Shown here: piece by piece, positions 1 to 64,000 of the stretch
Layout: every line of letters begins with the position of its first letter
Numbering within the stretch: position 1 is the stretch's first letter
Source of the DNA: Sphingorhabdus sp. SMR4y
Lineage (GTDB): Bacteria > Pseudomonadota > Alphaproteobacteria > Sphingomonadales > Sphingomonadaceae
Reading direction: 5' to 3'
DNA length: 64,000 bases
NCBI RefSeq assembly: GCF_002218195.1
Contig: NZ_CP022336.1
Span: 2,785,001 to 2,849,000, forward strand
The notes under the pieces: model-generated
The model's database searches: none
Seen by the model: the letters and a program-made list of their open reading frames with translations, nothing else
Told to the model about the DNA's origin: nothing
Program-made: the position numbers and the translations under genes

Positions 1-1
1 G

Positions 2-244
2 CAGCAGGTGCGGGCGGAATGGGATGCCGCGATCGCTGCACATGGCGGCGTGACCGTCGAGGAAGAAGCGCATGCCGGCACCGTGATCAGCGGGCGGCTA
101 TTGTCCATGGGCACGGAAATTTCCGATGGCAAACTCTCCGAGGCTGCTGCGGTTGACGAAGCGCGGTCGCTGATCCGGGACGCCACCGGCAAGCAACCCG
201 CGCAAGGCGCTGCACAGACAGCTCCGGCATCAGCAGACTATTGA
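2..244 (+). CDS. C-terminal part of an unidentified protein (cut by the left edge)
   Basis: The reading frame is open from the left edge to a TGA at 242-244, giving about 80 residues, so this is the end of a longer gene that starts outside the window. The visible part is acidic in the middle (a run of Glu near Val-Glu-Glu-Glu) and ends in a low-complexity Ala/Pro/Gln tail. No known family is recognised. The stop overlaps the next start by one base (TGATG), so the two genes are probably translated together. Confidence 0.55.
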   Translation, partial: QQVRAEWDAAIAAHGGVTVEEEAHAGTVISGRLLSMGTEISDGKLSEAAAVDEARSLIRDATGKQPAQGAAQTAPASADY

Positions 245-660
245 TGCCGGAGCCGATATCCGCATTTGCGCAATCGCTGGCCGCGACCCCCAAGATCGCC
301 GCCTTGCCCGCTGCGCAAATGCGGATAGTTGTCGCCATGCGGATTGCCGTCCTGGCGTGGCGCAAGGGTCAGGACCCCAAACCCTATCTGGTCAAGCAAC
401 TGGGCGATGAAACCGCCGCGCGCCATTTCGCGCATATCATCGAACTGATGAGCGATTGCTGGCCCGAACCGATAATGGTGCACCGTCCCTGCTGTCAGCA
501 GACAAGCTATGACGAGATGCTGATGCTCGATCTGACCACCGCGGCGGTGCAGCGCGAAGCAGACCATTTCCATGGCCTGCTCGGCGAGATGCTCGGCCGG
601 TCGGATCGCCAGAAGCTGCATCTCGGCTTCACCAAGTTTACCAGCCGGTTCCGGCGCTAG
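244..660 (+). CDS. Hypothetical protein, 138 aa
   Basis: The ATG at 244 overlaps the stop of the upstream gene (TGATG), which argues for translational coupling and decides the start over a TTG three bases earlier. The protein looks soluble and largely helical. It carries a His-Arg-Pro-Cys-Cys motif near residue 80 that may bind a metal or be redox-active, but no fold is recognised. Eleven bases separate it from the next gene, so all three genes at the left edge are likely one operon. Function unknown. Confidence 0.6.
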   Translation: MPEPISAFAQSLAATPKIAALPAAQMRIVVAMRIAVLAWRKGQDPKPYLVKQLGDETAARHFAHIIELMSDCWPEPIMVHRPCCQQTSYDEMLMLDLTTAAVQREADHFHGLLGEMLGRSDRQKLHLGFTKFTSRFRR

Positions 661-671
661 GGAAGCATTGC

Positions 672-1226
672 ATGAATAAAGTCAAAACCCGGAACCTGCT
701 GGTACTGGTACATCTGTTCCTCGCCGCCTTTCTGGCGCCGTCCTTTCTGCTTGTCGGCCTAACCGGCGCGCTCAAGCTGGCCGGTGTCGAAGCGTCGATC
801 GAGGATATCCCGATTGAACTGCCGGCCGAAACGCGGATCGATCCGGACAGCCCGACGCTGAAACAGGATATTGCGGCCGTGCTTGCGACGCAGAATATCC
901 ATCTCGATATCGAAAGCGTCCGCAGCCGCGCGGGCAAGATGACGACCCGGCCAACCTCGCGGACCTTTGCCCGGATCAATCAGACGCCCGATGGCCTGGA
1001 AGCCTCCCTGCACAAGCCCGGCTTTCAATATGCGATGATGGAACTGCACAAGGGGCATGGGCCCGCTCTGTTCAAAACCTACCAGCTGATCGCTGGAATC
1101 GCGCTGTTTCTGGTCATAGTCGGCGGTCTGGTGGTGGGGCTGATGGCGCGGCCCTATCGCCGCAAGGCCCTGGCTTCGCTGGCACTGGGAAGCATCGCTT
1201 TTCTGGCTCTCGGCTTTGCGGTCTGA
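672..1226 (+). CDS. PepSY-associated-type inner-membrane protein
   Basis: 184 residues with a hydrophobic segment near residues 8-30 and two more close to the C-terminus (about 135-157 and 163-183), with an extracytoplasmic stretch between them. The layout, the Leu-Thr-Gly-Ala-Leu motif after the first helix and the His-Lys-Gly-His-Gly motif before the second pair resemble small PepSY-associated TM proteins, which are often linked to iron or flavin reduction. A GGAAG ribosome site lies about 7 bases before the ATG. It is the last gene of a three-gene rightward group. The exact role is inferred only. Confidence 0.55.
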   Translation: MNKVKTRNLLVLVHLFLAAFLAPSFLLVGLTGALKLAGVEASIEDIPIELPAETRIDPDSPTLKQDIAAVLATQNIHLDIESVRSRAGKMTTRPTSRTFARINQTPDGLEASLHKPGFQYAMMELHKGHGPALFKTYQLIAGIALFLVIVGGLVVGLMARPYRRKALASLALGSIAFLALGFAV

Positions 1227-1352
1227 TTCGATAGCCGCTTGGGATGGTTCTGCATTGCAGCATGGATCACCGTCGGTCCCGGCGGATAGCGCTCACCCTG
1301 CAAAGGATTTTATGATAGTGTAACAGCCATTCTGAAATTCAGGAGTGTGCCC

Positions 1353-2360
1353 ATGACTGACCAAGTTCGCAAACCGTCTCTCAACCGCCGCCAGTTGCTT
1401 GGTGCCACAGCCGCAACCGGCTTCGCGCTGACCGCCGGTCCCGCGTCCGCCGCCGCTGGCGAGAGCAAACCGGATTTGACCGGCAAATCCATATTGATCA
1501 CCGGCTGTTCCTCCGGCTTCGGCTATCTCGGCGCGCTCCATTATGCCGAACGGGGGGCGAAAGTCTTTGCCACCATGCGCAACCTGCCGCGCGCCGAGGG
1601 CGATGCCCTGGCAAAGGCCGCCAGCGACCAGGATCTGGATATCACGATCCTCGAGCTGGATGTGCTGTCGGACGGATCGGTGAGCAAGGCGGTGGCCGAG
1701 GCCGAACGGCGGAATGGCGGCGCGCTCGATGTGGTCATCAACAATGCCGGAATCGGCACCGGCGCTCCGGTCGAGTTGCAGGATATGGAAATGATGCAGC
1801 TGCTGTTCGACACCAATGTCATGGGCTACCAGCGGGTCGCGCGCGCGGCTCTGCCGAAAATGCGCGCGCAGAAGTCCGGCCTGGTCGTCAATGTCTCCTC
1901 GCAGCTTGGCCGGGTGATGGTGCCGGGCATGGGGCTCTACAGTTCAACCAAATTCGCGGTCGAATCGATGAGCGAGCAAATGGCCTATGAGCTGGTCCCG
2001 CACGGCATTGATGTTACCATCGTCCAGCCCGGCGGCTTTCCGACCAAGATATGGGAAAATGGCAATCAATATACCGCGCCGATGCTCGAGCGTGCCGATG
2101 ACGAGCGCAAGGCGGCCTATCAGGCGCTGGTCGACGGAGCCTTGCGCAACAGTGGCGGGTCGACCGATCCGGTGGATGTGCCGCGCGCTATCGCCGACGT
2201 GATCGCCAAGGCGCCCGGCAAACGTCCGCTGCGCCTGCCGGTCCATCCCGGCGGCAAGCCGCAACTGGCGATCAATCAGGTGAGCGCGCAGACGCAGGTC
2301 GCGATGCTCGGCAATTCACCCTTCGGTCCCTGGGTCAAGGACGTGAACGAACGCAGCTAG
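1353..2360 (+). CDS. Tat-exported short-chain dehydrogenase/reductase
   Basis: 335-residue classical SDR. A twin-arginine signal (Asn-Arg-Arg-Gln-Leu-Leu followed by a hydrophobic Ala-rich stretch) precedes the Rossmann nucleotide motif Thr-Gly-Cys-Ser-Ser-Gly-Phe-Gly, the structural Asn-Asn-Ala-Gly motif and the catalytic Tyr-Ser-Ser-Thr-Lys. A Tat signal on an NAD(P)-dependent SDR suggests folding with its cofactor before export, but the signal could also be a retained membrane anchor. The ATG at 1353 is preferred over a GTG at 1347 because AGGAG (1341-1345) is spaced 7 bases from it. Substrate unknown. Confidence 0.8.
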   Translation: MTDQVRKPSLNRRQLLGATAATGFALTAGPASAAAGESKPDLTGKSILITGCSSGFGYLGALHYAERGAKVFATMRNLPRAEGDALAKAASDQDLDITILELDVLSDGSVSKAVAEAERRNGGALDVVINNAGIGTGAPVELQDMEMMQLLFDTNVMGYQRVARAALPKMRAQKSGLVVNVSSQLGRVMVPGMGLYSSTKFAVESMSEQMAYELVPHGIDVTIVQPGGFPTKIWENGNQYTAPMLERADDERKAAYQALVDGALRNSGGSTDPVDVPRAIADVIAKAPGKRPLRLPVHPGGKPQLAINQVSAQTQVAMLGNSPFGPWVKDVNERS

Positions 2361-2469
2361 CGGCAGGCGATGTGCTCCGCACTCGATGCGGAGCTCTGGA
2401 GGTTAAAATGCTGCCCGCCGGGCAAAGCGCCGCATCCTGTGCAGAGCACTGGCGTGTTGAGTGGCCGTT

Positions 2470-2892
2470 TCAGGCCGCGCGCTTCACGAGAAACAGGGGC
2501 GCCAGATAGACGATCAGGAACACGCTATTGGGGATCACATTGGCGGCATTGCCCGACGCCACCGATGCGCCGCTGTCGACTGCGAACCAGACCAGGAGTG
2601 TGGAGATCGTGCCCTTGCGGATCAGCTCGCTGCCCTGTTCGATACCGGGGGCGGTGATGAACACATACATGGCCATCAGCCCGGCAAAGACCCCGCCGGC
2701 GATCGCCATCGCCATTTTTGCTTCGGGCGTGTCCAGCCCGGCCACGCCATTGCCGCCGGAAGAGGCGAGCTGGAAGAATATCTCGTTGGCACCGGTAAAG
2801 TCGTTCACCCCGGCGAACGCGAATATGATGGCAACGATGATCGAGAAACAGCCGACGATACGGATATAGCGGCCAGCGGCTTGTGGTGACAT
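2470..2892 (-). CDS. Small four-helix membrane protein
   Basis: 140 residues from the ATG at 2890-2892, chosen because GGAGAG lies 6 bases upstream; an earlier in-frame ATG at 2943 has no such site. Four hydrophobic segments are visible (roughly residues 9-32, 60-80, 92-112, 118-137). No catalytic motif or family is recognised. It faces the XRE regulator gene across a short gap, so the two are divergently transcribed and might be co-regulated. Confidence 0.6.
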   Translation of the reverse strand: MSPQAAGRYIRIVGCFSIIVAIIFAFAGVNDFTGANEIFFQLASSGGNGVAGLDTPEAKMAMAIAGGVFAGLMAMYVFITAPGIEQGSELIRKGTISTLLVWFAVDSGASVASGNAANVIPNSVFLIVYLAPLFLVKRAA

Positions 2893-3025
2893 GATCTGCT
2901 CTCCATTGGTTGCGTCATCCTTAGACCATGGAGCGGTCATCAAAACAATTACCTCCCGGGTAAGTGCATGAGGCGCGTTTCATGCTATCGGGTTGTAAGC
3001 CGGGAACAGGATGCGGGAGACGATC

Positions 3026-3787
3026 ATGCCATCGGAATTTGGCGCGATATTGAAGGACTGGCGCAAGACGCGCCGTTTCAGCCAGCTTGACCTCAGTCTC
3101 GAGGCCGAGATGTCGGCCCGGCATCTGAGTTTCCTCGAATCCGGCCGCGCCAATCCCAGTCGCGAGATGGTGCTGCGTCTTTCCGAAGCTTTGCACCTTC
3201 CCCGGCCGGCTACCAATCAGGCGCTCAATGCGGCTGGCTTTGCGCCGGTCTATCCCAGTCTGTCCGACAATGCGCCCGAACTGGCGCCGGTTCATCAGGC
3301 AATCAGCGCCATGCTCGACCATCATGATCCGTTCCCCGGCTATGCCATCGACCGGCACTGGAATATCGTCAGCAGCAACCAGGGCGCGCAGATGATCCTC
3401 GCGCTGGCCAGCCCCGGCGGACCGGCCAATCTGATCGACATATTGATCAAAAGCGCCGGCCTCGACCTGATCGCAAATTGGGACGAGGTCGCCATCCTCT
3501 CCCTCTCGCGCCTGCGCACCGAGATACTGGAGCTGGGTGGCGACGAACAACTGTCCGCGCTGGCCGCACGGCTGGCGTCGCATGAACGGGTGCGCAAGGT
3601 CGACATGGCATCGATCAATCTCAATCAGGCGGTGATCCCGACGATCTTCCGGGTTGGCGAAAATCGCCTGTCGCTGTTCTCGGTGATCGCGCAATTCGGT
3701 TCGGTGCTGGATATCAGGGCGGGCGAGACGCGGATCGAACTGATGTTCCCGATGGATGCGGAAACAGTTCAGTTTTTCGAAAGATAG
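3026..3787 (+). CDS. XRE-family regulator with MmyB-like ligand-binding domain
   Basis: 253 residues. The N-terminal 65 residues form a Cro/CI-type helix-turn-helix (Arg-Arg-Phe-Ser-Gln-Leu-Asp-Leu ... Ser-Ala-Arg-His-Leu-Ser-Phe-Leu-Glu-Ser-Gly). The rest matches the MmyB-like ligand-binding (PAS-like) region of this class, including the Tyr-Ala-Ile-Asp-Arg-His-Trp-Asn motif after the linker. Start 3026 is preferred over 3011 because GGGAGA ends 5 bases upstream. It sits just before the metallo-beta-lactamase-like gene and divergent from a small membrane-protein gene; members of this class often control nearby redox or degradative genes. Confidence 0.8.
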   Translation: MPSEFGAILKDWRKTRRFSQLDLSLEAEMSARHLSFLESGRANPSREMVLRLSEALHLPRPATNQALNAAGFAPVYPSLSDNAPELAPVHQAISAMLDHHDPFPGYAIDRHWNIVSSNQGAQMILALASPGGPANLIDILIKSAGLDLIANWDEVAILSLSRLRTEILELGGDEQLSALAARLASHERVRKVDMASINLNQAVIPTIFRVGENRLSLFSVIAQFGSVLDIRAGETRIELMFPMDAETVQFFER

Positions 3788-3839
3788 CGGCTGGCATGGT
3801 CCGCCCTCGATGGATAGGGTGGAAAGAGGGAGAATATTT

Positions 3840-4814
3840 ATGCGCGCGATCAAATCGGTTTTGCTGCTGGGGCTACCGGCTCTTGCGGCCTGCGCACCGG
3901 TAGCGCCGGACGAAAGCAGCGGCCGGTCCGACGTCCAGGCGACCACCGGCGAACAGGCCGATGCCGACCACGCCGCGCTGGCCGCCGCGAAGAAGCAATT
4001 CCCCTCATGGTTTGCCCCGGTCGAACCGTTCCGGGTGATCGGTGATGCAGATCTGGGCGTATATTTTGTCGGCACCGAAGGTCTGGGCATGTATTTCATT
4101 CCCACCGATGACGGCCATATCGTGATCGACGGCGGCATGCCGGGGCAGGGCAAGCAGGTCTGGGACAATATAAAGCAGCTCGGCTATGATCCGGCTGATG
4201 TCAAAATCCTGCTCAACAGCCATGCTCATCTTGACCATAGCGGCGGTCTTGCCGAACTGAAGCAATTGACCGGCGCGACATTGCTCGCCAGCGAAGGCGA
4301 TCGGTCGGCGCTCGAAGGCGGCTTCTATCTGGGTTCGGAGGATGACGCGTCGATGGGCGCGCCACCAGTCATGGTCGACCGGATCATCACTGATGGAGAA
4401 GTCGTGATGCTTGGCCTGGTTTCGCTCACCGCGCATCTGACGCCGGGCCATACCCGCGGCTGCACCTCATGGACGATGGATGTCGAACAGGGGGGCAAGA
4501 ACTATCAGACGCTGTTCTTCTGCTCTGCGTCGGTCGCCGCCAACCGGCTGATCGGGCCGCCGCAATATGAGGGCATTGTCGACGATTATCGCAAGACCTT
4601 CGCGCGGACCAGGGACTGGAAACCCGATATCTTCCTGTCCAATCATCCGCAGTTTTTCGACATGGCGGCTAAACAGAAGAAACTGGCGGCTGGCGATCCG
4701 CTGGCCTTCGTCGATGACAGCGGGTTTCCTGCTTTCATCGCGAAAATGGAACAGGCTTTTGAAGCGGAACTGGAAAAGCAGACGCTAAAATATAACGCGA
4801 TTATGAGCAATTGA
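3840..4814 (+). CDS. Subclass B3-like metallo-beta-lactamase, lipoprotein
   Basis: 324 residues. The N-terminus is a lipoprotein signal ending Leu-Ala-Ala-Cys. The zinc site is present: Asn-Ser-His-Ala-His-Leu-Asp-His-Ser-Gly-Gly (His116, His118, Asp120, His121 in standard numbering), the His of Thr-Pro-Gly-His-Thr-Arg-Gly (His196) and a late Ser-Asn-His-Pro-Gln-Phe (His263). The opening Val-Gly-Thr-Glu-Gly-Leu-Gly-Met-Tyr-Phe is also typical of B3 enzymes. It would hydrolyse beta-lactams in the periplasm if active, but environmental relatives may act on other lactones or lactams. GGGAGA lies about 7 bases before the ATG. The start is 52 bases after the XRE regulator gene and it is followed at 11 bases by a SnoaL-like gene. 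Confidence 0.85.
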   Translation: MRAIKSVLLLGLPALAACAPVAPDESSGRSDVQATTGEQADADHAALAAAKKQFPSWFAPVEPFRVIGDADLGVYFVGTEGLGMYFIPTDDGHIVIDGGMPGQGKQVWDNIKQLGYDPADVKILLNSHAHLDHSGGLAELKQLTGATLLASEGDRSALEGGFYLGSEDDASMGAPPVMVDRIITDGEVVMLGLVSLTAHLTPGHTRGCTSWTMDVEQGGKNYQTLFFCSASVAANRLIGPPQYEGIVDDYRKTFARTRDWKPDIFLSNHPQFFDMAAKQKKLAAGDPLAFVDDSGFPAFIAKMEQAFEAELEKQTLKYNAIMSN

Positions 4815-4825
4815 GGGGACAAGAC

Positions 4826-5173
4826 ATGGCACAGGCAAAAGAATTGATCGAGACATTCTGGGAGCTTCAGAATGATAATGACTATAGCAAGCTGATCCCC
4901 TTGTTCGCCAATGATGCGGTGTTTGAAGATCCTGCGATCGGCCGGGTCGAGGGCATCGCGGCGATTTCCGCGCTGCTGCACCGGCTGACCAAAGAGCTGG
5001 CGGACAAGAAAATGCATTTCGAAGTGCTGGAAATTGCCGGGGACGAACATGTCGCCTGGTCGCGCTGGCTGTGGAAGCGCCCCGACGGCGATATCGAGGG
5101 CGTCGGCCTGTATCGCGTCGCGGACGGCCAGCTGACCTCCTACCGCGACTGTTACGCGGTGCCGGAGAGCTGA
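4826..5173 (+). CDS. SnoaL/NTF2-like protein
   Basis: 115 residues with the cone-fold NTF2 pattern: an N-terminal helix pair, a Phe-Ala-Asn-Asp-Ala-Val-Phe-Glu-Asp-Pro strand and a C-terminal Gly-Val-Gly-Leu-Tyr-Arg-Val. Such proteins are small ketosteroid-isomerase-like or ligand-binding enzymes; the reaction cannot be told. The ATG at 4826 follows GAGGGG at good spacing and is preferred over an upstream TTG. It lies 11 bases after the metallo-beta-lactamase gene and is probably cotranscribed. Confidence 0.75.
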   Translation: MAQAKELIETFWELQNDNDYSKLIPLFANDAVFEDPAIGRVEGIAAISALLHRLTKELADKKMHFEVLEIAGDEHVAWSRWLWKRPDGDIEGVGLYRVADGQLTSYRDCYAVPES

Positions 5174-6451
5174 TCAGCCTTCATCGACCCACTCGCTGCG
5201 CAGCGGTTTTGCCGCGAGTGCCATCAGCAGGGCGGCAAGGACATAGAAGCTCAGTGAGTAGAGCATCGAATAGCGCAGGCCGTCTTCGCCATATATCGGC
5301 ATCAGCGCGTCGGACAGGGCGCCGAGGAAGAATATCCCGCCGCCGATGCCGATCAGATTGTTGATCAGCAGGAACAAAGCCGAAGCGGTGGCCCTGGCAT
5401 CGGCCGGCACCAGATGCTGGACCGCCGAGAGGACCGGGCCGAGCCAGAAATAGGCCAGGGCCTGCGGGATAAGGAACAGGATGAAAGCGACGGTCGCCGA
5501 TCTGCTCATGATTCCGGCGGCGAAAAGGGGCACGGCCAGCAGGAAAGCCGCTGCCGGAACCAGTCCGTAAGCGGCCTTGTCCTTGCGCCCCAGCCAGTCG
5601 CCGATCATACCGCCGCCCAGCACGCCGGCAACCCCGCCGATCAGCAGGATCGCGCCAAAGAACAGCGACGTGTCGATCAGGCTCAGGCCGAAACTGCGCT
5701 GCAAGAGACTGGGCAGCCAGAAGGCGATGCCATAGCCGAGCATTGAGCTCGACGCGGCGCCAAAGGCGAGGAACCAGAAAGCTTTTTTCTTCGCCAGCAG
5801 GACCACGGTCCCCCTGAAACTATATCCGGCGACGTTCTGGTCCGCCGGTGCCGGCACCTTGACCTTGTCGCGGACGAGATATTTGAAAAAGGGTGCGATC
5901 AGCACACCGGTCAGCCCGACGACAAAAAAGGCGAGGCGCCAGTCGACGGTCGCGGCAATATAGCCGCCCGCGATCACCCCGGTGGCCGATCCGAGCGGAA
6001 TGCCCAGCGAATAGATGGCCAAGGCCCGCGCCCGTTTTGCGCTCGGGAAATGATCGGAGATCAGCGCGTAGGAAGGCGCCACGCCGCCCGCTTCGCCGAC
6101 TCCCACGCCCAGCCGGGTCAGGAAAATCGACCAGAAACCCTGCGCCAGTCCGGTCAGCGCGGTGAAGCCGCTCCACACCGCCAGCGAAATGGTGATCACC
6201 CAGCTGCGGCTGGTCTTGTCTGCCAGCCAGGCGAGCGGCACGGCCAGGGTTGAATAGAGCAGGGCAAAGGCAATGCCGCCGAGCAGGCCCATCTGGGTGT
6301 CGCTGAGGCCCAGGTCGGCCTGGATCGGCCCGGCGAGAATCGCGAGGATCTGCCGGTCGACGAAATTGAAAATATAGACGAGCAGCAACATGCCGAGCGC
6401 GATATTGGGCGAGGTCGTCCGGCTTTTCATGCTGTTCTGCTCCGCCATCAT
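5174..6451 (-). CDS. MFS transporter, spinster-like
   Basis: 425 residues with about twelve hydrophobic segments. The Asn-Phe-Val-Asp-Arg-Gln-Ile-Leu-Ala-Ile-Leu opening and the Leu-Gly-Leu-Ser-Asp-Thr-Gln-Met-Gly motif are typical of the spinster-like MFS carriers common in sphingomonads beside catabolic genes. Its start codon overlaps the stop of the upstream hydrolase gene by 4 bases (ATGA), with a second ATG directly after, so translation is coupled. As third gene of the operon TonB receptor, hydrolase, carrier it probably moves the hydrolysis product across the inner membrane. Substrate unknown. Confidence 0.85.
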   Translation of the reverse strand: MMAEQNSMKSRTTSPNIALGMLLLVYIFNFVDRQILAILAGPIQADLGLSDTQMGLLGGIAFALLYSTLAVPLAWLADKTSRSWVITISLAVWSGFTALTGLAQGFWSIFLTRLGVGVGEAGGVAPSYALISDHFPSAKRARALAIYSLGIPLGSATGVIAGGYIAATVDWRLAFFVVGLTGVLIAPFFKYLVRDKVKVPAPADQNVAGYSFRGTVVLLAKKKAFWFLAFGAASSSMLGYGIAFWLPSLLQRSFGLSLIDTSLFFGAILLIGGVAGVLGGGMIGDWLGRKDKAAYGLVPAAAFLLAVPLFAAGIMSRSATVAFILFLIPQALAYFWLGPVLSAVQHLVPADARATASALFLLINNLIGIGGGIFFLGALSDALMPIYGEDGLRYSMLYSLSFYVLAALLMALAAKPLRSEWVDEG

Positions 6452-7308
6452 TGTCCGATTTGTGCGTAGAAACGGTCAATCGCTGCCAGCGCATCGGCTT
6501 CGTCCAGCATCGGTGTATGGCCGCGATCGTCTATTTCGACAGCAGTGAACTGGTCCGGATGCCGGCGTCCCATTTCTGCGACGGTAGTGCGGGACAATAT
6601 GTCTGACAACGCCCCGCGAATGACCAGCACGGGCAGAGCAGACAGCCTGTCCCACATTGGCCAGAGGTCCGGCGGCACAACGGTCTGCTCGCTGCCCGAC
6701 AGACCTATCGAAATGGCCGGATCATAGGCAAAGCGGATATTGCCCTCGGGCGTTTCTTCGCAGGTGTTCCGGGCGAAAGCCATCCAGTCCTGCGCGGCAA
6801 AGCCGATCATATTGTCGCTCTGCACCGCCTGACAATGGTCGGCGGCCTGCTGCCAGTCGTCAAAGACCGCCGGCTGGCCGACATAGGACTGTATCCGGGC
6901 GAGGCCGCTCGCTTCCACCGCGGGGCCGATATCGTTCAATATCAGGCTGTTGAAACGGTCCGGCGTTCTGGCCGCCATCATCATCGCCATCAGCCCGCCC
7001 ATCGACGTGCCGACCATGCCGATGGTCCCGAGGTCGAGGCCGTCAATCAGCGCATACATATCCTCGACATAGACGGCGGGCGTGTAATTTTCCGGGTCGG
7101 GATCATAATCTGACCGTCCGCGACCGCGCTGGTCGGGGACGATCAGTTGATAACGTCCGGCGAGATGCTCGGCGAGCCCGTCGAAATCACCACTGTTCCG
7201 GGTCAGACCGTGCATCAGCAGCAGCGACGGACCATCGCCGTCATAGAGTCGGGCATAAAGGTTCAGCCGGTCGTCTGCGCTCCGGTAGAAATGATCGGCA
7301 TATGTCAT
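6448..7308 (-). CDS. Alpha/beta hydrolase
   Basis: 286 residues with the alpha/beta hydrolase fold: oxyanion motif Met-His-Gly-Leu-Thr-Arg, nucleophile elbow Gly-Thr-Ser-Met-Gly-Gly and late catalytic His in Asp-Arg-Gly-His-Thr-Pro. A conserved Asp-Gln-Arg-Gly-Arg-Gly-Arg-Ser follows strand four. Likely an esterase, lactonase or C-C hydrolase of the cytoplasm. It starts 20 bases after the stop of the TonB receptor gene and overlaps the MFS gene, so it belongs to the uptake operon. Confidence 0.85.
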   Translation of the reverse strand: MTYADHFYRSADDRLNLYARLYDGDGPSLLLMHGLTRNSGDFDGLAEHLAGRYQLIVPDQRGRGRSDYDPDPENYTPAVYVEDMYALIDGLDLGTIGMVGTSMGGLMAMMMAARTPDRFNSLILNDIGPAVEASGLARIQSYVGQPAVFDDWQQAADHCQAVQSDNMIGFAAQDWMAFARNTCEETPEGNIRFAYDPAISIGLSGSEQTVVPPDLWPMWDRLSALPVLVIRGALSDILSRTTVAEMGRRHPDQFTAVEIDDRGHTPMLDEADALAAIDRFYAQIGQ

Positions 7309-7328
7309 CGGATTTGCCTACGTGCCGG

Positions 7329-9677
7329 TCAGAATTTCACCCCGGCTGTGATGAAGACCTGACGCGGATTGCCGTAAAAGGCGGTCAGCGTGCCCTCGGG
7401 ACCGAGCGTACCAATCGGTTGGCCATTGGCTCCGGGGATGATGGCACCGGTCACCGGATCGGCGGCGACAAAGGTATAGCCGGAAGTCTTGTACCTTTTG
7501 TTGGTCAGATTCTTGCCGTGCAGCCCAATGCTCCAGCGCTTGTCCGGTGCGTTATAGACAAGATTGGCATCAAGCAGCGCGAAGCCCTTCTGGTCGATAA
7601 AGGGATTGGCAATCTCGAACTGGTTGGTCTTGCTGCGATAGGACAGGGTGGTGCCGAAATAGATATCGCCATCTCCTGCTGGTGCCGAGTAGGACAATGT
7701 CCCGCTGGCGGTCCATTCCGGCGTATTCTGCACCGAGCGGAATTCCGCAACATCGGTCGGAACGCCGCCAATATTGGTGATATATTCGTCATATTCGGCA
7801 TCAATATAGCCGAGCGCGCCGGAGAACATTACCCGGTCACCCCCTGCCATCAGATCCTCGCCGAGCCGTGCCGACGCTTCCAGTTCAATGCCCTTGAGCG
7901 TTGCCTTGCCGGCGTTGTTGATCACACCGCAGAAGGACGGCAGACCAGCGACGGTGCAGGCCACCGATCCGGGAATCTGCACATCGGTATAATCGGTATA
8001 GAAGCCGGCAAGCGCGATATTGAGCGCGCCGTCGAGTAGGCTGCCCTTATAGCCGACTTCATAGCTGTCGACCGATTCAGGCTGGAAACTCAGGAAGGTC
8101 GCCACCTCGGCATCGCTCGGGATGCCACTGGCATTGGTCGTCGGCGCATTGACGCCGACACCGCGCGGATCAAATCCGCCGCCCTTGAAGCCCTGCGAGA
8201 AGCTGGCGTAGATATTGTGATCGGGGGTCGGCTTGTAGCTCAGCGAGGCGCGCGGCGTGAATTTCTTGAAATTCGCACTGCCTTCAAAGTCCGTTCCGGG
8301 CGCGCCGAAGGGAATGCCTGCGCCGCCGAAGGTCGGCGAGCCGCCGCCGAGGTAATTTTGCCGCAAGATGCTGGCTGTCCGCTCGTCCCATGTATAGCGG
8401 CCGCCGAGCGACAGGCTCAGCTGCTCGGTGAAATCATAGGTAAAGTCGGCAAAAACCGCATAGGTTTCGGTGTCGACTTCGGCCTGGGTAAAGGCGGTCA
8501 GGCCGGCAAATGTCGTGAACAGGCGGACATCGAACAGGGTGTCGGCCTTGGCATCGAGATAGTAGAAACCGACCAGCCCGTTGAGCTTGTCGCCTTCATA
8601 GAGCAGCTGGAATTCCTGGCTGATCTGCTCGTTGCGATAAAATCCGGGGACATCCAGATCGACCGCCGGCAGCGCGTCAAAGTCGATTGGCGTTGCCGTA
8701 TCATCCTTGCGCCAGGCACTGATCGACCGCAGGGTCACGGTATCGCTGAGATTGGCGGTGATGTTCATCGCCACGCCATAAGCTTCGATATCCTGAACCG
8801 GATCGTTGAGGCCGCCACGCGTGTCGAACACATCGTCGAGAACCGGCGCGCCGGACACGGCGCCCGGGATCAGGCGATGGCCACCGCGCGGATTGCTCTT
8901 GTCCTTGGTATAGTCGCCGGAAATACGGATGAGAACGGGCTCGCCATAGCCACCCACTTCAAGGGTGCCGCGACCGGCCCAGATATCCTTGTTATAATTT
9001 TCCAGACCATTTGTCAGATTGTCACCAAAACCGCCGCGCGACAGCCGGGCACCGGAAGCGCCGACACGCACCAGGTCGCCAATCGGCATGCTGGCTGTGA
9101 CCACCGCTTCGGCCTGGTCATAGGTACCATAAGTCACCCGCGCCTTGAACGATGGGTCCTGCGGCAGGCGTTTGGTCACATATTTGACCGCGCCGCCGAT
9201 GGTATTGCGGCCATAAAGCGTGCCCTGCGGTCCGCGCAGCACTTCGATACGCTCGACATCATAAATATCCAGCACCGCGGCTTGTGGCCGGTTGAGATAG
9301 ACATCGTCGAGATAGATGCCGACGCCCTGTTCGAAACCGGAGACCGGATCCTGCTGACCGATGCCGCGGATGAAGGCGGAGAGCGTCGAGTTGGTGCCGC
9401 GCGACGATTCCAGCGTGGTATTGGGTGTGGTCAAACCGATATCGGTAATGTCGACGGCGCCCTGCTGTTCAAGCATCTCGGCAGAATAAGCGGTAATCGC
9501 GATCGGCACATCGTTTAGCCGTTCTTCACGGCGCCGGGCGGTGACAACGATCGCGCCGTCATCATTGCTCTCTGATGCCATTTCCGATGACTGGGCCTGA
9601 GCCGCGGCCGGGGCGATCAATCCGCCCGCAAGCCCTGTGACAATCGCTGCATAACTAACGGTGTGCTGGAATTTCAT
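7329..9677 (-). CDS. TonB-dependent outer-membrane receptor (first)
   Basis: 782 residues: signal peptide ending near Ala-Ala-Ala-Gln-Ala, a plug domain with the Ile-Val-Val-Thr-Ala-Arg-Arg-Arg-Glu-Glu motif that opens sphingomonad catabolic receptors, then a beta-barrel ending in a Val-Lys-Phe terminal strand. It would bring a substrate through the outer membrane using TonB energy. It heads a leftward operon with a hydrolase and an MFS carrier and is divergent from a TetR gene; the 124-base gap holds a perfect inverted repeat, so repression by that TetR is likely. The ligand cannot be told. Confidence 0.9.
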   Translation of the reverse strand: MKFQHTVSYAAIVTGLAGGLIAPAAAQAQSSEMASESNDDGAIVVTARRREERLNDVPIAITAYSAEMLEQQGAVDITDIGLTTPNTTLESSRGTNSTLSAFIRGIGQQDPVSGFEQGVGIYLDDVYLNRPQAAVLDIYDVERIEVLRGPQGTLYGRNTIGGAVKYVTKRLPQDPSFKARVTYGTYDQAEAVVTASMPIGDLVRVGASGARLSRGGFGDNLTNGLENYNKDIWAGRGTLEVGGYGEPVLIRISGDYTKDKSNPRGGHRLIPGAVSGAPVLDDVFDTRGGLNDPVQDIEAYGVAMNITANLSDTVTLRSISAWRKDDTATPIDFDALPAVDLDVPGFYRNEQISQEFQLLYEGDKLNGLVGFYYLDAKADTLFDVRLFTTFAGLTAFTQAEVDTETYAVFADFTYDFTEQLSLSLGGRYTWDERTASILRQNYLGGGSPTFGGAGIPFGAPGTDFEGSANFKKFTPRASLSYKPTPDHNIYASFSQGFKGGGFDPRGVGVNAPTTNASGIPSDAEVATFLSFQPESVDSYEVGYKGSLLDGALNIALAGFYTDYTDVQIPGSVACTVAGLPSFCGVINNAGKATLKGIELEASARLGEDLMAGGDRVMFSGALGYIDAEYDEYITNIGGVPTDVAEFRSVQNTPEWTASGTLSYSAPAGDGDIYFGTTLSYRSKTNQFEIANPFIDQKGFALLDANLVYNAPDKRWSIGLHGKNLTNKRYKTSGYTFVAADPVTGAIIPGANGQPIGTLGPEGTLTAFYGNPRQVFITAGVKF

Positions 9678-9737
9678 GAAAGCATCCTCCTTGAATATCT
9701 GCCTGGCATTTCCAGGTCGTTGCCGGACCTATATTGA

Positions 9738-9759
9738 AAGTTGAACCAATATTCAACTT
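9738..9759. promoter_or_regulatory. Perfect inverted repeat, candidate TetR operator
   Basis: Half-sites AAGTTGAA (9738-9745) and TTCAACTT (9752-9759) are exact complements with a 6-base spacer. The element lies between the divergent TonB receptor and TetR genes, where an autoregulatory operator is expected. The size fits TetR-family sites. Assignment to this TetR is inference from position. Confidence 0.55.
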
Positions 9760-9801
9760 AGAAATTTGCTTATCCGGTTAAATGCGGTTAGCCGTGACAT
9801 T

Positions 9802-10425
9802 ATGGCCACTGAATATTCCGAACATCTTGAGTCCAAAGACAAACAGCCGCGCACCGCACGCGGGTTGAAAACCAAGCGCAAGCTGCTCGACGCCGCGGCG
9901 CTGGAATTTGGCGAGAAGGGCTTTCACGAAGCCTCGATCACCGGCATCACCCAGCGGGCCGGGACCGCGCTAGGCAGTTTCTACACCTATTTCGATTCAA
10001 AGGACGAGCTGTTCAGCGCTCTGGTCAAGGATATGAGCACGCGGGTGAAGAGTCATGCTGCAGAGGCAATGACCCAGTGGCAGGATGCGCTGGAGCGGGA
10101 GAAGCAGGCGCTCGAAGCGTTCATGACCTTCGCCCGCGAGCATAAGGAAATCTACCGGATCATCGACGAAGCCGAATTTGTCGATCCGGCAAGCTATCGC
10201 GCACATTATGAAGAGACCGCCCGGCGGATTTACGAACGGTTGCAGGAAGGCAGCAGCGCCGGAGACTTGCGCGGCGGGCTGGAAGAGGCGCACGCCTGGG
10301 CGATCATGGGGATGAACGTCTTCCTGGGGCTGCGCTATGGCATCTGGTCGGAAGAAAAATCGCCCGGCGAAATCGCCGAGCTGGCCCATAGCCTGTTAGC
10401 AGAGGGCATCGCGAAAAAGCGCTAA
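9802..10425 (+). CDS. TetR-family transcriptional regulator
   Basis: 207 residues. The N-terminal helix-turn-helix is clear: Lys-Leu-Leu-Asp-Ala-Ala-Ala-Leu-Glu-Phe-Gly-Glu-Lys-Gly-Phe, then Ser-Ile-Thr-Gly-Ile-Thr, then Gly-Ser-Phe-Tyr-Thr-Tyr-Phe. The C-terminal helical region would bind ligand and dimerise. It is divergent from the first TonB receptor operon and faces the Rieske oxygenase operon, so it probably represses one or both. ATG 9802 has no strong ribosome site; a TTG at 9766 is a weaker alternative because it lies beside the inverted repeat. Confidence 0.85.
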   Translation: MATEYSEHLESKDKQPRTARGLKTKRKLLDAAALEFGEKGFHEASITGITQRAGTALGSFYTYFDSKDELFSALVKDMSTRVKSHAAEAMTQWQDALEREKQALEAFMTFAREHKEIYRIIDEAEFVDPASYRAHYEETARRIYERLQEGSSAGDLRGGLEEAHAWAIMGMNVFLGLRYGIWSEEKSPGEIAELAHSLLAEGIAKKR

Positions 10426-10494
10426 CCCGTCAGAGCGGGATATCCGCACCGGCGCGGGCCTTGCCGCCGCCGGTGCGCTGCTGTTGCATTCGGA

Positions 10495-11844
10495 TTATTT
10501 GGCCATCCAGGCTTCGAGATTCTCGTGGAAATAGCGAACCCGCCGTTCCTGCCAGGCGAGATAGTCTCGCTCGTAGCCGCGTGAATTCAGGCCGCGCTGC
10601 TGGACTTCCCAGACCTCGACATCCTGATCGATGCCAGGGCCCATCGACACGTCCTCGACCTTGCCCTGAACATGCGGCGCGGGCACGGACGTGTCGACCC
10701 ATTCGGCCATGCTCTGCGAATAATAGCGGTCGGTGCCCTCGGGGAAGAGCGTCATATACCACATGTCGAAATAGCATTTCTGCGGATCGCTCTCGTGCGG
10801 CCGGGCGCGCAGCCAGATATTGCCGTCCGGCTTCAGGCTGAAGGACAGGTTCGGGAAGATCGTATAATGCCAGTGGTCGGTCAGTTGCGAGTCCTGATAG
10901 GCGGAGAAGTCGAAGCCTTTTTCCGCGCCCAGCTCGCGCTTGGCCTTTTGCAGCGCCAGCCGGATCTCGCCGGTCTTGCCCTGCCGGTAATCATCCGGAT
11001 TGAGCCCCCAGAATTCCAGTTCCTCGGCCAGTTGCTCCAATGTTTCCTTTTCGCCGCCGCGCAGATTCTTGGTCGGTCCGGCGCCGGGCATGATCATATG
11101 CGCATGGCCTTCCGGATAGAGATCGAATTTGCAGTGATGGTGCGAATATTCCATCACGAATTTGGTCTGCGGATGGACGAAAGGCACGTGATAGCTTTCG
11201 TTGAAATTGTCCTGGATCAGTTTCCAGTTGAAATTGCCCTCGACGGTGACCCAGTGGGTCCGCTTCATCTTGTCCATCGGATAGGTTTCGATCTGCTCGG
11301 CAATCGGTCCGAGATATTCGCGCAACGAAACGGCATTCTCGTCCATGTTGATCCAGATGAACCCGGCCCAGACCGTGCACTGCACCGGCTTGAGATTCAG
11401 CTTGCCGCAGGGCGAGCCTTGCAAGAAGTCGGCCTCGTCGGGAACCGACTTGAGATTGCCGGTGAATTCATAGGCCCAGCCATGATAGGGGCAGGTCAGT
11501 CTCTTGCCACGGGCATTGCCCTGTTCACCGGTGACCAGCGGCATGCCGCGGTGCTGGCAGACATTGTAGAAAGCGCGGGTCTCGCTATCCTCGCCGAGGA
11601 TGCAGACAATGGTTTCCGGTCCGAAATCGGCGGTGATCCAGTCACCGGCCTTTTGCAGCTGGTCGGCAACACCGGCAATCTGCCAGGTCTTGGTCCAGAT
11701 CGTGTCCCATTCCTTGTCGGCCCATTCCTGCGAATAATAGCGATCCGGGGTGATCGGCGTGTTGCGGAATTCCGGATCACGCAGCTTTTCGGTCGCGGCC
11801 TTCAGCGAGGCGGCGGAGCGTTCGTCGGTCATGACTTTGGACAT
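10495..11844 (-). CDS. Rieske aromatic ring-hydroxylating oxygenase, alpha subunit
   Basis: 449 residues. The Rieske [2Fe-2S] site is complete: Cys-Gln-His-Arg-Gly near residue 95 and Cys-Pro-Tyr-His-Gly about 20 residues later. The mononuclear iron site is visible in Asp-Asn-Phe-Asn-Glu-Ser-Tyr-His followed by Val-Pro-Phe-Val-His. It would insert oxygen into an aromatic or alicyclic substrate in the cytoplasm, needing electrons from a ferredoxin/reductase that is not encoded nearby. AGGAGA precedes the ATG. It is the last gene of an operon led by the second TonB receptor, 49 bases after a SnoaL-like gene. Confidence 0.9.
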   Translation of the reverse strand: MSKVMTDERSAASLKAATEKLRDPEFRNTPITPDRYYSQEWADKEWDTIWTKTWQIAGVADQLQKAGDWITADFGPETIVCILGEDSETRAFYNVCQHRGMPLVTGEQGNARGKRLTCPYHGWAYEFTGNLKSVPDEADFLQGSPCGKLNLKPVQCTVWAGFIWINMDENAVSLREYLGPIAEQIETYPMDKMKRTHWVTVEGNFNWKLIQDNFNESYHVPFVHPQTKFVMEYSHHHCKFDLYPEGHAHMIMPGAGPTKNLRGGEKETLEQLAEELEFWGLNPDDYRQGKTGEIRLALQKAKRELGAEKGFDFSAYQDSQLTDHWHYTIFPNLSFSLKPDGNIWLRARPHESDPQKCYFDMWYMTLFPEGTDRYYSQSMAEWVDTSVPAPHVQGKVEDVSMGPGIDQDVEVWEVQQRGLNSRGYERDYLAWQERRVRYFHENLEAWMAK

Positions 11845-11893
11845 GGGTTTCTCCTAAAATTTTCCGTTCTGGGCTTATGATATCATATTCGGA

Positions 11894-12445
11894 CTAGCGA
11901 TTGAAATGGGCGTAGGACGGGTCGTCTTTCCCGCGGACGCCGAAACTGTAGTCGGGCATATTGGTGCGGTCCCAGATGTCGGTCGACGGGCTGATGCTGC
12001 TCCAGTCGTAGACCGCGCCGCGATGGGCGAATCGCCACGCGCCATCCCGGCGTTCGAAGCGATCGAGATAACGACCGGCGGCAATCATGAAGTTGTCGCT
12101 GCCGTCCTCGGCGGGAATCGCGTGATGCGCGATGAAATAGCTTTCGCCATAAGCGGTGTCGCCATCCAGCCGGATCAGGATATTGCCTATCACATGCTGG
12201 GTGCGGTGCATGCCCGACAGGACTTCCATCACCCATGGCGTGAAATCCCTGGCGCTGCCCTTGTAGCTGCCATGATCATCCGTTGCATCGGGATGGAACA
12301 GTTCATCGACCAGATCGCTGTCGCAGCGGTCAATCGCCCGGGCCATACGATGCACCAGTTCGCTGCAGTCCTGTTTGTCGAGCATGTCGGAGATGCGCTG
12401 TTCGCGCGAGGGCGATGCAGCAGATTGCGGTTGGGCTGAGGTCAT
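11894..12445 (-). CDS. SnoaL_4/NTF2-like protein partnered with the oxygenase
   Basis: 183 residues of the NTF2-like cone fold; features include Ala-Ile-Asp-Arg-Cys-Asp near residue 40, Leu-Phe-His-Pro-Asp-Ala and a His-Arg-Thr-Gln-His-Val motif, as in SnoaL_4 proteins (the family of bile-acid dehydratase BaiE and of small-subunit-like proteins). It may be a dehydratase/isomerase acting before or after the oxygenase, or a structural partner. AAGGAG lies about 10 bases before the ATG at 12443-12445, which is therefore preferred over an upstream ATG at 12493. It sits between the TonB receptor and the oxygenase in one operon. Confidence 0.8.
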   Translation of the reverse strand: MTSAQPQSAASPSREQRISDMLDKQDCSELVHRMARAIDRCDSDLVDELFHPDATDDHGSYKGSARDFTPWVMEVLSGMHRTQHVIGNILIRLDGDTAYGESYFIAHHAIPAEDGSDNFMIAAGRYLDRFERRDGAWRFAHRGAVYDWSSISPSTDIWDRTNMPDYSFGVRGKDDPSYAHFNR

Positions 12446-12512
12446 GATCCTGTCTCCTTTTGTAGCAGCATGGCGATCCGCCGGGACCGCCATGCCTCTA
12501 TTCCCGTGTCGC

Positions 12513-15074
12513 CTAGAAGCGCACGGTGGCCTGAAGGGTCACCGTCCGCGGGAAGGCGCCATAGCCGATATTGTCGCCCGGAACCGCGTTCGCCGTGCCG
12601 GTTCCCGAGCCGGTCGATGGCGCTGTGCCACCGCCGGTGAAGTAGAATTTGTTGGTCAAATTCTTGCCGATCAGGGCCAGTTGCCAGCTGTCGTCCGCCG
12701 CGCCGATGCGCAGGCCGGCATCGAGAATCGCGTAAGAGGATTGCGTGGTACCCGGATCACCAAAGCTCGATGCGATATAGGAGTCGCTATAGCGCATATC
12801 GACATTGGTGCCGAATTTCAGATCGGTCGATATTTCGGTTTCGTAGGAAACGCCGATGGTACCGGTCCAGTCCGGTGCCGCCGATGTAGCGGTACCGCTG
12901 AGATCCTGCGAAGGCACGCCGCCGACCACCAGCGAACAGCCGGCCGCGATCGACTGGCCGCCGTAGCAGGGCGCGATAAAGTCCTCATAGCGCGCTTCAT
13001 TATAATTCAGATTGCCGCGCAAGCGCAGGCCGGGGATCGAATACGGCGCATATTCCAGCTCCAGTTCGACACCCTCGCTGCGGGCGCTGCCTGCATTATA
13101 GGTGATATAGGCAAAGATCGCGCTGTTGAAAAAGTCGACCTGCAGATCGGTATATTTATAGTTATAATAGGTCAGGTTCGCCTGCAGCTGGTTGTCGGCC
13201 AGGTTCGACTTGATGCCGACTTCATAGCCCTTGCCCTTTTCCGGGTTGAAGGTGAGATCGCCTTCCGGATCGGGAGACAGCGCCGAGTTGATCGCGCTGT
13301 TTGAAAAACCGCCCGACTTGTAGGCGACCCGATAGGCACCATAGAGCATGATATCGTCGGTCGGCTTCCACCGCAGGGTGAAATCGGGGGACCAGTCGTT
13401 GAAGGTCTGGTCGCCGAAGATCGTGCCGTTCACCGCTGCGCTTTCGGGCAGGAACAGCCCCTGCAGCCCGGCATTGACATAAGGCTGGGTGAAGCTGCTT
13501 TCCTTGGTTTCGTGGATATAGCGGACACCGCCGGTGGCTTCGAGTGTCGGCGTGATCTGCCACATCACCTGACCATAAGCGGAAAGGGTCTCGCCCTCGG
13601 TTTCCGACTCTTTGGAATAGGCGATATAGCGGTTGCTCGCCGATGCGCTGGAATCTTCCAGATTGGCAAACATCACCGCCTGGTAGAAGTCCCGCTTGGT
13701 GCTCTGATACAGTCCGCCGATCATCAGGTTTACCGGCGCGTCGAAATCGGTGAGCGCGCGCAATTCCTGGCTGAAGGCGTGGTAGCTGGCATTTTCCGTT
13801 GCCCAGACGCCGGCGCTCAGAAAGTCGCAGTCGCAGGCAAATTTGTTGTTGTTCCAGTTATAATTGGTGATCGAGCTGATCGTCACATTGTCGAGCGCAT
13901 ATTCAAGCGATCCGGTTGCCGACCAGCTTTTATATTTATTGTACAGTGCGCCGTCATCGCGGGCGAACGGATAATCCTGTGCAATATCGACCGGGAAATC
14001 ATTCTGGTGCGTGACAAAGCCGCCGTCGCACGGATAATTGGGGGCGTTGGTGGTCTGGCCCGTGACACAATTGGTGGCGACATAGTTCCAGCCATTGCCA
14101 ACCGTGCGGTTGTAGCTGCCGGAGACCTTGAGCTTTGCGGTCAGCCGGTCATCCGGTTCATATTTCAGCGTTACCCGACCGATCAGCTCGCGTTCCTGCG
14201 GTGCGTCCTTTGCCGCCGGTGCCGCAGTGTGCGGGTTGGTCGCGCCGGTAGCGACATCGAGCGTCGGATAGTCGATCGTCTGTTGCCGGTTGGTATAATA
14301 GCCACCCCACATGCGCGATCCGCGAACGGCAATCCGCACGCCGAGACTGTCGGTCAGCGGTTCCGAGATAATCGCTTCGGCAAAGGCGCGCTCGGCGGCA
14401 AATTCATAGCCGACCCGGCCGATATATTCCGGGTCATAGCCGGGATCGGCGGTGGTCAGGGAAATCACGCCGGCGGTCGCGTTCTTGCCGAAGAACAGCG
14501 ACTGCGGCCCTTTCAGCACCTCGACCCGTGCGAGATCGAAAAAACCCTCGTTGATGATCCGGCCCTGGCCGTAATAGACGCTGTCGACGACGATCGCGAC
14601 CGACTGTTCGATCCCGATCGATGTCGCCGAGGAACCGATGCCGCGCAGGGTCAGCTGCGCGCCGGCGCCATTGGAAGCGCGGGCGATGGTGAAGTTCGGA
14701 GTCGCTGCGGCGATCTTTTCCAGGCTCGACAGGTCGCGCTGCTGGATTTCCTCGGCGGTGATTGCCTGTACCGATACCGGAATCGACTGGACGGTTTCTT
14801 CCCGGCGACGGGCGGTCACGACGATCGCCTGCAGTCCGCCGGACTGCTCCCTGATTTCCGCTTCCGGCGACTCGGTCGAATCGACAGCAGCCTGGCTCAA
14901 TATGGACGGGGCGGTGATGGAAACCGGCTGCACCGCGACCGATCCGGCCAGCGGTTGCGCAGCGGCGGCGTTCGGCGCGGCTGTCTGCCCGTGGGCTGCC
15001 GTGGAGGTTGCCAGCATGGCCACCACAATCGATGTTCCGTAAAGTAAATCTGTACGCAAAGCGGTCTTTGCCAT
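12513..15074 (-). CDS. TonB-dependent outer-membrane receptor (second)
   Basis: 853 residues: signal peptide, an unusually long Pro/Ser/Ala-rich N-terminal segment before the plug, then Ile-Val-Val-Thr-Ala-Arg-Arg-Arg-Glu-Glu, plug motifs and a large barrel ending in Val-Arg-Phe. GGAGGGA is 7 bases before the ATG at 15072-15074. It leads the operon with a SnoaL-like protein and a Rieske oxygenase, so it probably imports the oxygenase substrate. A 9-base half-site shared with the TetR inverted repeat overlaps the region just upstream of its ribosome site. Confidence 0.9.
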   Translation of the reverse strand: MAKTALRTDLLYGTSIVVAMLATSTAAHGQTAAPNAAAAQPLAGSVAVQPVSITAPSILSQAAVDSTESPEAEIREQSGGLQAIVVTARRREETVQSIPVSVQAITAEEIQQRDLSSLEKIAAATPNFTIARASNGAGAQLTLRGIGSSATSIGIEQSVAIVVDSVYYGQGRIINEGFFDLARVEVLKGPQSLFFGKNATAGVISLTTADPGYDPEYIGRVGYEFAAERAFAEAIISEPLTDSLGVRIAVRGSRMWGGYYTNRQQTIDYPTLDVATGATNPHTAAPAAKDAPQERELIGRVTLKYEPDDRLTAKLKVSGSYNRTVGNGWNYVATNCVTGQTTNAPNYPCDGGFVTHQNDFPVDIAQDYPFARDDGALYNKYKSWSATGSLEYALDNVTISSITNYNWNNNKFACDCDFLSAGVWATENASYHAFSQELRALTDFDAPVNLMIGGLYQSTKRDFYQAVMFANLEDSSASASNRYIAYSKESETEGETLSAYGQVMWQITPTLEATGGVRYIHETKESSFTQPYVNAGLQGLFLPESAAVNGTIFGDQTFNDWSPDFTLRWKPTDDIMLYGAYRVAYKSGGFSNSAINSALSPDPEGDLTFNPEKGKGYEVGIKSNLADNQLQANLTYYNYKYTDLQVDFFNSAIFAYITYNAGSARSEGVELELEYAPYSIPGLRLRGNLNYNEARYEDFIAPCYGGQSIAAGCSLVVGGVPSQDLSGTATSAAPDWTGTIGVSYETEISTDLKFGTNVDMRYSDSYIASSFGDPGTTQSSYAILDAGLRIGAADDSWQLALIGKNLTNKFYFTGGGTAPSTGSGTGTANAVPGDNIGYGAFPRTVTLQATVRF

Positions 15075-15090
15075 TCCGTTATCCCTCCTC

Positions 15091-15099
15091 AAGTTGAAC
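15091..15099. promoter_or_regulatory. Single TetR-type half-site upstream of the second TonB receptor
   Basis: AAGTTGAAC here is identical to the left half-site plus one base of the inverted repeat at 9738. Only one half is present, directly adjacent to the ribosome binding site of the receptor gene. It may be a weaker site for the same regulator or a coincidence. Confidence 0.3.
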
Positions 15100-15326
15100 T
15101 ATATCTGCGCTTTTTCTTGCGCTTGGCCGGAAGGTATCTGACTGCAAAATTTTTGCGCCTAGCAAAAATGCCCTAACAAAATAAGGAGCGAGTAATCCTG
15201 CCCAAGAACCGCGCCGGTTTACTTGGCTCGATAGAGTTGGGGGGCAGCCAGCGAGAATTACCACCCGGGACAGCGGGTTGCCTGACGCATATAGGGAGGA
15301 TCAAAAATAGGGGGGGATCGAAAAAC

Positions 15327-15403
<77 letters not shown>

Positions 15404-15497
15404 CGGGGCGGTGTCTCGCCGGGTGCGCATCTAGCAGCGGATTTGCCGCTTTGCCAATAGATTATTCCACCTTCGGGAAATCCGTCCGGCCGTCGTG

Positions 15498-15905
15498 CTA
15501 ATCGGCGCTTTCTTCTTTCGGAATTTTCTCGATTTTCTGGAATTTGCCGAGACCGCAGGCACTGCGGGTGTCGAGCCGGCCGCCGGTCTGGCTGAGCACG
15601 TGGATGATGTCGACGCTGCACAGCTGGTTGGTCGAAGTCTTGTAGGAAAAGGCCTCTTCAAAGCCGAGCCCGCCGCATCTGTTGGGCAGGCGGTTGCGAT
15701 AGATATCGCCGCCCCGCATCTTGAAATCGATGGTCTGGTCGTCGATCACGTCGGTCGAGCGGATGCTTGAGCGCGTGATGCAGTTTTCCGGCTCGCCGAT
15801 ATCGCGAATCTCGTATTTGTCATCGTCCGAAGCTCTGTCGGCGGCAAAGGCGACGCTGCCTGCAGCGAGAGCGGAGGCGAGGATGAGAGGGGTCTGAAAG
15901 CGCAT
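15498..15905 (-). CDS. Secreted protein, DUF6491-like
   Basis: 135 residues with an N-terminal signal peptide ending Ala-Phe-Ala-Ala. The mature part has four cysteines (Asn-Cys-Ile-Thr, Arg-Cys-Gly-Gly-Leu, Leu-Cys-Ser-Val-Asp, Ala-Cys-Gly-Leu-Gly) and Asp-Asp-Gln-Thr-Ile-Asp-Phe, a pattern I associate with periplasmic DUF6491 proteins of sphingomonads, presumably with two disulfides. The ATG at 15903-15905 starts the signal peptide; an upstream ATG gives a charged non-signal extension. Function unknown. Confidence 0.65.
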   Translation of the reverse strand: MRFQTPLILASALAAGSVAFAADRASDDDKYEIRDIGEPENCITRSSIRSTDVIDDQTIDFKMRGGDIYRNRLPNRCGGLGFEEAFSYKTSTNQLCSVDIIHVLSQTGGRLDTRSACGLGKFQKIEKIPKEESAD

Positions 15906-15989
15906 GTTCTTCTCCTGCGGATGATTTCCATCTGGACGGCGCATTTTACACCGCTTCACATTTCGCAAAGCTGAATGCTGCCGGCCCTG

Positions 15990-16661
15990 CTAGGACGTGC
16001 CGGTCCAGCCGTCCGGCGCCGGTGTCTTCTTCTTGAACCGGCACAGGTCGGCAACCGGGCAGCGCCAACATTCCGGCTTGCGCGCCTTGCAGATATAGCG
16101 GCCGTGCAGAATCAGCCAGTGATGGGCGTGGACGCGGAACGGGGCAGGGGTCTGCTTCTCCAGCTTTTTCTCCACCGCCAGCACCGTCTTGCCCGGCGCC
16201 AGGCCGGTGCGGTTGCCGACCCGGAAAATATGCGTGTCGACCGCGAAGGTTTCGGCACCGAAGGCACAGTTCATCACGACATTGGCGGTCTTGCGCCCGA
16301 CGCCGGGCAGCTTGACCAGCGCGTCGCGATCCGCCGGGACCTCGCCGCCATAGTCGGCGATCAGCATCTCCGACAGCGCGATGACATTTTTCGCCTTGGT
16401 ATTATAGAGGCCGATCGTCTTGATATGCTCCTTCAGCCCGTCGAGCCCGAGATCGACCATCTGCTGCGGCGTTGTGACTTCGGCGAACAGGCGCCGGGTC
16501 GCCTTGTTGACGCCGATATCGGTCGATTGCGCCGACAGCGCCACGGCGACCACCAGCTGGTAGACATTGCCATAGTTGAGCTCGGTCTCCGGCGCCGGAT
16601 TGTCGGCGGCGAGGCGGGAATAGAATTCGAAGATATCGGCTTTTTTCATGCGCGCCGTCAT
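15990..16661 (-). CDS. nth: Endonuclease III
   Basis: About 223 residues. The helix-hairpin-helix Leu-Pro-Gly-Val-Gly-Arg-Lys-Thr-Ala carries the catalytic Lys, the catalytic Asp is in Val-Asp-Thr-His-Ile-Phe-Arg-Val, and the C-terminal [4Fe-4S] ligands follow the Cys-x6-Cys-x2-Cys-x5-Cys pattern. It removes oxidised pyrimidines from DNA (glycosylase/AP lyase). The start is uncertain among three in-frame ATGs (16685, 16661, 16649); 16661 gives normal length. Convergent with no gene on the right. Confidence 0.92.
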   Translation of the reverse strand: MTARMKKADIFEFYSRLAADNPAPETELNYGNVYQLVVAVALSAQSTDIGVNKATRRLFAEVTTPQQMVDLGLDGLKEHIKTIGLYNTKAKNVIALSEMLIADYGGEVPADRDALVKLPGVGRKTANVVMNCAFGAETFAVDTHIFRVGNRTGLAPGKTVLAVEKKLEKQTPAPFRVHAHHWLILHGRYICKARKPECWRCPVADLCRFKKKTPAPDGWTGTS

Positions 16662-16750
16662 GGCCGGTAGCGGCGCAAAATACAATCGCCAGACCGTCCG
16701 GCATGGAATGACAGCCGCCGTCCGGTGTGCTGGTCAGCGGTGCCCCGTGC

Positions 16751-17152
16751 TCACCGATCGGTGCGGCGCTCGTCGAACCATTGCCGCATGATCGCGGCCT
16801 GACAGCCGGAAAAGCCGTATGTGCCGACAACCGAGCAGCTGCCCGGACGGCCGGGACGTGCGGCTTCGTCATGCGAGGCCACGGCAGAGGACCAGCTCTG
16901 TTCGCCCGCCTGTTCCTCTTCGCTTTCGCGCAATTCGGGAGGGATTCGATAGCGTTCCGATTCGGGCCGCTGGGCGCAGACGACTATTTCGTCGCCCTCT
17001 GCCTCCGGACATTCGTCGTCGCCAAAGGTCACGAGAATGTTGATCCGCTCCGGCGTGTCGAGATCGGGAGCCGGGTCGGCCGCGGCGCCGGTCGACCAGA
17101 ACAGGCCTGCCATGATGATGGCCCCGGCGACTGCGACATTTTTGCAAGACAT
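16751..17152 (-). CDS. Secreted hypothetical protein
   Basis: 133 residues with a signal peptide (Met-Ser-Cys-Lys-Asn then a hydrophobic stretch ending Gly-Ala-Ala-Ala). The mature part includes Asp-Glu-Ile-Val-Val-Cys-Ala-Gln and Glu-Arg-Tyr-Arg-Ile-Pro, a pairing seen in many short sphingomonad periplasmic proteins, and four cysteines in all after cleavage. The start at 17152 is chosen because it begins the signal peptide and follows AAGG. Function unknown. Confidence 0.65.
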   Translation of the reverse strand: MSCKNVAVAGAIIMAGLFWSTGAAADPAPDLDTPERINILVTFGDDECPEAEGDEIVVCAQRPESERYRIPPELRESEEEQAGEQSWSSAVASHDEAARPGRPGSCSVVGTYGFSGCQAAIMRQWFDERRTDR

Positions 17153-17300
17153 GAACTGGCCTTTTCGCTGCTCCGCCCCGTCGACGGCAACCCCCCGATC
17201 GTGTCTTGCCTTAAAAACAGGTTCATTGCGCTTTACTGAACAGACGGGCGATGCCGTCAGAAACAGATGCCCGTCGCCCCCGTCGTGCCGCAAGTCCGGC

Positions 17301-18077
17301 TCAGGGCCGCGAAATCATCCCGCCGTCAAGCACCAGCGCCTGGCCGATCATCCAGGAGGATGCGCGCGAGCAGAGATAGAGTGCGGTGCCGGCAATATCC
17401 TCCGGCGCGCCCATCCGGCCGCGCGGGATCTGCGAGATCGCCATCTTGGTCATCCCGTCATTCTCGACGATCTGCTTGGTCATGTTGCTCGGGAAGAACC
17501 CGGGAGCAATGGCGTTGACGTTGATATTAAAAGGGGCGAGATCGGTGGCCAGATGCTCGGTCAGATTGATCACGCCGGATTTGCTGGCGGTATAGGCATA
17601 GGTCGGCATGCCCGAATTGCGGATGCCGTTGATCGAGGCAATATTGATCACGCGCGCCGGTTCGTCCGCAGTACCGGAGGCCTTCAGCAGCGGCAGGAAT
17701 TTCTGGGTGGCGAAGAAGATCGACTTGATATTGATGTCCATTACCTTGTCCCAGCCCGATTCCGGGAAATCCTCGATCGGCGCGCTCCAGTTGGCGCCGG
17801 CGTTGTTGATCAGGATATCGATCTTCTCTTCGCGCTCGCTGACCGCCGCGACCAGCGCCTCGATGCCCTCGACGCGGGACAGGTCCGCCGGGATCGCGAT
17901 GCACTCGCCCAGTGCGGACAGCTCGGCCGCTTTCGCCATAAGCCGCTCTTCCTTGCGGGCGGTGATATAGACTTTTGCGCCATTTTCGATCAGGCCCTGG
18001 GCCATCATCGCGCCAATACCGCTGGATCCGCCGGTTACCACGGCGACCTTGCCCTGCACATCAAATAAGCTCTTCAT
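17301..18077 (-). CDS. Short-chain dehydrogenase/reductase
   Basis: 258 residues: Thr-Gly-Gly-Ser-Ser-Gly-Ile-Gly cofactor motif, Asn-Asn-Ala-Gly, catalytic Ser in Asn-Ile-Ala-Ser-Ile-Asn and Tyr-Ala-Tyr-Thr-Ala-Ser-Lys. The Pro-Gly-Phe-Phe-Pro-Ser-Asn-Met-Thr and C-terminal Leu-Asp-Gly-Gly fit the 3-oxoacyl-ACP-reductase-like (RhlG/gluconate 5-dehydrogenase) branch. Arg in Thr-Ala-Arg-Lys after strand two suggests NADPH. The Met-Lys-Ser-Leu-Phe start at 18077 is preferred over an ATG 12 bases upstream. Substrate unknown. Confidence 0.85.
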   Translation of the reverse strand: MKSLFDVQGKVAVVTGGSSGIGAMMAQGLIENGAKVYITARKEERLMAKAAELSALGECIAIPADLSRVEGIEALVAAVSEREEKIDILINNAGANWSAPIEDFPESGWDKVMDINIKSIFFATQKFLPLLKASGTADEPARVINIASINGIRNSGMPTYAYTASKSGVINLTEHLATDLAPFNINVNAIAPGFFPSNMTKQIVENDGMTKMAISQIPRGRMGAPEDIAGTALYLCSRASSWMIGQALVLDGGMISRP

Positions 18078-18197
18078 CGACACCCGCATTCTCCCGTTGA
18101 TTGACAAGCGGCCACCTTTTTCACATCGTTGGCGGAAAGTCCACGCGCGACTTGGGAACGGCGATCGCGGATGCTGTACCGGCCTGCGCTTTCCCGC

Positions 18198-18458
18198 TCA
18201 GTCGCCCTCGACCCGGGCCATCATGTCCATGAAATCGCGCGCGCTGTTGCGGTCGGTCTCGTCCTCGAAAGCCGTTTCGAGGTCCAGCGGTGCACCGAGC
18301 ATGTACAGCAATGTCCAGAGCGCGAAGCGCCGCCCGCGGTCCTTCTCCAGGCCGAAATCGACGCGCATATGCTCGATCCCCGCCGCCAGCGCCTCCGGCT
18401 GGATCGCGGCCAGATCGGCGGTGCCGAAATAGCGTTGCAACTGGTCATCAAAATCCAT
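18198..18458 (-). CDS. Small hypothetical protein, 86 aa
   Basis: An acidic, mostly helical soluble protein with no signal peptide. It contains Phe-Ala-Leu-Trp-Thr-Leu-Leu-Tyr-Met-Leu-Gly in the middle and ends Arg-Asp-Phe-Met-Asp-Met-Met-Ala-Arg. The codon pattern is like that of neighbouring genes and no overlapping alternative frame is better. No family is recognised. Confidence 0.6.
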   Translation of the reverse strand: MDFDDQLQRYFGTADLAAIQPEALAAGIEHMRVDFGLEKDRGRRFALWTLLYMLGAPLDLETAFEDETDRNSARDFMDMMARVEGD

Positions 18459-18612
18459 GGGCCGGGCTTATGCGGTCCGGGCGATATTGGCAAGCCGGGC
18501 ATCCCGCCCGGATCCTTGCCCGAAGCCAGGACCAGGGTCCCGGAGTTTCGCAGATGCCGCCCCACCGGGAACGGATCGTCCCGATGCGCGTAATTCTTCC
18601 ATGGGAACGAAA

Positions 18613-19086
18613 ATGACACGGACGGAAATTTTTTCCTACATGATGATCGGCCTGTCGCTGGCGCTGATGGCGGGGATCGTGCTCGGCGACCTGACGCGGC
18701 AATCCATGCATGCCCGCCTGTCCGTGCCGCCACCGATCGATCCGGTCGAGCGCTATGCGCTCGGCCAGAATGCCTACAAGATGCCCCATGTTCCGGCCCG
18801 CACAACCCCGGCGCAGCCTGTGCAATATGCCAGGGCCGGTTATGAAATCGGCCGCTATCAGAATGGCACCCGCATCTTGGCGCCCGAGGAACCGGCCCGC
18901 AAGGCCGACCGGCTCCGTCTGGAGCGTCTGCAGGCCTGGAGCGAGGGGAATTTCGGCGCTGACGGTGGCCACGAGGAAGATGATGCGGGCTATGCGGAAG
19001 CGCAAGTCGAGGACCATGGCCCGATCGATGTGGGCGCGGTCAGGGATGCACCTGAAATGACAGCCATGCAGGCAAGCGGAGTTTAG
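18613..19086 (+). CDS. Membrane-anchored hypothetical protein
   Basis: 157 residues: one N-terminal transmembrane segment (about residues 7-28), then a long hydrophilic Pro- and Glu-rich tail with no recognised domain. The ATG at 18613 is favoured by GGGAA 6 bases upstream, with a second ATG at 18601 as alternative. It converges with the large DUF3857 protein on the other strand. Possibly an envelope protein with an extracytoplasmic disordered region. Confidence 0.55.
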   Translation: MTRTEIFSYMMIGLSLALMAGIVLGDLTRQSMHARLSVPPPIDPVERYALGQNAYKMPHVPARTTPAQPVQYARAGYEIGRYQNGTRILAPEEPARKADRLRLERLQAWSEGNFGADGGHEEDDAGYAEAQVEDHGPIDVGAVRDAPEMTAMQASGV

Positions 19087-19116
19087 CGCTCGCGGTGTCG
19101 TGCAGGCTGGCTTCGG

Positions 19117-22059
19117 TCAGGGCCGTTCGAGGCCCAAATCCTTGAAGTCTGCGGCAATTCCCGGTTGCAAATCTTCCGCCTCTTTCAGGTCAGCCTCGCC
19201 GCCCGCCAGATCGCCATTGTGCAGTTTGGCCAGCCCCCGTCCATATAGGGAAATGGCGAAATCCTCAGACTTTTCCAACGCCTGATCATAAGAGTCAATC
19301 GCTTCCAAATATCTGCCCTGCCGGAGGAAGACCATGGCCCTGCTGTCGAGATAGGCGGGCTGGCCGGGCTCGAGCTTGAGCGCTGCATTGCAGTCGAGAA
19401 GAGCGGTTTCCAGATCGAAACTCACCGTAGCGAGGCTCCAGCAAAGCGCATTGAACCGTCTGCCACTTTCCTCCGCATCGTTGCGAATCCGGGCATAAAT
19501 TTCGCGCGCTCTTTCGGCATCCCCCATTCGCACATGAATCTCTGCCCGGATGAGCTGAAACTCCATGTCGCCGGATATTGTTGGATCGCTATTGTCCAGA
19601 AAAGACAGGGCATCCTGATGACGGTCCATCCGGGAGAGGCTTTTTGCCTTATAATATGCGCCAGCCTTGGATGTCGGATCAAAATCCAGCAGCGTCTGGG
19701 CATCGGCCATCGCGCTGTCATAATCTCCCCGGGAAAAATACAAGTCGGCCCGCCTTGCGAGCGCCCAGCTATTTTTCGCTTTCAGGTCGATCGCTCTGGT
19801 CAAGGCCGCAATCGCCGATGGGATATCATTGGCCGTCTGCGCCAGAACCGCACGGCCGTGAAAGACGACTTCAACCCGGGGATCAATACTTTCCGCTCTG
19901 TCAAGATCGGCCTTTGCAGCTGGGGCATTGTTCATATGCGCATAAGTGACACCGCGATTGGCCCAAGCATAAGCATGTTCCGGGTCCAGCTCCACCGCCT
20001 TGGTGAAGTCGGCGATGGCCTTGTCAAATTTCCCCAGGTCCAGATAGTCGTTGCCGCGAACGGAATAATCTGTCGCGGTTTCCGGCTTTCTTTCATCCAG
20101 CGCTGCAATTTCCGCCGGGGTCAGTCGATAATCATACGGGCGCCTCACATAGACGAAAGATTTGCTCAATTCGGTTATATTCTCGGCTGCGGCGATGGCG
20201 TCGGTCCAGGATATTTCGCCGGCGAGGCTGCGCTGGCTTGATTCCATGACCAGTTCATCGCCGGAAATCCTTGTGACCCGCTTGAAGGCATAGTTTCCGG
20301 TAGTGGTGTCGATATCTTCGCCTGCTACAGAAAAGCCGGCCCCGTCATGGGGCAGAACCATTGTTAGCTTATGCGCGGAAAAATGGGGAAATTGTATGGC
20401 GACGGGCGCGTCCATATTGGGGCCGTCTTCGCGTTCATAGTCGACGGCCCAGCCGATCCGGGCGGAGTCGAGCCGAAATCCTTTCCATCCCCAGTCCAGC
20501 TTTGTGGTTCCCGATGCCGTCAAGCGATACTCGCCGCTTTCCGGGTCAAAATGATGGCCAACATCCGAAAGCTCTATGAATTTGAATTTGCCGTTCCAGT
20601 AATTGCGCAGCGCTTTGTCCAGGTCTTGGGCTGAAAGCTGCTCCAGAACAGTCTTGCTGGCGATCGCGCCGTCCCCGCGCAGCACGCTCTTGATTTCGAT
20701 GATGGCGGGCAACGTTGTTCCCGCGCTTGCATCAATCCAGATATCGGTAAATTCATTCGGTTGGTCCAGTGGCTGCTGGTTCAAAGGCTCCAGCTCCGCA
20801 CCTTCAATCAGAACGGGCAATGCCCAGTGAAACGGGGGTATCTGGATGTTGTCGATGTTGGCATCCCCTTGCCGGGTTCCATCGAGCCAATATGTCTTCC
20901 CGGCAATATTTGCCTTGACCAGAATATGATCGAGATGTCCGACCAATGGCAGTCTTTTGTCCAGTCCGTCGCCCCGCGAGGTGCTGACCGCGGCCGGCAC
21001 GGCCTCGATTCCAAGTTCTGCAAGAATGGCGACCAGCAGGGCTGTCTTGCCCTTGCAGTCACCGAATTTTCTTTTCCAGGTCGAGAGCGCATCTGCCGGA
21101 ACAAGATTGCCGGTATTCATGCCGCGATAGACATACCGCACGCGGTTCTGCACCAGTGTCAGGGCTAGGTCGGTCTGGATTTTTGGGTCGTTGCTCGCTT
21201 CACGAATTTTGTCGACTTCGGCCATCAGGGACGAACCAGGCGGGATTTCTGCCGCTTCGATATAAAGCGGAGCCATCAGTGCCGAAATTTCGTTCCACCC
21301 GCCGAAATCGCTGAATTCAATCGTGCGTACAGGGGCATAGCGAGCGGGGGCTTTGTCCGGATGTACCAGATTGGAGGTCCCCGACAGCTGTTGCGACAAT
21401 CGGGTCAGGTTCTTTTGCTTGGTGATTTTGGGTGCGGGCAGGGCATCGCTCTTCTGCCAGCGCATCCGGGAACCATCGTCCCAGAAGGCGTGCAGCGAGA
21501 ATTCCGTATCAGGGGCATTGTTGAAGAATTCCACCATGGTTTCCGAGTGGCCCTTGAGAACAGGGTCATGCGCGCGGATGGTAAAGGCCATATCCACAAT
21601 ATCGCCGACCCGCATGTCTTCAGGTTGAATGGCAGCGGTCAGGATGCCATCCAGGGCGGCGGATTCCAGATTGGCTTCGCGGCGCAAGATCGTAAACGTT
21701 TGCCCGTTCCCCAGAATATCGATGATCTCCTTTCCCCGCAGAATATGCAGTTTGTGGATGATCAGCGTTGAAACGTCCGGAGACCAGGGAATGGAAAGCG
21801 TGCCCATCGTCTGCAACCCCTGTGGGGTTTGGATGAGGATCTGGCTGCCAATGAACATTTCGTCACTGTCTTGGGCAAAACGCAATTGCTGTTGCATCCC
21901 CATCATGACGGCGCCAGCTTCCTTGTTGGATATGTCCCGGTCCATATCCACGGACTGTTCGCTGACCCAGTCTCCCGGCGGTGCAAATATAATCTCTTCT
22001 CCGGCAAGTGCGGGTGCCGCCCACAAAAAAGCACAGCTGACCAAGAATAGTTTTTGCAT
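19117..22059 (-). CDS. DUF3857 / transglutaminase-like / TPR envelope protein
   Basis: 980 residues. A signal peptide (first about 20 residues) is followed by a DUF3857-like region (about 30-240), a transglutaminase-like core near residues 270-390 with Phe-Gly-Asp-Cys-Lys-Gly-Lys, a downstream His-Leu-Asp-His and Tyr-Trp-Leu-Asp-Gly-Thr as the Cys-His-Asp set, and a C-terminal TPR array from about residue 670 (several Tyr-x-x-Ala-Ile-x-Asp units). Probably a periplasmic peptidase or peptidoglycan-linked protein; known relatives are uncharacterised. The TTG upstream at 22077 is rejected in favour of the ATG that starts the signal peptide. Confidence 0.85.
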   Translation of the reverse strand: MQKLFLVSCAFLWAAPALAGEEIIFAPPGDWVSEQSVDMDRDISNKEAGAVMMGMQQQLRFAQDSDEMFIGSQILIQTPQGLQTMGTLSIPWSPDVSTLIIHKLHILRGKEIIDILGNGQTFTILRREANLESAALDGILTAAIQPEDMRVGDIVDMAFTIRAHDPVLKGHSETMVEFFNNAPDTEFSLHAFWDDGSRMRWQKSDALPAPKITKQKNLTRLSQQLSGTSNLVHPDKAPARYAPVRTIEFSDFGGWNEISALMAPLYIEAAEIPPGSSLMAEVDKIREASNDPKIQTDLALTLVQNRVRYVYRGMNTGNLVPADALSTWKRKFGDCKGKTALLVAILAELGIEAVPAAVSTSRGDGLDKRLPLVGHLDHILVKANIAGKTYWLDGTRQGDANIDNIQIPPFHWALPVLIEGAELEPLNQQPLDQPNEFTDIWIDASAGTTLPAIIEIKSVLRGDGAIASKTVLEQLSAQDLDKALRNYWNGKFKFIELSDVGHHFDPESGEYRLTASGTTKLDWGWKGFRLDSARIGWAVDYEREDGPNMDAPVAIQFPHFSAHKLTMVLPHDGAGFSVAGEDIDTTTGNYAFKRVTRISGDELVMESSQRSLAGEISWTDAIAAAENITELSKSFVYVRRPYDYRLTPAEIAALDERKPETATDYSVRGNDYLDLGKFDKAIADFTKAVELDPEHAYAWANRGVTYAHMNNAPAAKADLDRAESIDPRVEVVFHGRAVLAQTANDIPSAIAALTRAIDLKAKNSWALARRADLYFSRGDYDSAMADAQTLLDFDPTSKAGAYYKAKSLSRMDRHQDALSFLDNSDPTISGDMEFQLIRAEIHVRMGDAERAREIYARIRNDAEESGRRFNALCWSLATVSFDLETALLDCNAALKLEPGQPAYLDSRAMVFLRQGRYLEAIDSYDQALEKSEDFAISLYGRGLAKLHNGDLAGGEADLKEAEDLQPGIAADFKDLGLERP

Positions 22060-22116
22060 TTGAGCCCCGTATTTCAATATTTCATTGATATCACTGAAGC
22101 TTATGCAGGCAAGCCT

Positions 22117-22242
22117 TTATGTTCCAAATTCAGTATTCAAGGCAATTGGTACAATCTCTCCAGCCGCTATTTGGACGATCCGGGTTTTTCAACTGATCCG
22201 CCGAAGACGCCGATGACGCTGTCCGTGCGGTTGCAGAATTAA
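22117..22242 (+). pseudogene. Possible 3' remnant of a TonB-dependent receptor gene
   Basis: A short open frame between the DUF3857 gene and dapB ends with residues reading Tyr-Leu-Asp-Asp-Pro-Gly-Phe-Ser-Thr-Asp-Pro-Pro and Leu-Ser-Val-Arg-Leu before the stop at 22240-22242. This resembles the last extracellular loop and final strand of sphingomonad TonB receptors, where Asp-Pro-Gly-Phe and Pro-Pro-Arg-Thr are common. There is no start or upstream body, so it would be a decayed fragment. The match is from memory and could be chance. Confidence 0.3.
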
Positions 22243-22967
22243 AACCCCAGAACCCCGTCCATCCCGTAGCGCCCGGGGCTCTGCCCGGCCAGCCAGCCGG
22301 CCGCTTTCACTGCTCCCCGCGCGAAGATCATCCGGTTTTCTGCTCGGTGGGTCAGCTCGATCCGTTCCTCGTCGCTCGCCAGTATGACTGTATGATCACC
22401 GGCCACCGATCCGCCGCGCAGCGCTGCAAAGCCGATCGCGCCTCTTTCGCGCGCGCCGGTAATCCCGTCGCGGCCGCTTTCGCTGTGAGTGGCGAGATTG
22501 ATGCCGCGCCCCCGCGCAGCCGCTTCGCCGAGTAACTTCGCGGTGCCGCTCGGCGCATCAACCTTGTGCCGGTGGTGCATTTCGACGATCTCGATATCCC
22601 AGTCATCGCCCAGCCGGCTCGCCGCCTGCTGGACCAGCGCCGCCAGCATATTGACGCCGAGCGAGGTATTACCGGTCTGCAATACGGGAATTTTGTTCGC
22701 CGCCGCGTCGATCGCGGCATGATGCGCGTCTTCCAGCCCGGTGGTGCCGATGACGATCGGTTTGTTCGCCGCCACGCAGGCGTCGAGCGTCGCCTGCAAT
22801 GCCTTTGGCGAGGAGAAATCGACCAGCACATCGCTGGCGCCGACCAGCGCCGTGACATCATCGCCCTGATCCGCGCCGCCGGCGTGGGCTTGGCCCGCTT
22901 CCGATATCGCCGCGACCAGCGCCTGTCCCATGCGGCCCTTGCTGCCGATAATTCCGATGGCTGTCAT
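22239..22967 (-). CDS. dapB: 4-hydroxy-tetrahydrodipicolinate reductase
   Basis: 242 residues. The NAD(P)-binding Gly-Ser-Lys-Gly-Arg-Met-Gly, Val-Asp-Phe-Ser-Ser-Pro, the catalytic Glu-Met-His-His-Arg-His-Lys and Gly-Thr-Ala motifs are those of DapB, which reduces the dipicolinate intermediate in lysine and diaminopimelate synthesis. The ATG at 22965-22967 follows AGGA; longer in-frame readings upstream run through an intergenic palindrome and are artefacts. The other lysine gene, lysA, is 30 kb away in this window. Confidence 0.95.
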   Translation of the reverse strand: MTAIGIIGSKGRMGQALVAAISEAGQAHAGGADQGDDVTALVGASDVLVDFSSPKALQATLDACVAANKPIVIGTTGLEDAHHAAIDAAANKIPVLQTGNTSLGVNMLAALVQQAASRLGDDWDIEIVEMHHRHKVDAPSGTAKLLGEAAARGRGINLATHSESGRDGITGARERGAIGFAALRGGSVAGDHTVILASDEERIELTHRAENRMIFARGAVKAAGWLAGQSPGRYGMDGVLGF

Positions 22968-22998
22968 AATATAATTCCTGTTGGTCCTGATCGCAGAT

Positions 22999-23088
22999 TC
23001 GTCATCCTGAACTTGTTTCAGGATCCACTTATCCTCTAGGCTATTTCTATGAGACGAAATGGATGCTGAAACAAGTTCAGCATGACGA
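22999..23088. repeat. Large intergenic imperfect palindrome (REP-like)
   Basis: A 29-base arm at 22999-23027 containing CTGAACTTGTTTCAG pairs with its near-complement at 23060-23088 containing CTGAAACAAGTTCAG, around a 32-base loop. The two mismatched positions compensate between CC/GG and GC/GC. It fills the gap between dapB and the sirtuin gene and matches the class of repeats often found between genes in sphingomonads; it may act as a bidirectional transcript end or be a REP-type mobile unit. Confidence 0.75.
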
Positions 23089-23099
23089 AGAAAGGTCAT

Positions 23100-23816
23100 A
23101 TGCTAAACACTGTCAACAATATCGTAATCCTCACCGGGGCCGGCGTCAGCGCCGAAAGCGGGGTCGCCACCTTTCGCGGGCCGGACGGGCTGTGGGAAGG
23201 CCACCGGGTCGAGGATGTCGCGACGCCCGAGGCCTTTCAACGCAACCCGGTGCTGGTCCAGAATTTCTATGACGAGCGCCGCGCCAAGCTCCGGACGGTG
23301 CAGCCCAATGCCGCCCATCAGGCGCTGGCGACGCTGGACAAGACATGGGCGGGCGAACTGCTTCTGGTCACGCAAAATGTCGATGACCTGCACGACCGGG
23401 CGGGATCGCAACGCCTGCTGCACATGCACGGCGAATTGAACAGCGCCTGGTGTCTGGCCTGCAACGCGCGCTCGCCGTTCGACGGGGTGATGGCCGCCGG
23501 CCCGCCCTGTCCCGCCTGCGGCCAGGCCGGAAGCCTGCGGCCCGACATCGTCTGGTTTGGCGAAATGCCCTATCAGATGGAGCGGATCGAGGAAGCGCTC
23601 GCCCGCTGCGACCTGTTCGTGTCGATCGGCACATCGGGCGCGGTCTATCCGGCTGCGGGCTTCGTCCAGACCGCCCGCTATCACGGCGCGCGCACGCTGG
23701 AGATGAACCTCGATCCCTCGGAGGGCAGTTTTCACTTCCACGAGAGCCGGATGGGCAAGGCAGGCGCGCTGGTGCCGGACTGGGTCGAGCAGGTCCTCTC
23801 GCACGGGCTGTGTTGA
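23100..23816 (+). CDS. cobB: Class III sirtuin, NAD-dependent deacylase
   Basis: 238 residues. The NAD motif Gly-Ala-Gly-Val-Ser-Ala-Glu-Ser-Gly, Thr-Gln-Asn-Val-Asp-Asp-Leu-His, catalytic His in Met-His-Gly-Glu-Leu and two Cys-x2-Cys zinc pairs are present. Phe-Tyr-Asp-Glu-Arg-Arg keeps the Tyr-x2-Arg pair that class III sirtuins use to bind succinyl or malonyl lysine, so desuccinylase activity is likely beside deacetylation. The ATG at 23100 avoids starting inside the palindrome (ATG 23082) and follows AAAGG. Confidence 0.92.
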   Translation: MLNTVNNIVILTGAGVSAESGVATFRGPDGLWEGHRVEDVATPEAFQRNPVLVQNFYDERRAKLRTVQPNAAHQALATLDKTWAGELLLVTQNVDDLHDRAGSQRLLHMHGELNSAWCLACNARSPFDGVMAAGPPCPACGQAGSLRPDIVWFGEMPYQMERIEEALARCDLFVSIGTSGAVYPAAGFVQTARYHGARTLEMNLDPSEGSFHFHESRMGKAGALVPDWVEQVLSHGLC

Positions 23817-23827
23817 GGGAGGATGTC

Positions 23828-24178
23828 GTGGCGGGTGCGATGAAGGGCCGTTGCCATTGCGGCGCGGTGCAGATCACGGTGGCGGCACCGCCGGCCGAAG
23901 TTCTGCGCTGCAACTGCACGCTCTGCCGCAAGACCGGCTGGCGCGGCGGCTACTGGCCTCCCGGGGAAGTGACCATCGCCGCACAGGCCGACGCGATCAG
24001 CCCCTATGTCCAGGGCAAGCGGACGATTACCGGCTGGATTTGCCGACGCTGCGGCTGTTTCACCCACTGGACTCCGCTGACCGCGTCGCCGGAGCGTATG
24101 GGTGTGAATATGCGAATGTTCGAGACAGGGGAATGGCACCATCTGCCGGTCCGCGAAGTGGACGGGGCGCGTCTCTGA
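23828..24178 (+). CDS. GFA-family zinc protein (GTG start)
   Basis: 116 residues of the glutathione-dependent formaldehyde-activating-like family: Cys-His-Cys-Gly-Ala-Val near the start, Cys-Asn-Cys-Thr-Leu-Cys-Arg-Lys-Thr-Gly and Cys-Arg-Arg-Cys-Gly supply the zinc ligands. Most family members are not proven formaldehyde enzymes. The GTG at 23828 is chosen because GGGAGG (23817-23822) is 5 bases upstream, while the first ATG (23840) is 17 bases from it. The ribosome site begins directly after the sirtuin stop, so the two genes are cotranscribed. Confidence 0.8.
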   Translation: MAGAMKGRCHCGAVQITVAAPPAEVLRCNCTLCRKTGWRGGYWPPGEVTIAAQADAISPYVQGKRTITGWICRRCGCFTHWTPLTASPERMGVNMRMFETGEWHHLPVREVDGARL

Positions 24179-24356
24179 TTCGCCCTCGCGACCCGTTGAT
24201 CGGCACGGGCGCCAGTGCCGGCACAGTCTCATCATGGTCCGACAAAAAAAACTTTTCTTCTCCGTCTCATGATGCTTAACTGGGGCAATCGCGGGTCCGC
24301 TCTTGCTCATGTTCCATGTCAGGCAATCCGCGATCGAGCAATGAACGGGGAAGACA

Positions 24357-24515
24357 ATGACGCGAGAGAATAAGCCAATGCCTGCAAGCCGGGACCGGAA
24401 AAGAAAATATGAAAAACCGTCCCTCGTTCTGTTGAGCGACACGACTAGGGTCGAAGGAAAAACCTCTCTTTCCTACGAGACTACGACTGTTGGCCTTAGT
24501 TTTGGGCCGAGCTGA
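24357..24515 (+). CDS. Candidate RiPP precursor peptide, copy 1 (52 aa)
   Basis: A basic N-terminus is followed by Tyr18-Glu-Lys-Pro-Ser-Leu-Val-Leu-Leu-Ser-Asp-Thr and Glu33-Gly34-Lys, the block shared by all three copies. Known lasso-peptide leaders carry a Tyr-x-x-Pro-x-Leu motif bound by the RiPP recognition element. If cleavage is before Gly34 the core is 19 residues with Glu41 at position 8, as for lasso macrolactams. The usual Thr at -2 is Val here. GGGG(AAG) lies 6 bases before the ATG. Conservation of length and frame in three copies is the main sign that it is a real gene. Function is inferred. Confidence 0.65.
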   Translation: MTRENKPMPASRDRKRKYEKPSLVLLSDTTRVEGKTSLSYETTTVGLSFGPS

Positions 24516-24818
24516 TCACAAGCGCGGTTGCAGAGATCGTAGGATCAAGGCAACGTTCAACAGGAATCGCCTGACGGATTACTATCCTGCTTGGGTCCCG
24601 AACCCCATTATATATCCTGTTGCCTTTCTCCACTTATGATGGGGGACTTCCGCTTTAATGCGCTCCATGCACCTCAGTGCGATCTGTCAAAAACGCCTTT
24701 CTTTTTAATATGATGTTGCCTAATTGGGGCAAGCATACGGTCGCACTGATACATGATTCATATTTTAGGTCACGTGACGGGCAATCCGCGATCGCGCTAA
24801 TAACAGGGAAAGAAATTT

Positions 24819-24977
24819 ATGAACCACGATGGGCAACAATCTGTCAGCCAAGTCCGGAAAAAACTATATGAAAAGCCGGAGCTCGTCCTGTTGACCGATA
24901 CAGCGAGTGCCGAAGGCAAGCCAACGGTCTGGACCAGTGAGACTTCAGGTCCTTTCACTTCTGCTGGTTTGAGCTAG
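24819..24977 (+). CDS. Candidate RiPP precursor peptide, copy 2 (52 aa)
   Basis: Shares Tyr17-Glu-Lys-Pro-Glu-Leu-Val-Leu-Leu-Thr-Asp-Thr and Ala-Ser-Ala-Glu-Gly33-Lys with the other copies. The proposed core from Gly33 is 20 residues, contains one Trp (position 6) and puts Glu41 at position 9, again in the lasso ring range; it ends Ala-Gly-Leu-Ser. CAGGGAAAG is upstream of the ATG. The N-terminal 12 residues and the core are diverged from copies 1 and 3 while the leader block is not, which is the pattern expected of a precursor family with a conserved recognition leader. Confidence 0.65.
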   Translation: MNHDGQQSVSQVRKKLYEKPELVLLTDTASAEGKPTVWTSETSGPFTSAGLS

Positions 24978-25271
24978 TCCGGCGACATCACAGCGGCACT
25001 GCCTGCAAGATAGCATGATGACCTGCTATATTCTGAAGTAGTGGCTGAGAACGGACGGTCAGCTTGTTATGCCCCCAAGCACGGGAGTTTCCTCCGCTTG
25101 CGACGAATGTTCTCCGGTCTTTCCTGTCTTCGCGTCGCCTTAACTTGCTAGTAAAAAAAGGGCTTTTCTTCTCAGCGGGGTGATGCTTAAAGAAGGGCAG
25201 GAGCGGGTTCGCTCCTGACCATCTATTCGAGCCAAGAAACCCGGCATTGGGGATGGCAAAAGGGAATGATC

Positions 25272-25433
25272 ATGAATTACAAAAGCCAAATAGCTCCAAG
25301 CCAGACCGTAACTTGCGGCAAGAGAGTATATCAAAAGCCGGAGCTCGTTCTGTTGAGCGACACGGCGAGCGCCGAAGGCAAAGATTATGCACCGTTTGAA
25401 AGCACTTTTATCGGCACTTCTGGTCCAAGTTAA
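25272..25433 (+). CDS. Candidate RiPP precursor peptide, copy 3 (53 aa)
   Basis: Shares Tyr20-Gln-Lys-Pro-Glu-Leu-Val-Leu-Leu-Ser-Asp-Thr and Ala-Ser-Ala-Glu-Gly36-Lys. The proposed 18-residue core from Gly36 places Glu at position 8 and has a bulky Phe-Ile in the tail that could act as a plug; it ends Thr-Ser-Gly-Pro-Ser, like the Phe-Gly-Pro-Ser end of copy 1. The ATG at 25272 is preferred over 25266 because AAGGGA is then correctly spaced. It lies 70 bases before the permease/FG-GAP gene, the closest association of the array with that gene. Confidence 0.65.
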   Translation: MNYKSQIAPSQTVTCGKRVYQKPELVLLSDTASAEGKDYAPFESTFIGTSGPS

Positions 25434-25503
25434 ATAGCCGACATCACTGCGCGCTACGCGGCTCCCGTATGGCCAGTCTATTGGGGTTAACTCCGCCATT
25501 CAT

Positions 25504-28500
25504 ATGAAGATCAGTTCTCCTCGGACCACGGGACGCGATCCGCGGCTGGCCATTGCCCTGCTGGCGATGGCGGGCCTCGCGATCACTTTCTGGACCGGTT
25601 CCCGCTATCCGGCGCTGAACAGCAAAGCCGCCATGGGTGGTGATACGCCGCTGTCGGGTCTGGCTTTCGATATCGTCTACGATATTTTCCCCGACAGTGC
25701 GCTGTGGTGGGCGCTGGTCGCCAATACGGCCAACTGGATCATCACCAATATCAAGGGCATGACCTTTGGCATATTGTTCGGCGCTGCCTTGCTGACATTG
25801 CTGTCGCTGTTGCAGCGACGGCAACTCAAGGGCAGTTTCGGCAATGCCGCCCTTGGCGCTGCAATCGGTGCGCCGCTCGGCGTCTGCGTCAATTGCGCGA
25901 TGCCGATCGCGGTCGGCCTGCACATGGGACGGATGCGGCTCGAAACCACGCTGGCTGCGATGATGGCTTCGCCCACGCTGAACGTGATCGTGGTATCGAT
26001 GACCTTCGCGCTGCTGCCGCTGCATATGGCGGTGATCAAGCTGGTGCTGGCGCTGCTGCTGGTATTGGTGGCGGTGCCGCTTTTATGCCATTTCCTCTTG
26101 CGCAGCGAGACGGAGCGAACCCGGTCCGACTTCGGTGCGATAGCGCCCGTGGCCGAACCGACCGGTGTGACCGGCTGGCTTGCCCGGCGCCTCGCACCGA
26201 AAGATGCCGGTCCGCAGTCGGCCAGTCTGTTCGGAGCGCTGATCTGGTATCTGCGCAATTTCTTGAGCAATCTGTTCACCATTTCGATATTGACCGTACC
26301 GATGATGTTTGCCGCCGCGGTGCTAGGCGCTCTGATTGCCTCATTTTTTGATACCAATGCGATTGCCGGTATTTTGCCCAGAGGGGGCATGCTGATGGTG
26401 CCGCTGGCGATGATCGCCGTGGCCCTGGTCGCGGCATTCGTGCCCGCGCCGATTGCTCTGGACGTGATCCTGACCATTGTGCTGCTCAACATCGGCCTGA
26501 GCGGCAGCTATGCAACGGTGGCGCTGATCGCGCTGGGCAGCACGAGCATCTATGCCGTCATCGTGCTGTGGCGCGTGATTTCGCGGCGCACCGCGCTAGT
26601 GATGTTCGGTGCTGTGATCGCGATGGCTGTCGCGGGCGGAATATTGGCCCATTTTGCAGGCCCTGTCGAAGCGCGTTACGAGCGCGAGCAGGTGCTGGCC
26701 GGAGTAGCGGATCTCGGCCCGATCGCCTTGCCGCAGGCGCCTGCGGCACCGGCTGCGCTGCCGATGGCGGAATTGTCTCGCCGCTCGGCAGCGATACGGT
26801 TGGTACGTGAGCCCCTGTCCGGGCAAATTACCAGCAGCAACGGCAGCGCCATAACGACGAGCCGCCTGCTCTACCCCGCCGCGCGGCAATCGCCTGTGGG
26901 CCCGGACTCCGGGACGACGATCTTCACCCGCTTGCCGGGCCGCGCCCTGGGCTTGGCCGAGGAAGGCACGACCACGCCGCTTTTTGAAATAGACACCTAT
27001 ATGTTCGGCGGCGCGATCGCGGCCGGTGATGTCGACGGCGATGGCTGGGATGACGTGCTGGTCCGTCGCCCGACCGGCGGCACCGGCCTGTCACTATACC
27101 GCAATCTCGGCGGTCATTTCGCACGGCAGGATGTGGATCTCGGCAAATATGAGGCCAGCGAGTTTCTCGACGTCGCCTTTGCCGACTGGAACGGCGATGG
27201 CATGCTTGATCTGATCGGGTCTACCCGCATGGGCGATGTTCTGGTCATTCCCAATGATGCCGGTCAATTTGCTCTCTCCAATGCCGGTACTTTCGTCTTG
27301 CAACTGCCGGAGAGAATTCGCGCGCTCACCCTTGCCTTCGCCGATTTCGACCGGGATTCCAGGCTGGATATGGCCATCGGTGGCTGGGCAAGTGGAACCG
27401 GGCGGGAAAGCATCAGATATGGACAGGCCATCGATGCAAAGGTGTTCATGGTCTGGAATGATGGTCCGGGCACACCCGGACTGACGCCATTGCCAGTGAC
27501 GCCGGGGCAGACATTGACACTGCTTGCGCATGATTTTGATGGCAACGGCTATCCCGATCTGCTCAAGGGCGACGATATTGCCGGGACGGACGAACTGCTA
27601 TTTTTCGGGCCCGGTCGGCAGACCCTGCCAAATGGCGCTGCTACCCAACCCTTTCCCTACCTGCTCAGGACGTCGATGAGCTATGATCTGGGTGACTGGA
27701 ACAATGATCTGGTGCCGGATGTCTACGGCGTGCAGATATCCGATCGCAATCTGCGCGACCGTGACGATGCCCGGATGGGTGCGCGGCATTTTGAAATCTG
27801 TTCACAGGCGGCAGCAGACCTCAGCTGGAACAGCGACGATATCCGTCAATGCTCCAACGAAATGCGCTCCATCGACCAGATTCGGGAAAATGGCCAAAGC
27901 GCAAAATTCAAATGCCGGGAGTTGATGAGTGATCGGGACCGCAGTGTTTGCGCGGCCATGGCCTATCTCAACCAGCTCGAAATCGACCTCCAGAAAAATC
28001 AAGGGACATCCGCAGAGCACGCGTTCCGTTCGTGTCACCAGAAACTGGCAGAGACGCCCGCGCTGCAATATATGTGTGCCGGACTGATCCTGAATCGTTC
28101 GCCGCAATTGAAAGGCGAGGTGCTGGCGCAGCGTCATGTACCGATGGTGGTGCACGGCAATATGCTGTTCACCGGGTCAACCGACGGCGCGTTTCACGAT
28201 CAAGCCGAGGCGCAAAAGATACGTATGCCGGGCTGGGGATGGAACAGCCGCTTCGCGGATCTCGATCAGGATGGCTGGCAGGATTTGCTGGTCATGACGG
28301 GTGTCTGGCTGTCCCCCGGCAGATCCACACCCAATATTTTCTATCGCAATGATCAGGGCCGCTTCAAAAATACCACCGACAGCTCCGGTCTCGGGGATAT
28401 CGCGCCGTCCTACAGCTATGCGCTGACCGACTTCGATCGCGACGGCGATATCGACGTGCTGCGCCCGCCGGAAAGCCTGTCGATGGTGGTGCACCGCAAT

Positions 28501-28812
28501 GACCGGCCTGCCGGTCAGGCTCTGTGGGTCAGATTGCGCGACTCGATCGGTAACAGCATGGGCGTGGGGGCGATGGTCACCATGTGCAGCGGCGGCTCGA
28601 TCACTATCCGGCCAGGCCCCTGCCAGCGTCGCTGGGTGCGGGCAAGCGGGGGCTATATGTCCTTCGACCCGATCGCCGCGCATTTCGGACTCGGGCAGGG
28701 TCAGCGAGTCTCACTGGTCGAGGTGCAATGGCCGGACGGAGAGGTGACGCGCATTATCCCGGCCGATCTGCGCGGCGGCGAGTTGCTGATCAATCGGTCC
28801 GTCGCGCCGTAA
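25504..28812 (+). CDS. Fusion of ArsP-like permease, FG-GAP propeller and ASPIC/UnbV domain
   Basis: 1102 residues. Residues 1-390 hold about eight to ten hydrophobic segments and resemble the DUF318/ArsP predicted permeases, with Gly-Val-Cys-Val-Asn-Cys-Ala-Met-Pro in place of the usual Cys-rich permease motif. After a linker, at least seven calcium-type FG-GAP loops appear from about residue 510 (Asp-Val-Asp-Gly-Asp-Gly, Asp-Trp-Asn-Gly-Asp-Gly, Asp-Phe-Asp-Arg-Asp, Asp-Leu-Asp-Gln-Asp-Gly and others), compatible with a propeller. A helical insertion (about 765-865) carries six cysteines. The last 100 residues match ASPIC/UnbV (Gly-Ala-Met-Val-Thr ... His-Phe-Gly-Leu-Gly ... Val-Gln-Trp-Pro-Asp-Gly). 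No strong ribosome site is seen. It probably spans the inner membrane with a periplasmic propeller; a role with the adjacent peptides is inferred. Confidence 0.8.
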   Translation: MKISSPRTTGRDPRLAIALLAMAGLAITFWTGSRYPALNSKAAMGGDTPLSGLAFDIVYDIFPDSALWWALVANTANWIITNIKGMTFGILFGAALLTLLSLLQRRQLKGSFGNAALGAAIGAPLGVCVNCAMPIAVGLHMGRMRLETTLAAMMASPTLNVIVVSMTFALLPLHMAVIKLVLALLLVLVAVPLLCHFLLRSETERTRSDFGAIAPVAEPTGVTGWLARRLAPKDAGPQSASLFGALIWYLRNFLSNLFTISILTVPMMFAAAVLGALIASFFDTNAIAGILPRGGMLMVPLAMIAVALVAAFVPAPIALDVILTIVLLNIGLSGSYATVALIALGSTSIYAVIVLWRVISRRTALVMFGAVIAMAVAGGILAHFAGPVEARYEREQVLAGVADLGPIALPQAPAAPAALPMAELSRRSAAIRLVREPLSGQITSSNGSAITTSRLLYPAARQSPVGPDSGTTIFTRLPGRALGLAEEGTTTPLFEIDTYMFGGAIAAGDVDGDGWDDVLVRRPTGGTGLSLYRNLGGHFARQDVDLGKYEASEFLDVAFADWNGDGMLDLIGSTRMGDVLVIPNDAGQFALSNAGTFVLQLPERIRALTLAFADFDRDSRLDMAIGGWASGTGRESIRYGQAIDAKVFMVWNDGPGTPGLTPLPVTPGQTLTLLAHDFDGNGYPDLLKGDDIAGTDELLFFGPGRQTLPNGAATQPFPYLLRTSMSYDLGDWNNDLVPDVYGVQISDRNLRDRDDARMGARHFEICSQAAADLSWNSDDIRQCSNEMRSIDQIRENGQSAKFKCRELMSDRDRSVCAAMAYLNQLEIDLQKNQGTSAEHAFRSCHQKLAETPALQYMCAGLILNRSPQLKGEVLAQRHVPMVVHGNMLFTGSTDGAFHDQAEAQKIRMPGWGWNSRFADLDQDGWQDLLVMTGVWLSPGRSTPNIFYRNDQGRFKNTTDSSGLGDIAPSYSYALTDFDRDGDIDVLRPPESLSMVVHRNDRPAGQALWVRLRDSIGNSMGVGAMVTMCSGGSITIRPGPCQRRWVRASGGYMSFDPIAAHFGLGQGQRVSLVEVQWPDGEVTRIIPADLRGGELLINRSVAP

Positions 28813-28855
28813 AATCAGGAACAAATGATCTCCCGTGGCCAGCGCGGCGCGGGGT

Positions 28856-29260
28856 TTATATGTGCATGGTCACGAACAGAAAGATGATCCATAGTGCCAG
28901 CGCCAATGTCGTGAGCCAGGTTGCCAGGACACCGAGCTGGCGAAAGCGCGGCGAGCCGCCCCTGTGATGCTGGGCCATGCCGACGATATGCGAGACCCGG
29001 CCGATCAGGAAGATCGTCGCGATGACCGTGATGCCGATATGATGGGCATTGGCCAGTTCGAGTATCGCCAGCATGATCAGGAAGACCGGCGCATGTTCCG
29101 ACAGATTGGCATGGGTGCGCCGGGCGGCGAGCAGATCGGGATTGTCGCCGTCGCCAAAGCCGATCCGGGTGGCGAGGCGGACCTTGACCGTCGCATAGGC
29201 GCAATAGATCAGCAGCAGCGCACAAATCGCGGCGGCGAGGCCGGTTACCGGTAATGTCAT
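28856..29260 (-). CDS. MAPEG-family membrane protein
   Basis: 134 residues with four hydrophobic segments. Arg-Arg-Thr-His-Ala-Asn-Leu-Ser-Glu-His-Ala-Pro-Val-Phe-Leu matches the central MAPEG motif (Arg-x-x-His-Ala-Asn-x-x-Glu) and Ile-Gly-Arg-Val-Ser-His-Ile-Val-Gly the later helix. Family members are glutathione-linked membrane enzymes; the bacterial branch is mostly uncharacterised. It converges with the permease/FG-GAP gene, ending 43 bases from it. Confidence 0.85.
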   Translation of the reverse strand: MTLPVTGLAAAICALLLIYCAYATVKVRLATRIGFGDGDNPDLLAARRTHANLSEHAPVFLIMLAILELANAHHIGITVIATIFLIGRVSHIVGMAQHHRGGSPRFRQLGVLATWLTTLALALWIIFLFVTMHI

Positions 29261-29388
29261 GTTTTTCCTCCCTGTGTTTTCGGGAGCTTAACCAATTCTC
29301 GGCGAAGCGCAACGTGCGGGGCAGGCGGGCGCGGGTGCTGCACGCGCGGCTTTGCTGGCGAGCAGCAGGATGCGCCGCGCAGCTATTG

Positions 29389-29976
29389 TCATGCGAGGGG
29401 CGCGGTCATTCTGCCCCGTATCGGCGAAACCGCGGCCGCCGGATCCATCTTCATGAGCTCCTCTGGCGGCACTCCGCTGCGGAGCCGTGCCAGCCAGTCG
29501 TCGGGGTCATATTCCGCGCCGACGGGGTTCTGGCCGATGGCTTCGCCGTGGAAATAGGCCGTGCCTTCCGCCTTGGTCGGAAACACGTCGACGGAAAATT
29601 CCATCTGGTTGCCATCGGGGTCGGCATAATAGAGCGACGCGCTCATGCCGTGATTGACGCACCAGTAGGGCCGGATCCCGACCGCCTTCAGTGTTTCGTA
29701 ATTTGCCAGCAAATCCTGCAGCGAGTCATATTCCCACGCGACATGATCGACGCCAATCATACCGCTGTCATCCTTGTCGTCCGGATCGTCCGGACGGATC
29801 ACGCCGAGATCGGCGAAAGCGAAGCGATGATGTTCTTCATCGAAGGCGAGGAAGGCCAGCGCCGGGTTCTGATACTGGATTCTCGCGCCAAAAACCGTGG
29901 CATACCATTGCAACATGTCTTCAAAACGGCGGGTCCTGTAGACCACGTGGGCAAGGGCGGATGGTGGTTTGATCAT
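29389..29976 (-). CDS. VOC-family protein, extradiol dioxygenase-like
   Basis: 195 residues. The vicinal-oxygen-chelate pattern is visible: His in Ala-His-Val-Val-Tyr-Arg-Thr at the start of module one, His in Gly-Val-Asp-His-Val-Ala-Trp-Glu, and Glu in Gln-Met-Glu-Phe-Ser-Val-Asp as the metal set. This fits a catechol 2,3-dioxygenase-like or glyoxalase-like enzyme with iron or manganese. AGGAGC stands 6 bases before the ATG at 29974-29976; the ORF continues upstream but without a site. It may serve the aromatic catabolism suggested by the Rieske oxygenase cluster 17 kb away, which is only inference. Confidence 0.8.
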   Translation of the reverse strand: MIKPPSALAHVVYRTRRFEDMLQWYATVFGARIQYQNPALAFLAFDEEHHRFAFADLGVIRPDDPDDKDDSGMIGVDHVAWEYDSLQDLLANYETLKAVGIRPYWCVNHGMSASLYYADPDGNQMEFSVDVFPTKAEGTAYFHGEAIGQNPVGAEYDPDDWLARLRSGVPPEELMKMDPAAAVSPIRGRMTAPLA

Positions 29977-30117
29977 GAAGCTGCTCCTGTGGTCATGAGG
30001 GTTCGGGAAAAGGCGCGGTCTTCCGCGTCCCGAAATTGCTCTGTCCGCGGTATCGTCGGCGGGATGAGGCAAGCGCCAGGCCGAGGTGCGCCAGAATATG
30101 GGGTTTGATATCGTCCA

Positions 30118-31455
30118 CTAGCCGGCCTGCTGTTTGTCTTCATTCGCCAGACTGCCGGCGCCAACTCCGGCGAACAGGCACAGGGCCAGTCCGGCAAGAG
30201 ACAGGGCGGCTACCGCATAATAGGCCGCCGCATAGCCGCTGCCTTCGACGACCCACCCCGAGCCGCCCGAAAGGAGCGACCTGGCGAGATTGGGAGCGGC
30301 CATGAACAGCGCAAACAGACTCGCGGCAATGGTCGGATCGCAAAGTCGCATCGCCCAGACGATGAGAACGATGGTCAGAAGAAGTGCGGCAACATACTGG
30401 ATCGCATATATTGCCATGAAGACTGTGCTGCCTTGCCACATTTCATAGGTGGCACCCGCTATGGTCGCCGCAAGAGCCAGGACAAGAAAAAGCATTGTCA
30501 TGGAATTGCGAAGGCCCGCCCAGCGTACAAGAAATGTGGTCATCGTGGCACCGGCGATCGCTGCGATCAGTCCGACAATACTCGCAAAACTGCTATAGTC
30601 GTCACTCCCCCAGCCCAGTTGCTGGACCGAGAGCGTTGGCGCGACGGAATCCATGAAGGCAAAAGTCGCCGAGGACAATCCGGTCCCGGCTAGGAACAGG
30701 AGAGTCGGCAGCGATAGCAAGGACCGAAAAATGCCCCCGAGGATCGGAAGCCAGGCTGCGTGCTGGCGTTCGGTACATTCTGGTGAAGGCTGGCCGCCGG
30801 TCCAGGGGAAAAGCCGTTCTCCGGGCCGTTCCCGGAACAGGGAAATGAATAGGGAGGCAATCCCGACAAAAGCGCCAAACAGAAACGCCGTGATCGAAAT
30901 CTGGTCATCGACCAACAGCTGCCCGGCGATAAAGCCGGCAGCAGAAATGCCCAGGGTCTGGGAAGCAAACATAAATCCGTTAACGGTGGTTCGTTCTTCT
31001 TCGGGCACGAGGTCCACCGTCATGCCGTCGACCGCCACATCATTGAAGGTGGCGCACAGATTGAGCGTGAAACAAAAGGCCGTGAGCACAATAATCTGGC
31101 TGGCCGACGGGGCGGCAATGGCCAGGCCGAACAGGGTTGCCATCATCAACATCTGGGCAACCAATATCCATGACCGACGTCTGCCCATCGGCCGATAGGT
31201 AAACCGGTCCATCAGCAGGCCGTTGAAAAGTTTCAGCGACCAGGGAAGCAGGGCTGTTCCCACAAAGCCGCCAATTTCTATCGGCGAGGCGCCGCGGGCC
31301 GCGAGCCAGGCGGGTATGGCGATCGTGCTTAACCCGACAACGATACCCTGCATGAAATAGAGCAATATGATTGCGATACACCGCAAATATATACTCTCGG
31401 ACATGGCCGGAACAGCCGGGTAGCCCCTGCGAAGGGCCGATTTTGTTTCACTCAT
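30118..31455 (-). CDS. MFS transporter, AmpG/PAT-like
   Basis: 445 residues and about twelve hydrophobic segments. Leu-Pro-Trp-Ser-Leu-Lys-Leu-Phe-Asn-Gly-Leu-Leu-Met-Asp-Arg and Gly-Arg-Arg-Arg-Ser-Trp are the loop motifs of the peptide-acetyl-CoA/AmpG-type carriers, which move muropeptides or acetyl-CoA. The true substrate is unclear. The ATG at 31453-31455 overlaps the end of the upstream SnoaL-like gene by 8 bases, so both are translated from one mRNA. Confidence 0.8.
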   Translation of the reverse strand: MSETKSALRRGYPAVPAMSESIYLRCIAIILLYFMQGIVVGLSTIAIPAWLAARGASPIEIGGFVGTALLPWSLKLFNGLLMDRFTYRPMGRRRSWILVAQMLMMATLFGLAIAAPSASQIIVLTAFCFTLNLCATFNDVAVDGMTVDLVPEEERTTVNGFMFASQTLGISAAGFIAGQLLVDDQISITAFLFGAFVGIASLFISLFRERPGERLFPWTGGQPSPECTERQHAAWLPILGGIFRSLLSLPTLLFLAGTGLSSATFAFMDSVAPTLSVQQLGWGSDDYSSFASIVGLIAAIAGATMTTFLVRWAGLRNSMTMLFLVLALAATIAGATYEMWQGSTVFMAIYAIQYVAALLLTIVLIVWAMRLCDPTIAASLFALFMAAPNLARSLLSGGSGWVVEGSGYAAAYYAVAALSLAGLALCLFAGVGAGSLANEDKQQAG

Positions 31456-31816
31456 AAAAATATCGCTCTTCGATGATCTTTTGGTCACGGACGGTGTAGA
31501 TGGCGATCTCGCTAAAAGGTTGCCGCTCGCCGGTGGCCCGGCGCTTGATCAGCATGTCGATAAACAGGGCAAAATGGTCGCCGGTGATAAAAGGGCCATC
31601 GATGCTGAGTTCTTCCATCGCGCTGTGATCCAGCCAGCTTGTCAGCTTGTAATGCGCGGCCTTATATCCCGTTACGATGGCCGGGCCATGTTCCCTGCTA
31701 TTCTCCGGCTCCATGCTGACGATATCGACGGCCCAGTATTTTTCTGCCGCAGCAACCGCCTGCCCGTTCAGTAGCAATGATGAAAAATCATGTGCGAGAT
31801 CACCAAGATCACTCAT
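31448..31816 (-). CDS. SnoaL-like protein (third NTF2-fold gene)
   Basis: 122 residues with an NTF2-like pattern: N-terminal helix, Tyr-Trp-Ala-Val-Asp-Ile-Val-Ser-Met-Glu-Pro, a Phe-Ile-Thr-Gly-Asp-His-Phe-Ala strand and C-terminal Glu-Glu-Arg-Tyr-Phe-Tyr-Glu. GGAAGGGG precedes the ATG at 31814-31816, which is chosen over an upstream ATG at 31843. It is the first gene of a pair with the AmpG-like carrier. Function unknown. Confidence 0.75.
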   Translation of the reverse strand: MSDLGDLAHDFSSLLLNGQAVAAAEKYWAVDIVSMEPENSREHGPAIVTGYKAAHYKLTSWLDHSAMEELSIDGPFITGDHFALFIDMLIKRRATGERQPFSEIAIYTVRDQKIIEERYFYE

Positions 31817-31953
31817 ATCATCCCCTTCCTGTATTCGGGCCACGCAGAAGAATCCGGCGGATGGCGGGTCGCAAAATCATCCGCCGGACTGGGGTATAGT
31901 CCGGGCTGGGCGCTGCTAAGGGTTGCACCGTCCGCCCGGACCAGGCTGCGAAG

Positions 31954-32406
31954 CTAGCGGACGGTCGCTTCCTGCAGCGTCATCGACCCTGTGACTCTGC
32001 GGAATTTCGCCCGGTTGCCGGATTCGGCATCGAGCTGCGCGTTGGTTCTCTTGTCAAATTCTTCCCATTCCTTGCTGCGCTTTTCCATTTCGGCGCCGCT
32101 GGGCCAGGAAGGGAAGGTCCGCGTCAGATACATCGACGGCTCACCGTCGCGGGGATCGACATTATAATAGATTTTATAATCGGTGATCCAGCCCTTCGAC
32201 TTGGCGAATTCCTGGTTTTTCTTCCATTCGCCGGCAAGATAGCTGGCATAAGCCGTCCATCCCGCATCCTCCAGATAGATACCGGTCATGGTCGTGTAAT
32301 CACCGGCTACCAGCGGGAATTCGTCGGCCATAGCCGGTGCGGACAAGGCTAGCGGCGCGGCCACCGTGATGGCAGTGGCCACCATCATTTTTTTCATCAG
32401 TTTCAT
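31954..32406 (-). CDS. Secreted hypothetical protein, 150 aa
   Basis: Signal peptide ending Ala-Pro-Ala-Met-Ala, then a Trp- and Tyr-rich mature part (Asp-Ala-Gly-Trp-Thr-Ala-Tyr-Ala and Trp-Pro-Ser-Gly-Ala-Glu-Met-Glu). No cysteine. The start at 32404-32406 fits AGGAGA 6 bases upstream; the ATG at 32412 would sit directly on that site. Sphingomonads have related periplasmic proteins of unknown role. Confidence 0.65.
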   Translation of the reverse strand: MKLMKKMMVATAITVAAPLALSAPAMADEFPLVAGDYTTMTGIYLEDAGWTAYASYLAGEWKKNQEFAKSKGWITDYKIYYNVDPRDGEPSMYLTRTFPSWPSGAEMEKRSKEWEEFDKRTNAQLDAESGNRAKFRRVTGSMTLQEATVR

Positions 32407-32609
32407 TTGCATTCTCCTGTTCTCTTTCGGTCAGCGAGGCCAAGGCGATATCGAATTTCACAGCCCCCCATTCGGCAAACACAGCTCTCCCATTGGCGGA
32501 AACCGGGGCTTCCGGGCCGCCTGACACGCTATCTATGTCTGCAAATTCGATGGGACGACAGTGCGCCCAAAGGTAACATCGCGTCAACGGCGCTACCGTC
32601 AATAATACG

Positions 32610-34724
32610 TCAATTCGGTGCTGAGGGGTCGGGTAGCAGGTCCGGCCAGCCATATTTTTCCCATGCCGCGACCAATCCGATGCGCCGGGCAAAGTCCATG
32701 AACTCCGGGTGCATGCGCGTCTGTCTTATCGGTTCGACGTCGGCCCATAGCGACATCAGGCCAACCATATTGGGCGGCGTGATCTGCTGGCCGAGGGTTT
32801 TGAACACCATCGGCGCATAGCCCATCCATACCGCGGGCCAGACGATGGTCGGATCACAGGGGTCTGGTAACGTCGCGTGCAGCATTTCCAGCACCTGGCA
32901 ATATTGCTGTCGCGCCTCTTCATCGCCGCTATGGATGCCTCTGGCCGCGAGCAGCCAATAGGCGTCCATCGCTTCGGGGGCCATGGGCGTCATGCCCGCC
33001 GGCGCAAAAATCACGCTGTTCATGAGCGACCGCGATTTCTGATATTGCTCCATGGCAAGATCGCGGTCGCCCGATGTCGCCGTCGCCGCCGCCAGGTGCA
33101 GCGAAGGCTGGCCCATATCTGCCATCCGCTGCCCCGCCTCTATCGCTGCTTCGATATTGCCGAGGTTGAGATGGGCCGCGCATAACATGGCATAATTCCG
33201 GCCATCGACGGGATCCTGATCAATGGCCGCTTCGACGTAGGGCAATGCCTCTGCCGTTCGTCCGCAATAGAGCAGAAAGGATCCCAGGCGCATGACCACA
33301 GCGGGATTTTCAGGCTCCAGTTCATAGGCCTTGAACGCCAGATCCAGGGCACCGACAGCGTCATTCCTGGTCCATTGATACAGGCCAAGCATGGCATAGG
33401 CATGCCCCTGTTTCGGCGAGAGTGCGATGGCGTTTCTCGCGCATTCGGCCATGCGTTCTGCTTCGCCCAATTTGTCGAGACAAGGGGTGAAGACGGATGT
33501 GTAGACATGCGCTTCGGCCAGGGCGGTCCAGCATTCGGCAAATTCCGGCTCTAGCTCCAGCGCCTGTTCCAGCAGCTTGATGGCCGTTTCGAGCACACCG
33601 TCGCCGATCGCCCGGCGGGTCAGGGCCCGGCCCTGCAGATAGAGTCCATAGGCCGCCTTGTTATCCGTCATCCGGCGGACGTCATGGTCCACTATGTCCA
33701 GCTCGAGCGCCGTGCACAATTCCCTGGTGACCGTGCGGGCAACCTGCTCGCGCGACGCGAATATATCGTCTTCCGTGCCATCATAGCTGTAGCCCCAGCT
33801 CTCGAAACCGGTCTGGCCGTCGATCAGGCGTACGTTGATGCGGACATCAGCATCCTGCCGCTGAACCGAACCCTCGACCAGGTGGGACACACGAAGGACA
33901 TCGGCAATCTCCGGCAAAGACAGGTGCGTATCCTTGAACTGAAAGGACGACGTTCGCCCGGCAACCAGCAGCTGCGGTATCTGTCCCAGCGTCGTAATCA
34001 GTTCGTCGACAATGCCGTCGGCAAAATATCCGTGATCATCTTTGCTGTCCAGGGAAGCGAACGGCAATATCGCCAACCGCGTCCTGCCGCTCTGCCGACC
34101 CGCCATGATGACGCGTGATGCGGCCGGGTGCCGCACCATCCACGCATCTAGAAGCTTTTCATGGTCTGCAAGATTCCCGGACGCTTTCAATTTGGCCAGG
34201 GCGTCGCTGACGCTGGTTTGCAGCCGCTGCTCTATGGATTGCCTGCGTTCGGCAAGCCAGGTTTCGAAATCCTCTCCAAAATGCAGCTGATCAAGAATTT
34301 GCTTGCCGCCAATCGCCAGCAGCAATGCTGTCGCCTGCGCCCAATCCCCGGCGGCGAGCGCATTTTCCAGATCAGCCAGGTCGGATCGGACCGAGCCGCC
34401 ATTCAGACTCACCCGGCTCCGCGACACTTCCAGCAATTCGCAATCGGCTGCTGCCAGCAATTTCCGCAAATCGAGCAGGCATTGCCGCAGACTTGCCCGC
34501 GCCTGTGCCTCAAATCGGCCGGGCCACAAAAGCTTGCTCAGATGGTCACGGTCGATCGGCTCGTCCGGTGCAAGACAGAGCATCGCCGCGACGGCGCGAG
34601 CGCGCCGGTTGGAAATGATGATTTCGCTGCCGTCGGGCGCCAGCAACTGAAAACCGCCAAACAGCGAAAAGCGCGCCGCTGCAACGGGTTGCGACAATTT
34701 CTCCTGCCTGTTCGCAAAATCCAA
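32610..34724 (-). CDS. SARP/BTAD-type regulator with TolB-like and TPR region
   Basis: 704 residues. The N-terminal winged helix (Phe-Ser-Leu-Phe-Gly-Gly-Phe, Arg-Arg-Ala-Arg-Ala-Val-Ala-Ala-Met-Leu) and the Ala-Arg-Ala-Ser-Leu-Arg-Gln-Cys-Leu-Leu-Asp-Leu-Arg block resemble BTAD/SARP regulators. Residues about 215-345 match the adenylate-cyclase/TolB-like region (Leu-Ala-Ile-Leu-Pro-Phe, Gly-Ile-Val-Asp-Glu-Leu-Ile). TPR-like repeats follow to the end. The start is unusual: an in-frame TAG lies 18 bases upstream of a TTG at 34722-34724, and a second TTG with AGGAG lies about 8 codons in, so no ATG start exists for the full domain. It may sense a small ligand; target unknown. Confidence 0.75.
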   Translation of the reverse strand: MDFANRQEKLSQPVAAARFSLFGGFQLLAPDGSEIIISNRRARAVAAMLCLAPDEPIDRDHLSKLLWPGRFEAQARASLRQCLLDLRKLLAAADCELLEVSRSRVSLNGGSVRSDLADLENALAAGDWAQATALLLAIGGKQILDQLHFGEDFETWLAERRQSIEQRLQTSVSDALAKLKASGNLADHEKLLDAWMVRHPAASRVIMAGRQSGRTRLAILPFASLDSKDDHGYFADGIVDELITTLGQIPQLLVAGRTSSFQFKDTHLSLPEIADVLRVSHLVEGSVQRQDADVRINVRLIDGQTGFESWGYSYDGTEDDIFASREQVARTVTRELCTALELDIVDHDVRRMTDNKAAYGLYLQGRALTRRAIGDGVLETAIKLLEQALELEPEFAECWTALAEAHVYTSVFTPCLDKLGEAERMAECARNAIALSPKQGHAYAMLGLYQWTRNDAVGALDLAFKAYELEPENPAVVMRLGSFLLYCGRTAEALPYVEAAIDQDPVDGRNYAMLCAAHLNLGNIEAAIEAGQRMADMGQPSLHLAAATATSGDRDLAMEQYQKSRSLMNSVIFAPAGMTPMAPEAMDAYWLLAARGIHSGDEEARQQYCQVLEMLHATLPDPCDPTIVWPAVWMGYAPMVFKTLGQQITPPNMVGLMSLWADVEPIRQTRMHPEFMDFARRIGLVAAWEKYGWPDLLPDPSAPN

Positions 34725-34836
34725 AATCTGATGCCCCCACTAGCGGGGCAGCATAACGCGATATGGTTCATGTGCAATTAATCAATTGCCACCGCCGTCG
34801 CCTTGCCAGTGCCAGCCCGAGGTGGCGCAGGCCATT

Positions 34837-35727
34837 TCATCTTGCGAAAGAGGCGCTATGTTTTTTCCCATCGGCCCGCCGGGCGAAATCTTCGGCGAGC
34901 GTGATGCTGCCATGGGCAGGTGCTGTCATGTCGATTTGTGACGCGGCGAGGAAAAATTCGATCGGACCAAGCTGTTGGCCCCATCCCAGTTTCTTGCCGC
35001 AGTTCAGCAAAAACTGGGTCAATCCAAGCGGGATATGGGTGATGCGCGGTCTCATGCCCAGCGCTTCGAACGCCTTGTGCGCGATTTCGTTTTGGGACAG
35101 CGACTGGGGGCCGCCAATATGAATTCGGGATATCCTGTCCCGGGTCGCACCGACACAGGCGGCAGCCAGATCGGCCCCGTCAATGGGACTCATCCGCGCT
35201 TCGCCATTGCCAAAGAGAAATATCCGGCCCTTCCTGGCCATTTCGAGCAGTTCGGCAAGATCGGAATAGAAGCCACTGGGGCAGATGACTGTCGATCCGA
35301 TCGGCGCATCCGCTAGGGCTTTGGCAAATCGCGCCTTGGCTGCCGCCATGGGGACGTGCAGCATGGCTTCGGCGTGCAGCACGTGTACATAGGCAAAATG
35401 CGCCACGCCCGCCCCCACGGCAGCATCCAGAAGATTCATATTGGCCTGATAATCGACGTCATCATAGCGGAGGCCATCGCGTTGACTTGTGATGCCCAGC
35501 GCGGAAACGACCAGATCAATGTCATCAAAGGCATCGGCCAGAGTGTCTGCCTGTGTCGCCTCCCCGAAGATGACCCGGTCGATCTGATCGTCGAGACTAA
35601 TCAGCTTCTCCGGATGTCGCGCAAGGACATGCACCCGATGACCTGCCTTGTGATATGCCGTAACCAGATGTCGGCCAAGATAACCGGTTGCTCCAGCAAT
35701 CAGGACGGTGATTTTCGAGTCGGTCAT
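34837..35727 (-). CDS. NmrA/NAD(P)-binding epimerase-like protein
   Basis: 296 residues: Gly-Ala-Thr-Gly-Tyr-Leu-Gly-Arg-His at the N-terminus is the dinucleotide site of atypical SDRs. A catalytic Tyr-x3-Lys is not clear, which suggests an NmrA-like or complex-I-assembly-type (NDUFA9-like) sensor rather than an enzyme. AGAAGGC precedes the ATG. It is separated from the SARP-type regulator by about 110 bases with no gene. Confidence 0.75.
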   Translation of the reverse strand: MTDSKITVLIAGATGYLGRHLVTAYHKAGHRVHVLARHPEKLISLDDQIDRVIFGEATQADTLADAFDDIDLVVSALGITSQRDGLRYDDVDYQANMNLLDAAVGAGVAHFAYVHVLHAEAMLHVPMAAAKARFAKALADAPIGSTVICPSGFYSDLAELLEMARKGRIFLFGNGEARMSPIDGADLAAACVGATRDRISRIHIGGPQSLSQNEIAHKAFEALGMRPRITHIPLGLTQFLLNCGKKLGWGQQLGPIEFFLAASQIDMTAPAHGSITLAEDFARRADGKKHSASFAR

Positions 35728-35750
35728 GGATGCCTTCTGAATTTAGGATA

Positions 35751-36065
35751 TTAGTGGCAGCGTCGCTGTTGCTCGCGCTGAATGGCGTGCTTCGACATGC
35801 GGTGGTCATCGGCTTCGATGAAGCTGAAATCGGAGTCGAGACCCAACATATCTTCGTCGCGGCCACTTTCGAAAATGCTGGCCACGCCGGCGATCGTTCC
35901 GGTGCGGCGGGCTGAGCGTTCTGCCCGGCGTTCATAATTCAATGCCGTCTCCAGCTGGTCACATGACAGGTTGCTGAATTTCGCAGCCCGCTGTTCGACG
36001 GTGGTGCAGCCACTGGCGAGAGCAATTATACAAAACGATGAAATAGCGATTTTTTTCACGATCAT
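35751..36065 (-). CDS. Small lipoprotein, 104 aa
   Basis: Lipoprotein signal ending Leu-Ala-Ser-Gly-Cys at about residue 20. The mature part is charged and helical, with Arg-Arg-Ala-Glu-Arg-Ser-Ala-Arg-Arg and a late Cys near the C-terminus. GAAAG is a weak ribosome site. It lies between the NmrA-like gene and an outer-membrane protein gene on the same strand. Function unknown. Confidence 0.65.
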   Translation of the reverse strand: MIVKKIAISSFCIIALASGCTTVEQRAAKFSNLSCDQLETALNYERRAERSARRTGTIAGVASIFESGRDEDMLGLDSDFSFIEADDHRMSKHAIQREQQRRCH

Positions 36066-36127
36066 AGACTTTCAAAATAGAGGGTAGTCCGGACGGAACA
36101 GGGGACATCCCGTCCGGACATGGGGGA

Positions 36128-36775
36128 TCAGAAGCGGAAGCTAACGCCGCTGAGAATCTGGTCGGATGCGAGGGATCCATTGAATTCCTTGCGCCGGTAT
36201 TCGGCCCGCAACGAGACATTCTCATCCAATGCATATTCCAGGCCGCCGCCGAGGATAATCCCCTCGGCGGTCTCGCTTTCGCTCGCGACGGGCGAAGCGT
36301 CCCCGGGGACAAAAGCACGAATACGGTATTTGTTGATGCTATAGCCGACGCGGCCATAAGCGAGCAGTCTGGGGGTGATCGCTATGCCAAGTCGAACCGA
36401 AATATCGCCGGACCATTTTGAATCGAGCTGGATCGATCCGCCGGCCAGTACGGGTGCCGTGAGTGTTTTGCCATCGGGGTTGAAGCCCGCTTCGACGCCT
36501 ACAACAATATTGTCGAACTGGTGATCATATCCAACGATGCCGCCATAGGCGATGCCATTGCCTTTATCGGCCAGAGGTACATCGAGCGTGTTAGGCAATA
36601 CGGTTTCATTGATCGAGCGTTCTTCCCAGCCAGCCTGCGCACCGATCGCGATACCGTCGAAATATTTCTGACTGGGCTGCGAATGGGCGGGTGAGGCAAA
36701 GGCCACGCCGACGATCATGAAGATCGCTATGGCGCTGGATGGGGCTAGCCTTGGTTGTGTTTTGTCGGTTTTCAT
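36128..36775 (-). CDS. Outer-membrane beta-barrel protein
   Basis: 215 residues: signal peptide cleaved after Ala-His-Ser, then alternating amphipathic strands with Gly-Ala-Gln-Ala-Gly-Trp, Gly-Arg-Val-Gly-Tyr-Ser and a terminal Gly-Val-Ser-Phe-Arg-Phe, the aromatic-ended last strand recognised by BAM. The size suggests an eight-stranded OmpA/OmpW-like or Omp25-like barrel without a periplasmic domain. AAGGAATGG precedes the ATG. Role unknown, perhaps envelope integrity or immune-type surface protein in relatives. Confidence 0.75.
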   Translation of the reverse strand: MKTDKTQPRLAPSSAIAIFMIVGVAFASPAHSQPSQKYFDGIAIGAQAGWEERSINETVLPNTLDVPLADKGNGIAYGGIVGYDHQFDNIVVGVEAGFNPDGKTLTAPVLAGGSIQLDSKWSGDISVRLGIAITPRLLAYGRVGYSINKYRIRAFVPGDASPVASESETAEGIILGGGLEYALDENVSLRAEYRRKEFNGSLASDQILSGVSFRF

Positions 36776-36929
36776 ATTCCATTCCTTTTGATTTATATTG
36801 GGTCTGTGTTGAGGATGAGTTGATCCGCTGCGCCAGACGAGCCTGGCGCAATGAATGGGTTGGAAAATTGGGGGAGAGGCCGTTCGCTAGAGGCTAGTCA
36901 CGGTCTTCAGAGGTTTCACGAAACATGGT

Positions 36930-37970
36930 TCATGGCGCGTGCTCCTCCTCTGTCCTGGCTGAGGTTATACGAAAACGATCGCGATAATCGGTCGCGGATA
37001 CTCCAAGATGGCGCTGGAAAACCCGGCGCATTCGCTCCGCGCTGCCAAAACCGGTCTGGCGGGCAATCTGTTCAACGGGAACATCCGTCTGCTCCAGTTC
37101 GACCCGCGCTTTCTGCAACCTCGCCGCTTCGACATAATGGGCCGGTGTCATGCCGGTTTCATCCTTGAACTTGCGAGTAAAACTGCGCTCGGACATGGCA
37201 GCACGCGAGGCCAGTGATGTGACGGTCAAATGTTCGGCACTATTTGTCAGGATATGTTCAAGCGTCTCTGCAATTTTGGCGTCTTCGGCTTTCTGGGCGA
37301 TCAGATTGGCGCTAAACTGGGTCTGGCCACCGGGACGCATCATGTACATCACGTTATAGCGTGCGACCTTCAGGGCGACCTCATGGCCCCAGTCATCTTC
37401 CAGCAACGCCAGAGCCAGGTCCATGCCGGCCGTGACACCTGCTGACGTCCAGATGTTCCCGTCGCGGATGAAGATTGCATCCGGTTCGATCATGACTTCT
37501 GGATAACGCTGGGCGAGTATCGGGCACCACCACCAATGTGTCGTTGCGCGGCGCCCGTCGAGCAGGCCAAGTTCCGCCAGAATCATAGCGCCAGTGCAAA
37601 TCGATACCACCCGCTTGGCCTGTCTGGCTGCCTCCGCGACATAATCCATCAAGGCCGTGTCCTGCATCGCTTCGGCGGTTCCGTGGCCGCCCGAAATGAT
37701 CAGCGTGTCAATGTCTGTGATGTCCCGTTTCGCGGTGGCAAATGACTGGCTGGCCTGCAGGTTGAGACCGCTGGTTGTTGAGACATTGCCTTTGCTATGG
37801 GCGACAAGGTGGATTGTGTAGGACGATGGGCCTTCCGGCAGAAAAAGCGCAGCGCCGGTGAGCACCTCGAGCGGTCCCGCGACGTCCAATATATGCGCGT
37901 TCGGATATGTGACCATGACCACATTCCGGGCTTCGCTTGCGGGCTGATTTCTATTGTCTTTTCTCATCAT
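36930..37970 (-). CDS. GlxA-family regulator (DJ-1/PfpI plus AraC)
   Basis: 346 residues. Residues about 15-200 form a DJ-1/PfpI-like domain with Ile-Ser-Gly-Gly-His-Gly and Ser-Ile-Cys-Thr-Gly-Ala, the nucleophile-elbow Cys region. The C-terminal about 100 residues hold two AraC helix-turn-helix motifs (Leu-Ala-Ser-Arg-Ala-Ala-Met-Ser-Glu-Arg-Ser-Phe and Ile-Ala-Arg-Gln-Thr-Gly-Phe-Gly-Ser). Such proteins activate catabolic operons in response to a small molecule. Two consecutive ATGs (37968, 37965) are possible starts. Confidence 0.88.
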   Translation of the reverse strand: MMRKDNRNQPASEARNVVMVTYPNAHILDVAGPLEVLTGAALFLPEGPSSYTIHLVAHSKGNVSTTSGLNLQASQSFATAKRDITDIDTLIISGGHGTAEAMQDTALMDYVAEAARQAKRVVSICTGAMILAELGLLDGRRATTHWWWCPILAQRYPEVMIEPDAIFIRDGNIWTSAGVTAGMDLALALLEDDWGHEVALKVARYNVMYMMRPGGQTQFSANLIAQKAEDAKIAETLEHILTNSAEHLTVTSLASRAAMSERSFTRKFKDETGMTPAHYVEAARLQKARVELEQTDVPVEQIARQTGFGSAERMRRVFQRHLGVSATDYRDRFRITSARTEEEHAP

Positions 37971-38167
37971 GGTCAGACAATAGCGTAGAATGCATTTTGC
38001 CGTTAGGACAATGACCCCACTTTTTCCGCCAATATAGTTCTGGTCTCGACCGTCGACGGCATGGCGGTCAAGCTGGGCTTAAGCTGTCTTGTTGTATATG
38101 CCGCGAAACCAATTCCCACTTTTTGTAAGGCCCTCCGGCGTCTGGTATGCGCCGGTAAAATGGTGCG

Positions 38168-38947
38168 TTAAGTTTGCGACGGCGTGCCACAGCTTTTGCA
38201 ATGCGGGTCCTTGGGCAGGTTGATGCTGCGCATTGCGGGGGCAAGACCGTCGAAAAGCTGGAGTTTTCCGGTGGGGTCCTGGCCGAAGCCGGTGATCACG
38301 CGGATCGCTTCCATCGCCGCGAAGCTGCCCATCAGGCCGACCATTGCGCCGAGAACGCCAACTTCGCTGCAATTGTCGCAGTCATCGGGGTCGAGCGCGT
38401 CGCCGACGAAACAGCGGTAGCAGGGCTTGTCTTCCTCCCAGCCGCGGAACGTGCCGAGCTGTCCCTGGAACTGCCCGATCGCCGCGGAAATCAGCGGAAT
38501 ATGGTGTCGGACCGAGAGGTCGGATACCAGCAGGCGGGTCTGGTAATTGTCCGATCCGTCGATGATCGCGTCGAAGGGCGCAAAAAATGCTGCGCTGTCC
38601 TCTTCCAAATGCTGCGCGGTAAGTCTTTGATTTACCTGTATTATGCTGACTTCAGGATTGATCCGCTGTGCAGCAGCTTTGGCAACTTCGACTTTTGCTT
38701 TTCCGACATCATTTTCGGTAAACAAAACCTGCCGCTGCAGATTGGAGAGCGAAACAACATCATCGTCGAAAATGGTCAGCGTGCCAATTCCCGCGGCCGC
38801 CAGATATTGAATCGCCGGACAGCCGATACCGCCCGCTCCGACGATCAGAATATGCGCGTCGAGAATTTTCTTCTGACCCGCTCCGCCAATATCCCTGAGT
38901 ACGATATGGCGAGCATAACGGTCGAGCTGTTCGTCAGAAAGGTTCAA
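38168..38947 (-). CDS. moeB: MoeB/ThiF-family adenylyltransferase (TTG start)
   Basis: 259 residues of the E1-like family: Asp-Arg-Tyr-Ala-Arg-His-Ile-Val-Leu at the N-terminus, ATP motif Gly-Ala-Gly-Gly-Ile-Gly, Asp-Gly-Ser-Asp-Asn, Arg-Gln finger Leu-Gln-Arg-Gln-Val, and zinc pairs Cys-Tyr-Arg-Cys and Cys-Lys-Ser-Cys. It adenylates the C-terminus of MoaD or ThiS for sulfur transfer; it could serve molybdopterin, thiamine or both. No ATG fits the conserved N-terminus, and the TTG at 38945-38947 is the start, with GGTAGG just upstream. It follows a hypothetical gene by 4 bases and dut in one operon. Confidence 0.85.
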   Translation of the reverse strand: MNLSDEQLDRYARHIVLRDIGGAGQKKILDAHILIVGAGGIGCPAIQYLAAAGIGTLTIFDDDVVSLSNLQRQVLFTENDVGKAKVEVAKAAAQRINPEVSIIQVNQRLTAQHLEEDSAAFFAPFDAIIDGSDNYQTRLLVSDLSVRHHIPLISAAIGQFQGQLGTFRGWEEDKPCYRCFVGDALDPDDCDNCSEVGVLGAMVGLMGSFAAMEAIRVITGFGQDPTGKLQLFDGLAPAMRSINLPKDPHCKSCGTPSQT

Positions 38948-38951
38948 TAGC

Positions 38952-39350
38952 CTACCAGTAGAATTTCAGGACGCTACGTCGCCAAGCGGGTTTCTTGTCG
39001 GGTGTCGACTGCATGTTATTCTTGCCGGCTCTCGCGAAATAGCGGGCGACATATTCTTCCAGGGCCGGACACTGGATGGAGATAGGCGTCACCTGGCGCA
39101 GGCTTCTCTGGCCATCCACGAGCAACAGCACTTCGACAAAATAATTTTCTCCGTCAAACAATTTTTCAGTTGGCGTGCAACCATCCGTCAGTTTTTTCGC
39201 ATCCAGTGATTCCCTGTAACTATACGATGGCTTGCGTCGGAACTCCGCAACCGGAACGGCACGCAGATCGTCGGGCACTGGCGGGATTTCTGAACTGGCG
39301 ATCGAGCCGGTCTGCAGCGCTGCTGCAAGTATCAGAGTTGAAACTGTCAT
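38952..39350 (-). CDS. Secreted hypothetical protein between dut and moeB
   Basis: 132 residues with a signal-like hydrophobic N-terminus (Thr-Leu-Ile-Leu-Ala-Ala-Ala-Leu). The mature part has two cysteines (Asp-Gly-Cys-Thr-Pro and Gln-Cys-Pro-Ala) and ends Lys-Phe-Tyr-Trp. The ATG is 3 bases after the dut stop and the gene ends 4 bases before moeB, so the group coaBC, dut, this gene, moeB is one transcript. Function unknown. Confidence 0.65.
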   Translation of the reverse strand: MTVSTLILAAALQTGSIASSEIPPVPDDLRAVPVAEFRRKPSYSYRESLDAKKLTDGCTPTEKLFDGENYFVEVLLLVDGQRSLRQVTPISIQCPALEEYVARYFARAGKNNMQSTPDKKPAWRRSVLKFYW

Positions 39351-39353
39351 TTC

Positions 39354-39800
39354 CTACACTCCCGTTGATCCAAAGCCTCCTTCTCCTCGCGCAGTCTCGT
39401 CGAGTCGGTCAACCTCTTTGAGAATAGCGCGCTGCACCGGTGCAACGACAATCTGGGCAATCCGGTCGCCGCGCCGGACGACAAAGCCTTCTTCGCCGTG
39501 ATTGATCAGAATGACTTTCAGTTCACCACGATAGTCGCTGTCGATGGTGCCGGGCGTATTGGGAATGCTGACGCCTTTTTTCAGGGCCAGCCCGGAACGG
39601 GGCCGAACCTGGATTTCATATCCATGCGGGATGGCGAAGGCGAAGCCTGATCCGACCAGCCCGCGACCGGACGGAGCGATCGTGAGATCTTCCGCAGCTC
39701 GAATATCCATGCCGGCCGAGCCGCTTGTCTCATAGGAAGGCAAGGGAAGGTCACCGGCGTGATCCAGTCGTTTAACCGCAATTGCAACGGGTTCGAACAT
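39354..39800 (-). CDS. dut: dUTP diphosphatase (dUTPase)
   Basis: 148 residues with all five dUTPase motifs: Ser-Ala-Gly-Met-Asp-Ile-Arg-Ala, Pro-Arg-Ser-Gly-Leu-Ala, [10 protein letters not shown], Gly-Asp-Arg-Ile-Ala-Gln and [10 protein letters not shown]. It removes dUTP and supplies dUMP. The start overlaps the coaBC stop by one base (TGATG), a coupling common in alphaproteobacteria. Confidence 0.97.
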
Positions 39801-41056
39801 CAGGCAAATTCCTCACTGATTTTGGCGACTATCCGCCGGGCGACATCCGGTTTCGGGAGCCGTTCCCAGATTTCACTGCTGGTTTTGGTGATGATGTGGA
39901 CCTTATTCTCAGCGCCGCCCATCACATCGCCCGAAACATCATTGGCAACGATCCAGTCGCAGGCCTTTTTCCTGAGCTTGGTCTCGGCATGTTCGACGAC
40001 ATTCTCGGTTTCGGCCGCAAAGCCGATGAGCAGATGCGGACGTTGCGCATGCTGCGCCAGACCGGCCAATATGTCGGGATTTTCAGTAAGCTTCAGTGGC
40101 GCGGGGCCCGCACCCTTTTTCTTGATCTTCTGACCGGACTGACTGTCGGCGCGCCAGTCGGCGACGGCCGCTACCATGATCGCGACGTCAGCGGGGAGAG
40201 CGCTGTGAACAGCTTTTTCCATTTCGAGTGCTGTTTCGACATCGATCCTCGACACGCCCGCCGGTGTTTTCAGGTGGACGGGACCGGCAACCAAGGTCAC
40301 TTGTGCGCCCGCTTCGGCCGCGGCCGCGGCAATGGCGAAGCCCTGTCGTCCGGAAGATCGGTTTGCGATATAGCGGACCGGATCGATCGGCTCATGGGTC
40401 GGGCCGGCTGTGATCAGCACATGTTTGCCGCGCAATGGCCGATGGCTGTCGGGGGCAAAGGCAGGCTGGCCGTCTAGCGGATTCTGACCAAGACCGGGTG
40501 TCGCTAAAGAGGGTGATCCCAGCACAGCGCTGATTTCCGTCATGATCGCGGCGGGTTCCGGCAATCGTCCGGGGCCATATTCTCCGCAGGCCATATCGCC
40601 TTCATCCGGATGCATTACGACGATCCCGTCGGAGCGGAGCTGTTCAATATTTCTCTGGGTCGCGGCATGTTGCCACATCCGCACATTCATCGCGGGGACC
40701 GCCATGACCCGTGTATCGGTTGCCAGCAACAATGTCGTGGCCAGATCATCGGCAATTCCGCCCGCCATTTTTGCCAGCAGATTGGCCGTAGCCGGGCAAA
40801 CGACTACCAGATCGGCCTCGCGGCTAAGCTGGATATGGCCCATCTCCGCTTCATCTTTCAGTGACCAGAGCGTGGTGTGCACTTCATTTCCCGATAGCGC
40901 CGCCAGCGTCATCGGGGTGACAAACTGCGCCCCCGACTCGGTCAGTACGCAGCGTACGGTCATGCCGGCCTTCCTGATCAGGCGGATGAGTTCTGCCGCC
41001 TTGTAGGCGGCGATACCGCCGCCGATAATCAACAGGATATGTTTGGGGTTGGTCAT
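39800..41056 (-). CDS. coaBC: Bifunctional phosphopantothenoylcysteine decarboxylase/synthase
   Basis: 418 residues from the ATG at 41054-41056. The CoaC part holds Ile-Gly-Gly-Gly-Ile-Ala-Ala-Tyr-Lys and Pro-Ala-Met-Asn-Val-Arg-Met-Trp; the CoaB part [11 protein letters not shown] and Asn-Arg-Ser-Ser-Gly. It makes 4'-phosphopantetheine for coenzyme A. A longer open reading extends upstream over the divergent lipoprotein gene but has Ser/Ala-rich antisense composition and is not used. It heads the dut, moeB operon. Confidence 0.95.
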
Positions 41057-41180
41057 AGCGCTGTCTTCTGCATTTTGGTTGATCGCCATGCAACCCATTT
41101 GATTATCGTGGCGGCTTTTGATATCTGATCGCCAAAGAAAACAGCGGGTCGCACTCCAAATTGCCATCGGGAGGCGGGAC

Positions 41181-42167
41181 ATGGATTCCAGATCACTGAC
41201 GACGACGATCGCGATTGCCCCGATGCTGGTTTTGACGGCCTGTTCCGGCGCTGTCGACAAGACGGAGCGGGAAGACGCAGTAACTGTCAGTGAATCGGTG
41301 GAAGACTCGATCGATATCGGAGAAGCGGTTGTCGAGGCAATGGATGAGGCAAGCGGCGAGGCTGCCGCAGACGCTTTGGACGATGCCGCTGAGGCTGCGG
41401 CAGATGCCGTAGCCGAAGACGGGACCGGCGATGGCGAAGCGGCAGAAGAAGATCCGACCCGGTATGTTACCGGACAATCGGCCGATGTTTCTCCTGTGAA
41501 GACCATCTGGTGCAGTGATGTTCGCAAGCGCGTTCCGGCTGGGCTCTGCCAGGATTATCGTGATCAGATTGCAGATCTTGATCAGGGGATGGCCGCATTT
41601 GATCCGCCGCGCGACATGGTGAAGGGGCAAGCCAGCGAAGTCCGTCTGGCGATCGGACCGGAGGAAGAAGCTACGCGCATAAAATCGCTAGCGGGTGATC
41701 AGGGCAAGGCGGTAACCGCCAGCATCGAAATTGGCGCGAAGATGCGCGCCCGATTGACTGGTCGCGCGTTCGACATCGACCCGGATATTCCGGTCGATCT
41801 CGAGATGGGGCGTTCGCGGCGTAAGGTGTGGACCTGGGATGTTACTCCAAAAAGGCAAGGCACACACCCCTTGTCCGCCGAAATCACGGTTCTCGCTACC
41901 GACGGCACGATACTCAACCGCTATCCGAGCGATCTGATCAGGGTCAAAGTCACCATCTCGCAAGGCGAGGCGCGTGAGATCGCCAGAGCCGAGCGGGCCA
42001 GAAAGCGGGCGGAGGCAGAAAAGGAAGTGAGTTTCTGGACCAGAATGGCCAAGCTGCTGCTTGAATTCTGGTGGGCCGTGCTTGCCCTGCTGGGGGGCAT
42101 GATCGGAGGCTATTTTTATCTGAGAGACAAACTGCGGAACGAAGAGGCCATGCCACCACCGCCGTGA
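41181..42167 (+). CDS. Acidic lipoprotein with C-terminal membrane helix
   Basis: 328 residues. A lipobox Leu-Thr-Ala-Cys near residue 20 is followed by a low-complexity Ala/Glu/Asp stretch to about residue 95, a compact domain with two cysteines in Ile-Trp-Cys-Ser and Gly-Leu-Cys-Gln, a beta-rich part (about 170-265), then a charged segment and a transmembrane helix (about 295-318) ending in Pro4. So both ends appear membrane-attached. GGGAGGCGGG precedes the ATG at 41181. It stands alone on the plus strand between two minus-strand housekeeping operons. No family is recognised. Confidence 0.7.
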   Translation: MDSRSLTTTIAIAPMLVLTACSGAVDKTEREDAVTVSESVEDSIDIGEAVVEAMDEASGEAAADALDDAAEAAADAVAEDGTGDGEAAEEDPTRYVTGQSADVSPVKTIWCSDVRKRVPAGLCQDYRDQIADLDQGMAAFDPPRDMVKGQASEVRLAIGPEEEATRIKSLAGDQGKAVTASIEIGAKMRARLTGRAFDIDPDIPVDLEMGRSRRKVWTWDVTPKRQGTHPLSAEITVLATDGTILNRYPSDLIRVKVTISQGEAREIARAERARKRAEAEKEVSFWTRMAKLLLEFWWAVLALLGGMIGGYFYLRDKLRNEEAMPPPP

Positions 42168-42169
42168 GT

Positions 42170-43729
42170 TCAGAGATTGACGTAAAGCCAGAGCGACCCT
42201 GCGCCCGCTGCACCCGCAATCACCGCCGTCAACATATAGCGCCAGAATCCGCCGCCTTCGTCTTTTTTACGCTTCTCCCAGATCAACTCGACATCGGCCA
42301 CAGGCGGTGGCGGTGGCGCACCTCCCTGACGGGGGAGCTGGGCATCTAGGCGGCGAACAATATCCGGAAGCATCATCAGCGTGTCGACATCCGCATTGAT
42401 CCGGTCGGCGATCGCGGCCTCCGGTCCCAGTTCGCCGCGGATCCATTCCTTTACATAGGGGCCGCTGGCATCCCACATGTTGATCGTTGGATTAAGGTCG
42501 GTGGCGATTCCCTCAACCATGACCATTGTCTTTTGCAGCAGCAGCAAATGCGGCTGGGTTTCCATGTCGAAGTCGCGTGTTATCGCGAAAAGGCCGTCGA
42601 GCATGTCGCCGACCGACAATTCGCTGACCGGTTTGCCGCGCATCGGTTCGCCGACCGCGCGCAAGGCTGTGGCGAAATCTTCCATGCTGTGATGATCGGG
42701 AACATATTGCGCTTCAAAATGGATTTCCGCGACGCGTTTGTAATTGCCGGTGGTCAGACCGTAGAGAATCTCCGCCAGCCAGAACCGCGCCTTCCTGTTG
42801 ATTCTCCCCATGATGCCGAAGTCGATAGCGACAATCGTGCCATCCGCTTTCACAAACAGGTTGCCCTGATGCATGTCAGCATGGAAATAGCCGGCCTCGA
42901 TGGCCTGTTTCAGGAATGTGTGGACGAGCCGGCTGGCGATTGCGTCGAGATCATGTCCCGCTGCTACCAGAGCGTCACGGTTCGAGATTTTTATCCCGTC
43001 GACCCAGTCGAGCGTCAGCACCCGTCCGGATGTCCGGTCCCAGTCGATGGCCGGAATCTCATATTCATCCACCTGCGCCATATGTTCGGCGAGTTCAGAC
43101 GCGCTGGCGGCTTCTCGGCGCAGATCCAGCTCGCGCATGGTCCAGCGCCGGAAATTGGCAATGACCAGTTGCGGACGCAGACGCTTGGCTTCGCCGCCCA
43201 AAGCCTCGAGATGCGCCGCAGCCCATTCGTAGGTTTCGATGTCTTGGGAGAATTTCTTGATTATACCGGGGCGAAGCACCTTGACCGCTACATCCTTGCC
43301 GTCCAGCGTCGTCGCGCGATGCACCTGGGCGATTGAGGCTGCGCCCACCGGATCGGGATCGATATGGCTGTACAGTTCATCCAGCGACTTGCCGAGACTG
43401 AGCTCGATCTCGTCGCGGATCAGATCAAAAGGGACCGGTGGCAGGCTGTCCTGCAGATGAAGCAGATCGCTAGCGGCCGATTCACCTATTATATCCGGGC
43501 GGGTGGCCAGCGTCTGGCCAAGCTTGATCGCAGCCGGGCCAATGGCCTGTAACGCCGCGGAATAGTTTGGTTCTTTCGGCTGGAATGTGCCGATACGGGC
43601 GATACGAAACAGACGCCGAACCTGAGGCGGGGTTGCCTTGTGCTTTTCGAGATCGCGCAGCGCCCCGTGTTTTGCGAGCGCGCGGCCCCATTTGAGCAGG
43701 CGGAATATATGGGTGCGGGAACTGGTCAT
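42170..43729 (-). CDS. ubiB: UbiB-family atypical kinase
   Basis: 519 residues. Lys-Leu-Gly-Gln-Thr-Leu-Ala-Thr-Arg-Pro-Asp is the KxGQ motif, Ala-Ala-Ser-Ile-Ala-Gln-Val-His the Ala-rich loop, Val-Ala-Val-Lys-Val the nucleotide Lys, Ala-Asp-Met-His-Gln-Gly-Asn the catalytic loop and Ile-Asp-Phe-Gly the metal site. Two C-terminal hydrophobic segments anchor it. It is needed for ubiquinone synthesis, acting with the UbiE methyltransferase whose gene ends 13 bases upstream. An N-terminal extension to 43780 is unlikely. Confidence 0.95.
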   Translation of the reverse strand: MTSSRTHIFRLLKWGRALAKHGALRDLEKHKATPPQVRRLFRIARIGTFQPKEPNYSAALQAIGPAAIKLGQTLATRPDIIGESAASDLLHLQDSLPPVPFDLIRDEIELSLGKSLDELYSHIDPDPVGAASIAQVHRATTLDGKDVAVKVLRPGIIKKFSQDIETYEWAAAHLEALGGEAKRLRPQLVIANFRRWTMRELDLRREAASASELAEHMAQVDEYEIPAIDWDRTSGRVLTLDWVDGIKISNRDALVAAGHDLDAIASRLVHTFLKQAIEAGYFHADMHQGNLFVKADGTIVAIDFGIMGRINRKARFWLAEILYGLTTGNYKRVAEIHFEAQYVPDHHSMEDFATALRAVGEPMRGKPVSELSVGDMLDGLFAITRDFDMETQPHLLLLQKTMVMVEGIATDLNPTINMWDASGPYVKEWIRGELGPEAAIADRINADVDTLMMLPDIVRRLDAQLPRQGGAPPPPPVADVELIWEKRKKDEGGGFWRYMLTAVIAGAAGAGSLWLYVNL

Positions 43730-43742
43730 CGTTGCTGCGCGC

Positions 43743-44483
43743 TCAGACTTTCCAGCCGCTGTGAATGGCGACCAGCCCACCCATCAGCGGCTCGACGTTG
43801 GTCTGGCTGAATCCGGCGGCTTTAATCATGTCGCGGAATTCTTCCATTGGCGGGAATTTCGCGATCGATTCGGCAAGATAGCGATAGCTGGCTTCGTCAT
43901 TCGCCAAAAGCTTGCCGACTTTCGGCAGGATATGGTGGGAGTAGCTATTATAGACTTTATCAAAGCCCGGCCATTTGGTCTGCGAAAATTCCATACAATA
44001 GAAGCGTCCGCCATATTTCAGGACACGATGGGCTTCGGCCAGCGCTTTATCGATATGGGTGACGTTGCGGATGCCGAAGACTATCGTATAGGCATCGAAA
44101 TGGGCGTCGGGAAAGTTCAACTGCTCGGCATTCTGCTGGCTCCAGACCAGTCGCGTCTCATCTTTCTCTAGCGCCCGGTCCACGCCCTCAGCCAGCATTT
44201 CCGCGTTGATGTCGGCAACCGTGATGTCGGCACCGCTGTCAACCATGCGAAAAGCTATGTCGCCGGTTCCGCCGGCCATATCGAGGATGGTTTCTCCAGC
44301 ACGCGGCTTGACGCGGCGTACGAAACGGTCTTTCCACAAGCGGTGGGTGCCGGCGCTCATGGCGTCGTTCATCACATCATATTTCGAGGCGACGCTGGAA
44401 AAGACAGCGCCAACCTTGCCGGTCTTCTCGCTCTCGTCGACCTCTTCATAGCCGAAGGAGACGGTTTTGCTTTCGATGGCCAT
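43743..44483 (-). CDS. ubiE: Ubiquinone/menaquinone C-methyltransferase
   Basis: 246 residues: Tyr-Asp-Val-Met-Asn-Asp-Ala-Met-Ser, SAM motif Asp-Met-Ala-Gly-Gly-Thr-Gly-Asp-Ile-Ala, Ile-Val-Phe-Gly-Ile-Arg-Asn-Val and Met-Glu-Phe-Ser. It methylates the benzoquinol ring in ubiquinone synthesis. It starts the ubiE-ubiB operon and is divergent from mutM, 105 bases away. Confidence 0.96.
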   Translation of the reverse strand: MAIESKTVSFGYEEVDESEKTGKVGAVFSSVASKYDVMNDAMSAGTHRLWKDRFVRRVKPRAGETILDMAGGTGDIAFRMVDSGADITVADINAEMLAEGVDRALEKDETRLVWSQQNAEQLNFPDAHFDAYTIVFGIRNVTHIDKALAEAHRVLKYGGRFYCMEFSQTKWPGFDKVYNSYSHHILPKVGKLLANDEASYRYLAESIAKFPPMEEFRDMIKAAGFSQTNVEPLMGGLVAIHSGWKV

Positions 44484-44588
44484 TTTTTGTCCGTGCTGAT
44501 TTTTCTATGAAATCCCGAGTAGACGAGCCTTGGCAGCACTGCAATCACTCTATAGCTGCCCTTTGGACCGTAACAGATAAGGACTGAC

Positions 44589-45401
44589 ATGCCCGAGTTA
44601 CCTGAAGTGGAGACGACCGTCGCAGGTTTGCGGCCGGTGCTCGAAGGTCAGCGCCTGTCCAGGGTCGAGCCGCGCCGCGCCGATCTGCGCTGGCCGATCC
44701 CGGTTGATTTGCGACAAAGGATGACCGGTGCCGTGGTGACTTCGCTCGGCCGACGGGCGAAATATGGTCTGATCGAAACGGATCGCGGTGACATAATGAT
44801 CTTTCATCTCGGCATGTCGGGTCGCTGGCGGATCGATCCGGAAGAAATTGAGAAACATGATCATCTGTTGATGGAAACCGATTCGGGTCACCGGTTGACG
44901 CTCAATGATCCGCGCCGATTCGGGTCACTGGATATTGTGCGTAGAGAGGAACTTGCCAGTTATAGGCCTTTCACAATGATGGGACCGGAACCGTTGAGCG
45001 AAGAATTTACCGGTGCGCATCTGAAGGCTGCAACCAAGGATCGCAAAGCGCCGATCAAGCAACTCTTGCTGGACCAGCGGACGGTCGCGGGACTCGGGAA
45101 TATTTATGTCTGTGAAGCCCTGCACATGGCAGGCATCTCTCCGGCCCGAAAAGGGGGCGCGATATCGAAACCGCGCTATGATCGGCTGGTTGCCGCGATA
45201 AAGCAGGTCCTGATCGCCGCCATTGCGGCCGGGGGTTCTTCTCTGCGCGATTTCGTGCAACCGGACGGAGAACTGGGATATTTTGCCAAGGACTGGCGGG
45301 TCTATGGCCGCGAAGGCGACGCCTGTGAATGCGGTGCTGTGGTGCGGCGACGAGTCGACAGCGGGCGGTCGACCTTTTATTGTCCGCAATGTCAGAAATA
45401 A
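44589..45401 (+). CDS. mutM: Formamidopyrimidine-DNA glycosylase
   Basis: 270 residues. The N-terminal Pro-Glu-Leu-Pro-Glu-Val-Glu-Thr gives the catalytic Pro2 and Glu3, Gly-Arg-Arg-Ala-Lys-Tyr the phosphate-binding Lys, and Cys-Glu-Cys ... Cys-Pro-Gln-Cys the zinc finger (C-x2-C-x16-C-x2-C spacing). It removes 8-oxoguanine and ring-opened purines. AAGGA lies 5-6 bases before the ATG. It is followed by rpsT, as in other alphaproteobacteria. Confidence 0.97.
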   Translation: MPELPEVETTVAGLRPVLEGQRLSRVEPRRADLRWPIPVDLRQRMTGAVVTSLGRRAKYGLIETDRGDIMIFHLGMSGRWRIDPEEIEKHDHLLMETDSGHRLTLNDPRRFGSLDIVRREELASYRPFTMMGPEPLSEEFTGAHLKAATKDRKAPIKQLLLDQRTVAGLGNIYVCEALHMAGISPARKGGAISKPRYDRLVAAIKQVLIAAIAAGGSSLRDFVQPDGELGYFAKDWRVYGREGDACECGAVVRRRVDSGRSTFYCPQCQK

Positions 45402-45417
45402 GCCGTTCACTAAGCTA

Positions 45418-45446
45418 TTGACGAGAATCGGCTGTCACGCTATTGG
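45418..45446 (+). promoter_or_regulatory. Candidate rpsT promoter
   Basis: TTGACG at 45418-45423 and TATTGG at 45441-45446 are separated by 17 bases, fitting a sigma-70 -35/-10 pair though the -10 is weak. It lies between mutM and rpsT, about 70 bases before the rpsT ATG. Confidence 0.4.
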
Positions 45447-45513
45447 CCGCGCTCTTGAGCCGGAAGCTATCCGATTGGTACCGGCATTTAATTTCAGATT
45501 TTGAGGGTTTTTC

Positions 45514-45774
45514 ATGGCTAATACGCCGCAAGCAAAAAAACGTATCCGTCGCAACACGCGCCGCACCGCGATCAACAAGAATCGCCTGAGCCAGATCCGT
45601 ACCAAGATCAAAGCCGTTGACGCTGCTGTTGAAGCCGGTGACAAGGACGTCGCAGCTGCAGCTCTCAAAGCTGTGCAGCCAGAGCTGGCACGCGGTGTTT
45701 CCAAAGGCCTGTATCACAAGAATACGGCTTCGCGGAAATTCAGCCGTCTGACAAAACGGGTTGCGGCGCTCTAA
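45514..45774 (+). CDS. rpsT: 30S ribosomal protein S20
   Basis: 86 residues, very basic, beginning [12 protein letters not shown] and ending Leu-Thr-Lys-Arg-Val-Ala-Ala-Leu, with the Lys-Gly-Leu-Tyr-His-Lys-Asn-Thr-Ala motif of S20. GAGGG precedes the ATG. A terminator hairpin follows. Confidence 0.98.
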
Positions 45775-45799
45775 GCAACTCAAACAGTTTACACAGAAT

Positions 45800-45829
45800 A
45801 ACCCGCCCGATTGTGGCGGGTTTTCTTTT
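45800..45829 (+). terminator. Rho-independent terminator after rpsT
   Basis: AACCCGCC (45800-45807) and GGCGGGTT (45815-45822) form an 8-bp GC-rich stem with a 7-base loop, followed by TTCTTTT. It begins 26 bases after the rpsT stop. Confidence 0.9.
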
Positions 45830-46028
45830 GGGCGATCGCGCCGCTTCAAATAGCGAAAAATCGGGCCTTTGATATTGCGACCGTCTGATGCTCCCGTTTT
45901 TTCCTTGTGCTGTTGATCCGAAACGGTTCAAGTCGGGAAAGGGCGTCAATCTGTCGCTGTTCAAAGCCGGTTCAGCCCGGCTTCTCTATCTTGCTCGCCA
46001 TGCTGGTGGGTAATTTGAAGGAAGAAAC

Positions 46029-46685
46029 ATGACTAATTTCACGAAACACGTCTTCGATCGTAGGAGCCTGTCTCTGTTGGCGCCGGTAGCACTTCTGTCG
46101 CTGGCGGCTTGCGCAACGCCGTTTCGTGCGGATGTCCAGCGGTTTGTCGCACTTCCGGACACGACTGGCCAGAGCTTCGCTGTGGTGGCCGCCGATCCCG
46201 ATCTGTCGGGTGGCCTGGAATTTGGTCAATATGCGATGCTGGTCGAACAGAAAATGCTCGAACTTGGATATCAGCGCAGCGACGATCCGGCTGCGGCTGA
46301 GCTGATTGTCAGCATGGACTATGAAATCGACAAAGGGCGCGAAAAAGTTGTTGCCGACGTTGATCCTTTTTATCCTTCAGCCCGTTTCGGCGGATATTAC
46401 AGACGTCCCGGCTATCGCTATGGTTTCCACGACCCGTTTCTCTATGGTGGATATGGCTTCTCAGGTTATAATGGAGTCCGCAGCTTTACCGTCTACACCA
46501 CCGAGCTGGATATGAAGATTGACCGGGCTGCCGATGGCGAGCGTTTGTTCGAAGGCAAGGCCGAAGCGCTGTCGCGGTCGAAAAACCTGACCTATCTTGT
46601 GCCCAATCTAGTCGAGGCGATGTTCACCAATTTCCCCGGCAATAGCGGTGAGCGTGTCCGGATTTCGATAGCGCCCGAGAAATAG
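46029..46685 (+). CDS. DUF4136-type lipoprotein
   Basis: 218 residues. The signal ends Leu-Ala-Ala-Cys near residue 28. Phe-Val-Ala-Leu-Pro, Leu-Glu-Leu-Gly-Tyr-Gln-Arg and Ala-Glu-Leu-Ile-Val-Ser-Met-Asp-Tyr-Glu fit DUF4136, with a Tyr/Gly-rich insertion in the middle (Gly-Gly-Tyr-Tyr-Arg-Arg-Pro-Gly-Tyr). The last part Val-Glu-Ala-Met-Phe-Thr-Asn-Phe-Pro-Gly is typical. Role unknown; an outer-membrane lipoprotein is likely. It converges with dnaA. Confidence 0.85.
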   Translation: MTNFTKHVFDRRSLSLLAPVALLSLAACATPFRADVQRFVALPDTTGQSFAVVAADPDLSGGLEFGQYAMLVEQKMLELGYQRSDDPAAAELIVSMDYEIDKGREKVVADVDPFYPSARFGGYYRRPGYRYGFHDPFLYGGYGFSGYNGVRSFTVYTTELDMKIDRAADGERLFEGKAEALSRSKNLTYLVPNLVEAMFTNFPGNSGERVRISIAPEK

Positions 46686-46716
46686 CAGGCCGGTTGCTCT
46701 CCGGTTTGAAGGCTAT

Positions 46717-48153
46717 TCAGCTTTCAAGCTGGCGCAGCAGCATCCGGACGTCATTGTCCATTTCGCTGTCTTCTCCGCGCAGATGTTCAACCAGTTTGAC
46801 GGCGTGAATGACGGTGCTGTGATCGCGACCGCCAAATTTCCGTCCGATTTCCGGATAGCTGCGAGGGGTCATTACCTTTGCCAAATACATTGCGACCTGG
46901 CGTGGCCGGGCTACAGCCCGAGCGCGGCGTTTCGATGACATTTCATTGCGGTCGAGCCGGTAATATTCACAGACCGTGCGCTGGATCTCGTCGATCGTGA
47001 TCCGGCGGCGGCACGCGCTCAATATATCAGACAATTGCTCTTCGGCCAGCTCGCGGGTGATCTCGCGTCCGGTGAGCTGCGCGTAAGCGAGCAGCTTGTT
47101 GAGGCCGCCTTCCAGTTCGCGCAGATTGCGGCTGATCGTGCGGGCAAGAAAATCCACGACGTCTTCGGACACATTTTGATGTGGCATGGAGGCCAGGCGA
47201 TGTTTCAGAATATCGCGGCGCAGTTCGAGGCCGGCAGACTGGATATCGGCGACGAGGCCCATGGACAGGCGCGACAGCAAACGCTGATCGACGCCATCGA
47301 GCGCCTGCGGCGGACGGTCTGCTGCGACAACAACCCGTTTGCCCTGACTGATGAGCGAATCGACCGTGTGGAGAAATTCCTCCTGGGTTGAATTTTTGCC
47401 GACGATGAACTGGATGTCATCGATCATCAGCAGGTCCGCTTCGCGTAGCGATGCCTTGAATTCCATGCCCTCGTTACGGCGCATCGCTGATACAAACTCG
47501 ATCATGAACCGTTCGGCGGACATATAGATAATCGTCGAAGACGGAAATTCTTCGCGAAAGGCGTGGCCGATGGCGTGCATCAGATGGGTCTTGCCCTGAC
47601 CAGTGGAGGACTGGAGATAGAGCGGGCTGAATAACGGCTTTTCGGCAGCTGCCGTGCGCTGCGCGGCATTGAGCGCCAGCACATTCGAGTGACCGGCAAT
47701 AAACTGGTCGAACGTCATTCTCGGATCGAGGTCCAGCCGGAACTTGCTTTCCGGAACCGCTGGCCTGCTGGCTTTTGCGGCTGTGCCGTTGATCTGTGAA
47801 ATCTTGGCAATTTTCGCAGATCCCGACTGGGCTTGAAAAACCAGCTCGGTGACGGCCGTGTGATGAGCTTTCCATGCCAGCAACAAACGTTCGGCATAAC
47901 GGTCGCGGACCCAGGTAGCGGCGAATTCCGAAGGCAGCTCGAGATGCAATGATCCGCTGTCTGAGTCAAACAAAGCGAGGGTGATCGGCTTGATCCACTG
48001 ACCAAAAATCTGTGCGCCCAGATCACGGCGCAAGCCGGTACAGATCTTGCGCCAGATAGCTTCGAGATCATCAGAAATGACAGTATTCTCCCCGACAACA
48101 GCGTCTACTGACGGTCCGCTAGCACGGCTTTGTAGATTTTTACTCACGAACAT
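46717..48153 (-). CDS. dnaA: Chromosomal replication initiator DnaA
   Basis: 478 residues. Domain I is near the start (Ile-Trp-Arg-Lys-Ile-Cys), the AAA+ P-loop reads Ser-Thr-Gly-Gln-Gly-Lys-Thr-His, Walker B Leu-Leu-Met-Ile-Asp-Asp-Ile-Gln-Phe, and the C-terminal signature Gly-Gly-Arg-Asp-His-Ser-Thr-Val-Ile-His-Ala-Val. It binds DnaA boxes to open the origin. The start at 48153 (ATG) is likely; a GTG two codons later has GGGGGA at better spacing. A consensus DnaA box lies about 330 bases upstream. Confidence 0.97.
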   Translation of the reverse strand: MFVSKNLQSRASGPSVDAVVGENTVISDDLEAIWRKICTGLRRDLGAQIFGQWIKPITLALFDSDSGSLHLELPSEFAATWVRDRYAERLLLAWKAHHTAVTELVFQAQSGSAKIAKISQINGTAAKASRPAVPESKFRLDLDPRMTFDQFIAGHSNVLALNAAQRTAAAEKPLFSPLYLQSSTGQGKTHLMHAIGHAFREEFPSSTIIYMSAERFMIEFVSAMRRNEGMEFKASLREADLLMIDDIQFIVGKNSTQEEFLHTVDSLISQGKRVVVAADRPPQALDGVDQRLLSRLSMGLVADIQSAGLELRRDILKHRLASMPHQNVSEDVVDFLARTISRNLRELEGGLNKLLAYAQLTGREITRELAEEQLSDILSACRRRITIDEIQRTVCEYYRLDRNEMSSKRRARAVARPRQVAMYLAKVMTPRSYPEIGRKFGGRDHSTVIHAVKLVEHLRGEDSEMDNDVRMLLRQLES

Positions 48154-48684
48154 CCCCCGACAACTTCCCCGTTTGGCGCGATCACAACGCCGCAATTTGA
48201 TCGTAGATCCTGATCTCTGCAGCCTTCAACACCCCCAGCCATGGGAATCGGTCAGGCACAAATATGCGTTGCTGAAAACACGTTTTCAACGATGATCTCT
48301 ATTTTCAAATTGGGCTTCGTAATGGCAGTTTCAGCCACAAGCCGAGCCTCCTTAGTAAGCGCCTCTTCATGAGTCGATCAAGGGCGCTGCTGTAAAAAAA
48401 ATGAAATATATCGATTGACAGCGACAAGCCGTGGATTTTTCTAAATATCTTTTTAAGTCACTGAAATATCAGAAAATAATTCTGTGGATAAGGATGTATA
48501 AGTCGCGAATCGCGGAGTTTGCTTGGGTTCTGGTTAATAGCGAAGTGATCATGGCAAATTGCCATCGAAAACCGGTCGCCGAACATCTTATCCGCTGCGG
48601 TATGCAATTAGGCTTGCCAAAGGGCTCGGGATTTGGCAATGGCGCTCGCCTGACCTCGACGATGCTGAAAAGCATCCCGTCATG
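48154..48684. other. 531-bp gap upstream of dnaA, no gene seen
   Basis: No convincing coding frame is present. The part 48390-48490 is clearly A/T-rich compared with the rest of the window and carries one perfect DnaA box. The remainder up to the tRNA shows no strong signal. It may hold the dnaA promoter and an autoregulatory site, but an origin cannot be claimed from one box. Confidence 0.4.
48483..48491 (-). promoter_or_regulatory. DnaA box
   Basis: TGTGGATAA is the exact complement of the consensus TTATCCACA. It sits in the A/T-rich segment about 330 bases upstream of dnaA. It may let DnaA control its own gene. Confidence 0.55.
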
Positions 48685-48760
<76 letters not shown>

Positions 48761-48804
48761 TCATCCCGACCAGGATCGGAGATGGTGTGATCACACGGCC
48801 CCCT

Positions 48805-49479
48805 TCAGCCAAAATTTGAGATTGCGAAAACGCAGGCCAGCGACAGAACGATTGCAACAGCCATCGGCAAGGGGCGCGTGTGGTTCCGTGGTATCGTATT
48901 GCCGGGAAAATCCGTGCGGAACCGACGACCCGTAATCATCGGTCCGACAAGATTTGCTTTCAGGACAAAATGATAGAGCGCGACCGCTGTGACATGGAGT
49001 GCGATCAGTACCGCCAGCAGATTGAAGTTCAGTTCGTGGATTTCGGCTAGCTGCCTGCCGGTATCGAAAGACACCAGCACGGCCAGTGGCCCGGATTCAA
49101 GTCCGTCGACATCGACCGAGAATAATCCGGTTGCAACCTGTGTCGCCAGCGCCAGCAGCAGGGCAAAGACACCGAGCACAGCCAAGGGACTGTGGCCAAA
49201 GCTTGCGCGATATTCCCCGGACCGCAACTGCCGGATATAGGATTTTATCGATCCGAGACCACGCACCATCGGAACAAAGCGCGCGGTCCATGTTCCGACT
49301 AGCCCCCATATCAATCGAAACAGGACCAGTCCGGTCATGGTCAGGCCAAGGCGCCTGTGCCAGTCCATATAGCCCTCTTCAGCGGTCCACCAGAGCAGGG
49401 GGACCAGAATCACCAACAGCCAGTGCACCAGACGGACGGCGCTGTCCCAGACCAAGATGCGCGGCGTATCCACGGTCAT
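48805..49479 (-). CDS. Cytochrome b561-type membrane protein
   Basis: 224 residues with four to five hydrophobic segments. His in Arg-Leu-Val-His-Trp, Asp-Trp-His-Arg-Arg-Leu-Gly, His in Glu-Ile-His-Glu-Leu and Ala-Leu-His-Val-Thr-Ala are the usual heme ligands of the cyt b561/Ni-hydrogenase b-type family. It probably passes electrons between the quinone pool and the c-type cytochrome encoded 6 bases upstream in the same operon. Confidence 0.88.
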   Translation of the reverse strand: MTVDTPRILVWDSAVRLVHWLLVILVPLLWWTAEEGYMDWHRRLGLTMTGLVLFRLIWGLVGTWTARFVPMVRGLGSIKSYIRQLRSGEYRASFGHSPLAVLGVFALLLALATQVATGLFSVDVDGLESGPLAVLVSFDTGRQLAEIHELNFNLLAVLIALHVTAVALYHFVLKANLVGPMITGRRFRTDFPGNTIPRNHTRPLPMAVAIVLSLACVFAISNFG

Positions 49480-49485
49480 CGCGAA

Positions 49486-50001
49486 CTAGTCGTCCAGTCT
49501 ATATTTGTCATGGCAGGCTTTGCACGTGCCGCCCGTGGTTTGGAAAGCGGCGGCAATTGCCGTGACATCACCGCTCTGTGCAACGGTCTCCAGCTTGGCG
49601 GCTGCGTCCTGCATCGCTGTCACCTTGTCATTGAAATCCGCTTTATCTTCCCAGATGATCGGGAGCGCTTCGGTTTCTACGCCAGATTCGGGTCCGGTTC
49701 CTTCCGGAAACCAGTCAACCATGTTGGCTGTCTCTTTCGGAACGGCCGCTGCGGCGGTCTGGATCTGCACCAGATCAGGGCTGCTTGCCTTTAATTGGTC
49801 GCTTATAGCTTTGAAAGCCTTGCCTATTTTCTTGAGTTGCGCCTGGCGCGTTTCAATCTGTTCCTTCACCGTAAGGCCGTTGGCAAGCTCGACGTCTCCT
49901 GAGTCGGAAGCTGGGCCTGTGTCGCCATTCTGGGCGCAGGCTGATAGGAGCGCCAGCCCGGCAATGGCCGGGAGCATCATGTGTGGTTTGCTGCGTTTCA
50001 T
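49486..50001 (-). CDS. Class II cytochrome c (cytochrome c' type), lipoprotein
   Basis: 171 residues. A lipoprotein signal ends Leu-Leu-Ser-Ala-Cys, then a helical bundle with the C-terminal heme site Cys-Lys-Ala-Cys-His and the Gly-Gly-Thr before it, as in class II cytochromes. Heme would be pentacoordinate, so electron transfer or NO/O2 binding is possible. GGAGAACGAG lies before the ATG at 49999-50001. It precedes the b561 gene by 6 bases, a pairing known from diheme electron-transfer operons. Confidence 0.85.
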   Translation of the reverse strand: MKRSKPHMMLPAIAGLALLSACAQNGDTGPASDSGDVELANGLTVKEQIETRQAQLKKIGKAFKAISDQLKASSPDLVQIQTAAAAVPKETANMVDWFPEGTGPESGVETEALPIIWEDKADFNDKVTAMQDAAAKLETVAQSGDVTAIAAAFQTTGGTCKACHDKYRLDD

Positions 50002-50127
50002 CTCGTTCTCCATAGGCTTGTGAAACCAAAGAATAACGGAGTTCGGTGCAAATACAATCGGTTCTGCTTTTTACGTGCCAGCACCACATCCTTTGGGCCT
50101 ATCAAATCGATTGATGGCACGGGAAAA

Positions 50128-50715
50128 TCAGCTTTCTGACAGCGTTTCTTCCAGCAAGGCAGCGGCTTTGGCACCGTCCCAATCCATGGCCCCGATGACC
50201 CGCCACACTTCCCTGCCTTGCGCGTCATAGAGAACAGTGGTCGGCATCACTCCAGTACCAAAACCGAAACTCAGGCCGTTTTCGGGATCGATATAGGGTT
50301 CCAGCTCCTCAAAATTTCTATCCTCGAAAAACGGAGCCACTTTTTCCTCGCCCTGTATATCCTGAGACACGACCAGTAGCTTCAACCGGTCCTTTTCGCG
50401 GGCTGCCAAATTGTCCAGCATCGGCATCTCCACGATACATGGGCCGCACCAGGTTGCCCAGATGTTGACCAACAATGGTTTTCCGACGAAATCGCTCAAT
50501 TGGACTGTGCGGCCATCGGGTGCCTGAAATGGCGCGTCGATCATCGGCGTCCCGCGTTGAGAAATATCCAGCTTGCCAACCATCGCCTTGCCATTTCCTC
50601 CGGCTTCGCCCTCTTCCTTGGCATTGGTGTCAGCAAATTCTTGCCCCGATCCGCTCGAGTCTCTATCGCAGGCCGCTAAGTTCAACACCAAGAGCATGAG
50701 CAGGACGGTTCGCAT
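50128..50715 (-). CDS. TlpA-family thioredoxin lipoprotein
   Basis: 195 residues. The start begins a signal with Leu-Asn-Leu-Ala-Ala-Cys as lipobox, then an acidic linker and a thioredoxin fold with the active site Trp-Cys-Gly-Pro-Cys and the cis-Pro in Met-Pro-Thr-Thr. It would be a periplasmic reductase for cytochrome c maturation or cuproprotein assembly. The start is uncertain (50715 or 50745) and lies near the divergent argH start, so promoters must overlap. It lies about 120 bases before the cytochrome c'/b561 genes on the same strand. Confidence 0.85.
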
Positions 50716-50743
50716 CACAAAAGGCACAAAAAATTCCAATATC

Positions 50744-52120
50744 ATGTGGGGCGGCAGGTTTGCCGATGGCCCTTCTTCAATCATGCGCGAGATAAACGCG
50801 TCGATACCGTTCGACAAGAAATTATGGCGCCATGATATCCGCGCAAGCCTGGCGCATGTTGCCATGCTGGCGGAACAGGGAATCGTCGAAGCCGAAGACG
50901 CAACGCAAATCATCAACGGCCTGAATCAGATTGCCCAGGAATATGAGGCCGACGGCATCGCCGAAAACCTTGATCTTGAAGATATTCATATGCACGTAGA
51001 AGCGCGCCTGTCTGAGATCATCGGTCCGGTAGCGGGTCGACTGCATACCGCGCGCTCGCGCAATGACCAGGTCGCCACCGATTTCCGGCTTTGGGTACGC
51101 GAGGCCATGGATATGGTCGATGATGCTCTGGGGAGTCTGCAAAAGGCTCTTGTTGATCGGGCAGAAGAACATGCGGACACGATCATGCCCGGCTTCACCC
51201 ATTTGCAATCGGCCCAACCGGTGAGTCTCGGGCACCATATGATGGCCTATTACGAGATGATCAGTCGTGACCGTTCGCGGTTCAGCGATGCGCGCAAGCG
51301 GATGAACGAATCCCCGCTTGGTGCAGCCGCTCTGGCCGGCACAGGCTTTCCGATCAATCGGGAGAATACGGCATCGTTGCTGGGCTTTGACGAGCCCACC
51401 CGAAACAGCCTCGATTCGGTGTCCGACCGGGATTTTGCCCTCGATTATCTGATGGCGGCGACCCAGTGCAGCCTGCATCTGTCGCGGCTCGCGGAAGAGT
51501 TTGTGATCTGGGCAAGCCAGCCTTTCGGGTTTGTCAAACTCCCTGACAGCTTTTCCACTGGCTCCTCGATCATGCCGCAGAAACGCAATCCCGATGCCGC
51601 TGAACTGGTGCGTGGCCATTGTGGGCGGATCGCCGGTGCGATGAACGCATTGGTGATTACCATGAAGGGCCTGCCGCTTGCTTATTCAAAAGATATGCAG
51701 GACGACAAGCCGCCCGTGTTCGAAGCGCATGACCTGCTCGGCCTGTCGATCGCCGCGATGACGGGAATGGTCGCCGAAGTGGAATTTAGCGGTAGCCGGA
51801 TGCGCGCTCTGGCGGAGACGGGTTTTTCGACCGCGACGGATTTCGCCGACTGGCTGGTCCGCGAGGCCAAGCTGCCGTTCCGTGAAGCGCATCATGTCAC
51901 TGGTGCCGTGGTTTCTCTGGCGGAAGAGCACGGCTGCGGTCTGGCTGATCTGACGCTCGAGCAATTTCAGGCCATAGACGGCCGGATTCATGCCGACGTA
52001 TTCAATGTATTGAGCGTCGATGCCTCTGTCGCCAGCCGATCCAGCTATGGCGGGACCGCGCCGGATCAAGTAAGGGCGCAGGTTGCAAGGGCCAGGACAG
52101 CATTGGGCCGGGAGAAGTGA
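50744..52120 (+). CDS. argH: Argininosuccinate lyase
   Basis: 458 residues: Trp-Gly-Gly-Arg-Phe at the start, Thr-His-Leu-Gln-Ser-Ala-Gln-Pro for the catalytic His, and [12 protein letters not shown] for the flexible catalytic Ser loop. Last step of arginine synthesis. The Met-Trp-Gly-Gly start is chosen on conservation; an ATG at 50696 would add a weakly supported extension. Two genes later comes lysA, with an LptM-like gene between as in many proteobacteria. Confidence 0.95.
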
Positions 52121-52121
52121 G

Positions 52122-52373
52122 ATGAACAGATTCCGTTCGATTCTGCTGCTGAGTGGAGCGGCTGCGATTCTGGTGGGCTGCGGCAATCGTGGCGCATTGC
52201 AACCGGCTAAAGGCGAAGCCTTGCCGCCACCTGTCTATGGCGAAATGAAAACGCCCAGCGGCGAGGATCTGCTGGTGCCGTCGAGTCAGGCCATGCCGGA
52301 GCGCAGCGATGAGCTGCTGCGGCGGTCGGAAAAGCGTCAGGATGACGAATTTGACCTGCCACCTCCCGGCTGA
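52122..52373 (+). CDS. LptM-like small lipoprotein
   Basis: 83 residues: lipobox Leu-Val-Gly-Cys-Gly-Asn-Arg-Gly at about residue 19-26, followed by Leu-Gln-Pro and a Pro-rich charged tail. The Cys-Gly-x-x-Gly-x-Leu pattern and position between argH and lysA match LptM (YifL) proteins, which aid LptD assembly in the outer membrane. GGAGAA lies before the ATG, overlapping the argH end. Confidence 0.8.
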   Translation: MNRFRSILLLSGAAAILVGCGNRGALQPAKGEALPPPVYGEMKTPSGEDLLVPSSQAMPERSDELLRRSEKRQDDEFDLPPPG

Positions 52374-52404
52374 TTTTTTACCACACGTTTGAAAGTATTA
52401 GAAA

Positions 52405-53664
52405 TTGGACCATTTCCAGCTCAAAAATGGGATTATACACGCGGAAGATATCCCGTTGTCGAAAATTGCTGAAGACGTCGGCACCCCGGTCTATGTCTAT
52501 TCGCGCGCGACACTCGAGCGTCATGCGACAGTGTTTCGGGAGGGGCTGAAAGACGCGGGCAAAATCCATCTGGCTTTCGCGGTGAAGGCGAACCCCAATC
52601 TCGCGGTCCTGCGAATCCTGGCCAATCAGGGCTATGGTGCGGACGTAGTATCGGGTGGTGAGATGCAGCGCGCATTGGCAGCCGGCATGAAGGCGGAAGA
52701 TATTGTCTTCTCCGGTGTCGGCAAAAGTCGTGAGGAGCTCACGCTGGGCCTGGAAAAGGGCATTGGCCAGTTCAATCTCGAATCGGAAGAAGAAGGTGTG
52801 ATGCTGGCGGAAATCGCTGCGTCCCGCGGTGAGAAAGCCTCGGCAACCCTGCGTGTGAACCCCGATGTGGATGCTGGCACCCATGCGAAAATTTCGACCG
52901 GCAAGAAAGAGAATAAATTCGGGGTCGGAATTGATGTGGCGCCGGATATTTATGCGCGGCTGTCCGGACTGGACGGTCTGAATTTGCGTGGCGTTGCCGT
53001 GCACATCGGTAGCCAGTTACAGAGCCTTGACCCGCTAGAAAAATGCTATGCAAGAATGGGCGAACTGGTCACCCAATTGCGCAGTGCCGGTCATGCCATC
53101 ACTCATGTCGATCTGGGCGGTGGCCTGGGCGTGCCTTACAAGCCCGAAGACAATCCGCCCAGCCCGGCGGAATATGGTGCCATGGTTGCACGCGTCACCC
53201 GGGACTGGAATGTTACCCTGATGTTTGAACCGGGCCGCGTGATCGCCGGTAATAGCGGTGTCATGATCACCAGGGTTATCCGGATCAAACCGGGTGTGGA
53301 CAGCGATTTTGTCATCGTCGATGCAGCTATGAATGATCTGATGCGGCCAGCAATCTATGATGCGTGGCATGATTTTGCAGCGGTTGAGCCCAGCGGTGAA
53401 ATGATGGTTGCGTCGATCGTGGGGCCCATTTGTGAAAGCAGCGACATTTTTGCCAAAGAGCGGACTGTTGATCGCGTTGAAACCGATGATCTCGGGATAT
53501 TCCGGACGGCTGGTGCCTATGGCGCGACCATGGCAAATACCTATAATAGTCGCCCGCTGGTACCGGAAGTGCTGGTTGATGGCGATCGCTATGCCGTGGT
53601 CGCCGAGCGGATCGATCCGGCGACGATCATGGCCGCGGAGAATGTGCCCGACTGGCTGAAATAA
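52405..53664 (+). CDS. lysA: Diaminopimelate decarboxylase (TTG start)
   Basis: 419 residues. PLP Lys in Ala-Phe-Ala-Val-Lys-Ala-Asn, Ser-Gly-Gly-Glu, Gly-Val-Gly-Lys-Ser, His-Ile-Gly-Ser-Gln, Asp-Leu-Gly-Gly-Gly-Leu-Gly and Cys-Glu-Ser-Ser-Asp are present. It makes lysine from meso-diaminopimelate. The start is unusual: an in-frame TAG at 52399-52401 leaves only the TTG at 52405, and the encoded His-Phe then Glu-Asp-Ile-Pro-Leu fits the normal N-terminus, so no ATG start is possible without losing it. Confidence 0.93.
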   Translation: MDHFQLKNGIIHAEDIPLSKIAEDVGTPVYVYSRATLERHATVFREGLKDAGKIHLAFAVKANPNLAVLRILANQGYGADVVSGGEMQRALAAGMKAEDIVFSGVGKSREELTLGLEKGIGQFNLESEEEGVMLAEIAASRGEKASATLRVNPDVDAGTHAKISTGKKENKFGVGIDVAPDIYARLSGLDGLNLRGVAVHIGSQLQSLDPLEKCYARMGELVTQLRSAGHAITHVDLGGGLGVPYKPEDNPPSPAEYGAMVARVTRDWNVTLMFEPGRVIAGNSGVMITRVIRIKPGVDSDFVIVDAAMNDLMRPAIYDAWHDFAAVEPSGEMMVASIVGPICESSDIFAKERTVDRVETDDLGIFRTAGAYGATMANTYNSRPLVPEVLVDGDRYAVVAERIDPATIMAAENVPDWLK

Positions 53665-53705
53665 TCGCTACAGTCCGCCCGGGCTGCAAACCATAGGTGA
53701 ATGCG

Positions 53706-54482
53706 ATGAACCAATTGCCTATTTTTGTTAATTTGCAGGGTCGCAAGATTCTTCTTCTGGGTCGTGGCGAAATGGCGGACGCCAAAAAGCGGCTTTACGA
53801 GCGAGCCGGAGCGATAATCACCGACGACGAAACTGCCGATGGGCTGACGCTGGCCGTGGTCGCGCTGGAAGATGATGACGAAGCGATCGCAGCGGCAACG
53901 CGTCTGAAGGCCAGGGGGCTGTTGGTCAACGCCGTCGATCGGTCGGCATTATGTGATTATACCACGCCTGCGATCATTGACCGGGACCCGGTTCTGATCG
54001 CGATCGGCACAGGCGGTGCTTCGGCGGGACTGGCCAAGGCGCTGCGCCAACGACTGGAGCAAATTCTGCCAGTCAGTCTGGGAACACTGGCCACTGGCTT
54101 GCTCGCGGCGCGGGAACGGATCCGCAAAATATGGCCGGAAGCGGCCGCGCGACGCAAGGCCATCGACTCTGTCCTCGACCCCGGAGCCCCGCTCGATGTG
54201 CTGGCCGACCATGGATTGGAAGATTTGGAGGCATGGCTGGACCAGCCGCAAGGCGAAACCGGCTCGCAAGTGATCGATTGGGAACTGACCAGCACTGACC
54301 CGGACGATCTAACGCTGCGTCAGGCGCGATGGCTGGGTCAGGCTGACCAGATTTTTGCAAGCGAGGATGTGCCTGACGCGGTGCTCGACCGTGCGCGTGC
54401 GGATGCCGAGCGTTTCGCCCTGACATTGTGGGATGAACGACCTATAGAAGGATTGACCTTGCGGATACGGATGACAAAATGA
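53706..54482 (+). CDS. Precorrin-2 dehydrogenase/siroheme synthase N-terminal-type protein
   Basis: 258 residues: Pro-Ile-Phe-Val-Asn-Leu-Gln-Gly-Arg-Lys-Ile-Leu-Leu-Leu-Gly-Arg-Gly starts the NAD site, then Val-Asn-Ala-Val-Asp and Leu-Ile-Ala-Ile-Gly-Thr-Gly-Gly-Ala-Ser. It matches the CysG N-terminal module that oxidises precorrin-2 and inserts iron; the methyltransferase half is absent. ATG 53706 has AGGTGA at good spacing and is preferred to GTG 53697. Its stop overlaps the next gene by 4 bases. Confidence 0.85.
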   Translation: MNQLPIFVNLQGRKILLLGRGEMADAKKRLYERAGAIITDDETADGLTLAVVALEDDDEAIAAATRLKARGLLVNAVDRSALCDYTTPAIIDRDPVLIAIGTGGASAGLAKALRQRLEQILPVSLGTLATGLLAARERIRKIWPEAAARRKAIDSVLDPGAPLDVLADHGLEDLEAWLDQPQGETGSQVIDWELTSTDPDDLTLRQARWLGQADQIFASEDVPDAVLDRARADAERFALTLWDERPIEGLTLRIRMTK

Positions 54483-54952
54483 ACGGAATTTCCGAAATCG
54501 CCAATGCCAATATCGTAACGGTGTTACAAACTGCTTTGGCACCCGCATTTCTACTTGTCGGTATCGGGGCCATGCTGAACCTGTTCGCCGGCCGTCTGGC
54601 CCGTATCATTGACCGGTCACGCGATCTGCAGGAACTGTTCAAGTCCACCACCGGGAAAGAACATGACTTGGTTGTCGCAGAACTTGGCGACCTGCAGGTC
54701 CGGCTCAGGGTCGTCAATAACGCCATATTTCTGAGCGTGGTAAGCGCGATCACCGCCTGCGCGCTGATCGGCATATTGTTCATCATGGAATTGACCGGGA
54801 TTGATCTGTCTCTGGCTATCGCGAGCGCATTTGTCATTGCGATCAGTCTGCTCTCGATGGCTCTCGTCCAGTTCTTGCGGGAAGTACGGATCGGGGTTCG
54901 CGATTTCATGATCCGCGAAGAATATCTCGAAAAAAACGATAGCGCGAAATGA
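54479..54952 (+). CDS. DUF2721 membrane protein
   Basis: 157 residues. Ala-Pro-Ala-Phe-Leu-Leu-Val-Gly-Ile-Gly-Ala-Met-Leu-Asn and Arg-Leu-Ala-Arg-Ile-Ile-Asp-Arg-Ser are the DUF2721 signature, with three membrane helices. The ATG overlaps the preceding stop (ATGA), so it is translated together with the siroheme-type gene. Function unknown. Confidence 0.85.
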   Translation: MNGISEIANANIVTVLQTALAPAFLLVGIGAMLNLFAGRLARIIDRSRDLQELFKSTTGKEHDLVVAELGDLQVRLRVVNNAIFLSVVSAITACALIGILFIMELTGIDLSLAIASAFVIAISLLSMALVQFLREVRIGVRDFMIREEYLEKNDSAK

Positions 54953-54988
54953 AAAGAGGCTGCCGGTCCTTTCGGACCAACAGCCTCT
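54952..54988 (-). terminator. Hairpin ending a minus-strand transcript
   Basis: Outer stem AGAGGCTG/CAGCCTCT (54955-54962, 54981-54988) and inner GGTCC/GGACC (54965-54969, 54974-54978). Read on the minus strand it is followed by TTTTCATTT; on the plus strand there is no T run. It lies directly downstream of the DUF2721 stop. Confidence 0.55.
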
Positions 54989-55035
54989 GAACATGGGTCA
55001 GCGGTAGGAAGTGCCGCTGCCGGGTTGCCTGATCT

Positions 55036-55095
55036 CTAGATCAGATTTGCCCCCCGAACGGATTTTTCCGACCCCTGTGCTGAACCATGAGACAT
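55036..55095 (-). CDS. Possible 19-aa peptide gene with a strong ribosome site
   Basis: ATG at 55093-55095 and TAG at 55036-55038 give a 19-residue hydrophilic peptide beginning Met-Ser-His-Gly-Ser-Ala and ending Ala-Asn-Leu-Ile. GAAAGGAGGTGG sits about 6 bases upstream, one of the strongest ribosome sites in the window, and a terminator hairpin follows about 50 bases downstream on the same strand. A further in-frame ATG 45 bases upstream would give 34 residues. No family; it could be a leader or an untranslated RNA end. The gap to 55257 otherwise shows no gene. Confidence 0.35.
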   Translation of the reverse strand: MSHGSAQGSEKSVRGANLI

Positions 55096-55256
55096 CGGAC
55101 CACCTCCTTTCGCTTGTGAATGAAATACGAACTGTTGCATTGAAACTTCTCCGCTGTTCGACGCTGTGAATGTGAATCAACGCCGGTTTTCGAACAAGTC
55201 TTGAAATAATTTAATTTGCTGTCACAATTGCGCGTTCCGGCCTGATACCGAGCCGC

Positions 55257-55802
55257 TTATCCGCGACAATCCTCCACCACACGGCTGAATTCCGGCCACA
55301 CCGGGACTGCAATAGACTGCAGGCCACTGGTCTCGATGGCAAAGCGTCCGCGGCTATAGGCAATGCGATCCAGCATGATATCGCCGGTGGACACGGGAAT
55401 ACTCGCATAGGGCGGCGTTCCGCCGCTGTTGCTGGCAGGATAGGACTGGAACCCGGCACTGGCGCGCAGCACCATCGTGGCACCGGTGCCTACCGATCCG
55501 GCGCGCGACAGAAATATTTGCCGGCGCGCGCGGTCACAGCGGATCATGACGGTGGCGGGTTGGCCGATTGGTCCGAACAAGGCCAGCGACCCGCGTGCGT
55601 CTTCCCGATAGACCCAGTCGCCTGGCGCAATGGGCCAGTCTGTCCAGTTGCCCCGAGGCTGCACCGGGGCGGGGGGCGGGGCAGGCGTTGCGGCCGGTTT
55701 TACCGGTTGCGGTGCGGGAGCAGGCTCCGGAGGCGCGGAAGAACAGGACGTCAGCGCCAGCGCAGCCAAGGAAATAGCAAGTGGTGATGAAATGATTCTC
55801 AT
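55257..55802 (-). CDS. Proline-rich lipoprotein
   Basis: 181 residues. Signal with Leu-Ala-Leu-Thr-Ser-Cys-Ser-Ser lipobox, a Pro/Ala-rich linker (about 20-50), then a domain of about 120 residues with Gly-Asp-Trp-Val-Tyr-Arg-Glu and two cysteines (Ile-Arg-Cys-Asp, Val-Glu-Asp-Cys). Probably envelope-exposed. It is divergent from tlyA with only 50 bases between the starts. No known family. Confidence 0.7.
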   Translation of the reverse strand: MRIISSPLAISLAALALTSCSSAPPEPAPAPQPVKPAATPAPPPAPVQPRGNWTDWPIAPGDWVYREDARGSLALFGPIGQPATVMIRCDRARRQIFLSRAGSVGTGATMVLRASAGFQSYPASNSGGTPPYASIPVSTGDIMLDRIAYSRGRFAIETSGLQSIAVPVWPEFSRVVEDCRG

Positions 55803-55852
55803 GGCAAAGGAATATGGCCAAAAGCGCAAGGCTAGGCTAGTCCTGATTTCCC

Positions 55853-56623
55853 ATGAGCCAGTCCGATCCCAAAGCCGCCAAGCAGCGCGTCGACCAGATA
55901 TTGACCGACCGGGGTCTCGCCGAAAGCCGCGCCAAGGCACAAGCCTATATCATGGCTGGTCTGGTCACGGTGGCCGGCAAGAAAATCGACAAGCCGGGTC
56001 ACAAGATCGCTGGCGATGCCGAGATAGCACTGAAAGGGAAGGATCATCCCTGGGTATCGCGGGGCGGTATCAAACTGGACCATGCGCTGCGGCATTTTGC
56101 TATCGATGTTGGCGGCATGACCGCAATGGATGTTGGCAGCAGTACCGGGGGATTTACGGATGTCCTGCTCACCGGGGGCGCGGAAAAGGTTTATGCCGTT
56201 GACAGCGGTACCAATCAGCTGGCCTGGAAACTGCGGCAGGATGATCGGGTCGTGGTGCACGAGCAGACCAGCGCCCGGATCCTCACCGACCAGCATGTCC
56301 CGGAAAAAGTCGATATTATCGTTTGCGATGCGAGTTTTATTTCCTTGGTCAAAGTTCTGGAGCGGCCGCTCCAATTTGCCAAGGAAAAGGCGACCCTGAT
56401 AGCGCTCATAAAGCCGCAATTTGAGGCCGAACGCCATGATGTCGGCAAGGGCGGGGTTGTTCGGGATCCGGCGGTCCGTCAGGAAACCTGCGAGAAAATA
56501 AGGGCCTGGCTGGTAGCAGAGGGGTGGAACATTCTGGGCATTGCCGAAAGCCCGATCACCGGTCCCAAAGGCAATGTGGAGTTTCTCATAGCGGCTGAAA
56601 AACAGGTAGGCGGACTATTTTAA
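55853..56623 (+). CDS. tlyA: TlyA-family rRNA 2'-O-methyltransferase
   Basis: 256 residues: an S4 domain at the N-terminus (Arg-Val-Asp-Gln-Ile-Leu ... Ala-Gly-Leu-Val) and an FtsJ-like methyltransferase with Asp-Val-Gly-Ser-Ser-Thr-Gly-Gly-Phe-Thr-Asp and the Lys-Asp-Lys-Glu set (Gly-Gly-Ile-Lys, Val-Cys-Asp-Ala-Ser, Leu-Ile-Lys-Pro-Gln, Asn-Val-Glu-Phe). It modifies ribosomal RNA; the name hemolysin A is historical. Confidence 0.93.
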   Translation: MSQSDPKAAKQRVDQILTDRGLAESRAKAQAYIMAGLVTVAGKKIDKPGHKIAGDAEIALKGKDHPWVSRGGIKLDHALRHFAIDVGGMTAMDVGSSTGGFTDVLLTGGAEKVYAVDSGTNQLAWKLRQDDRVVVHEQTSARILTDQHVPEKVDIIVCDASFISLVKVLERPLQFAKEKATLIALIKPQFEAERHDVGKGGVVRDPAVRQETCEKIRAWLVAEGWNILGIAESPITGPKGNVEFLIAAEKQVGGLF

Positions 56624-56682
56624 AAGGTCCACGCCTGTCGCACGGGTTGTTATCGGCACCGCTTGTTCCTAGCTGAGAGTCT

Positions 56683-57849
56683 ATGACAAATGCAACTGAA
56701 CCCGCCCTATTGCCGACCGTCCCCCATATCGGTGCCGCTTTTCAACGCTTGATCAGAGATGGATCGGAATGGCTCACCAACCATTATGTAGAGCTCATCA
56801 TCGCGCTTGCCATCGGCACCGCGATTTTCTTTCTGCTCGGTGCCATCAAGCGGTTCGCGGCCCGCTATGTCCGCAATAATGACGGGCTGACCGGATATCG
56901 CACCATCATCGTCAAGGCGATCGCCCGCACCAGCAAGATATTCATGCTGATGGTCTCCGCCCAGCTCGTGGTCAGCTTCGCCAACGCTCCTGCCAGCGTG
57001 GACCGGATCGTCCAGGTGCTGTTCACTATCGCAGCGGTTGTTCAGGCGGCCATCTGGCTCCGTGAAATCATTCTGGGGCTTATCATCCGGCGGACTTCGC
57101 AGGACCCTGACCAGCATGAAACGTTGCACAGCGCGATGACCCTGATCCGTATTCTGGTCACATTCGTGCTGTTCGCCATCGCGACAATCATGATTCTCGA
57201 CAATCTCGGGATCAACGTCACGGGTCTGATCGCCGGTCTGGGCGTCGGCGGTATCGCTATCGGTCTTGCAGCACAGGGGATTTTCTCCGATCTTTTTGCT
57301 GCGCTGTCGATCATCTTCGACAAGCCTTTCCGGGCGGGGGACACGATTACCTATGGCTCAACCACGGGAACGATCGAGAAGATCGGGCTGAAAAGCACGC
57401 GACTGCGCTCCATCATGGGTGAAGAGGTGATCATATCGAATACCAATCTTCTCGATATGGAAATAACCAATCTGACCCGTCTGGCCCGCCGGCGGACCCG
57501 CTATGGAATCGGCGTTATCTATCAGACGAGCCCGGACGACGCGCGGCGTATTCCCGGTCTGCTCAAGGAGATTGTAGAATCCCATGATGCAAATTTCATC
57601 CGTTCCGGTTTCGTCGGATTTGGTGACAGCTCCATCGACTTCCAACTCGACTTCGATATCATGAGCAGTGACTATGAAGTAGTGTTCGAGGGACGGCATC
57701 GTATCGGCCTGGCAATCCTGCAGCGTTTTAACGAAGAAGGCCTCGAATTTGCCTATCCGACCCAAACAACCTTTACCGCTGCGCCCGATGGGGAGATGAT
57801 TCTCCCTTATCCCGAGGGTGGCTTTCCGGTGACGGTCACCAACGACTAG
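56683..57849 (+). CDS. MscS-type mechanosensitive channel
   Basis: 388 residues. Three N-terminal hydrophobic segments lead into the pore helix Gly-Val-Gly-Gly-Ile-Ala-Ile-Gly-Leu-Ala-Ala-Gln-Gly, followed by the MscS beta domain (Phe-Arg-Ala-Gly-Asp-Thr-Ile) and an alpha/beta C-terminal domain. It relieves osmotic pressure at the inner membrane. It begins 59 bases after tlyA on the same strand. Confidence 0.9.
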   Translation: MTNATEPALLPTVPHIGAAFQRLIRDGSEWLTNHYVELIIALAIGTAIFFLLGAIKRFAARYVRNNDGLTGYRTIIVKAIARTSKIFMLMVSAQLVVSFANAPASVDRIVQVLFTIAAVVQAAIWLREIILGLIIRRTSQDPDQHETLHSAMTLIRILVTFVLFAIATIMILDNLGINVTGLIAGLGVGGIAIGLAAQGIFSDLFAALSIIFDKPFRAGDTITYGSTTGTIEKIGLKSTRLRSIMGEEVIISNTNLLDMEITNLTRLARRRTRYGIGVIYQTSPDDARRIPGLLKEIVESHDANFIRSGFVGFGDSSIDFQLDFDIMSSDYEVVFEGRHRIGLAILQRFNEEGLEFAYPTQTTFTAAPDGEMILPYPEGGFPVTVTND

Positions 57850-57959
57850 CGTTCCGTAACGGCAGCGGACGCCAGAAAAAATTCCTTGTTAATTGGCCGA
57901 TTAACGGGGACAATGCGCTCAAAATTCGACTCTGATCTTAACCACGAAGGAATTGCATT

Positions 57960-59138
57960 ATGCGTGACGCAGTCATCGTTTCCACAGCCCGTACCCCCAT
58001 CGGGCGCGCGTACAAGGGCGCTTTCAATACCACAACCGGCGCTACCCTTGGCCATTATTCCGCCAAGGCCGCCGTTGAAAGAGCGGGCATTGATCCTGCG
58101 ACTATCGATGATGTGGTCTGGGGCAGCGCGCTGCAACAGGGATCGCAGGGCGGCAATCTGGCCCGTCAGGTCGCTCTGCGCGCCGGTTTCCCGATCGAAG
58201 TGCCCGGCATGACGATTGACCGGCAATGTTCATCCGGACTGATGGCGATTGCCACGGCGTCGAAACAGGTGACGCTGGACATGATGGATGTGGTCGTCGG
58301 CGGCGGACAGGATTCAATCTCAACCGTCCAGACACCGGAAATGCGGGTCCAGCCGGATCGCGAATTGCTCAAGATGCATGATGATATCTACATGCCGATG
58401 TTGCAGACCGCCGAAGTCGTAGGCGAACGCTATGGCATCAGCCGGGAAGCCTGCGATGAATATGCCCTGCAGTCGCAAATGCGCACCGCAGCGGCCCAGG
58501 AGGCCGGCCGGTTTGATGACGAGATCATCGAAGTGACCACGACCATGGGTGTGCAGGACAAGGAAACCAAAGAGATTTCTCATGTCGAGGTGACAGTCAA
58601 CAAGGATGAAGGCAATCGTCCGTCGACCACGCTCGAAGGTCTCCAGAAGCTGCAACCTGTTCTCGGTCCGGACAAGATCGTCACCGCCGGTAACGCTTCC
58701 CAGCTTTCCGATGGCTCGGCCGCCAGCGTCGTCATGGAAGCAAAGGCAGCCGAAAAAGCCGGCCTCAACCCGCTGGGCCGCTATGTCGGTATGGCTGTTG
58801 CCGGCACCAAGCCTGATGAAATGGGCATCGGTCCGGTATTCGCGATCCCGAAATTGCTCGAGCGTTTCGGCCTTAAAATGGACGATATCGGTCTATGGGA
58901 ACTCAATGAAGCCTTTGCTGTGCAAGTGCTTTATTGCCAGCAGAAGCTGGGCATTCCTGACGAACTTCTCAACGTCAATGGCGGCTCAATCTCGATCGGC
59001 CATCCTTACGGCATGACCGGTGCCCGCTGCACCGGCCACGCGTTGATCGAGGGCAAAAGACGCGGTGCAAAATATGCCGTGGTCACCATGTGTATCGGTG
59101 GCGGTCAGGGTGCAGCCGGACTGTTCGAAATTTTCTAG
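57960..59138 (+). CDS. Acetyl-CoA acyltransferase (thiolase)
   Basis: 392 residues. Nucleophile Cys90 in Asp-Arg-Gln-Cys-Ser-Ser-Gly, Asn-Glu-Ala-Phe-Ala, His in Gly-His-Pro-Tyr-Gly-Met-Thr-Gly-Ala and second Cys in Met-Cys-Ile-Gly-Gly-Gly-Gln-Gly are complete. It would cleave 3-ketoacyl-CoA in beta-oxidation or condense acetyl-CoA. A terminator follows. A good ribosome site (GAAGGA) lies before the ATG. Confidence 0.93.
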
Positions 59139-59156
59139 AAATCGAAAAACCGGATG

Positions 59157-59186
59157 GGCTGGCGGGAAATCGCCGGCCCTTTTTTA
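59157..59186 (+). terminator. Terminator after the thiolase gene
   Basis: GGCTGGCG (59157-59164) and CGCCGGCC (59171-59178) form an 8-bp stem with one G-T pair and a 6-base loop, followed by CTTTTTT. It lies 18 bases after the stop. Confidence 0.85.
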
Positions 59187-59202
59187 TCAGGGAGAGAATG
59201 TC

Positions 59203-59496
59203 ATGGGTGCAGTAGGCATCATCGCAACTTTAACCGTGGTCGAAGGCAAAAATGCCGATTTCGAAGCCGCTTTTTCCGAACTCATGGCCGCCGTCCGGGC
59301 GAATGAGCCGGGTAATGAATTTTATTCGGTCTTCCAGAGCAAGGAAAACCCGCAGCAATATAAAGTGCTCGAGCGTTATGTCGATCAGGCGGCTCTGGAT
59401 GCGCACGGGAAATCGGATCACTTCCGTGCCAGTGGTCCCAAGCTCGCGCCCTGCATGGCCGCTGCTCCGGTCATTGAACAACTCGACGGTATCTAA
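59203..59496 (+). CDS. Antibiotic-biosynthesis-monooxygenase-like (ABM) protein
   Basis: 97 residues with the ABM dimeric alpha/beta-barrel pattern: Ile-Ile-Ala-Thr-Leu-Thr-Val-Val-Glu-Gly-Lys, Phe-Tyr-Ser-Val-Phe-Gln-Ser, Glu-Arg-Tyr-Val-Asp-Gln-Ala-Ala-Leu-Asp-Ala-His and His-Phe-Arg-Ala. Such proteins are small quinol or heme oxygenases. GGGAGAG precedes the ATG. Its end overlaps the end of the convergent epimerase gene by 4 bases. Confidence 0.85.
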   Translation: MGAVGIIATLTVVEGKNADFEAAFSELMAAVRANEPGNEFYSVFQSKENPQQYKVLERYVDQAALDAHGKSDHFRASGPKLAPCMAAAPVIEQLDGI

Positions 59497-60473
59497 TCCG
59501 GCGAGACGGCGGGAGATATCATCCCGTTTGCAAAGCGAAACCCGTCAGGCCGATCTTTGGCCAGCAACAACGGGCCGTCGAGATCGACCCAATGGGCAAG
59601 CTGTGCGAGCGCGAAGGCTGGCCTTATCCCCAGTGATGTGGACAGCATGCAGCCGACCATGACTTTCAGGTCGGATGCCTGCGCCGCGCGGGCGATCGCC
59701 ATCGCTTCGGTCAATCCGCCCGCCTTGTCGAGCTTGATGTTTACGGCATCATAATAAGGCGCAAGCCGCTCGACATCGGCGCTGGTATGGCAGCTTTCGT
59801 CGGCACATAGCGGCACTGGCGACCGTATTCCGCTAAGCAGATGATCCCGTCCGGCACTGACCGGCTGTTCAATGAGCTCGACGGCATAGTGCGCGAGCCG
59901 CTCCGCCTCGGCTGCGATATCAAGATCATTCCAGCTTTCGTTCGCATCAACGATCAAACGGGCAGCCGGTGCACCGCGATTGACAGCGGCAACGCGCGCA
60001 TGGTCACGCTCGCCAGACAGTTTCAGCTTCAGCAGGCGATGTCCGCTTGCAGCTGCCTTTCGCGCCTCTGACTCTATGGTTTCGGGCGGGCCCAGCGAAA
60101 TTGTAAAAGCGGTGGTGAGAGGAGCCGGCTTGGGCAGGCCAGCCACCTGCCAGAGGGCTTGTTGCCTTTTCCGGCATTCCATGTCCCAGAGCGCGCAGTC
60201 GAGCGCATTGCGGGCGGCGCCGCGGGGCATATTCTGCAGCACGGACGCGCGATCGAGTCCGGGATGGTCTGTGACAAATCGCGAAATTTCCTCCGCGCAT
60301 TTCTCGGCGTTTTCGTTTTCGTAATAGATCGGTGTCGCCTCGGCCCTGCCGGTAAAGGGGCCATCCGACAGTTCGCACAGCACGACATCAACGTGGGTTT
60401 TCGCGCCCCGGCTGATGATGAAGCTACCGGCGACGGGCCAGCGTTCGATAGAGACAGAGGCGTGGATCGTCAT
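59493..60473 (-). CDS. Dipeptide epimerase (enolase superfamily)
   Basis: 326 residues. Catalytic Lys pair in Leu-Lys-Leu-Lys-Leu-Ser, metal ligands Asp in Ile-Val-Asp-Ala-Asn-Glu, Glu in Ile-Glu-Gln-Pro and Asp in Cys-Ala-Asp-Glu-Ser, and the second Lys in Val-Asn-Ile-Lys-Leu-Asp-Lys-Ala-Gly-Gly, as in L-Ala-D/L-Glu epimerases. It may recycle muropeptides, which would fit an AmpG-like carrier elsewhere in the window. Substrate is inferred. Confidence 0.88.
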   Translation of the reverse strand: MTIHASVSIERWPVAGSFIISRGAKTHVDVVLCELSDGPFTGRAEATPIYYENENAEKCAEEISRFVTDHPGLDRASVLQNMPRGAARNALDCALWDMECRKRQQALWQVAGLPKPAPLTTAFTISLGPPETIESEARKAAASGHRLLKLKLSGERDHARVAAVNRGAPAARLIVDANESWNDLDIAAEAERLAHYAVELIEQPVSAGRDHLLSGIRSPVPLCADESCHTSADVERLAPYYDAVNIKLDKAGGLTEAMAIARAAQASDLKVMVGCMLSTSLGIRPAFALAQLAHWVDLDGPLLLAKDRPDGFRFANGMISPAVSPD

Positions 60474-60528
60474 GTGCCACTTCTATGGAGAGGCGGCGTT
60501 GGCGTCACTACATTTGTAGATGCTCCTA

Positions 60529-61920
60529 TCAGCGCCTCAGAACTTTTAGTCGCGCGCTTCCGGTCACGCGTTTGGCGACCGGCAACCATTTTGCTTCGGC
60601 TGACCGGCGTGTAATATAGGTGTCGAGTCCGATTTGCAGCGCGACCAGCATATAGACAAACGGCTGGTAGGCGATCCCGACGAACAAAGCGCCGACAAGA
60701 TAGATCATGTGCCCGTGTTGCAGGGCAGTGGCCAGCGGGGCTACCCATTGTTCCTCTTCTTTCTCCGATTTCGCATATTTCCGTCGCAATATTTCCATTC
60801 GCCACAGGCCACCGACATGAATGATCAGCCAGAGGATCAGGCCCGGATAACCCTGTTCGCCGAGCATTTCGAAATAGCTGCTGTGAAAGGCGCGGGCTTC
60901 ATCTTCGACGAGCCTGGCCTCGACATCATCGGGATCTATATCCCACTGCTCATATTGTGCGACATCCACTTCCGACAATTCGTAGGTCAGCTTGTTGATC
61001 CGGTAGACGTCGAAACCACCCCCAAAGGGATGCTGCTGGACATAGTCCAGCGTCCACCGCCAGACCGCGATACGGGTCGAGGCAGATTGGTCCGCTTCGT
61101 AATTTTCGATGGTCGCCATCCGGTCGGTGAAACTTTGCGGGAGGAACGGAATGGACATCAGGCCTATGGTGACTGCCAGACCTGCATAGAGCAGTCTGTA
61201 GCGGGCGAAACGCAACATCAGTACGGCCAGCACAGCGATGCATACCAGGCCTGTCCGGGCCTGGGTTCCGATCGGGATGAGCAGCGCGGAAAAGACCAGC
61301 GCATATGCAAAAAGCTTTGTTCGCCAGTCCGGCGGAAAAATTGTGCCGTGATGCGCAAGCCAGAGAATCAGAGGGATGATGCAGATGGCGACTGTCGAGA
61401 TGATGGAACCTTCGTACAGGCCGCTATTATTGTCGACCAGCAGCACCAGCACGCCATAGCCTCCGCCGGAGAGCAATGTCTTGATCCCGCCGGTAATGAT
61501 CAAGGTACCGGCGCACAGAACCATGAACAGAGCCAGCGCTTCGAGGCGCAGCCGGGTCTTGAGAGTCAGTGGCAGAAATATTGCGAAGACCAGAGCCTTC
61601 CACACCCAGTCCCATTTTTCCAGGGCGGCATCGGGCACTTCCGCCTGCACGGTGGTATAGCCACAATATGCCAGCAACAGGATCATCACCGCCTGCCGGA
61701 TCGAAAAGCGGCTGTCCTGCTTGTTGTCTGCTAGCATATAGCCCAACAGAGCCAGTGCGAACAGGATCAGCGACAGCGGCACGGAGTTAAGCATGAAGTA
61801 GCTCAGCCGCTGCGGTGCCACGATGTCGACATAGGCGTAGATCAGAGTGAACAGGAACGGCCGCTTGAAGGCGATGAACAGCAGCGCCACAATATAGCCG
61901 ACAAAGAAGAGGTCACGCAT
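60529..61920 (-). CDS. Putative O-glycosylation ligase, exosortase-A-associated
   Basis: 463 residues with about ten to eleven hydrophobic segments and a large periplasmic loop holding Arg-Ile-Ala-Val-Trp-Arg-Trp and His-Pro-Phe-Gly-Gly-Gly-Phe, the O-antigen-ligase/polymerase (Wzy/WaaL) signature. The pattern with Ala-Phe-His-Ser-Ser-Tyr-Phe and Met-Leu-Gly-Glu-Gln-Gly-Tyr-Pro-Gly is that of the ligases linked to exosortase-A loci. The Met-Arg-Asp-Leu-Phe start overlaps the stop of a 55-residue gene by 8 bases. Confidence 0.85.
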   Translation of the reverse strand: MRDLFFVGYIVALLFIAFKRPFLFTLIYAYVDIVAPQRLSYFMLNSVPLSLILFALALLGYMLADNKQDSRFSIRQAVMILLLAYCGYTTVQAEVPDAALEKWDWVWKALVFAIFLPLTLKTRLRLEALALFMVLCAGTLIITGGIKTLLSGGGYGVLVLLVDNNSGLYEGSIISTVAICIIPLILWLAHHGTIFPPDWRTKLFAYALVFSALLIPIGTQARTGLVCIAVLAVLMLRFARYRLLYAGLAVTIGLMSIPFLPQSFTDRMATIENYEADQSASTRIAVWRWTLDYVQQHPFGGGFDVYRINKLTYELSEVDVAQYEQWDIDPDDVEARLVEDEARAFHSSYFEMLGEQGYPGLILWLIIHVGGLWRMEILRRKYAKSEKEEEQWVAPLATALQHGHMIYLVGALFVGIAYQPFVYMLVALQIGLDTYITRRSAEAKWLPVAKRVTGSARLKVLRR

Positions 61921-62080
61921 CGGGCCGCGTTCCGTTTCCGCGGGATTGTTTCGCAAAACCGACGGGTTCCTTGTCGTGCTCCGGCGGGGCTTCGACATCA
62001 AGATCATCGCGATGCATCAGCCGCCAAGCGGCGATGAGCAGCAATCCATGCGTCAACGCGATAGAAAAATTGTCTATCAT
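61913..62080 (-). CDS. 55-aa protein coupled to the O-ligase
   Basis: ATG at 62078-62080, stop at 61913-61915. It starts Met-Ile-Asp-Asn-Phe-Ser with a single short membrane segment (Leu-Thr-His-Gly-Leu-Leu-Leu-Ile-Ala-Ala-Trp) and a hydrophilic Asp/Pro-rich tail. An in-frame TAG lies directly upstream, so the start is fixed. Its stop overlaps the O-ligase start by 8 bases, typical of coupled translation, and I recall similar short ORFs at this place in other sphingomonad exosortase loci. Probably a small partner of the polysaccharide machinery. Confidence 0.6.
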   Translation of the reverse strand: MIDNFSIALTHGLLLIAAWRLMHRDDLDVEAPPEHDKEPVGFAKQSRGNGTRPDA

Positions 62081-62188
62081 CTACTCATTCATCCCGGCAC
62101 GAGCGGCGAAAACACGCTCTTCTATCCTTGCGCGATACAGGCATTGGGTTGACGGGACGTTAATCCTTTTTTGGCAGAGCCCTCGGCC

Positions 62189-63421
62189 ATGACGCGGATT
62201 TTGCACATATTGGACCACAGTCTGCCGCTGCACAGCGGCTATTGTTTTCGCACGCGGGCTATTATGAAGGCACAGATAGCCAGCGGCCTCACGGTGGCCG
62301 GTGTCACCGGTGTGCGACAGAACCAGCATGGCTATGTTGCGGAGCAGCTGCTGGAAGAATTTGATGGTCTGCAGTTTTTCCGGACCTTGGCGCAGGCGCA
62401 GGGACCCTCACCTTTGCGCGAATGGCGTGAAGTGGCGGTTCTGGCAGAGCGCATCGAACAGGCGATCCGGGAATGGCAGCCGGACGTTCTGCACGCGCAT
62501 TCTCCCGCGCTCAACGGGCTTGCCGCTTTGCGTGTCGCGGAGAGAACCGGTTTGCCCCTGGTTTATGAAATCCGCGCCTTCTGGGAAGATGCCGCTGTCG
62601 GCAATGGTACCGGCAAGGAAAACAGCCCGCGCTACTGGCTGACCCGGCAACTGGAAAATCATGTTGTCAACGGGGCCGATGCGGTCGCGGTAATCTGCGA
62701 AGGGTTGCGGTCCGATCTGATTGGTCGCGGGGTGAAGCCGGAAAAAATAACCGTCTCGCCCAATGGCGTCGATCTGGACCTGTTTGGCGCACCGCCGGCG
62801 CGCGATGAATCACTGCAGGGCGAACTGGGCCTGACCGGCAAGGCGGTGCTTGGTTTCATCGGCAGTTTTTATGATTATGAAGGGCTCGACGATCTGATCG
62901 CCGCGCTACCGATCCTGCAGGCATCCCATCCGGAAGTGCATCTGTTGCTTGTTGGCGGCGGTCCGATGGAAGACGCCCTGAAACGTCAGGTCGAACGATT
63001 GGGCGTCGGAGCTGCCGTGACCTTTACCGGCCGCGTTCCCCATGAGGAAGTGGAACGCTTTTATGGGCTGATGGACATCATGGTGTACCCGCGCAAGGCC
63101 ATGCGGCTGACCGAGCTGGTCACACCGCTCAAGCCGCTGGAAGCCATGGCGCAGGGACGGCTGGTGGCGGCATCGGATGTCGGCGGCCATCAGGAACTGA
63201 TTGAAGACGGCGTTACCGGCACGATTTTTCCGGCGGGTGATCCGGAGAAAATTGCGAGAAAGCTGGGCGTGCTGCTCGATAACAGCGCGTCATGGCCTCA
63301 AATTATTGAAACTGCGAGGAAATTTGTCGAGACAGATCGTAACTGGTCGTCAAACATTTTGCGTTACACTCCGGTTTACCAAGGGCTGATCGAGCGCAAA
63401 TCTTTTGAGCGCGCAGCTTGA
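62189..63421 (+). CDS. Glycosyltransferase family 4, exosortase-A-associated
   Basis: 410 residues with a GT-B fold. The opening Arg-Ile-Leu-His-Ile-Leu-Asp-His-Ser-Leu-Pro-Leu-His-Ser-Gly-Tyr is the hallmark of the exosortase-associated (Daro_2409-like) family, and Pro-Asn-Gly-Val-Asp, Gly-Phe-Ile-Gly-Ser-Phe and the late Pro-Leu-Lys-Pro-Leu-Glu-Ala-Met-Ala (EX7E region) fit GT4 catalysis. It adds sugars to the exopolysaccharide intermediate. Divergent from the O-ligase genes; ATG 62189 is chosen over TTG 62171. Confidence 0.9.
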   Translation: MTRILHILDHSLPLHSGYCFRTRAIMKAQIASGLTVAGVTGVRQNQHGYVAEQLLEEFDGLQFFRTLAQAQGPSPLREWREVAVLAERIEQAIREWQPDVLHAHSPALNGLAALRVAERTGLPLVYEIRAFWEDAAVGNGTGKENSPRYWLTRQLENHVVNGADAVAVICEGLRSDLIGRGVKPEKITVSPNGVDLDLFGAPPARDESLQGELGLTGKAVLGFIGSFYDYEGLDDLIAALPILQASHPEVHLLLVGGGPMEDALKRQVERLGVGAAVTFTGRVPHEEVERFYGLMDIMVYPRKAMRLTELVTPLKPLEAMAQGRLVAASDVGGHQELIEDGVTGTIFPAGDPEKIARKLGVLLDNSASWPQIIETARKFVETDRNWSSNILRYTPVYQGLIERKSFERAA

Positions 63422-63437
63422 TACGGTGGAGAATGAT

Positions 63438-64000
63438 GTGGACCAGATAGCGCAGGACTTCGCTCGGTTTAAACAACCCGCAATGGCGGTTACGGGCGGC
63501 ATTGCGGCCGCGCTGGTAATAGCGACCTTGCCGCATGTTTATCTTGAAAATATTGTCGGTGCGACTGGACTGTCGCAAATCATTCCCGCCGCCGCACCGC
63601 CATTGGGCAATACGGCGCGTAGCCTGATCGCCGTCGCGGCCGGTCTGGTATCCGCTTCGGCACTCTATCTTTTCTTGAATCACAAGACGAACTCACATGA
63701 AGGAGGCTCCGATATGAGCTTGGCACTACGCAGAAATCTCACGCAGGAGCCTGTGGCTGACGAACGGGAAGGGAAAGCGCGCTTTTCGATGCCCAAGCTG
63801 AACCTGTCGGCCAAATCTCTGACCAAATTTTTAAAGAAGCCAAGGAAAGCTCCGGGCCAGGTGACCGAGTTAAAGGATCTGCCAGATGTCAGGGCCGCGG
63901 ATCGTCATCCCGATGCTCCGGTGCGCCAGCCAATTTTTGCTGCCACCGATCTGGGCACGCCGCTGGTAGAATCAATCAAGCGGTTTGATAAAACCGAAGA
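63438..64000 (+). CDS. Membrane protein with GTG start, truncated at the right edge
   Basis: An open frame runs from the GTG at 63438 to the window end (187 codons, no stop). GGTGGAG ends 6 bases before this GTG, while the first in-frame ATG (63483) has no such site. The first 80 residues contain two hydrophobic segments; then comes a basic/hydrophilic stretch with Lys-Phe-Leu-Lys-Lys-Pro-Arg-Lys. It is 17 bases after the glycosyltransferase stop, so it belongs to the same polysaccharide operon. It may be a chain-length or regulator-type protein of exosortase loci; the family is not recognised because the C-terminus is missing. Confidence 0.6.
   Translation, partial: MDQIAQDFARFKQPAMAVTGGIAAALVIATLPHVYLENIVGATGLSQIIPAAAPPLGNTARSLIAVAAGLVSASALYLFLNHKTNSHEGGSDMSLALRRNLTQEPVADEREGKARFSMPKLNLSAKSLTKFLKKPRKAPGQVTELKDLPDVRAADRHPDAPVRQPIFAATDLGTPLVESIKRFDKTE

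Follow-up and report, generated by a model that had tools for sequence, protein, structure and literature searches.

Kinase-type lasso peptide systems are known from Paenibacillus, Sphingobium, and Bradymonas (PMC8498205, PMC9266682, PMC10368454). As described in these reports, paeninodin/PadeK, SyanK of Sphingobium yanoikuyae, pseudomycoidin, and BsfK share a YxxPxL leader, split B1/B2 proteins, and an HprK-like kinase. A nucleotidyltransferase and an ABC exporter also belong to such systems, and a sulfotransferase is present in some of the Firmicutes clusters (PMC8498205, PMC9266682, PMC10368454). The terminal Ser is the kinase target in PadeK, ThcoK, SyanK, and PsmK (PMC8498205, PMC9266682, PMC10368454), while BsfK of Bradymonas phosphorylates ring Ser3 and not the last Ser (PMC10368454).

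The same set of components was found in Sphingorhabdus sp. SMR4y. We analyzed a stretch of 64,000 nt of its chromosome (the window), which harbors three small genes, p1, p2, and p3, and a gene for a large membrane protein, permFG. The three peptides are probably lasso precursors of the kinase type (class II) that are matured in trans, with permFG as a membrane partner.

Predicted precursor genes p1–p3 and their family

The original prediction described three genes for peptides of 52–53 aa with a common leader block in front of a permFG protein of 1102 aa, and the open reading frames and the alignment confirmed this arrangement (Table 1). Among p1, p2, and p3, 18 alignment columns were invariant, including Y-x-K-P-x-L-V-L-L-x-D-T and E-G-K. 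The genes are tandem copies, with a 79 nt coding repeat recurring at 459 and 462 nt. By eye, a D2-like element was seen upstream of p1–p3 and of the pair in the genome G016, and less clearly at two other precursors. No promoter motif common to all scattered precursors was recognized, as the remaining ones had no D2-like element upstream when inspected by eye.

Table 1. Positions of the features discussed in the text (window coordinates unless stated otherwise).
Feature	Position	Strand	Basis and remarks
Upstream repeat D2, 36 nt	24244..24279, 24688-24723, 25155-25190	+	before p1, p2, and p3
Upstream repeat D3	24317..24352, 24775-24810	+	2 copies
p1, predicted lasso precursor, 52 aa	24357..24515	+	ORF, alignment, core parse
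p1 predicted core GKTSLSYETTTVGLSFGPS	24456-24512	+	Glu8; Val at -2; parsing rule
p2, predicted lasso precursor, 52 aa	24819..24977	+	ORF, core parse
p2 predicted core GKPTVWTSETSGPFTSAGLS	24915-24974	+	Glu9; Ala at -2; parsing rule
p3, predicted lasso precursor, 55 aa, or 53 aa from second ATG 25272	25266..25433	+	ORF, core parse, G016 ortholog
p3 predicted core GKDYAPFESTFIGTSGPS	25377-25430	+	Glu8; Ala at -2; parsing rule
permFG, 1102 aa	25504..28812	+	ORF; start 70 nt past p3 stop codon
permFG, ArsP_1-type permease	aa 115-384		Pfam 40.2 bits vs gathering cut-off 32.3
permFG, FG-GAP repeats	from about aa 500		above Pfam cut-off
permFG, UnbV_ASPIC	aa 1020-1084		above Pfam cut-off
Kinase, sulfotransferase, ATP-grasp, cyclase C, B1, B2	chromosome 1715-1721 kb		adjoining genes
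Nucleotidyltransferase and candidate ABC exporter	chromosome 3197-3200 kb

Profile searches identified 17 precursors in three genomes, ten of them at eight places in the own chromosome. Since paralogs with open frames recurred both at other chromosomal sites and in related genomes, p1–p3 are more than chance ORFs. Among the checks that had been proposed for the reality of the genes, two gave a result: no stop codon interrupts the matched frame of any of the 17 homologs accepted as precursors, and conservation of the leader block extends beyond this genome to relatives.

The precursors are characterized by a YxxPxL leader, Gly1-Lys2, Glu at core position 8 or 9, and a terminal Ser. The x-K-P part of the leader was present in 17/17; the first residue was Tyr in 16 and Trp in one, the last was Leu in 16 and Val in one. 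This agrees with the earlier view of the peptides as RiPP precursors whose leader carries an RRE-type motif. Gly, Ser, or Ala at core position 1 together with Glu at 8 or 9 was found in 16 of the 17 by the fixed rule, and in 17 of 17 with an alternative parse of 1764W. We give both counts, as for 1764W the fixed rule sets the core two residues off and the alternative parse uses the second Gly-Lys as start. In 100,000 shuffles, the acceptor count averaged 2.85 and peaked at 11 versus 16/17 observed, in a test that was not fully independent because the precursors beyond p1–p3 came from core-containing profiles. The three window precursors, which all have Glu at one of the two positions (Table 1), had been picked beforehand without the acceptor criterion. 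The terminal Ser was present in all 17.

The usual Thr at position -2 is missing from p1–p3. Over all 17 precursors, this residue was Thr in 10, Ala in 3, Val in 2, and Ser in 2 with the alternative 1764W parse (Thr in 9 by the fixed rule). This finding, and also a window that contains no lasso enzyme by tblastn, would fit RiPPs of a non-lasso type, or leader-bearing peptides that stay unprocessed, as substrates of a different enzyme that was not seen. The same holds for the TDALLTSLFRAS peptide, which occurs in the same genomes as the precursors and has the conserved leader but no acceptor at positions 7-9, so that the leader can carry something else. However, Ile(-2) was shown by experiment and Val/Ala(-2) was predicted in other lasso precursors (PMC10368454), and Thr(-2) is therefore not an absolute lasso feature. 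The acceptor in 16 or 17 of the 17 precursors, the terminal Ser in all, and the co-occurrence with C, the nucleotidyltransferase, and B2 (the latter also present in G002 and G025) likewise argue against such peptides, and we consider them very unlikely. The TDALLTSLFRAS peptide and the copy in G004 were excluded from the precursor counts for lack of an acceptor at 7-9. Genus members that lack the machinery also gave weaker profile matches (G008, E = 0.036; G029, E = 0.001, the latter being the TDALLTSLFRAS peptide).

The scattered precursors could also be remnants, now in decay and no longer matured, of a lasso pathway that was formerly clustered, as their dispersal, the acceptor-free copy in G004, and the split cyclase gene of G003 might suggest. 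This is hardly probable, since none of the 17 frames is interrupted and each retains the leader, the acceptor, and the terminal Ser. Moreover, the ortholog pair of p3 and its G016 counterpart showed DNA identities of 94% in the leader block, 60% in the core, and 91% in the downstream non-coding region (gap columns included). Selection fits these values better than decay, because divergence is seen in the core alone, and the leader shows no less conservation than the flanking non-coding DNA. A second ortholog pair weakly showed the same pattern. Codon counts were ungapped, overstated the change in the core, and were not used as a basis.

Lasso enzymes at distant chromosomal locations

The stated absence of lasso enzymes from the window was upheld by tblastn, in which no match to any of 26 enzyme queries had an E value below 0.013. 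Lasso enzyme genes were found at two other places of the chromosome (Table 1), with B1 at a distance of 1.09 Mb from p1–p3. B1 and B2 scored above the NCBIfam lasso cut-offs, and this B2 was the single one above the cut-off in the own genome. For C, the lasso cyclase model was the best NCBIfam match (239.7 vs the curated cut-off of 525). The HprK-like kinase passed the cut-off for Pfam Hpr_kinase_C (35.1 vs 33.3) but failed that for NCBIfam HprK (38.3 vs 200). C and the kinase are both divergent, as they score far under the NCBIfam cut-offs. Candidate catalytic motifs were present, in the kinase including His, G-x-G-x-GKS, and Asp-Asp. Relatives of the nucleotidyltransferase and of the ABC exporter sit within lasso clusters of other genomes.

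The core signature, together with B1, B2, and C genes of the lasso type on this chromosome, points to a lasso system of the known kinase type. The idea of a new RiPP system was thus too strong, and a new RiPP class without lasso enzymes was dropped after the discovery of B1, B2, and C outside the window. Of the two options named in the same prediction, that of trans-acting enzymes is the better supported. Both the core signature and the distant enzymes were absent from that prediction.

No precursor was detected next to the own enzymes, neither by profile within 43 kb nor by eye or pattern. The nearest precursor to the B2/C genes was at 43 kb in the own genome, 96 kb in G003, and >0.8 Mb in G016, distances that apply to profile matches, which may miss precursors. 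A clustered lasso BGC, with the precursor adjoining its enzymes, was thus not found here. In G033, a precursor lies in cis with the genes for kinase, sulfotransferase, B1, B2, and C.

C was detected at >1000 bits in 3 of the 32 genus genomes among the 147 relatives searched, and orthologs of the nucleotidyltransferase occurred in the same three of the 32. B2 was also present in these three, and in the genus members G002 and G025. Precursors at E <= 1e-8 occurred in the three genomes with C; G004, which is 67% complete, has a further, poor copy. The ABC protein reached 194-199 bits over residues 37-587 in the three genomes and <=134 bits in four genus controls. As all three genomes come from one genus, this co-occurrence does not amount to three independent events. 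G003 has the machinery and a syntenic precursor and lacks permFG. The cyclase gene of G003 is split in the assembly.

Linkage of permFG to lasso loci

By profile, the propeller part of permFG is related to CRTAC1 and integrin alpha. The best NCBIfam matches of the permease part were the efflux families SaoE (30.4 of 325 bits) and SO_0444 (19.5 of 300 bits), both far below the cut-offs. We retained the best 80 of 254 permFG relatives. Among these, 15 of the 19 closest homologs had a lasso kinase and a cyclase within 10 kb, and the linkage was seen again in Bacteroidota and Verrucomicrobiota. These locus counts do not represent independent events because of shared contigs (L125/L126, L128/L175, L162/L196), genomes duplicated in the other set (L132=G099, L134=G078, L153=G071, L130=G092), and contig-end cuts at some loci.

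In the permFG tree, a clade of 21 rows (SH-aLRT 100) contained 16 lasso-linked rows, namely the 15 and L126 with C only. The lasso labels, given to 22 rows including the cyclase-only L126, L162, and L167, clustered tighter than in all 500 shuffles. L148, L150, L157, and L168, which have no full frame, were left out of the tree, and permFG of G070, with an internal stop codon, was left out of the alignments. The cyclase match of L193 is a fragment at the locus edge. At L170, which is labeled as having no lasso enzyme, an ABC relative was found along with a possible W-type precursor.

The frequent location of the permFG family near lasso peptide genes suggests an overlooked partner in lasso chemistry, and as judged from genome sequence permFG is probably not a neighbor of these genes by chance. 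The earlier notion of a meaningful neighbor was thereby strengthened. Nevertheless, an ArsP-type permease with its own job may have landed near the precursors in an ancestor of G000 and G016. G003, with machinery and a syntenic precursor and without permFG, would agree with this, as would the 54 of 78 tree rows (from the best 80 of 254 relatives) without a lasso enzyme nearby by tblastn. Most distant homologs have none within 10 kb, including a 28-row, mostly alphaproteobacterial clade with other conserved neighbor genes. The recurrent linkage described above speaks against such an incidental neighbor, and so does the presence of B2 in 7/7 permFG genomes versus 24/140 others (Fisher p = 1e-5). 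In L124, L125, and L161, too, permFG is preceded by a precursor at a distance of about 100-130 nt, in the order seen in the window with its spacing of 70 nt; the pattern used at permFG loci required a terminal Ser and hence lends that Ser no support. We regard an incidental neighbor as unlikely.

It is quite possible, though we lean away from it, that permFG receives, imports, or senses the finished lasso peptide, perhaps as a carrier of a bound cargo, and that the ABC protein alone exports. Relatives of the ABC protein lie within lasso loci that contain permFG, e.g., L124, L128, L132, L136, L138, and L161. With these and the candidate exporter in the own genome, export appears already covered, and permFG as a plain substitute for the ABC exporter was weakened as a candidate. 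The kinship of the propeller with CRTAC1 and integrin alpha would also suit a receptor, but the best matches of the permease part, weak as they are, are to efflux proteins.

A proposed dispersed lasso pathway compared with known systems

For kinase-type lasso precursors matured in trans, we propose that the Y-x-K-P-x-L leader would be bound by the RRE protein B1 and that the HprK-like kinase adjoining B1 would phosphorylate a Ser, most likely the terminal one. B2 would cut the leader before Gly1, and C would close an 8- or 9-residue ring onto Glu8/9. The nucleotidyltransferase and the ABC exporter, encoded at a third location, would decorate and export the product. About ten precursors across the chromosome probably share the same B2 and C, which would result in a library of cores from one enzyme set in trans. 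permFG may act as the membrane partner of the p1–p3 products, which it would most likely move or bind at the inner membrane/periplasm.

The chemistry would thus be known, the dispersed architecture is unusual, and permFG is apparently an undescribed partner. In its full extent, our reading is tentative and close to an even call. It comprises a dispersed lasso system in which a single set of core enzymes and a single nucleotidyltransferase-exporter pair would serve some ten orphan precursors, a library that diversifies the core. It also comprises a class of lasso partner proteins not recognized before, in which a permease is fused to a CRTAC1-like propeller; this class is found again in lasso clusters of groups ranging from Sphingomonadales to Bacteroidota and may transport phosphorylated lasso peptides or act as their receptor. 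Orphan precursors like p1–p3 escape lasso searches confined to the surroundings of cyclases and are detected by a leader-plus-core profile. If one enzyme set takes ten natural cores, it would be a ready-made tolerant lasso maker. A conserved membrane/periplasmic partner beside the precursors would provide a direct genetic handle on the purpose of phosphorylated lasso peptides.

Both parts of permFG are known, from ArsP_1 permeases and from CRTAC1-type FG-GAP/UnbV proteins; unlike these, permFG fuses the two and is linked to lasso clusters. We found no literature pairing 'lasso peptide' with 'UnbV'. For 'FG-GAP', PMC10368454 mentions a repeat protein at the cluster border that is presumably not involved. 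The described kinase-type clusters include their own precursor. Here, by contrast, about ten precursors are encoded away from the core enzymes, with the nucleotidyltransferase-exporter pair separate from both. A tailoring gene that acts from elsewhere in the genome is described for the citrulassins, with a PAD outside the lasso cluster (PMC12971885). There, a single tailoring enzyme is detached, whereas here precursors, core enzymes, and exporter are mutually separated. One promiscuous enzyme serving several precursors would resemble the prochlorosins, with one ProcM and many precursors (PMC10783134); these are lanthipeptides with different enzymes and a different leader, so that the likeness is an analogy.

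The precursor family and its core

An ORF check located the three small tandem genes p1, p2 and p3, predicted lasso precursors, and the 1102-aa ORF 3' of p3 (permFG) where the original prediction had placed them. p1–p3 are tandem duplicates with a unit of ~460 nt, upstream repeat included, and 18 alignment columns are invariant in all three peptides. A profile built on the three detected paralogs in the host chromosome and in two genus relatives, resulting in 17 precursors (10 in the host, 4 in G016 and 3 in G003).

With the residue preceding the invariant Lys as core position 1, a fixed rule found Glu at position 8 or 9 in 16/17 precursors, versus a mean of 2.85 and a maximum of 11 in 100,000 shuffles. 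The 17th also has Glu at 8 or 9 if its second Gly-Lys is used. Lasso peptides have their ring acceptor at core position 7–9 (available passages of PMC10368454), and judged by sequence the Glu8/9 placement is the lasso core pattern. All 17 precursors have a terminal Ser, the residue on which several lasso kinases act (excerpts of PMC9266682 and PMC8498205), unlike BsfK, which targets Ser3 (PMC10368454, in part). Residue -2 was Thr in 10 of the 17 and Ala, Val or Ser in the remainder; for other lasso precursors, passages of PMC10368454 give Ile(-2) as proven and Ile, Val or Ala(-2) as predicted, Ile/Val in Sphingomonadales among others.

Core diversification was clear between p3 and its G016 ortholog (DNA identity 94% in the leader block, 91% in downstream non-coding DNA, 78% upstream and 60% in the core, gaps included) and weak in the pair of the 1847 kb precursor and its G003 counterpart (76%, 61%, 67% and 56%, respectively). 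We also observed a leader-bearing peptide with the near-invariant end EIHEKTDALLTSLFRAS and without a ring acceptor, which is possibly a decoy or a regulator. It was present in 4/32 genus genomes, the three with the lasso cyclase gene and G029 (89% complete, 190 contigs).

Positions of precursors and of genes discussed in the text
Feature	Genome	Position	Basis
Precursors p1–p3	Host	2809-2810 kb	ORF check
Single precursors	Host	near 1564, 1573, 1764, 1768, 1847, 1969, 2778 kb	Profile search
B2	Host	1720.8 kb	
TonB-dependent receptor gene	Host	L060:583-4135 (with the TonB- and ExbD-like genes, by eye)	Pfam
Second small locus (L119)	Host	1763-1768 kb	
Nucleotidyltransferase and ABC protein	Host	3196.7-3199.7 kb	
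Peptide with EIHEKTDALLTSLFRAS	Host	L121:4953-5081 (G000:C1:3100953-3101078)	
Cyclase gene, two pieces	G003, C2	L117 about 10361-10625; L118:2-349	
407-aa protein	G003	L054:9144-10367	
Vanadium-haloperoxidase-like gene	Aurantiacibacter zhengii	L129:13270-14757	VCPO_2nd, PAP2

Lasso enzymes in the host and its relatives

The host has a single leader-cutting enzyme (B2) above the cut-off, and the surrounding locus L060 also contains an HprK-like kinase, a sulfotransferase, an ATP-grasp protein, the cyclase (C) and the RRE protein (B1), a relative of structurally characterised lasso B1 proteins (9x90, 5v1u). No ORF seen next to these enzymes looked like a precursor, the closest profile match being 43 kb off. 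The TonB-dependent receptor gene adjoins the locus; visual inspection also suggested TonB- and ExbD-like genes next to it, with similar-looking ones next to the enzymes in L116 and an ExbD-like gene in L118.

L119 comprises a W-type precursor, GT8, an Asp/Asn hydroxylase, kinase, B1 and sulfotransferase, with a Y-type precursor farther along; neither C nor B2 was found there (G000:C1:1762-1774 kb). Some genes beyond it looked phage-like by eye. The NTP_transf_5 nucleotidyltransferase and the ABC protein, which are encoded together, have relatives inside lasso clusters of other genomes.

C (>1000 bits), the nucleotidyltransferase and precursors (E <= 1e-8) occurred in the same 3/32 genus genomes, apart from G004, which carries a poor precursor copy (C versus precursors, Fisher p = 8e-4, G004 counted as precursor-bearing). 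The B2 family is spread wider, within the genus also to G002 and G025. Since G033, a member of the family, encodes a precursor in cis with kinase, sulfotransferase, B1, B2 and C, the dispersed arrangement may be derived. The G003 cyclase gene is split into two pieces that have at least 60 identical bases in common, one at a contig start, reflecting either a large inserted element or an assembly effect.

The permease/FG-GAP protein

permFG contains ArsP_1, FG-GAP and UnbV_ASPIC domains. A search of solved structures with its family profile (49 sequences) matched integrin alpha chains as well as cartilage acidic protein 1 (9etn, E = 2.4e-27). By hydropathy, the first 386 residues contain ten hydrophobic stretches, which overlap in part, and the remainder contains none, so the propeller part is probably outside the cytoplasm.

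permFG was present in 7/147 relatives; B2 was found in 7/7 of these versus 24/140 others. Among the best 80 of 254 permFG relatives in the genome collection, kinase and cyclase lay <=10 kb away in 15 of the 19 closest (L122–L138, L153, L161) and only C in L126. Neither was within 10 kb in L130, L134 and L135; the genomes of L130 (G092) and L134 (G078) have lasso genes at other sites. More distant permFG genes had kinase and cyclase matches (L147, Verrucomicrobiia; L193, L196, Bacteroidota; L175) or a cyclase (L162, L167) nearby. A quick tree grouped 16 lasso-linked entries, 3 others and two of the host type in one clade (SH-aLRT 100); 54/78 entries were unlinked to lasso enzymes, 28 of them in one clade next to other conserved genes.

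In many members of this large unlinked clade (L154–L201; Roseobacter, Maricaulis, others), permFG is accompanied by a Sel1-repeat protein and two proteins without Pfam match, one of 398 aa and a conserved one of 146 aa that looks secreted; by eye, some members also have pseudopilin-like genes. In L129, the permFG frame overlaps the haloperoxidase-like gene.

In 14 loci examined, the precursor lay about 100–130 nt upstream of permFG in L124, L125 and L161, 98 nt downstream in L131 and at least 1 kb away in 10 others; the distance in the window is 70 nt upstream. G003 has a lasso system without permFG, which is thus dispensable for having the system. At the place of permFG in G000 and G016, 3' of the precursor, G003 has the 407-aa protein, without Pfam or NCBIfam match. 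We infer that permFG would be a product-specific transporter or binder and no biosynthetic enzyme.

Comparison with known systems

Among the matches listed from open PubMed Central text, no paper described scattered lasso precursors or permFG. Detached lasso tailoring is already known from the citrulassins, whose tailoring enzyme PAD is encoded away from the lasso cluster (available text of PMC12971885), and the use of one enzyme for several precursors is known from the prochlorosins (PMC10783134, in part). We therefore counted the system, originally predicted as a candidate new RiPP-like one, as a variant of known chemistry.
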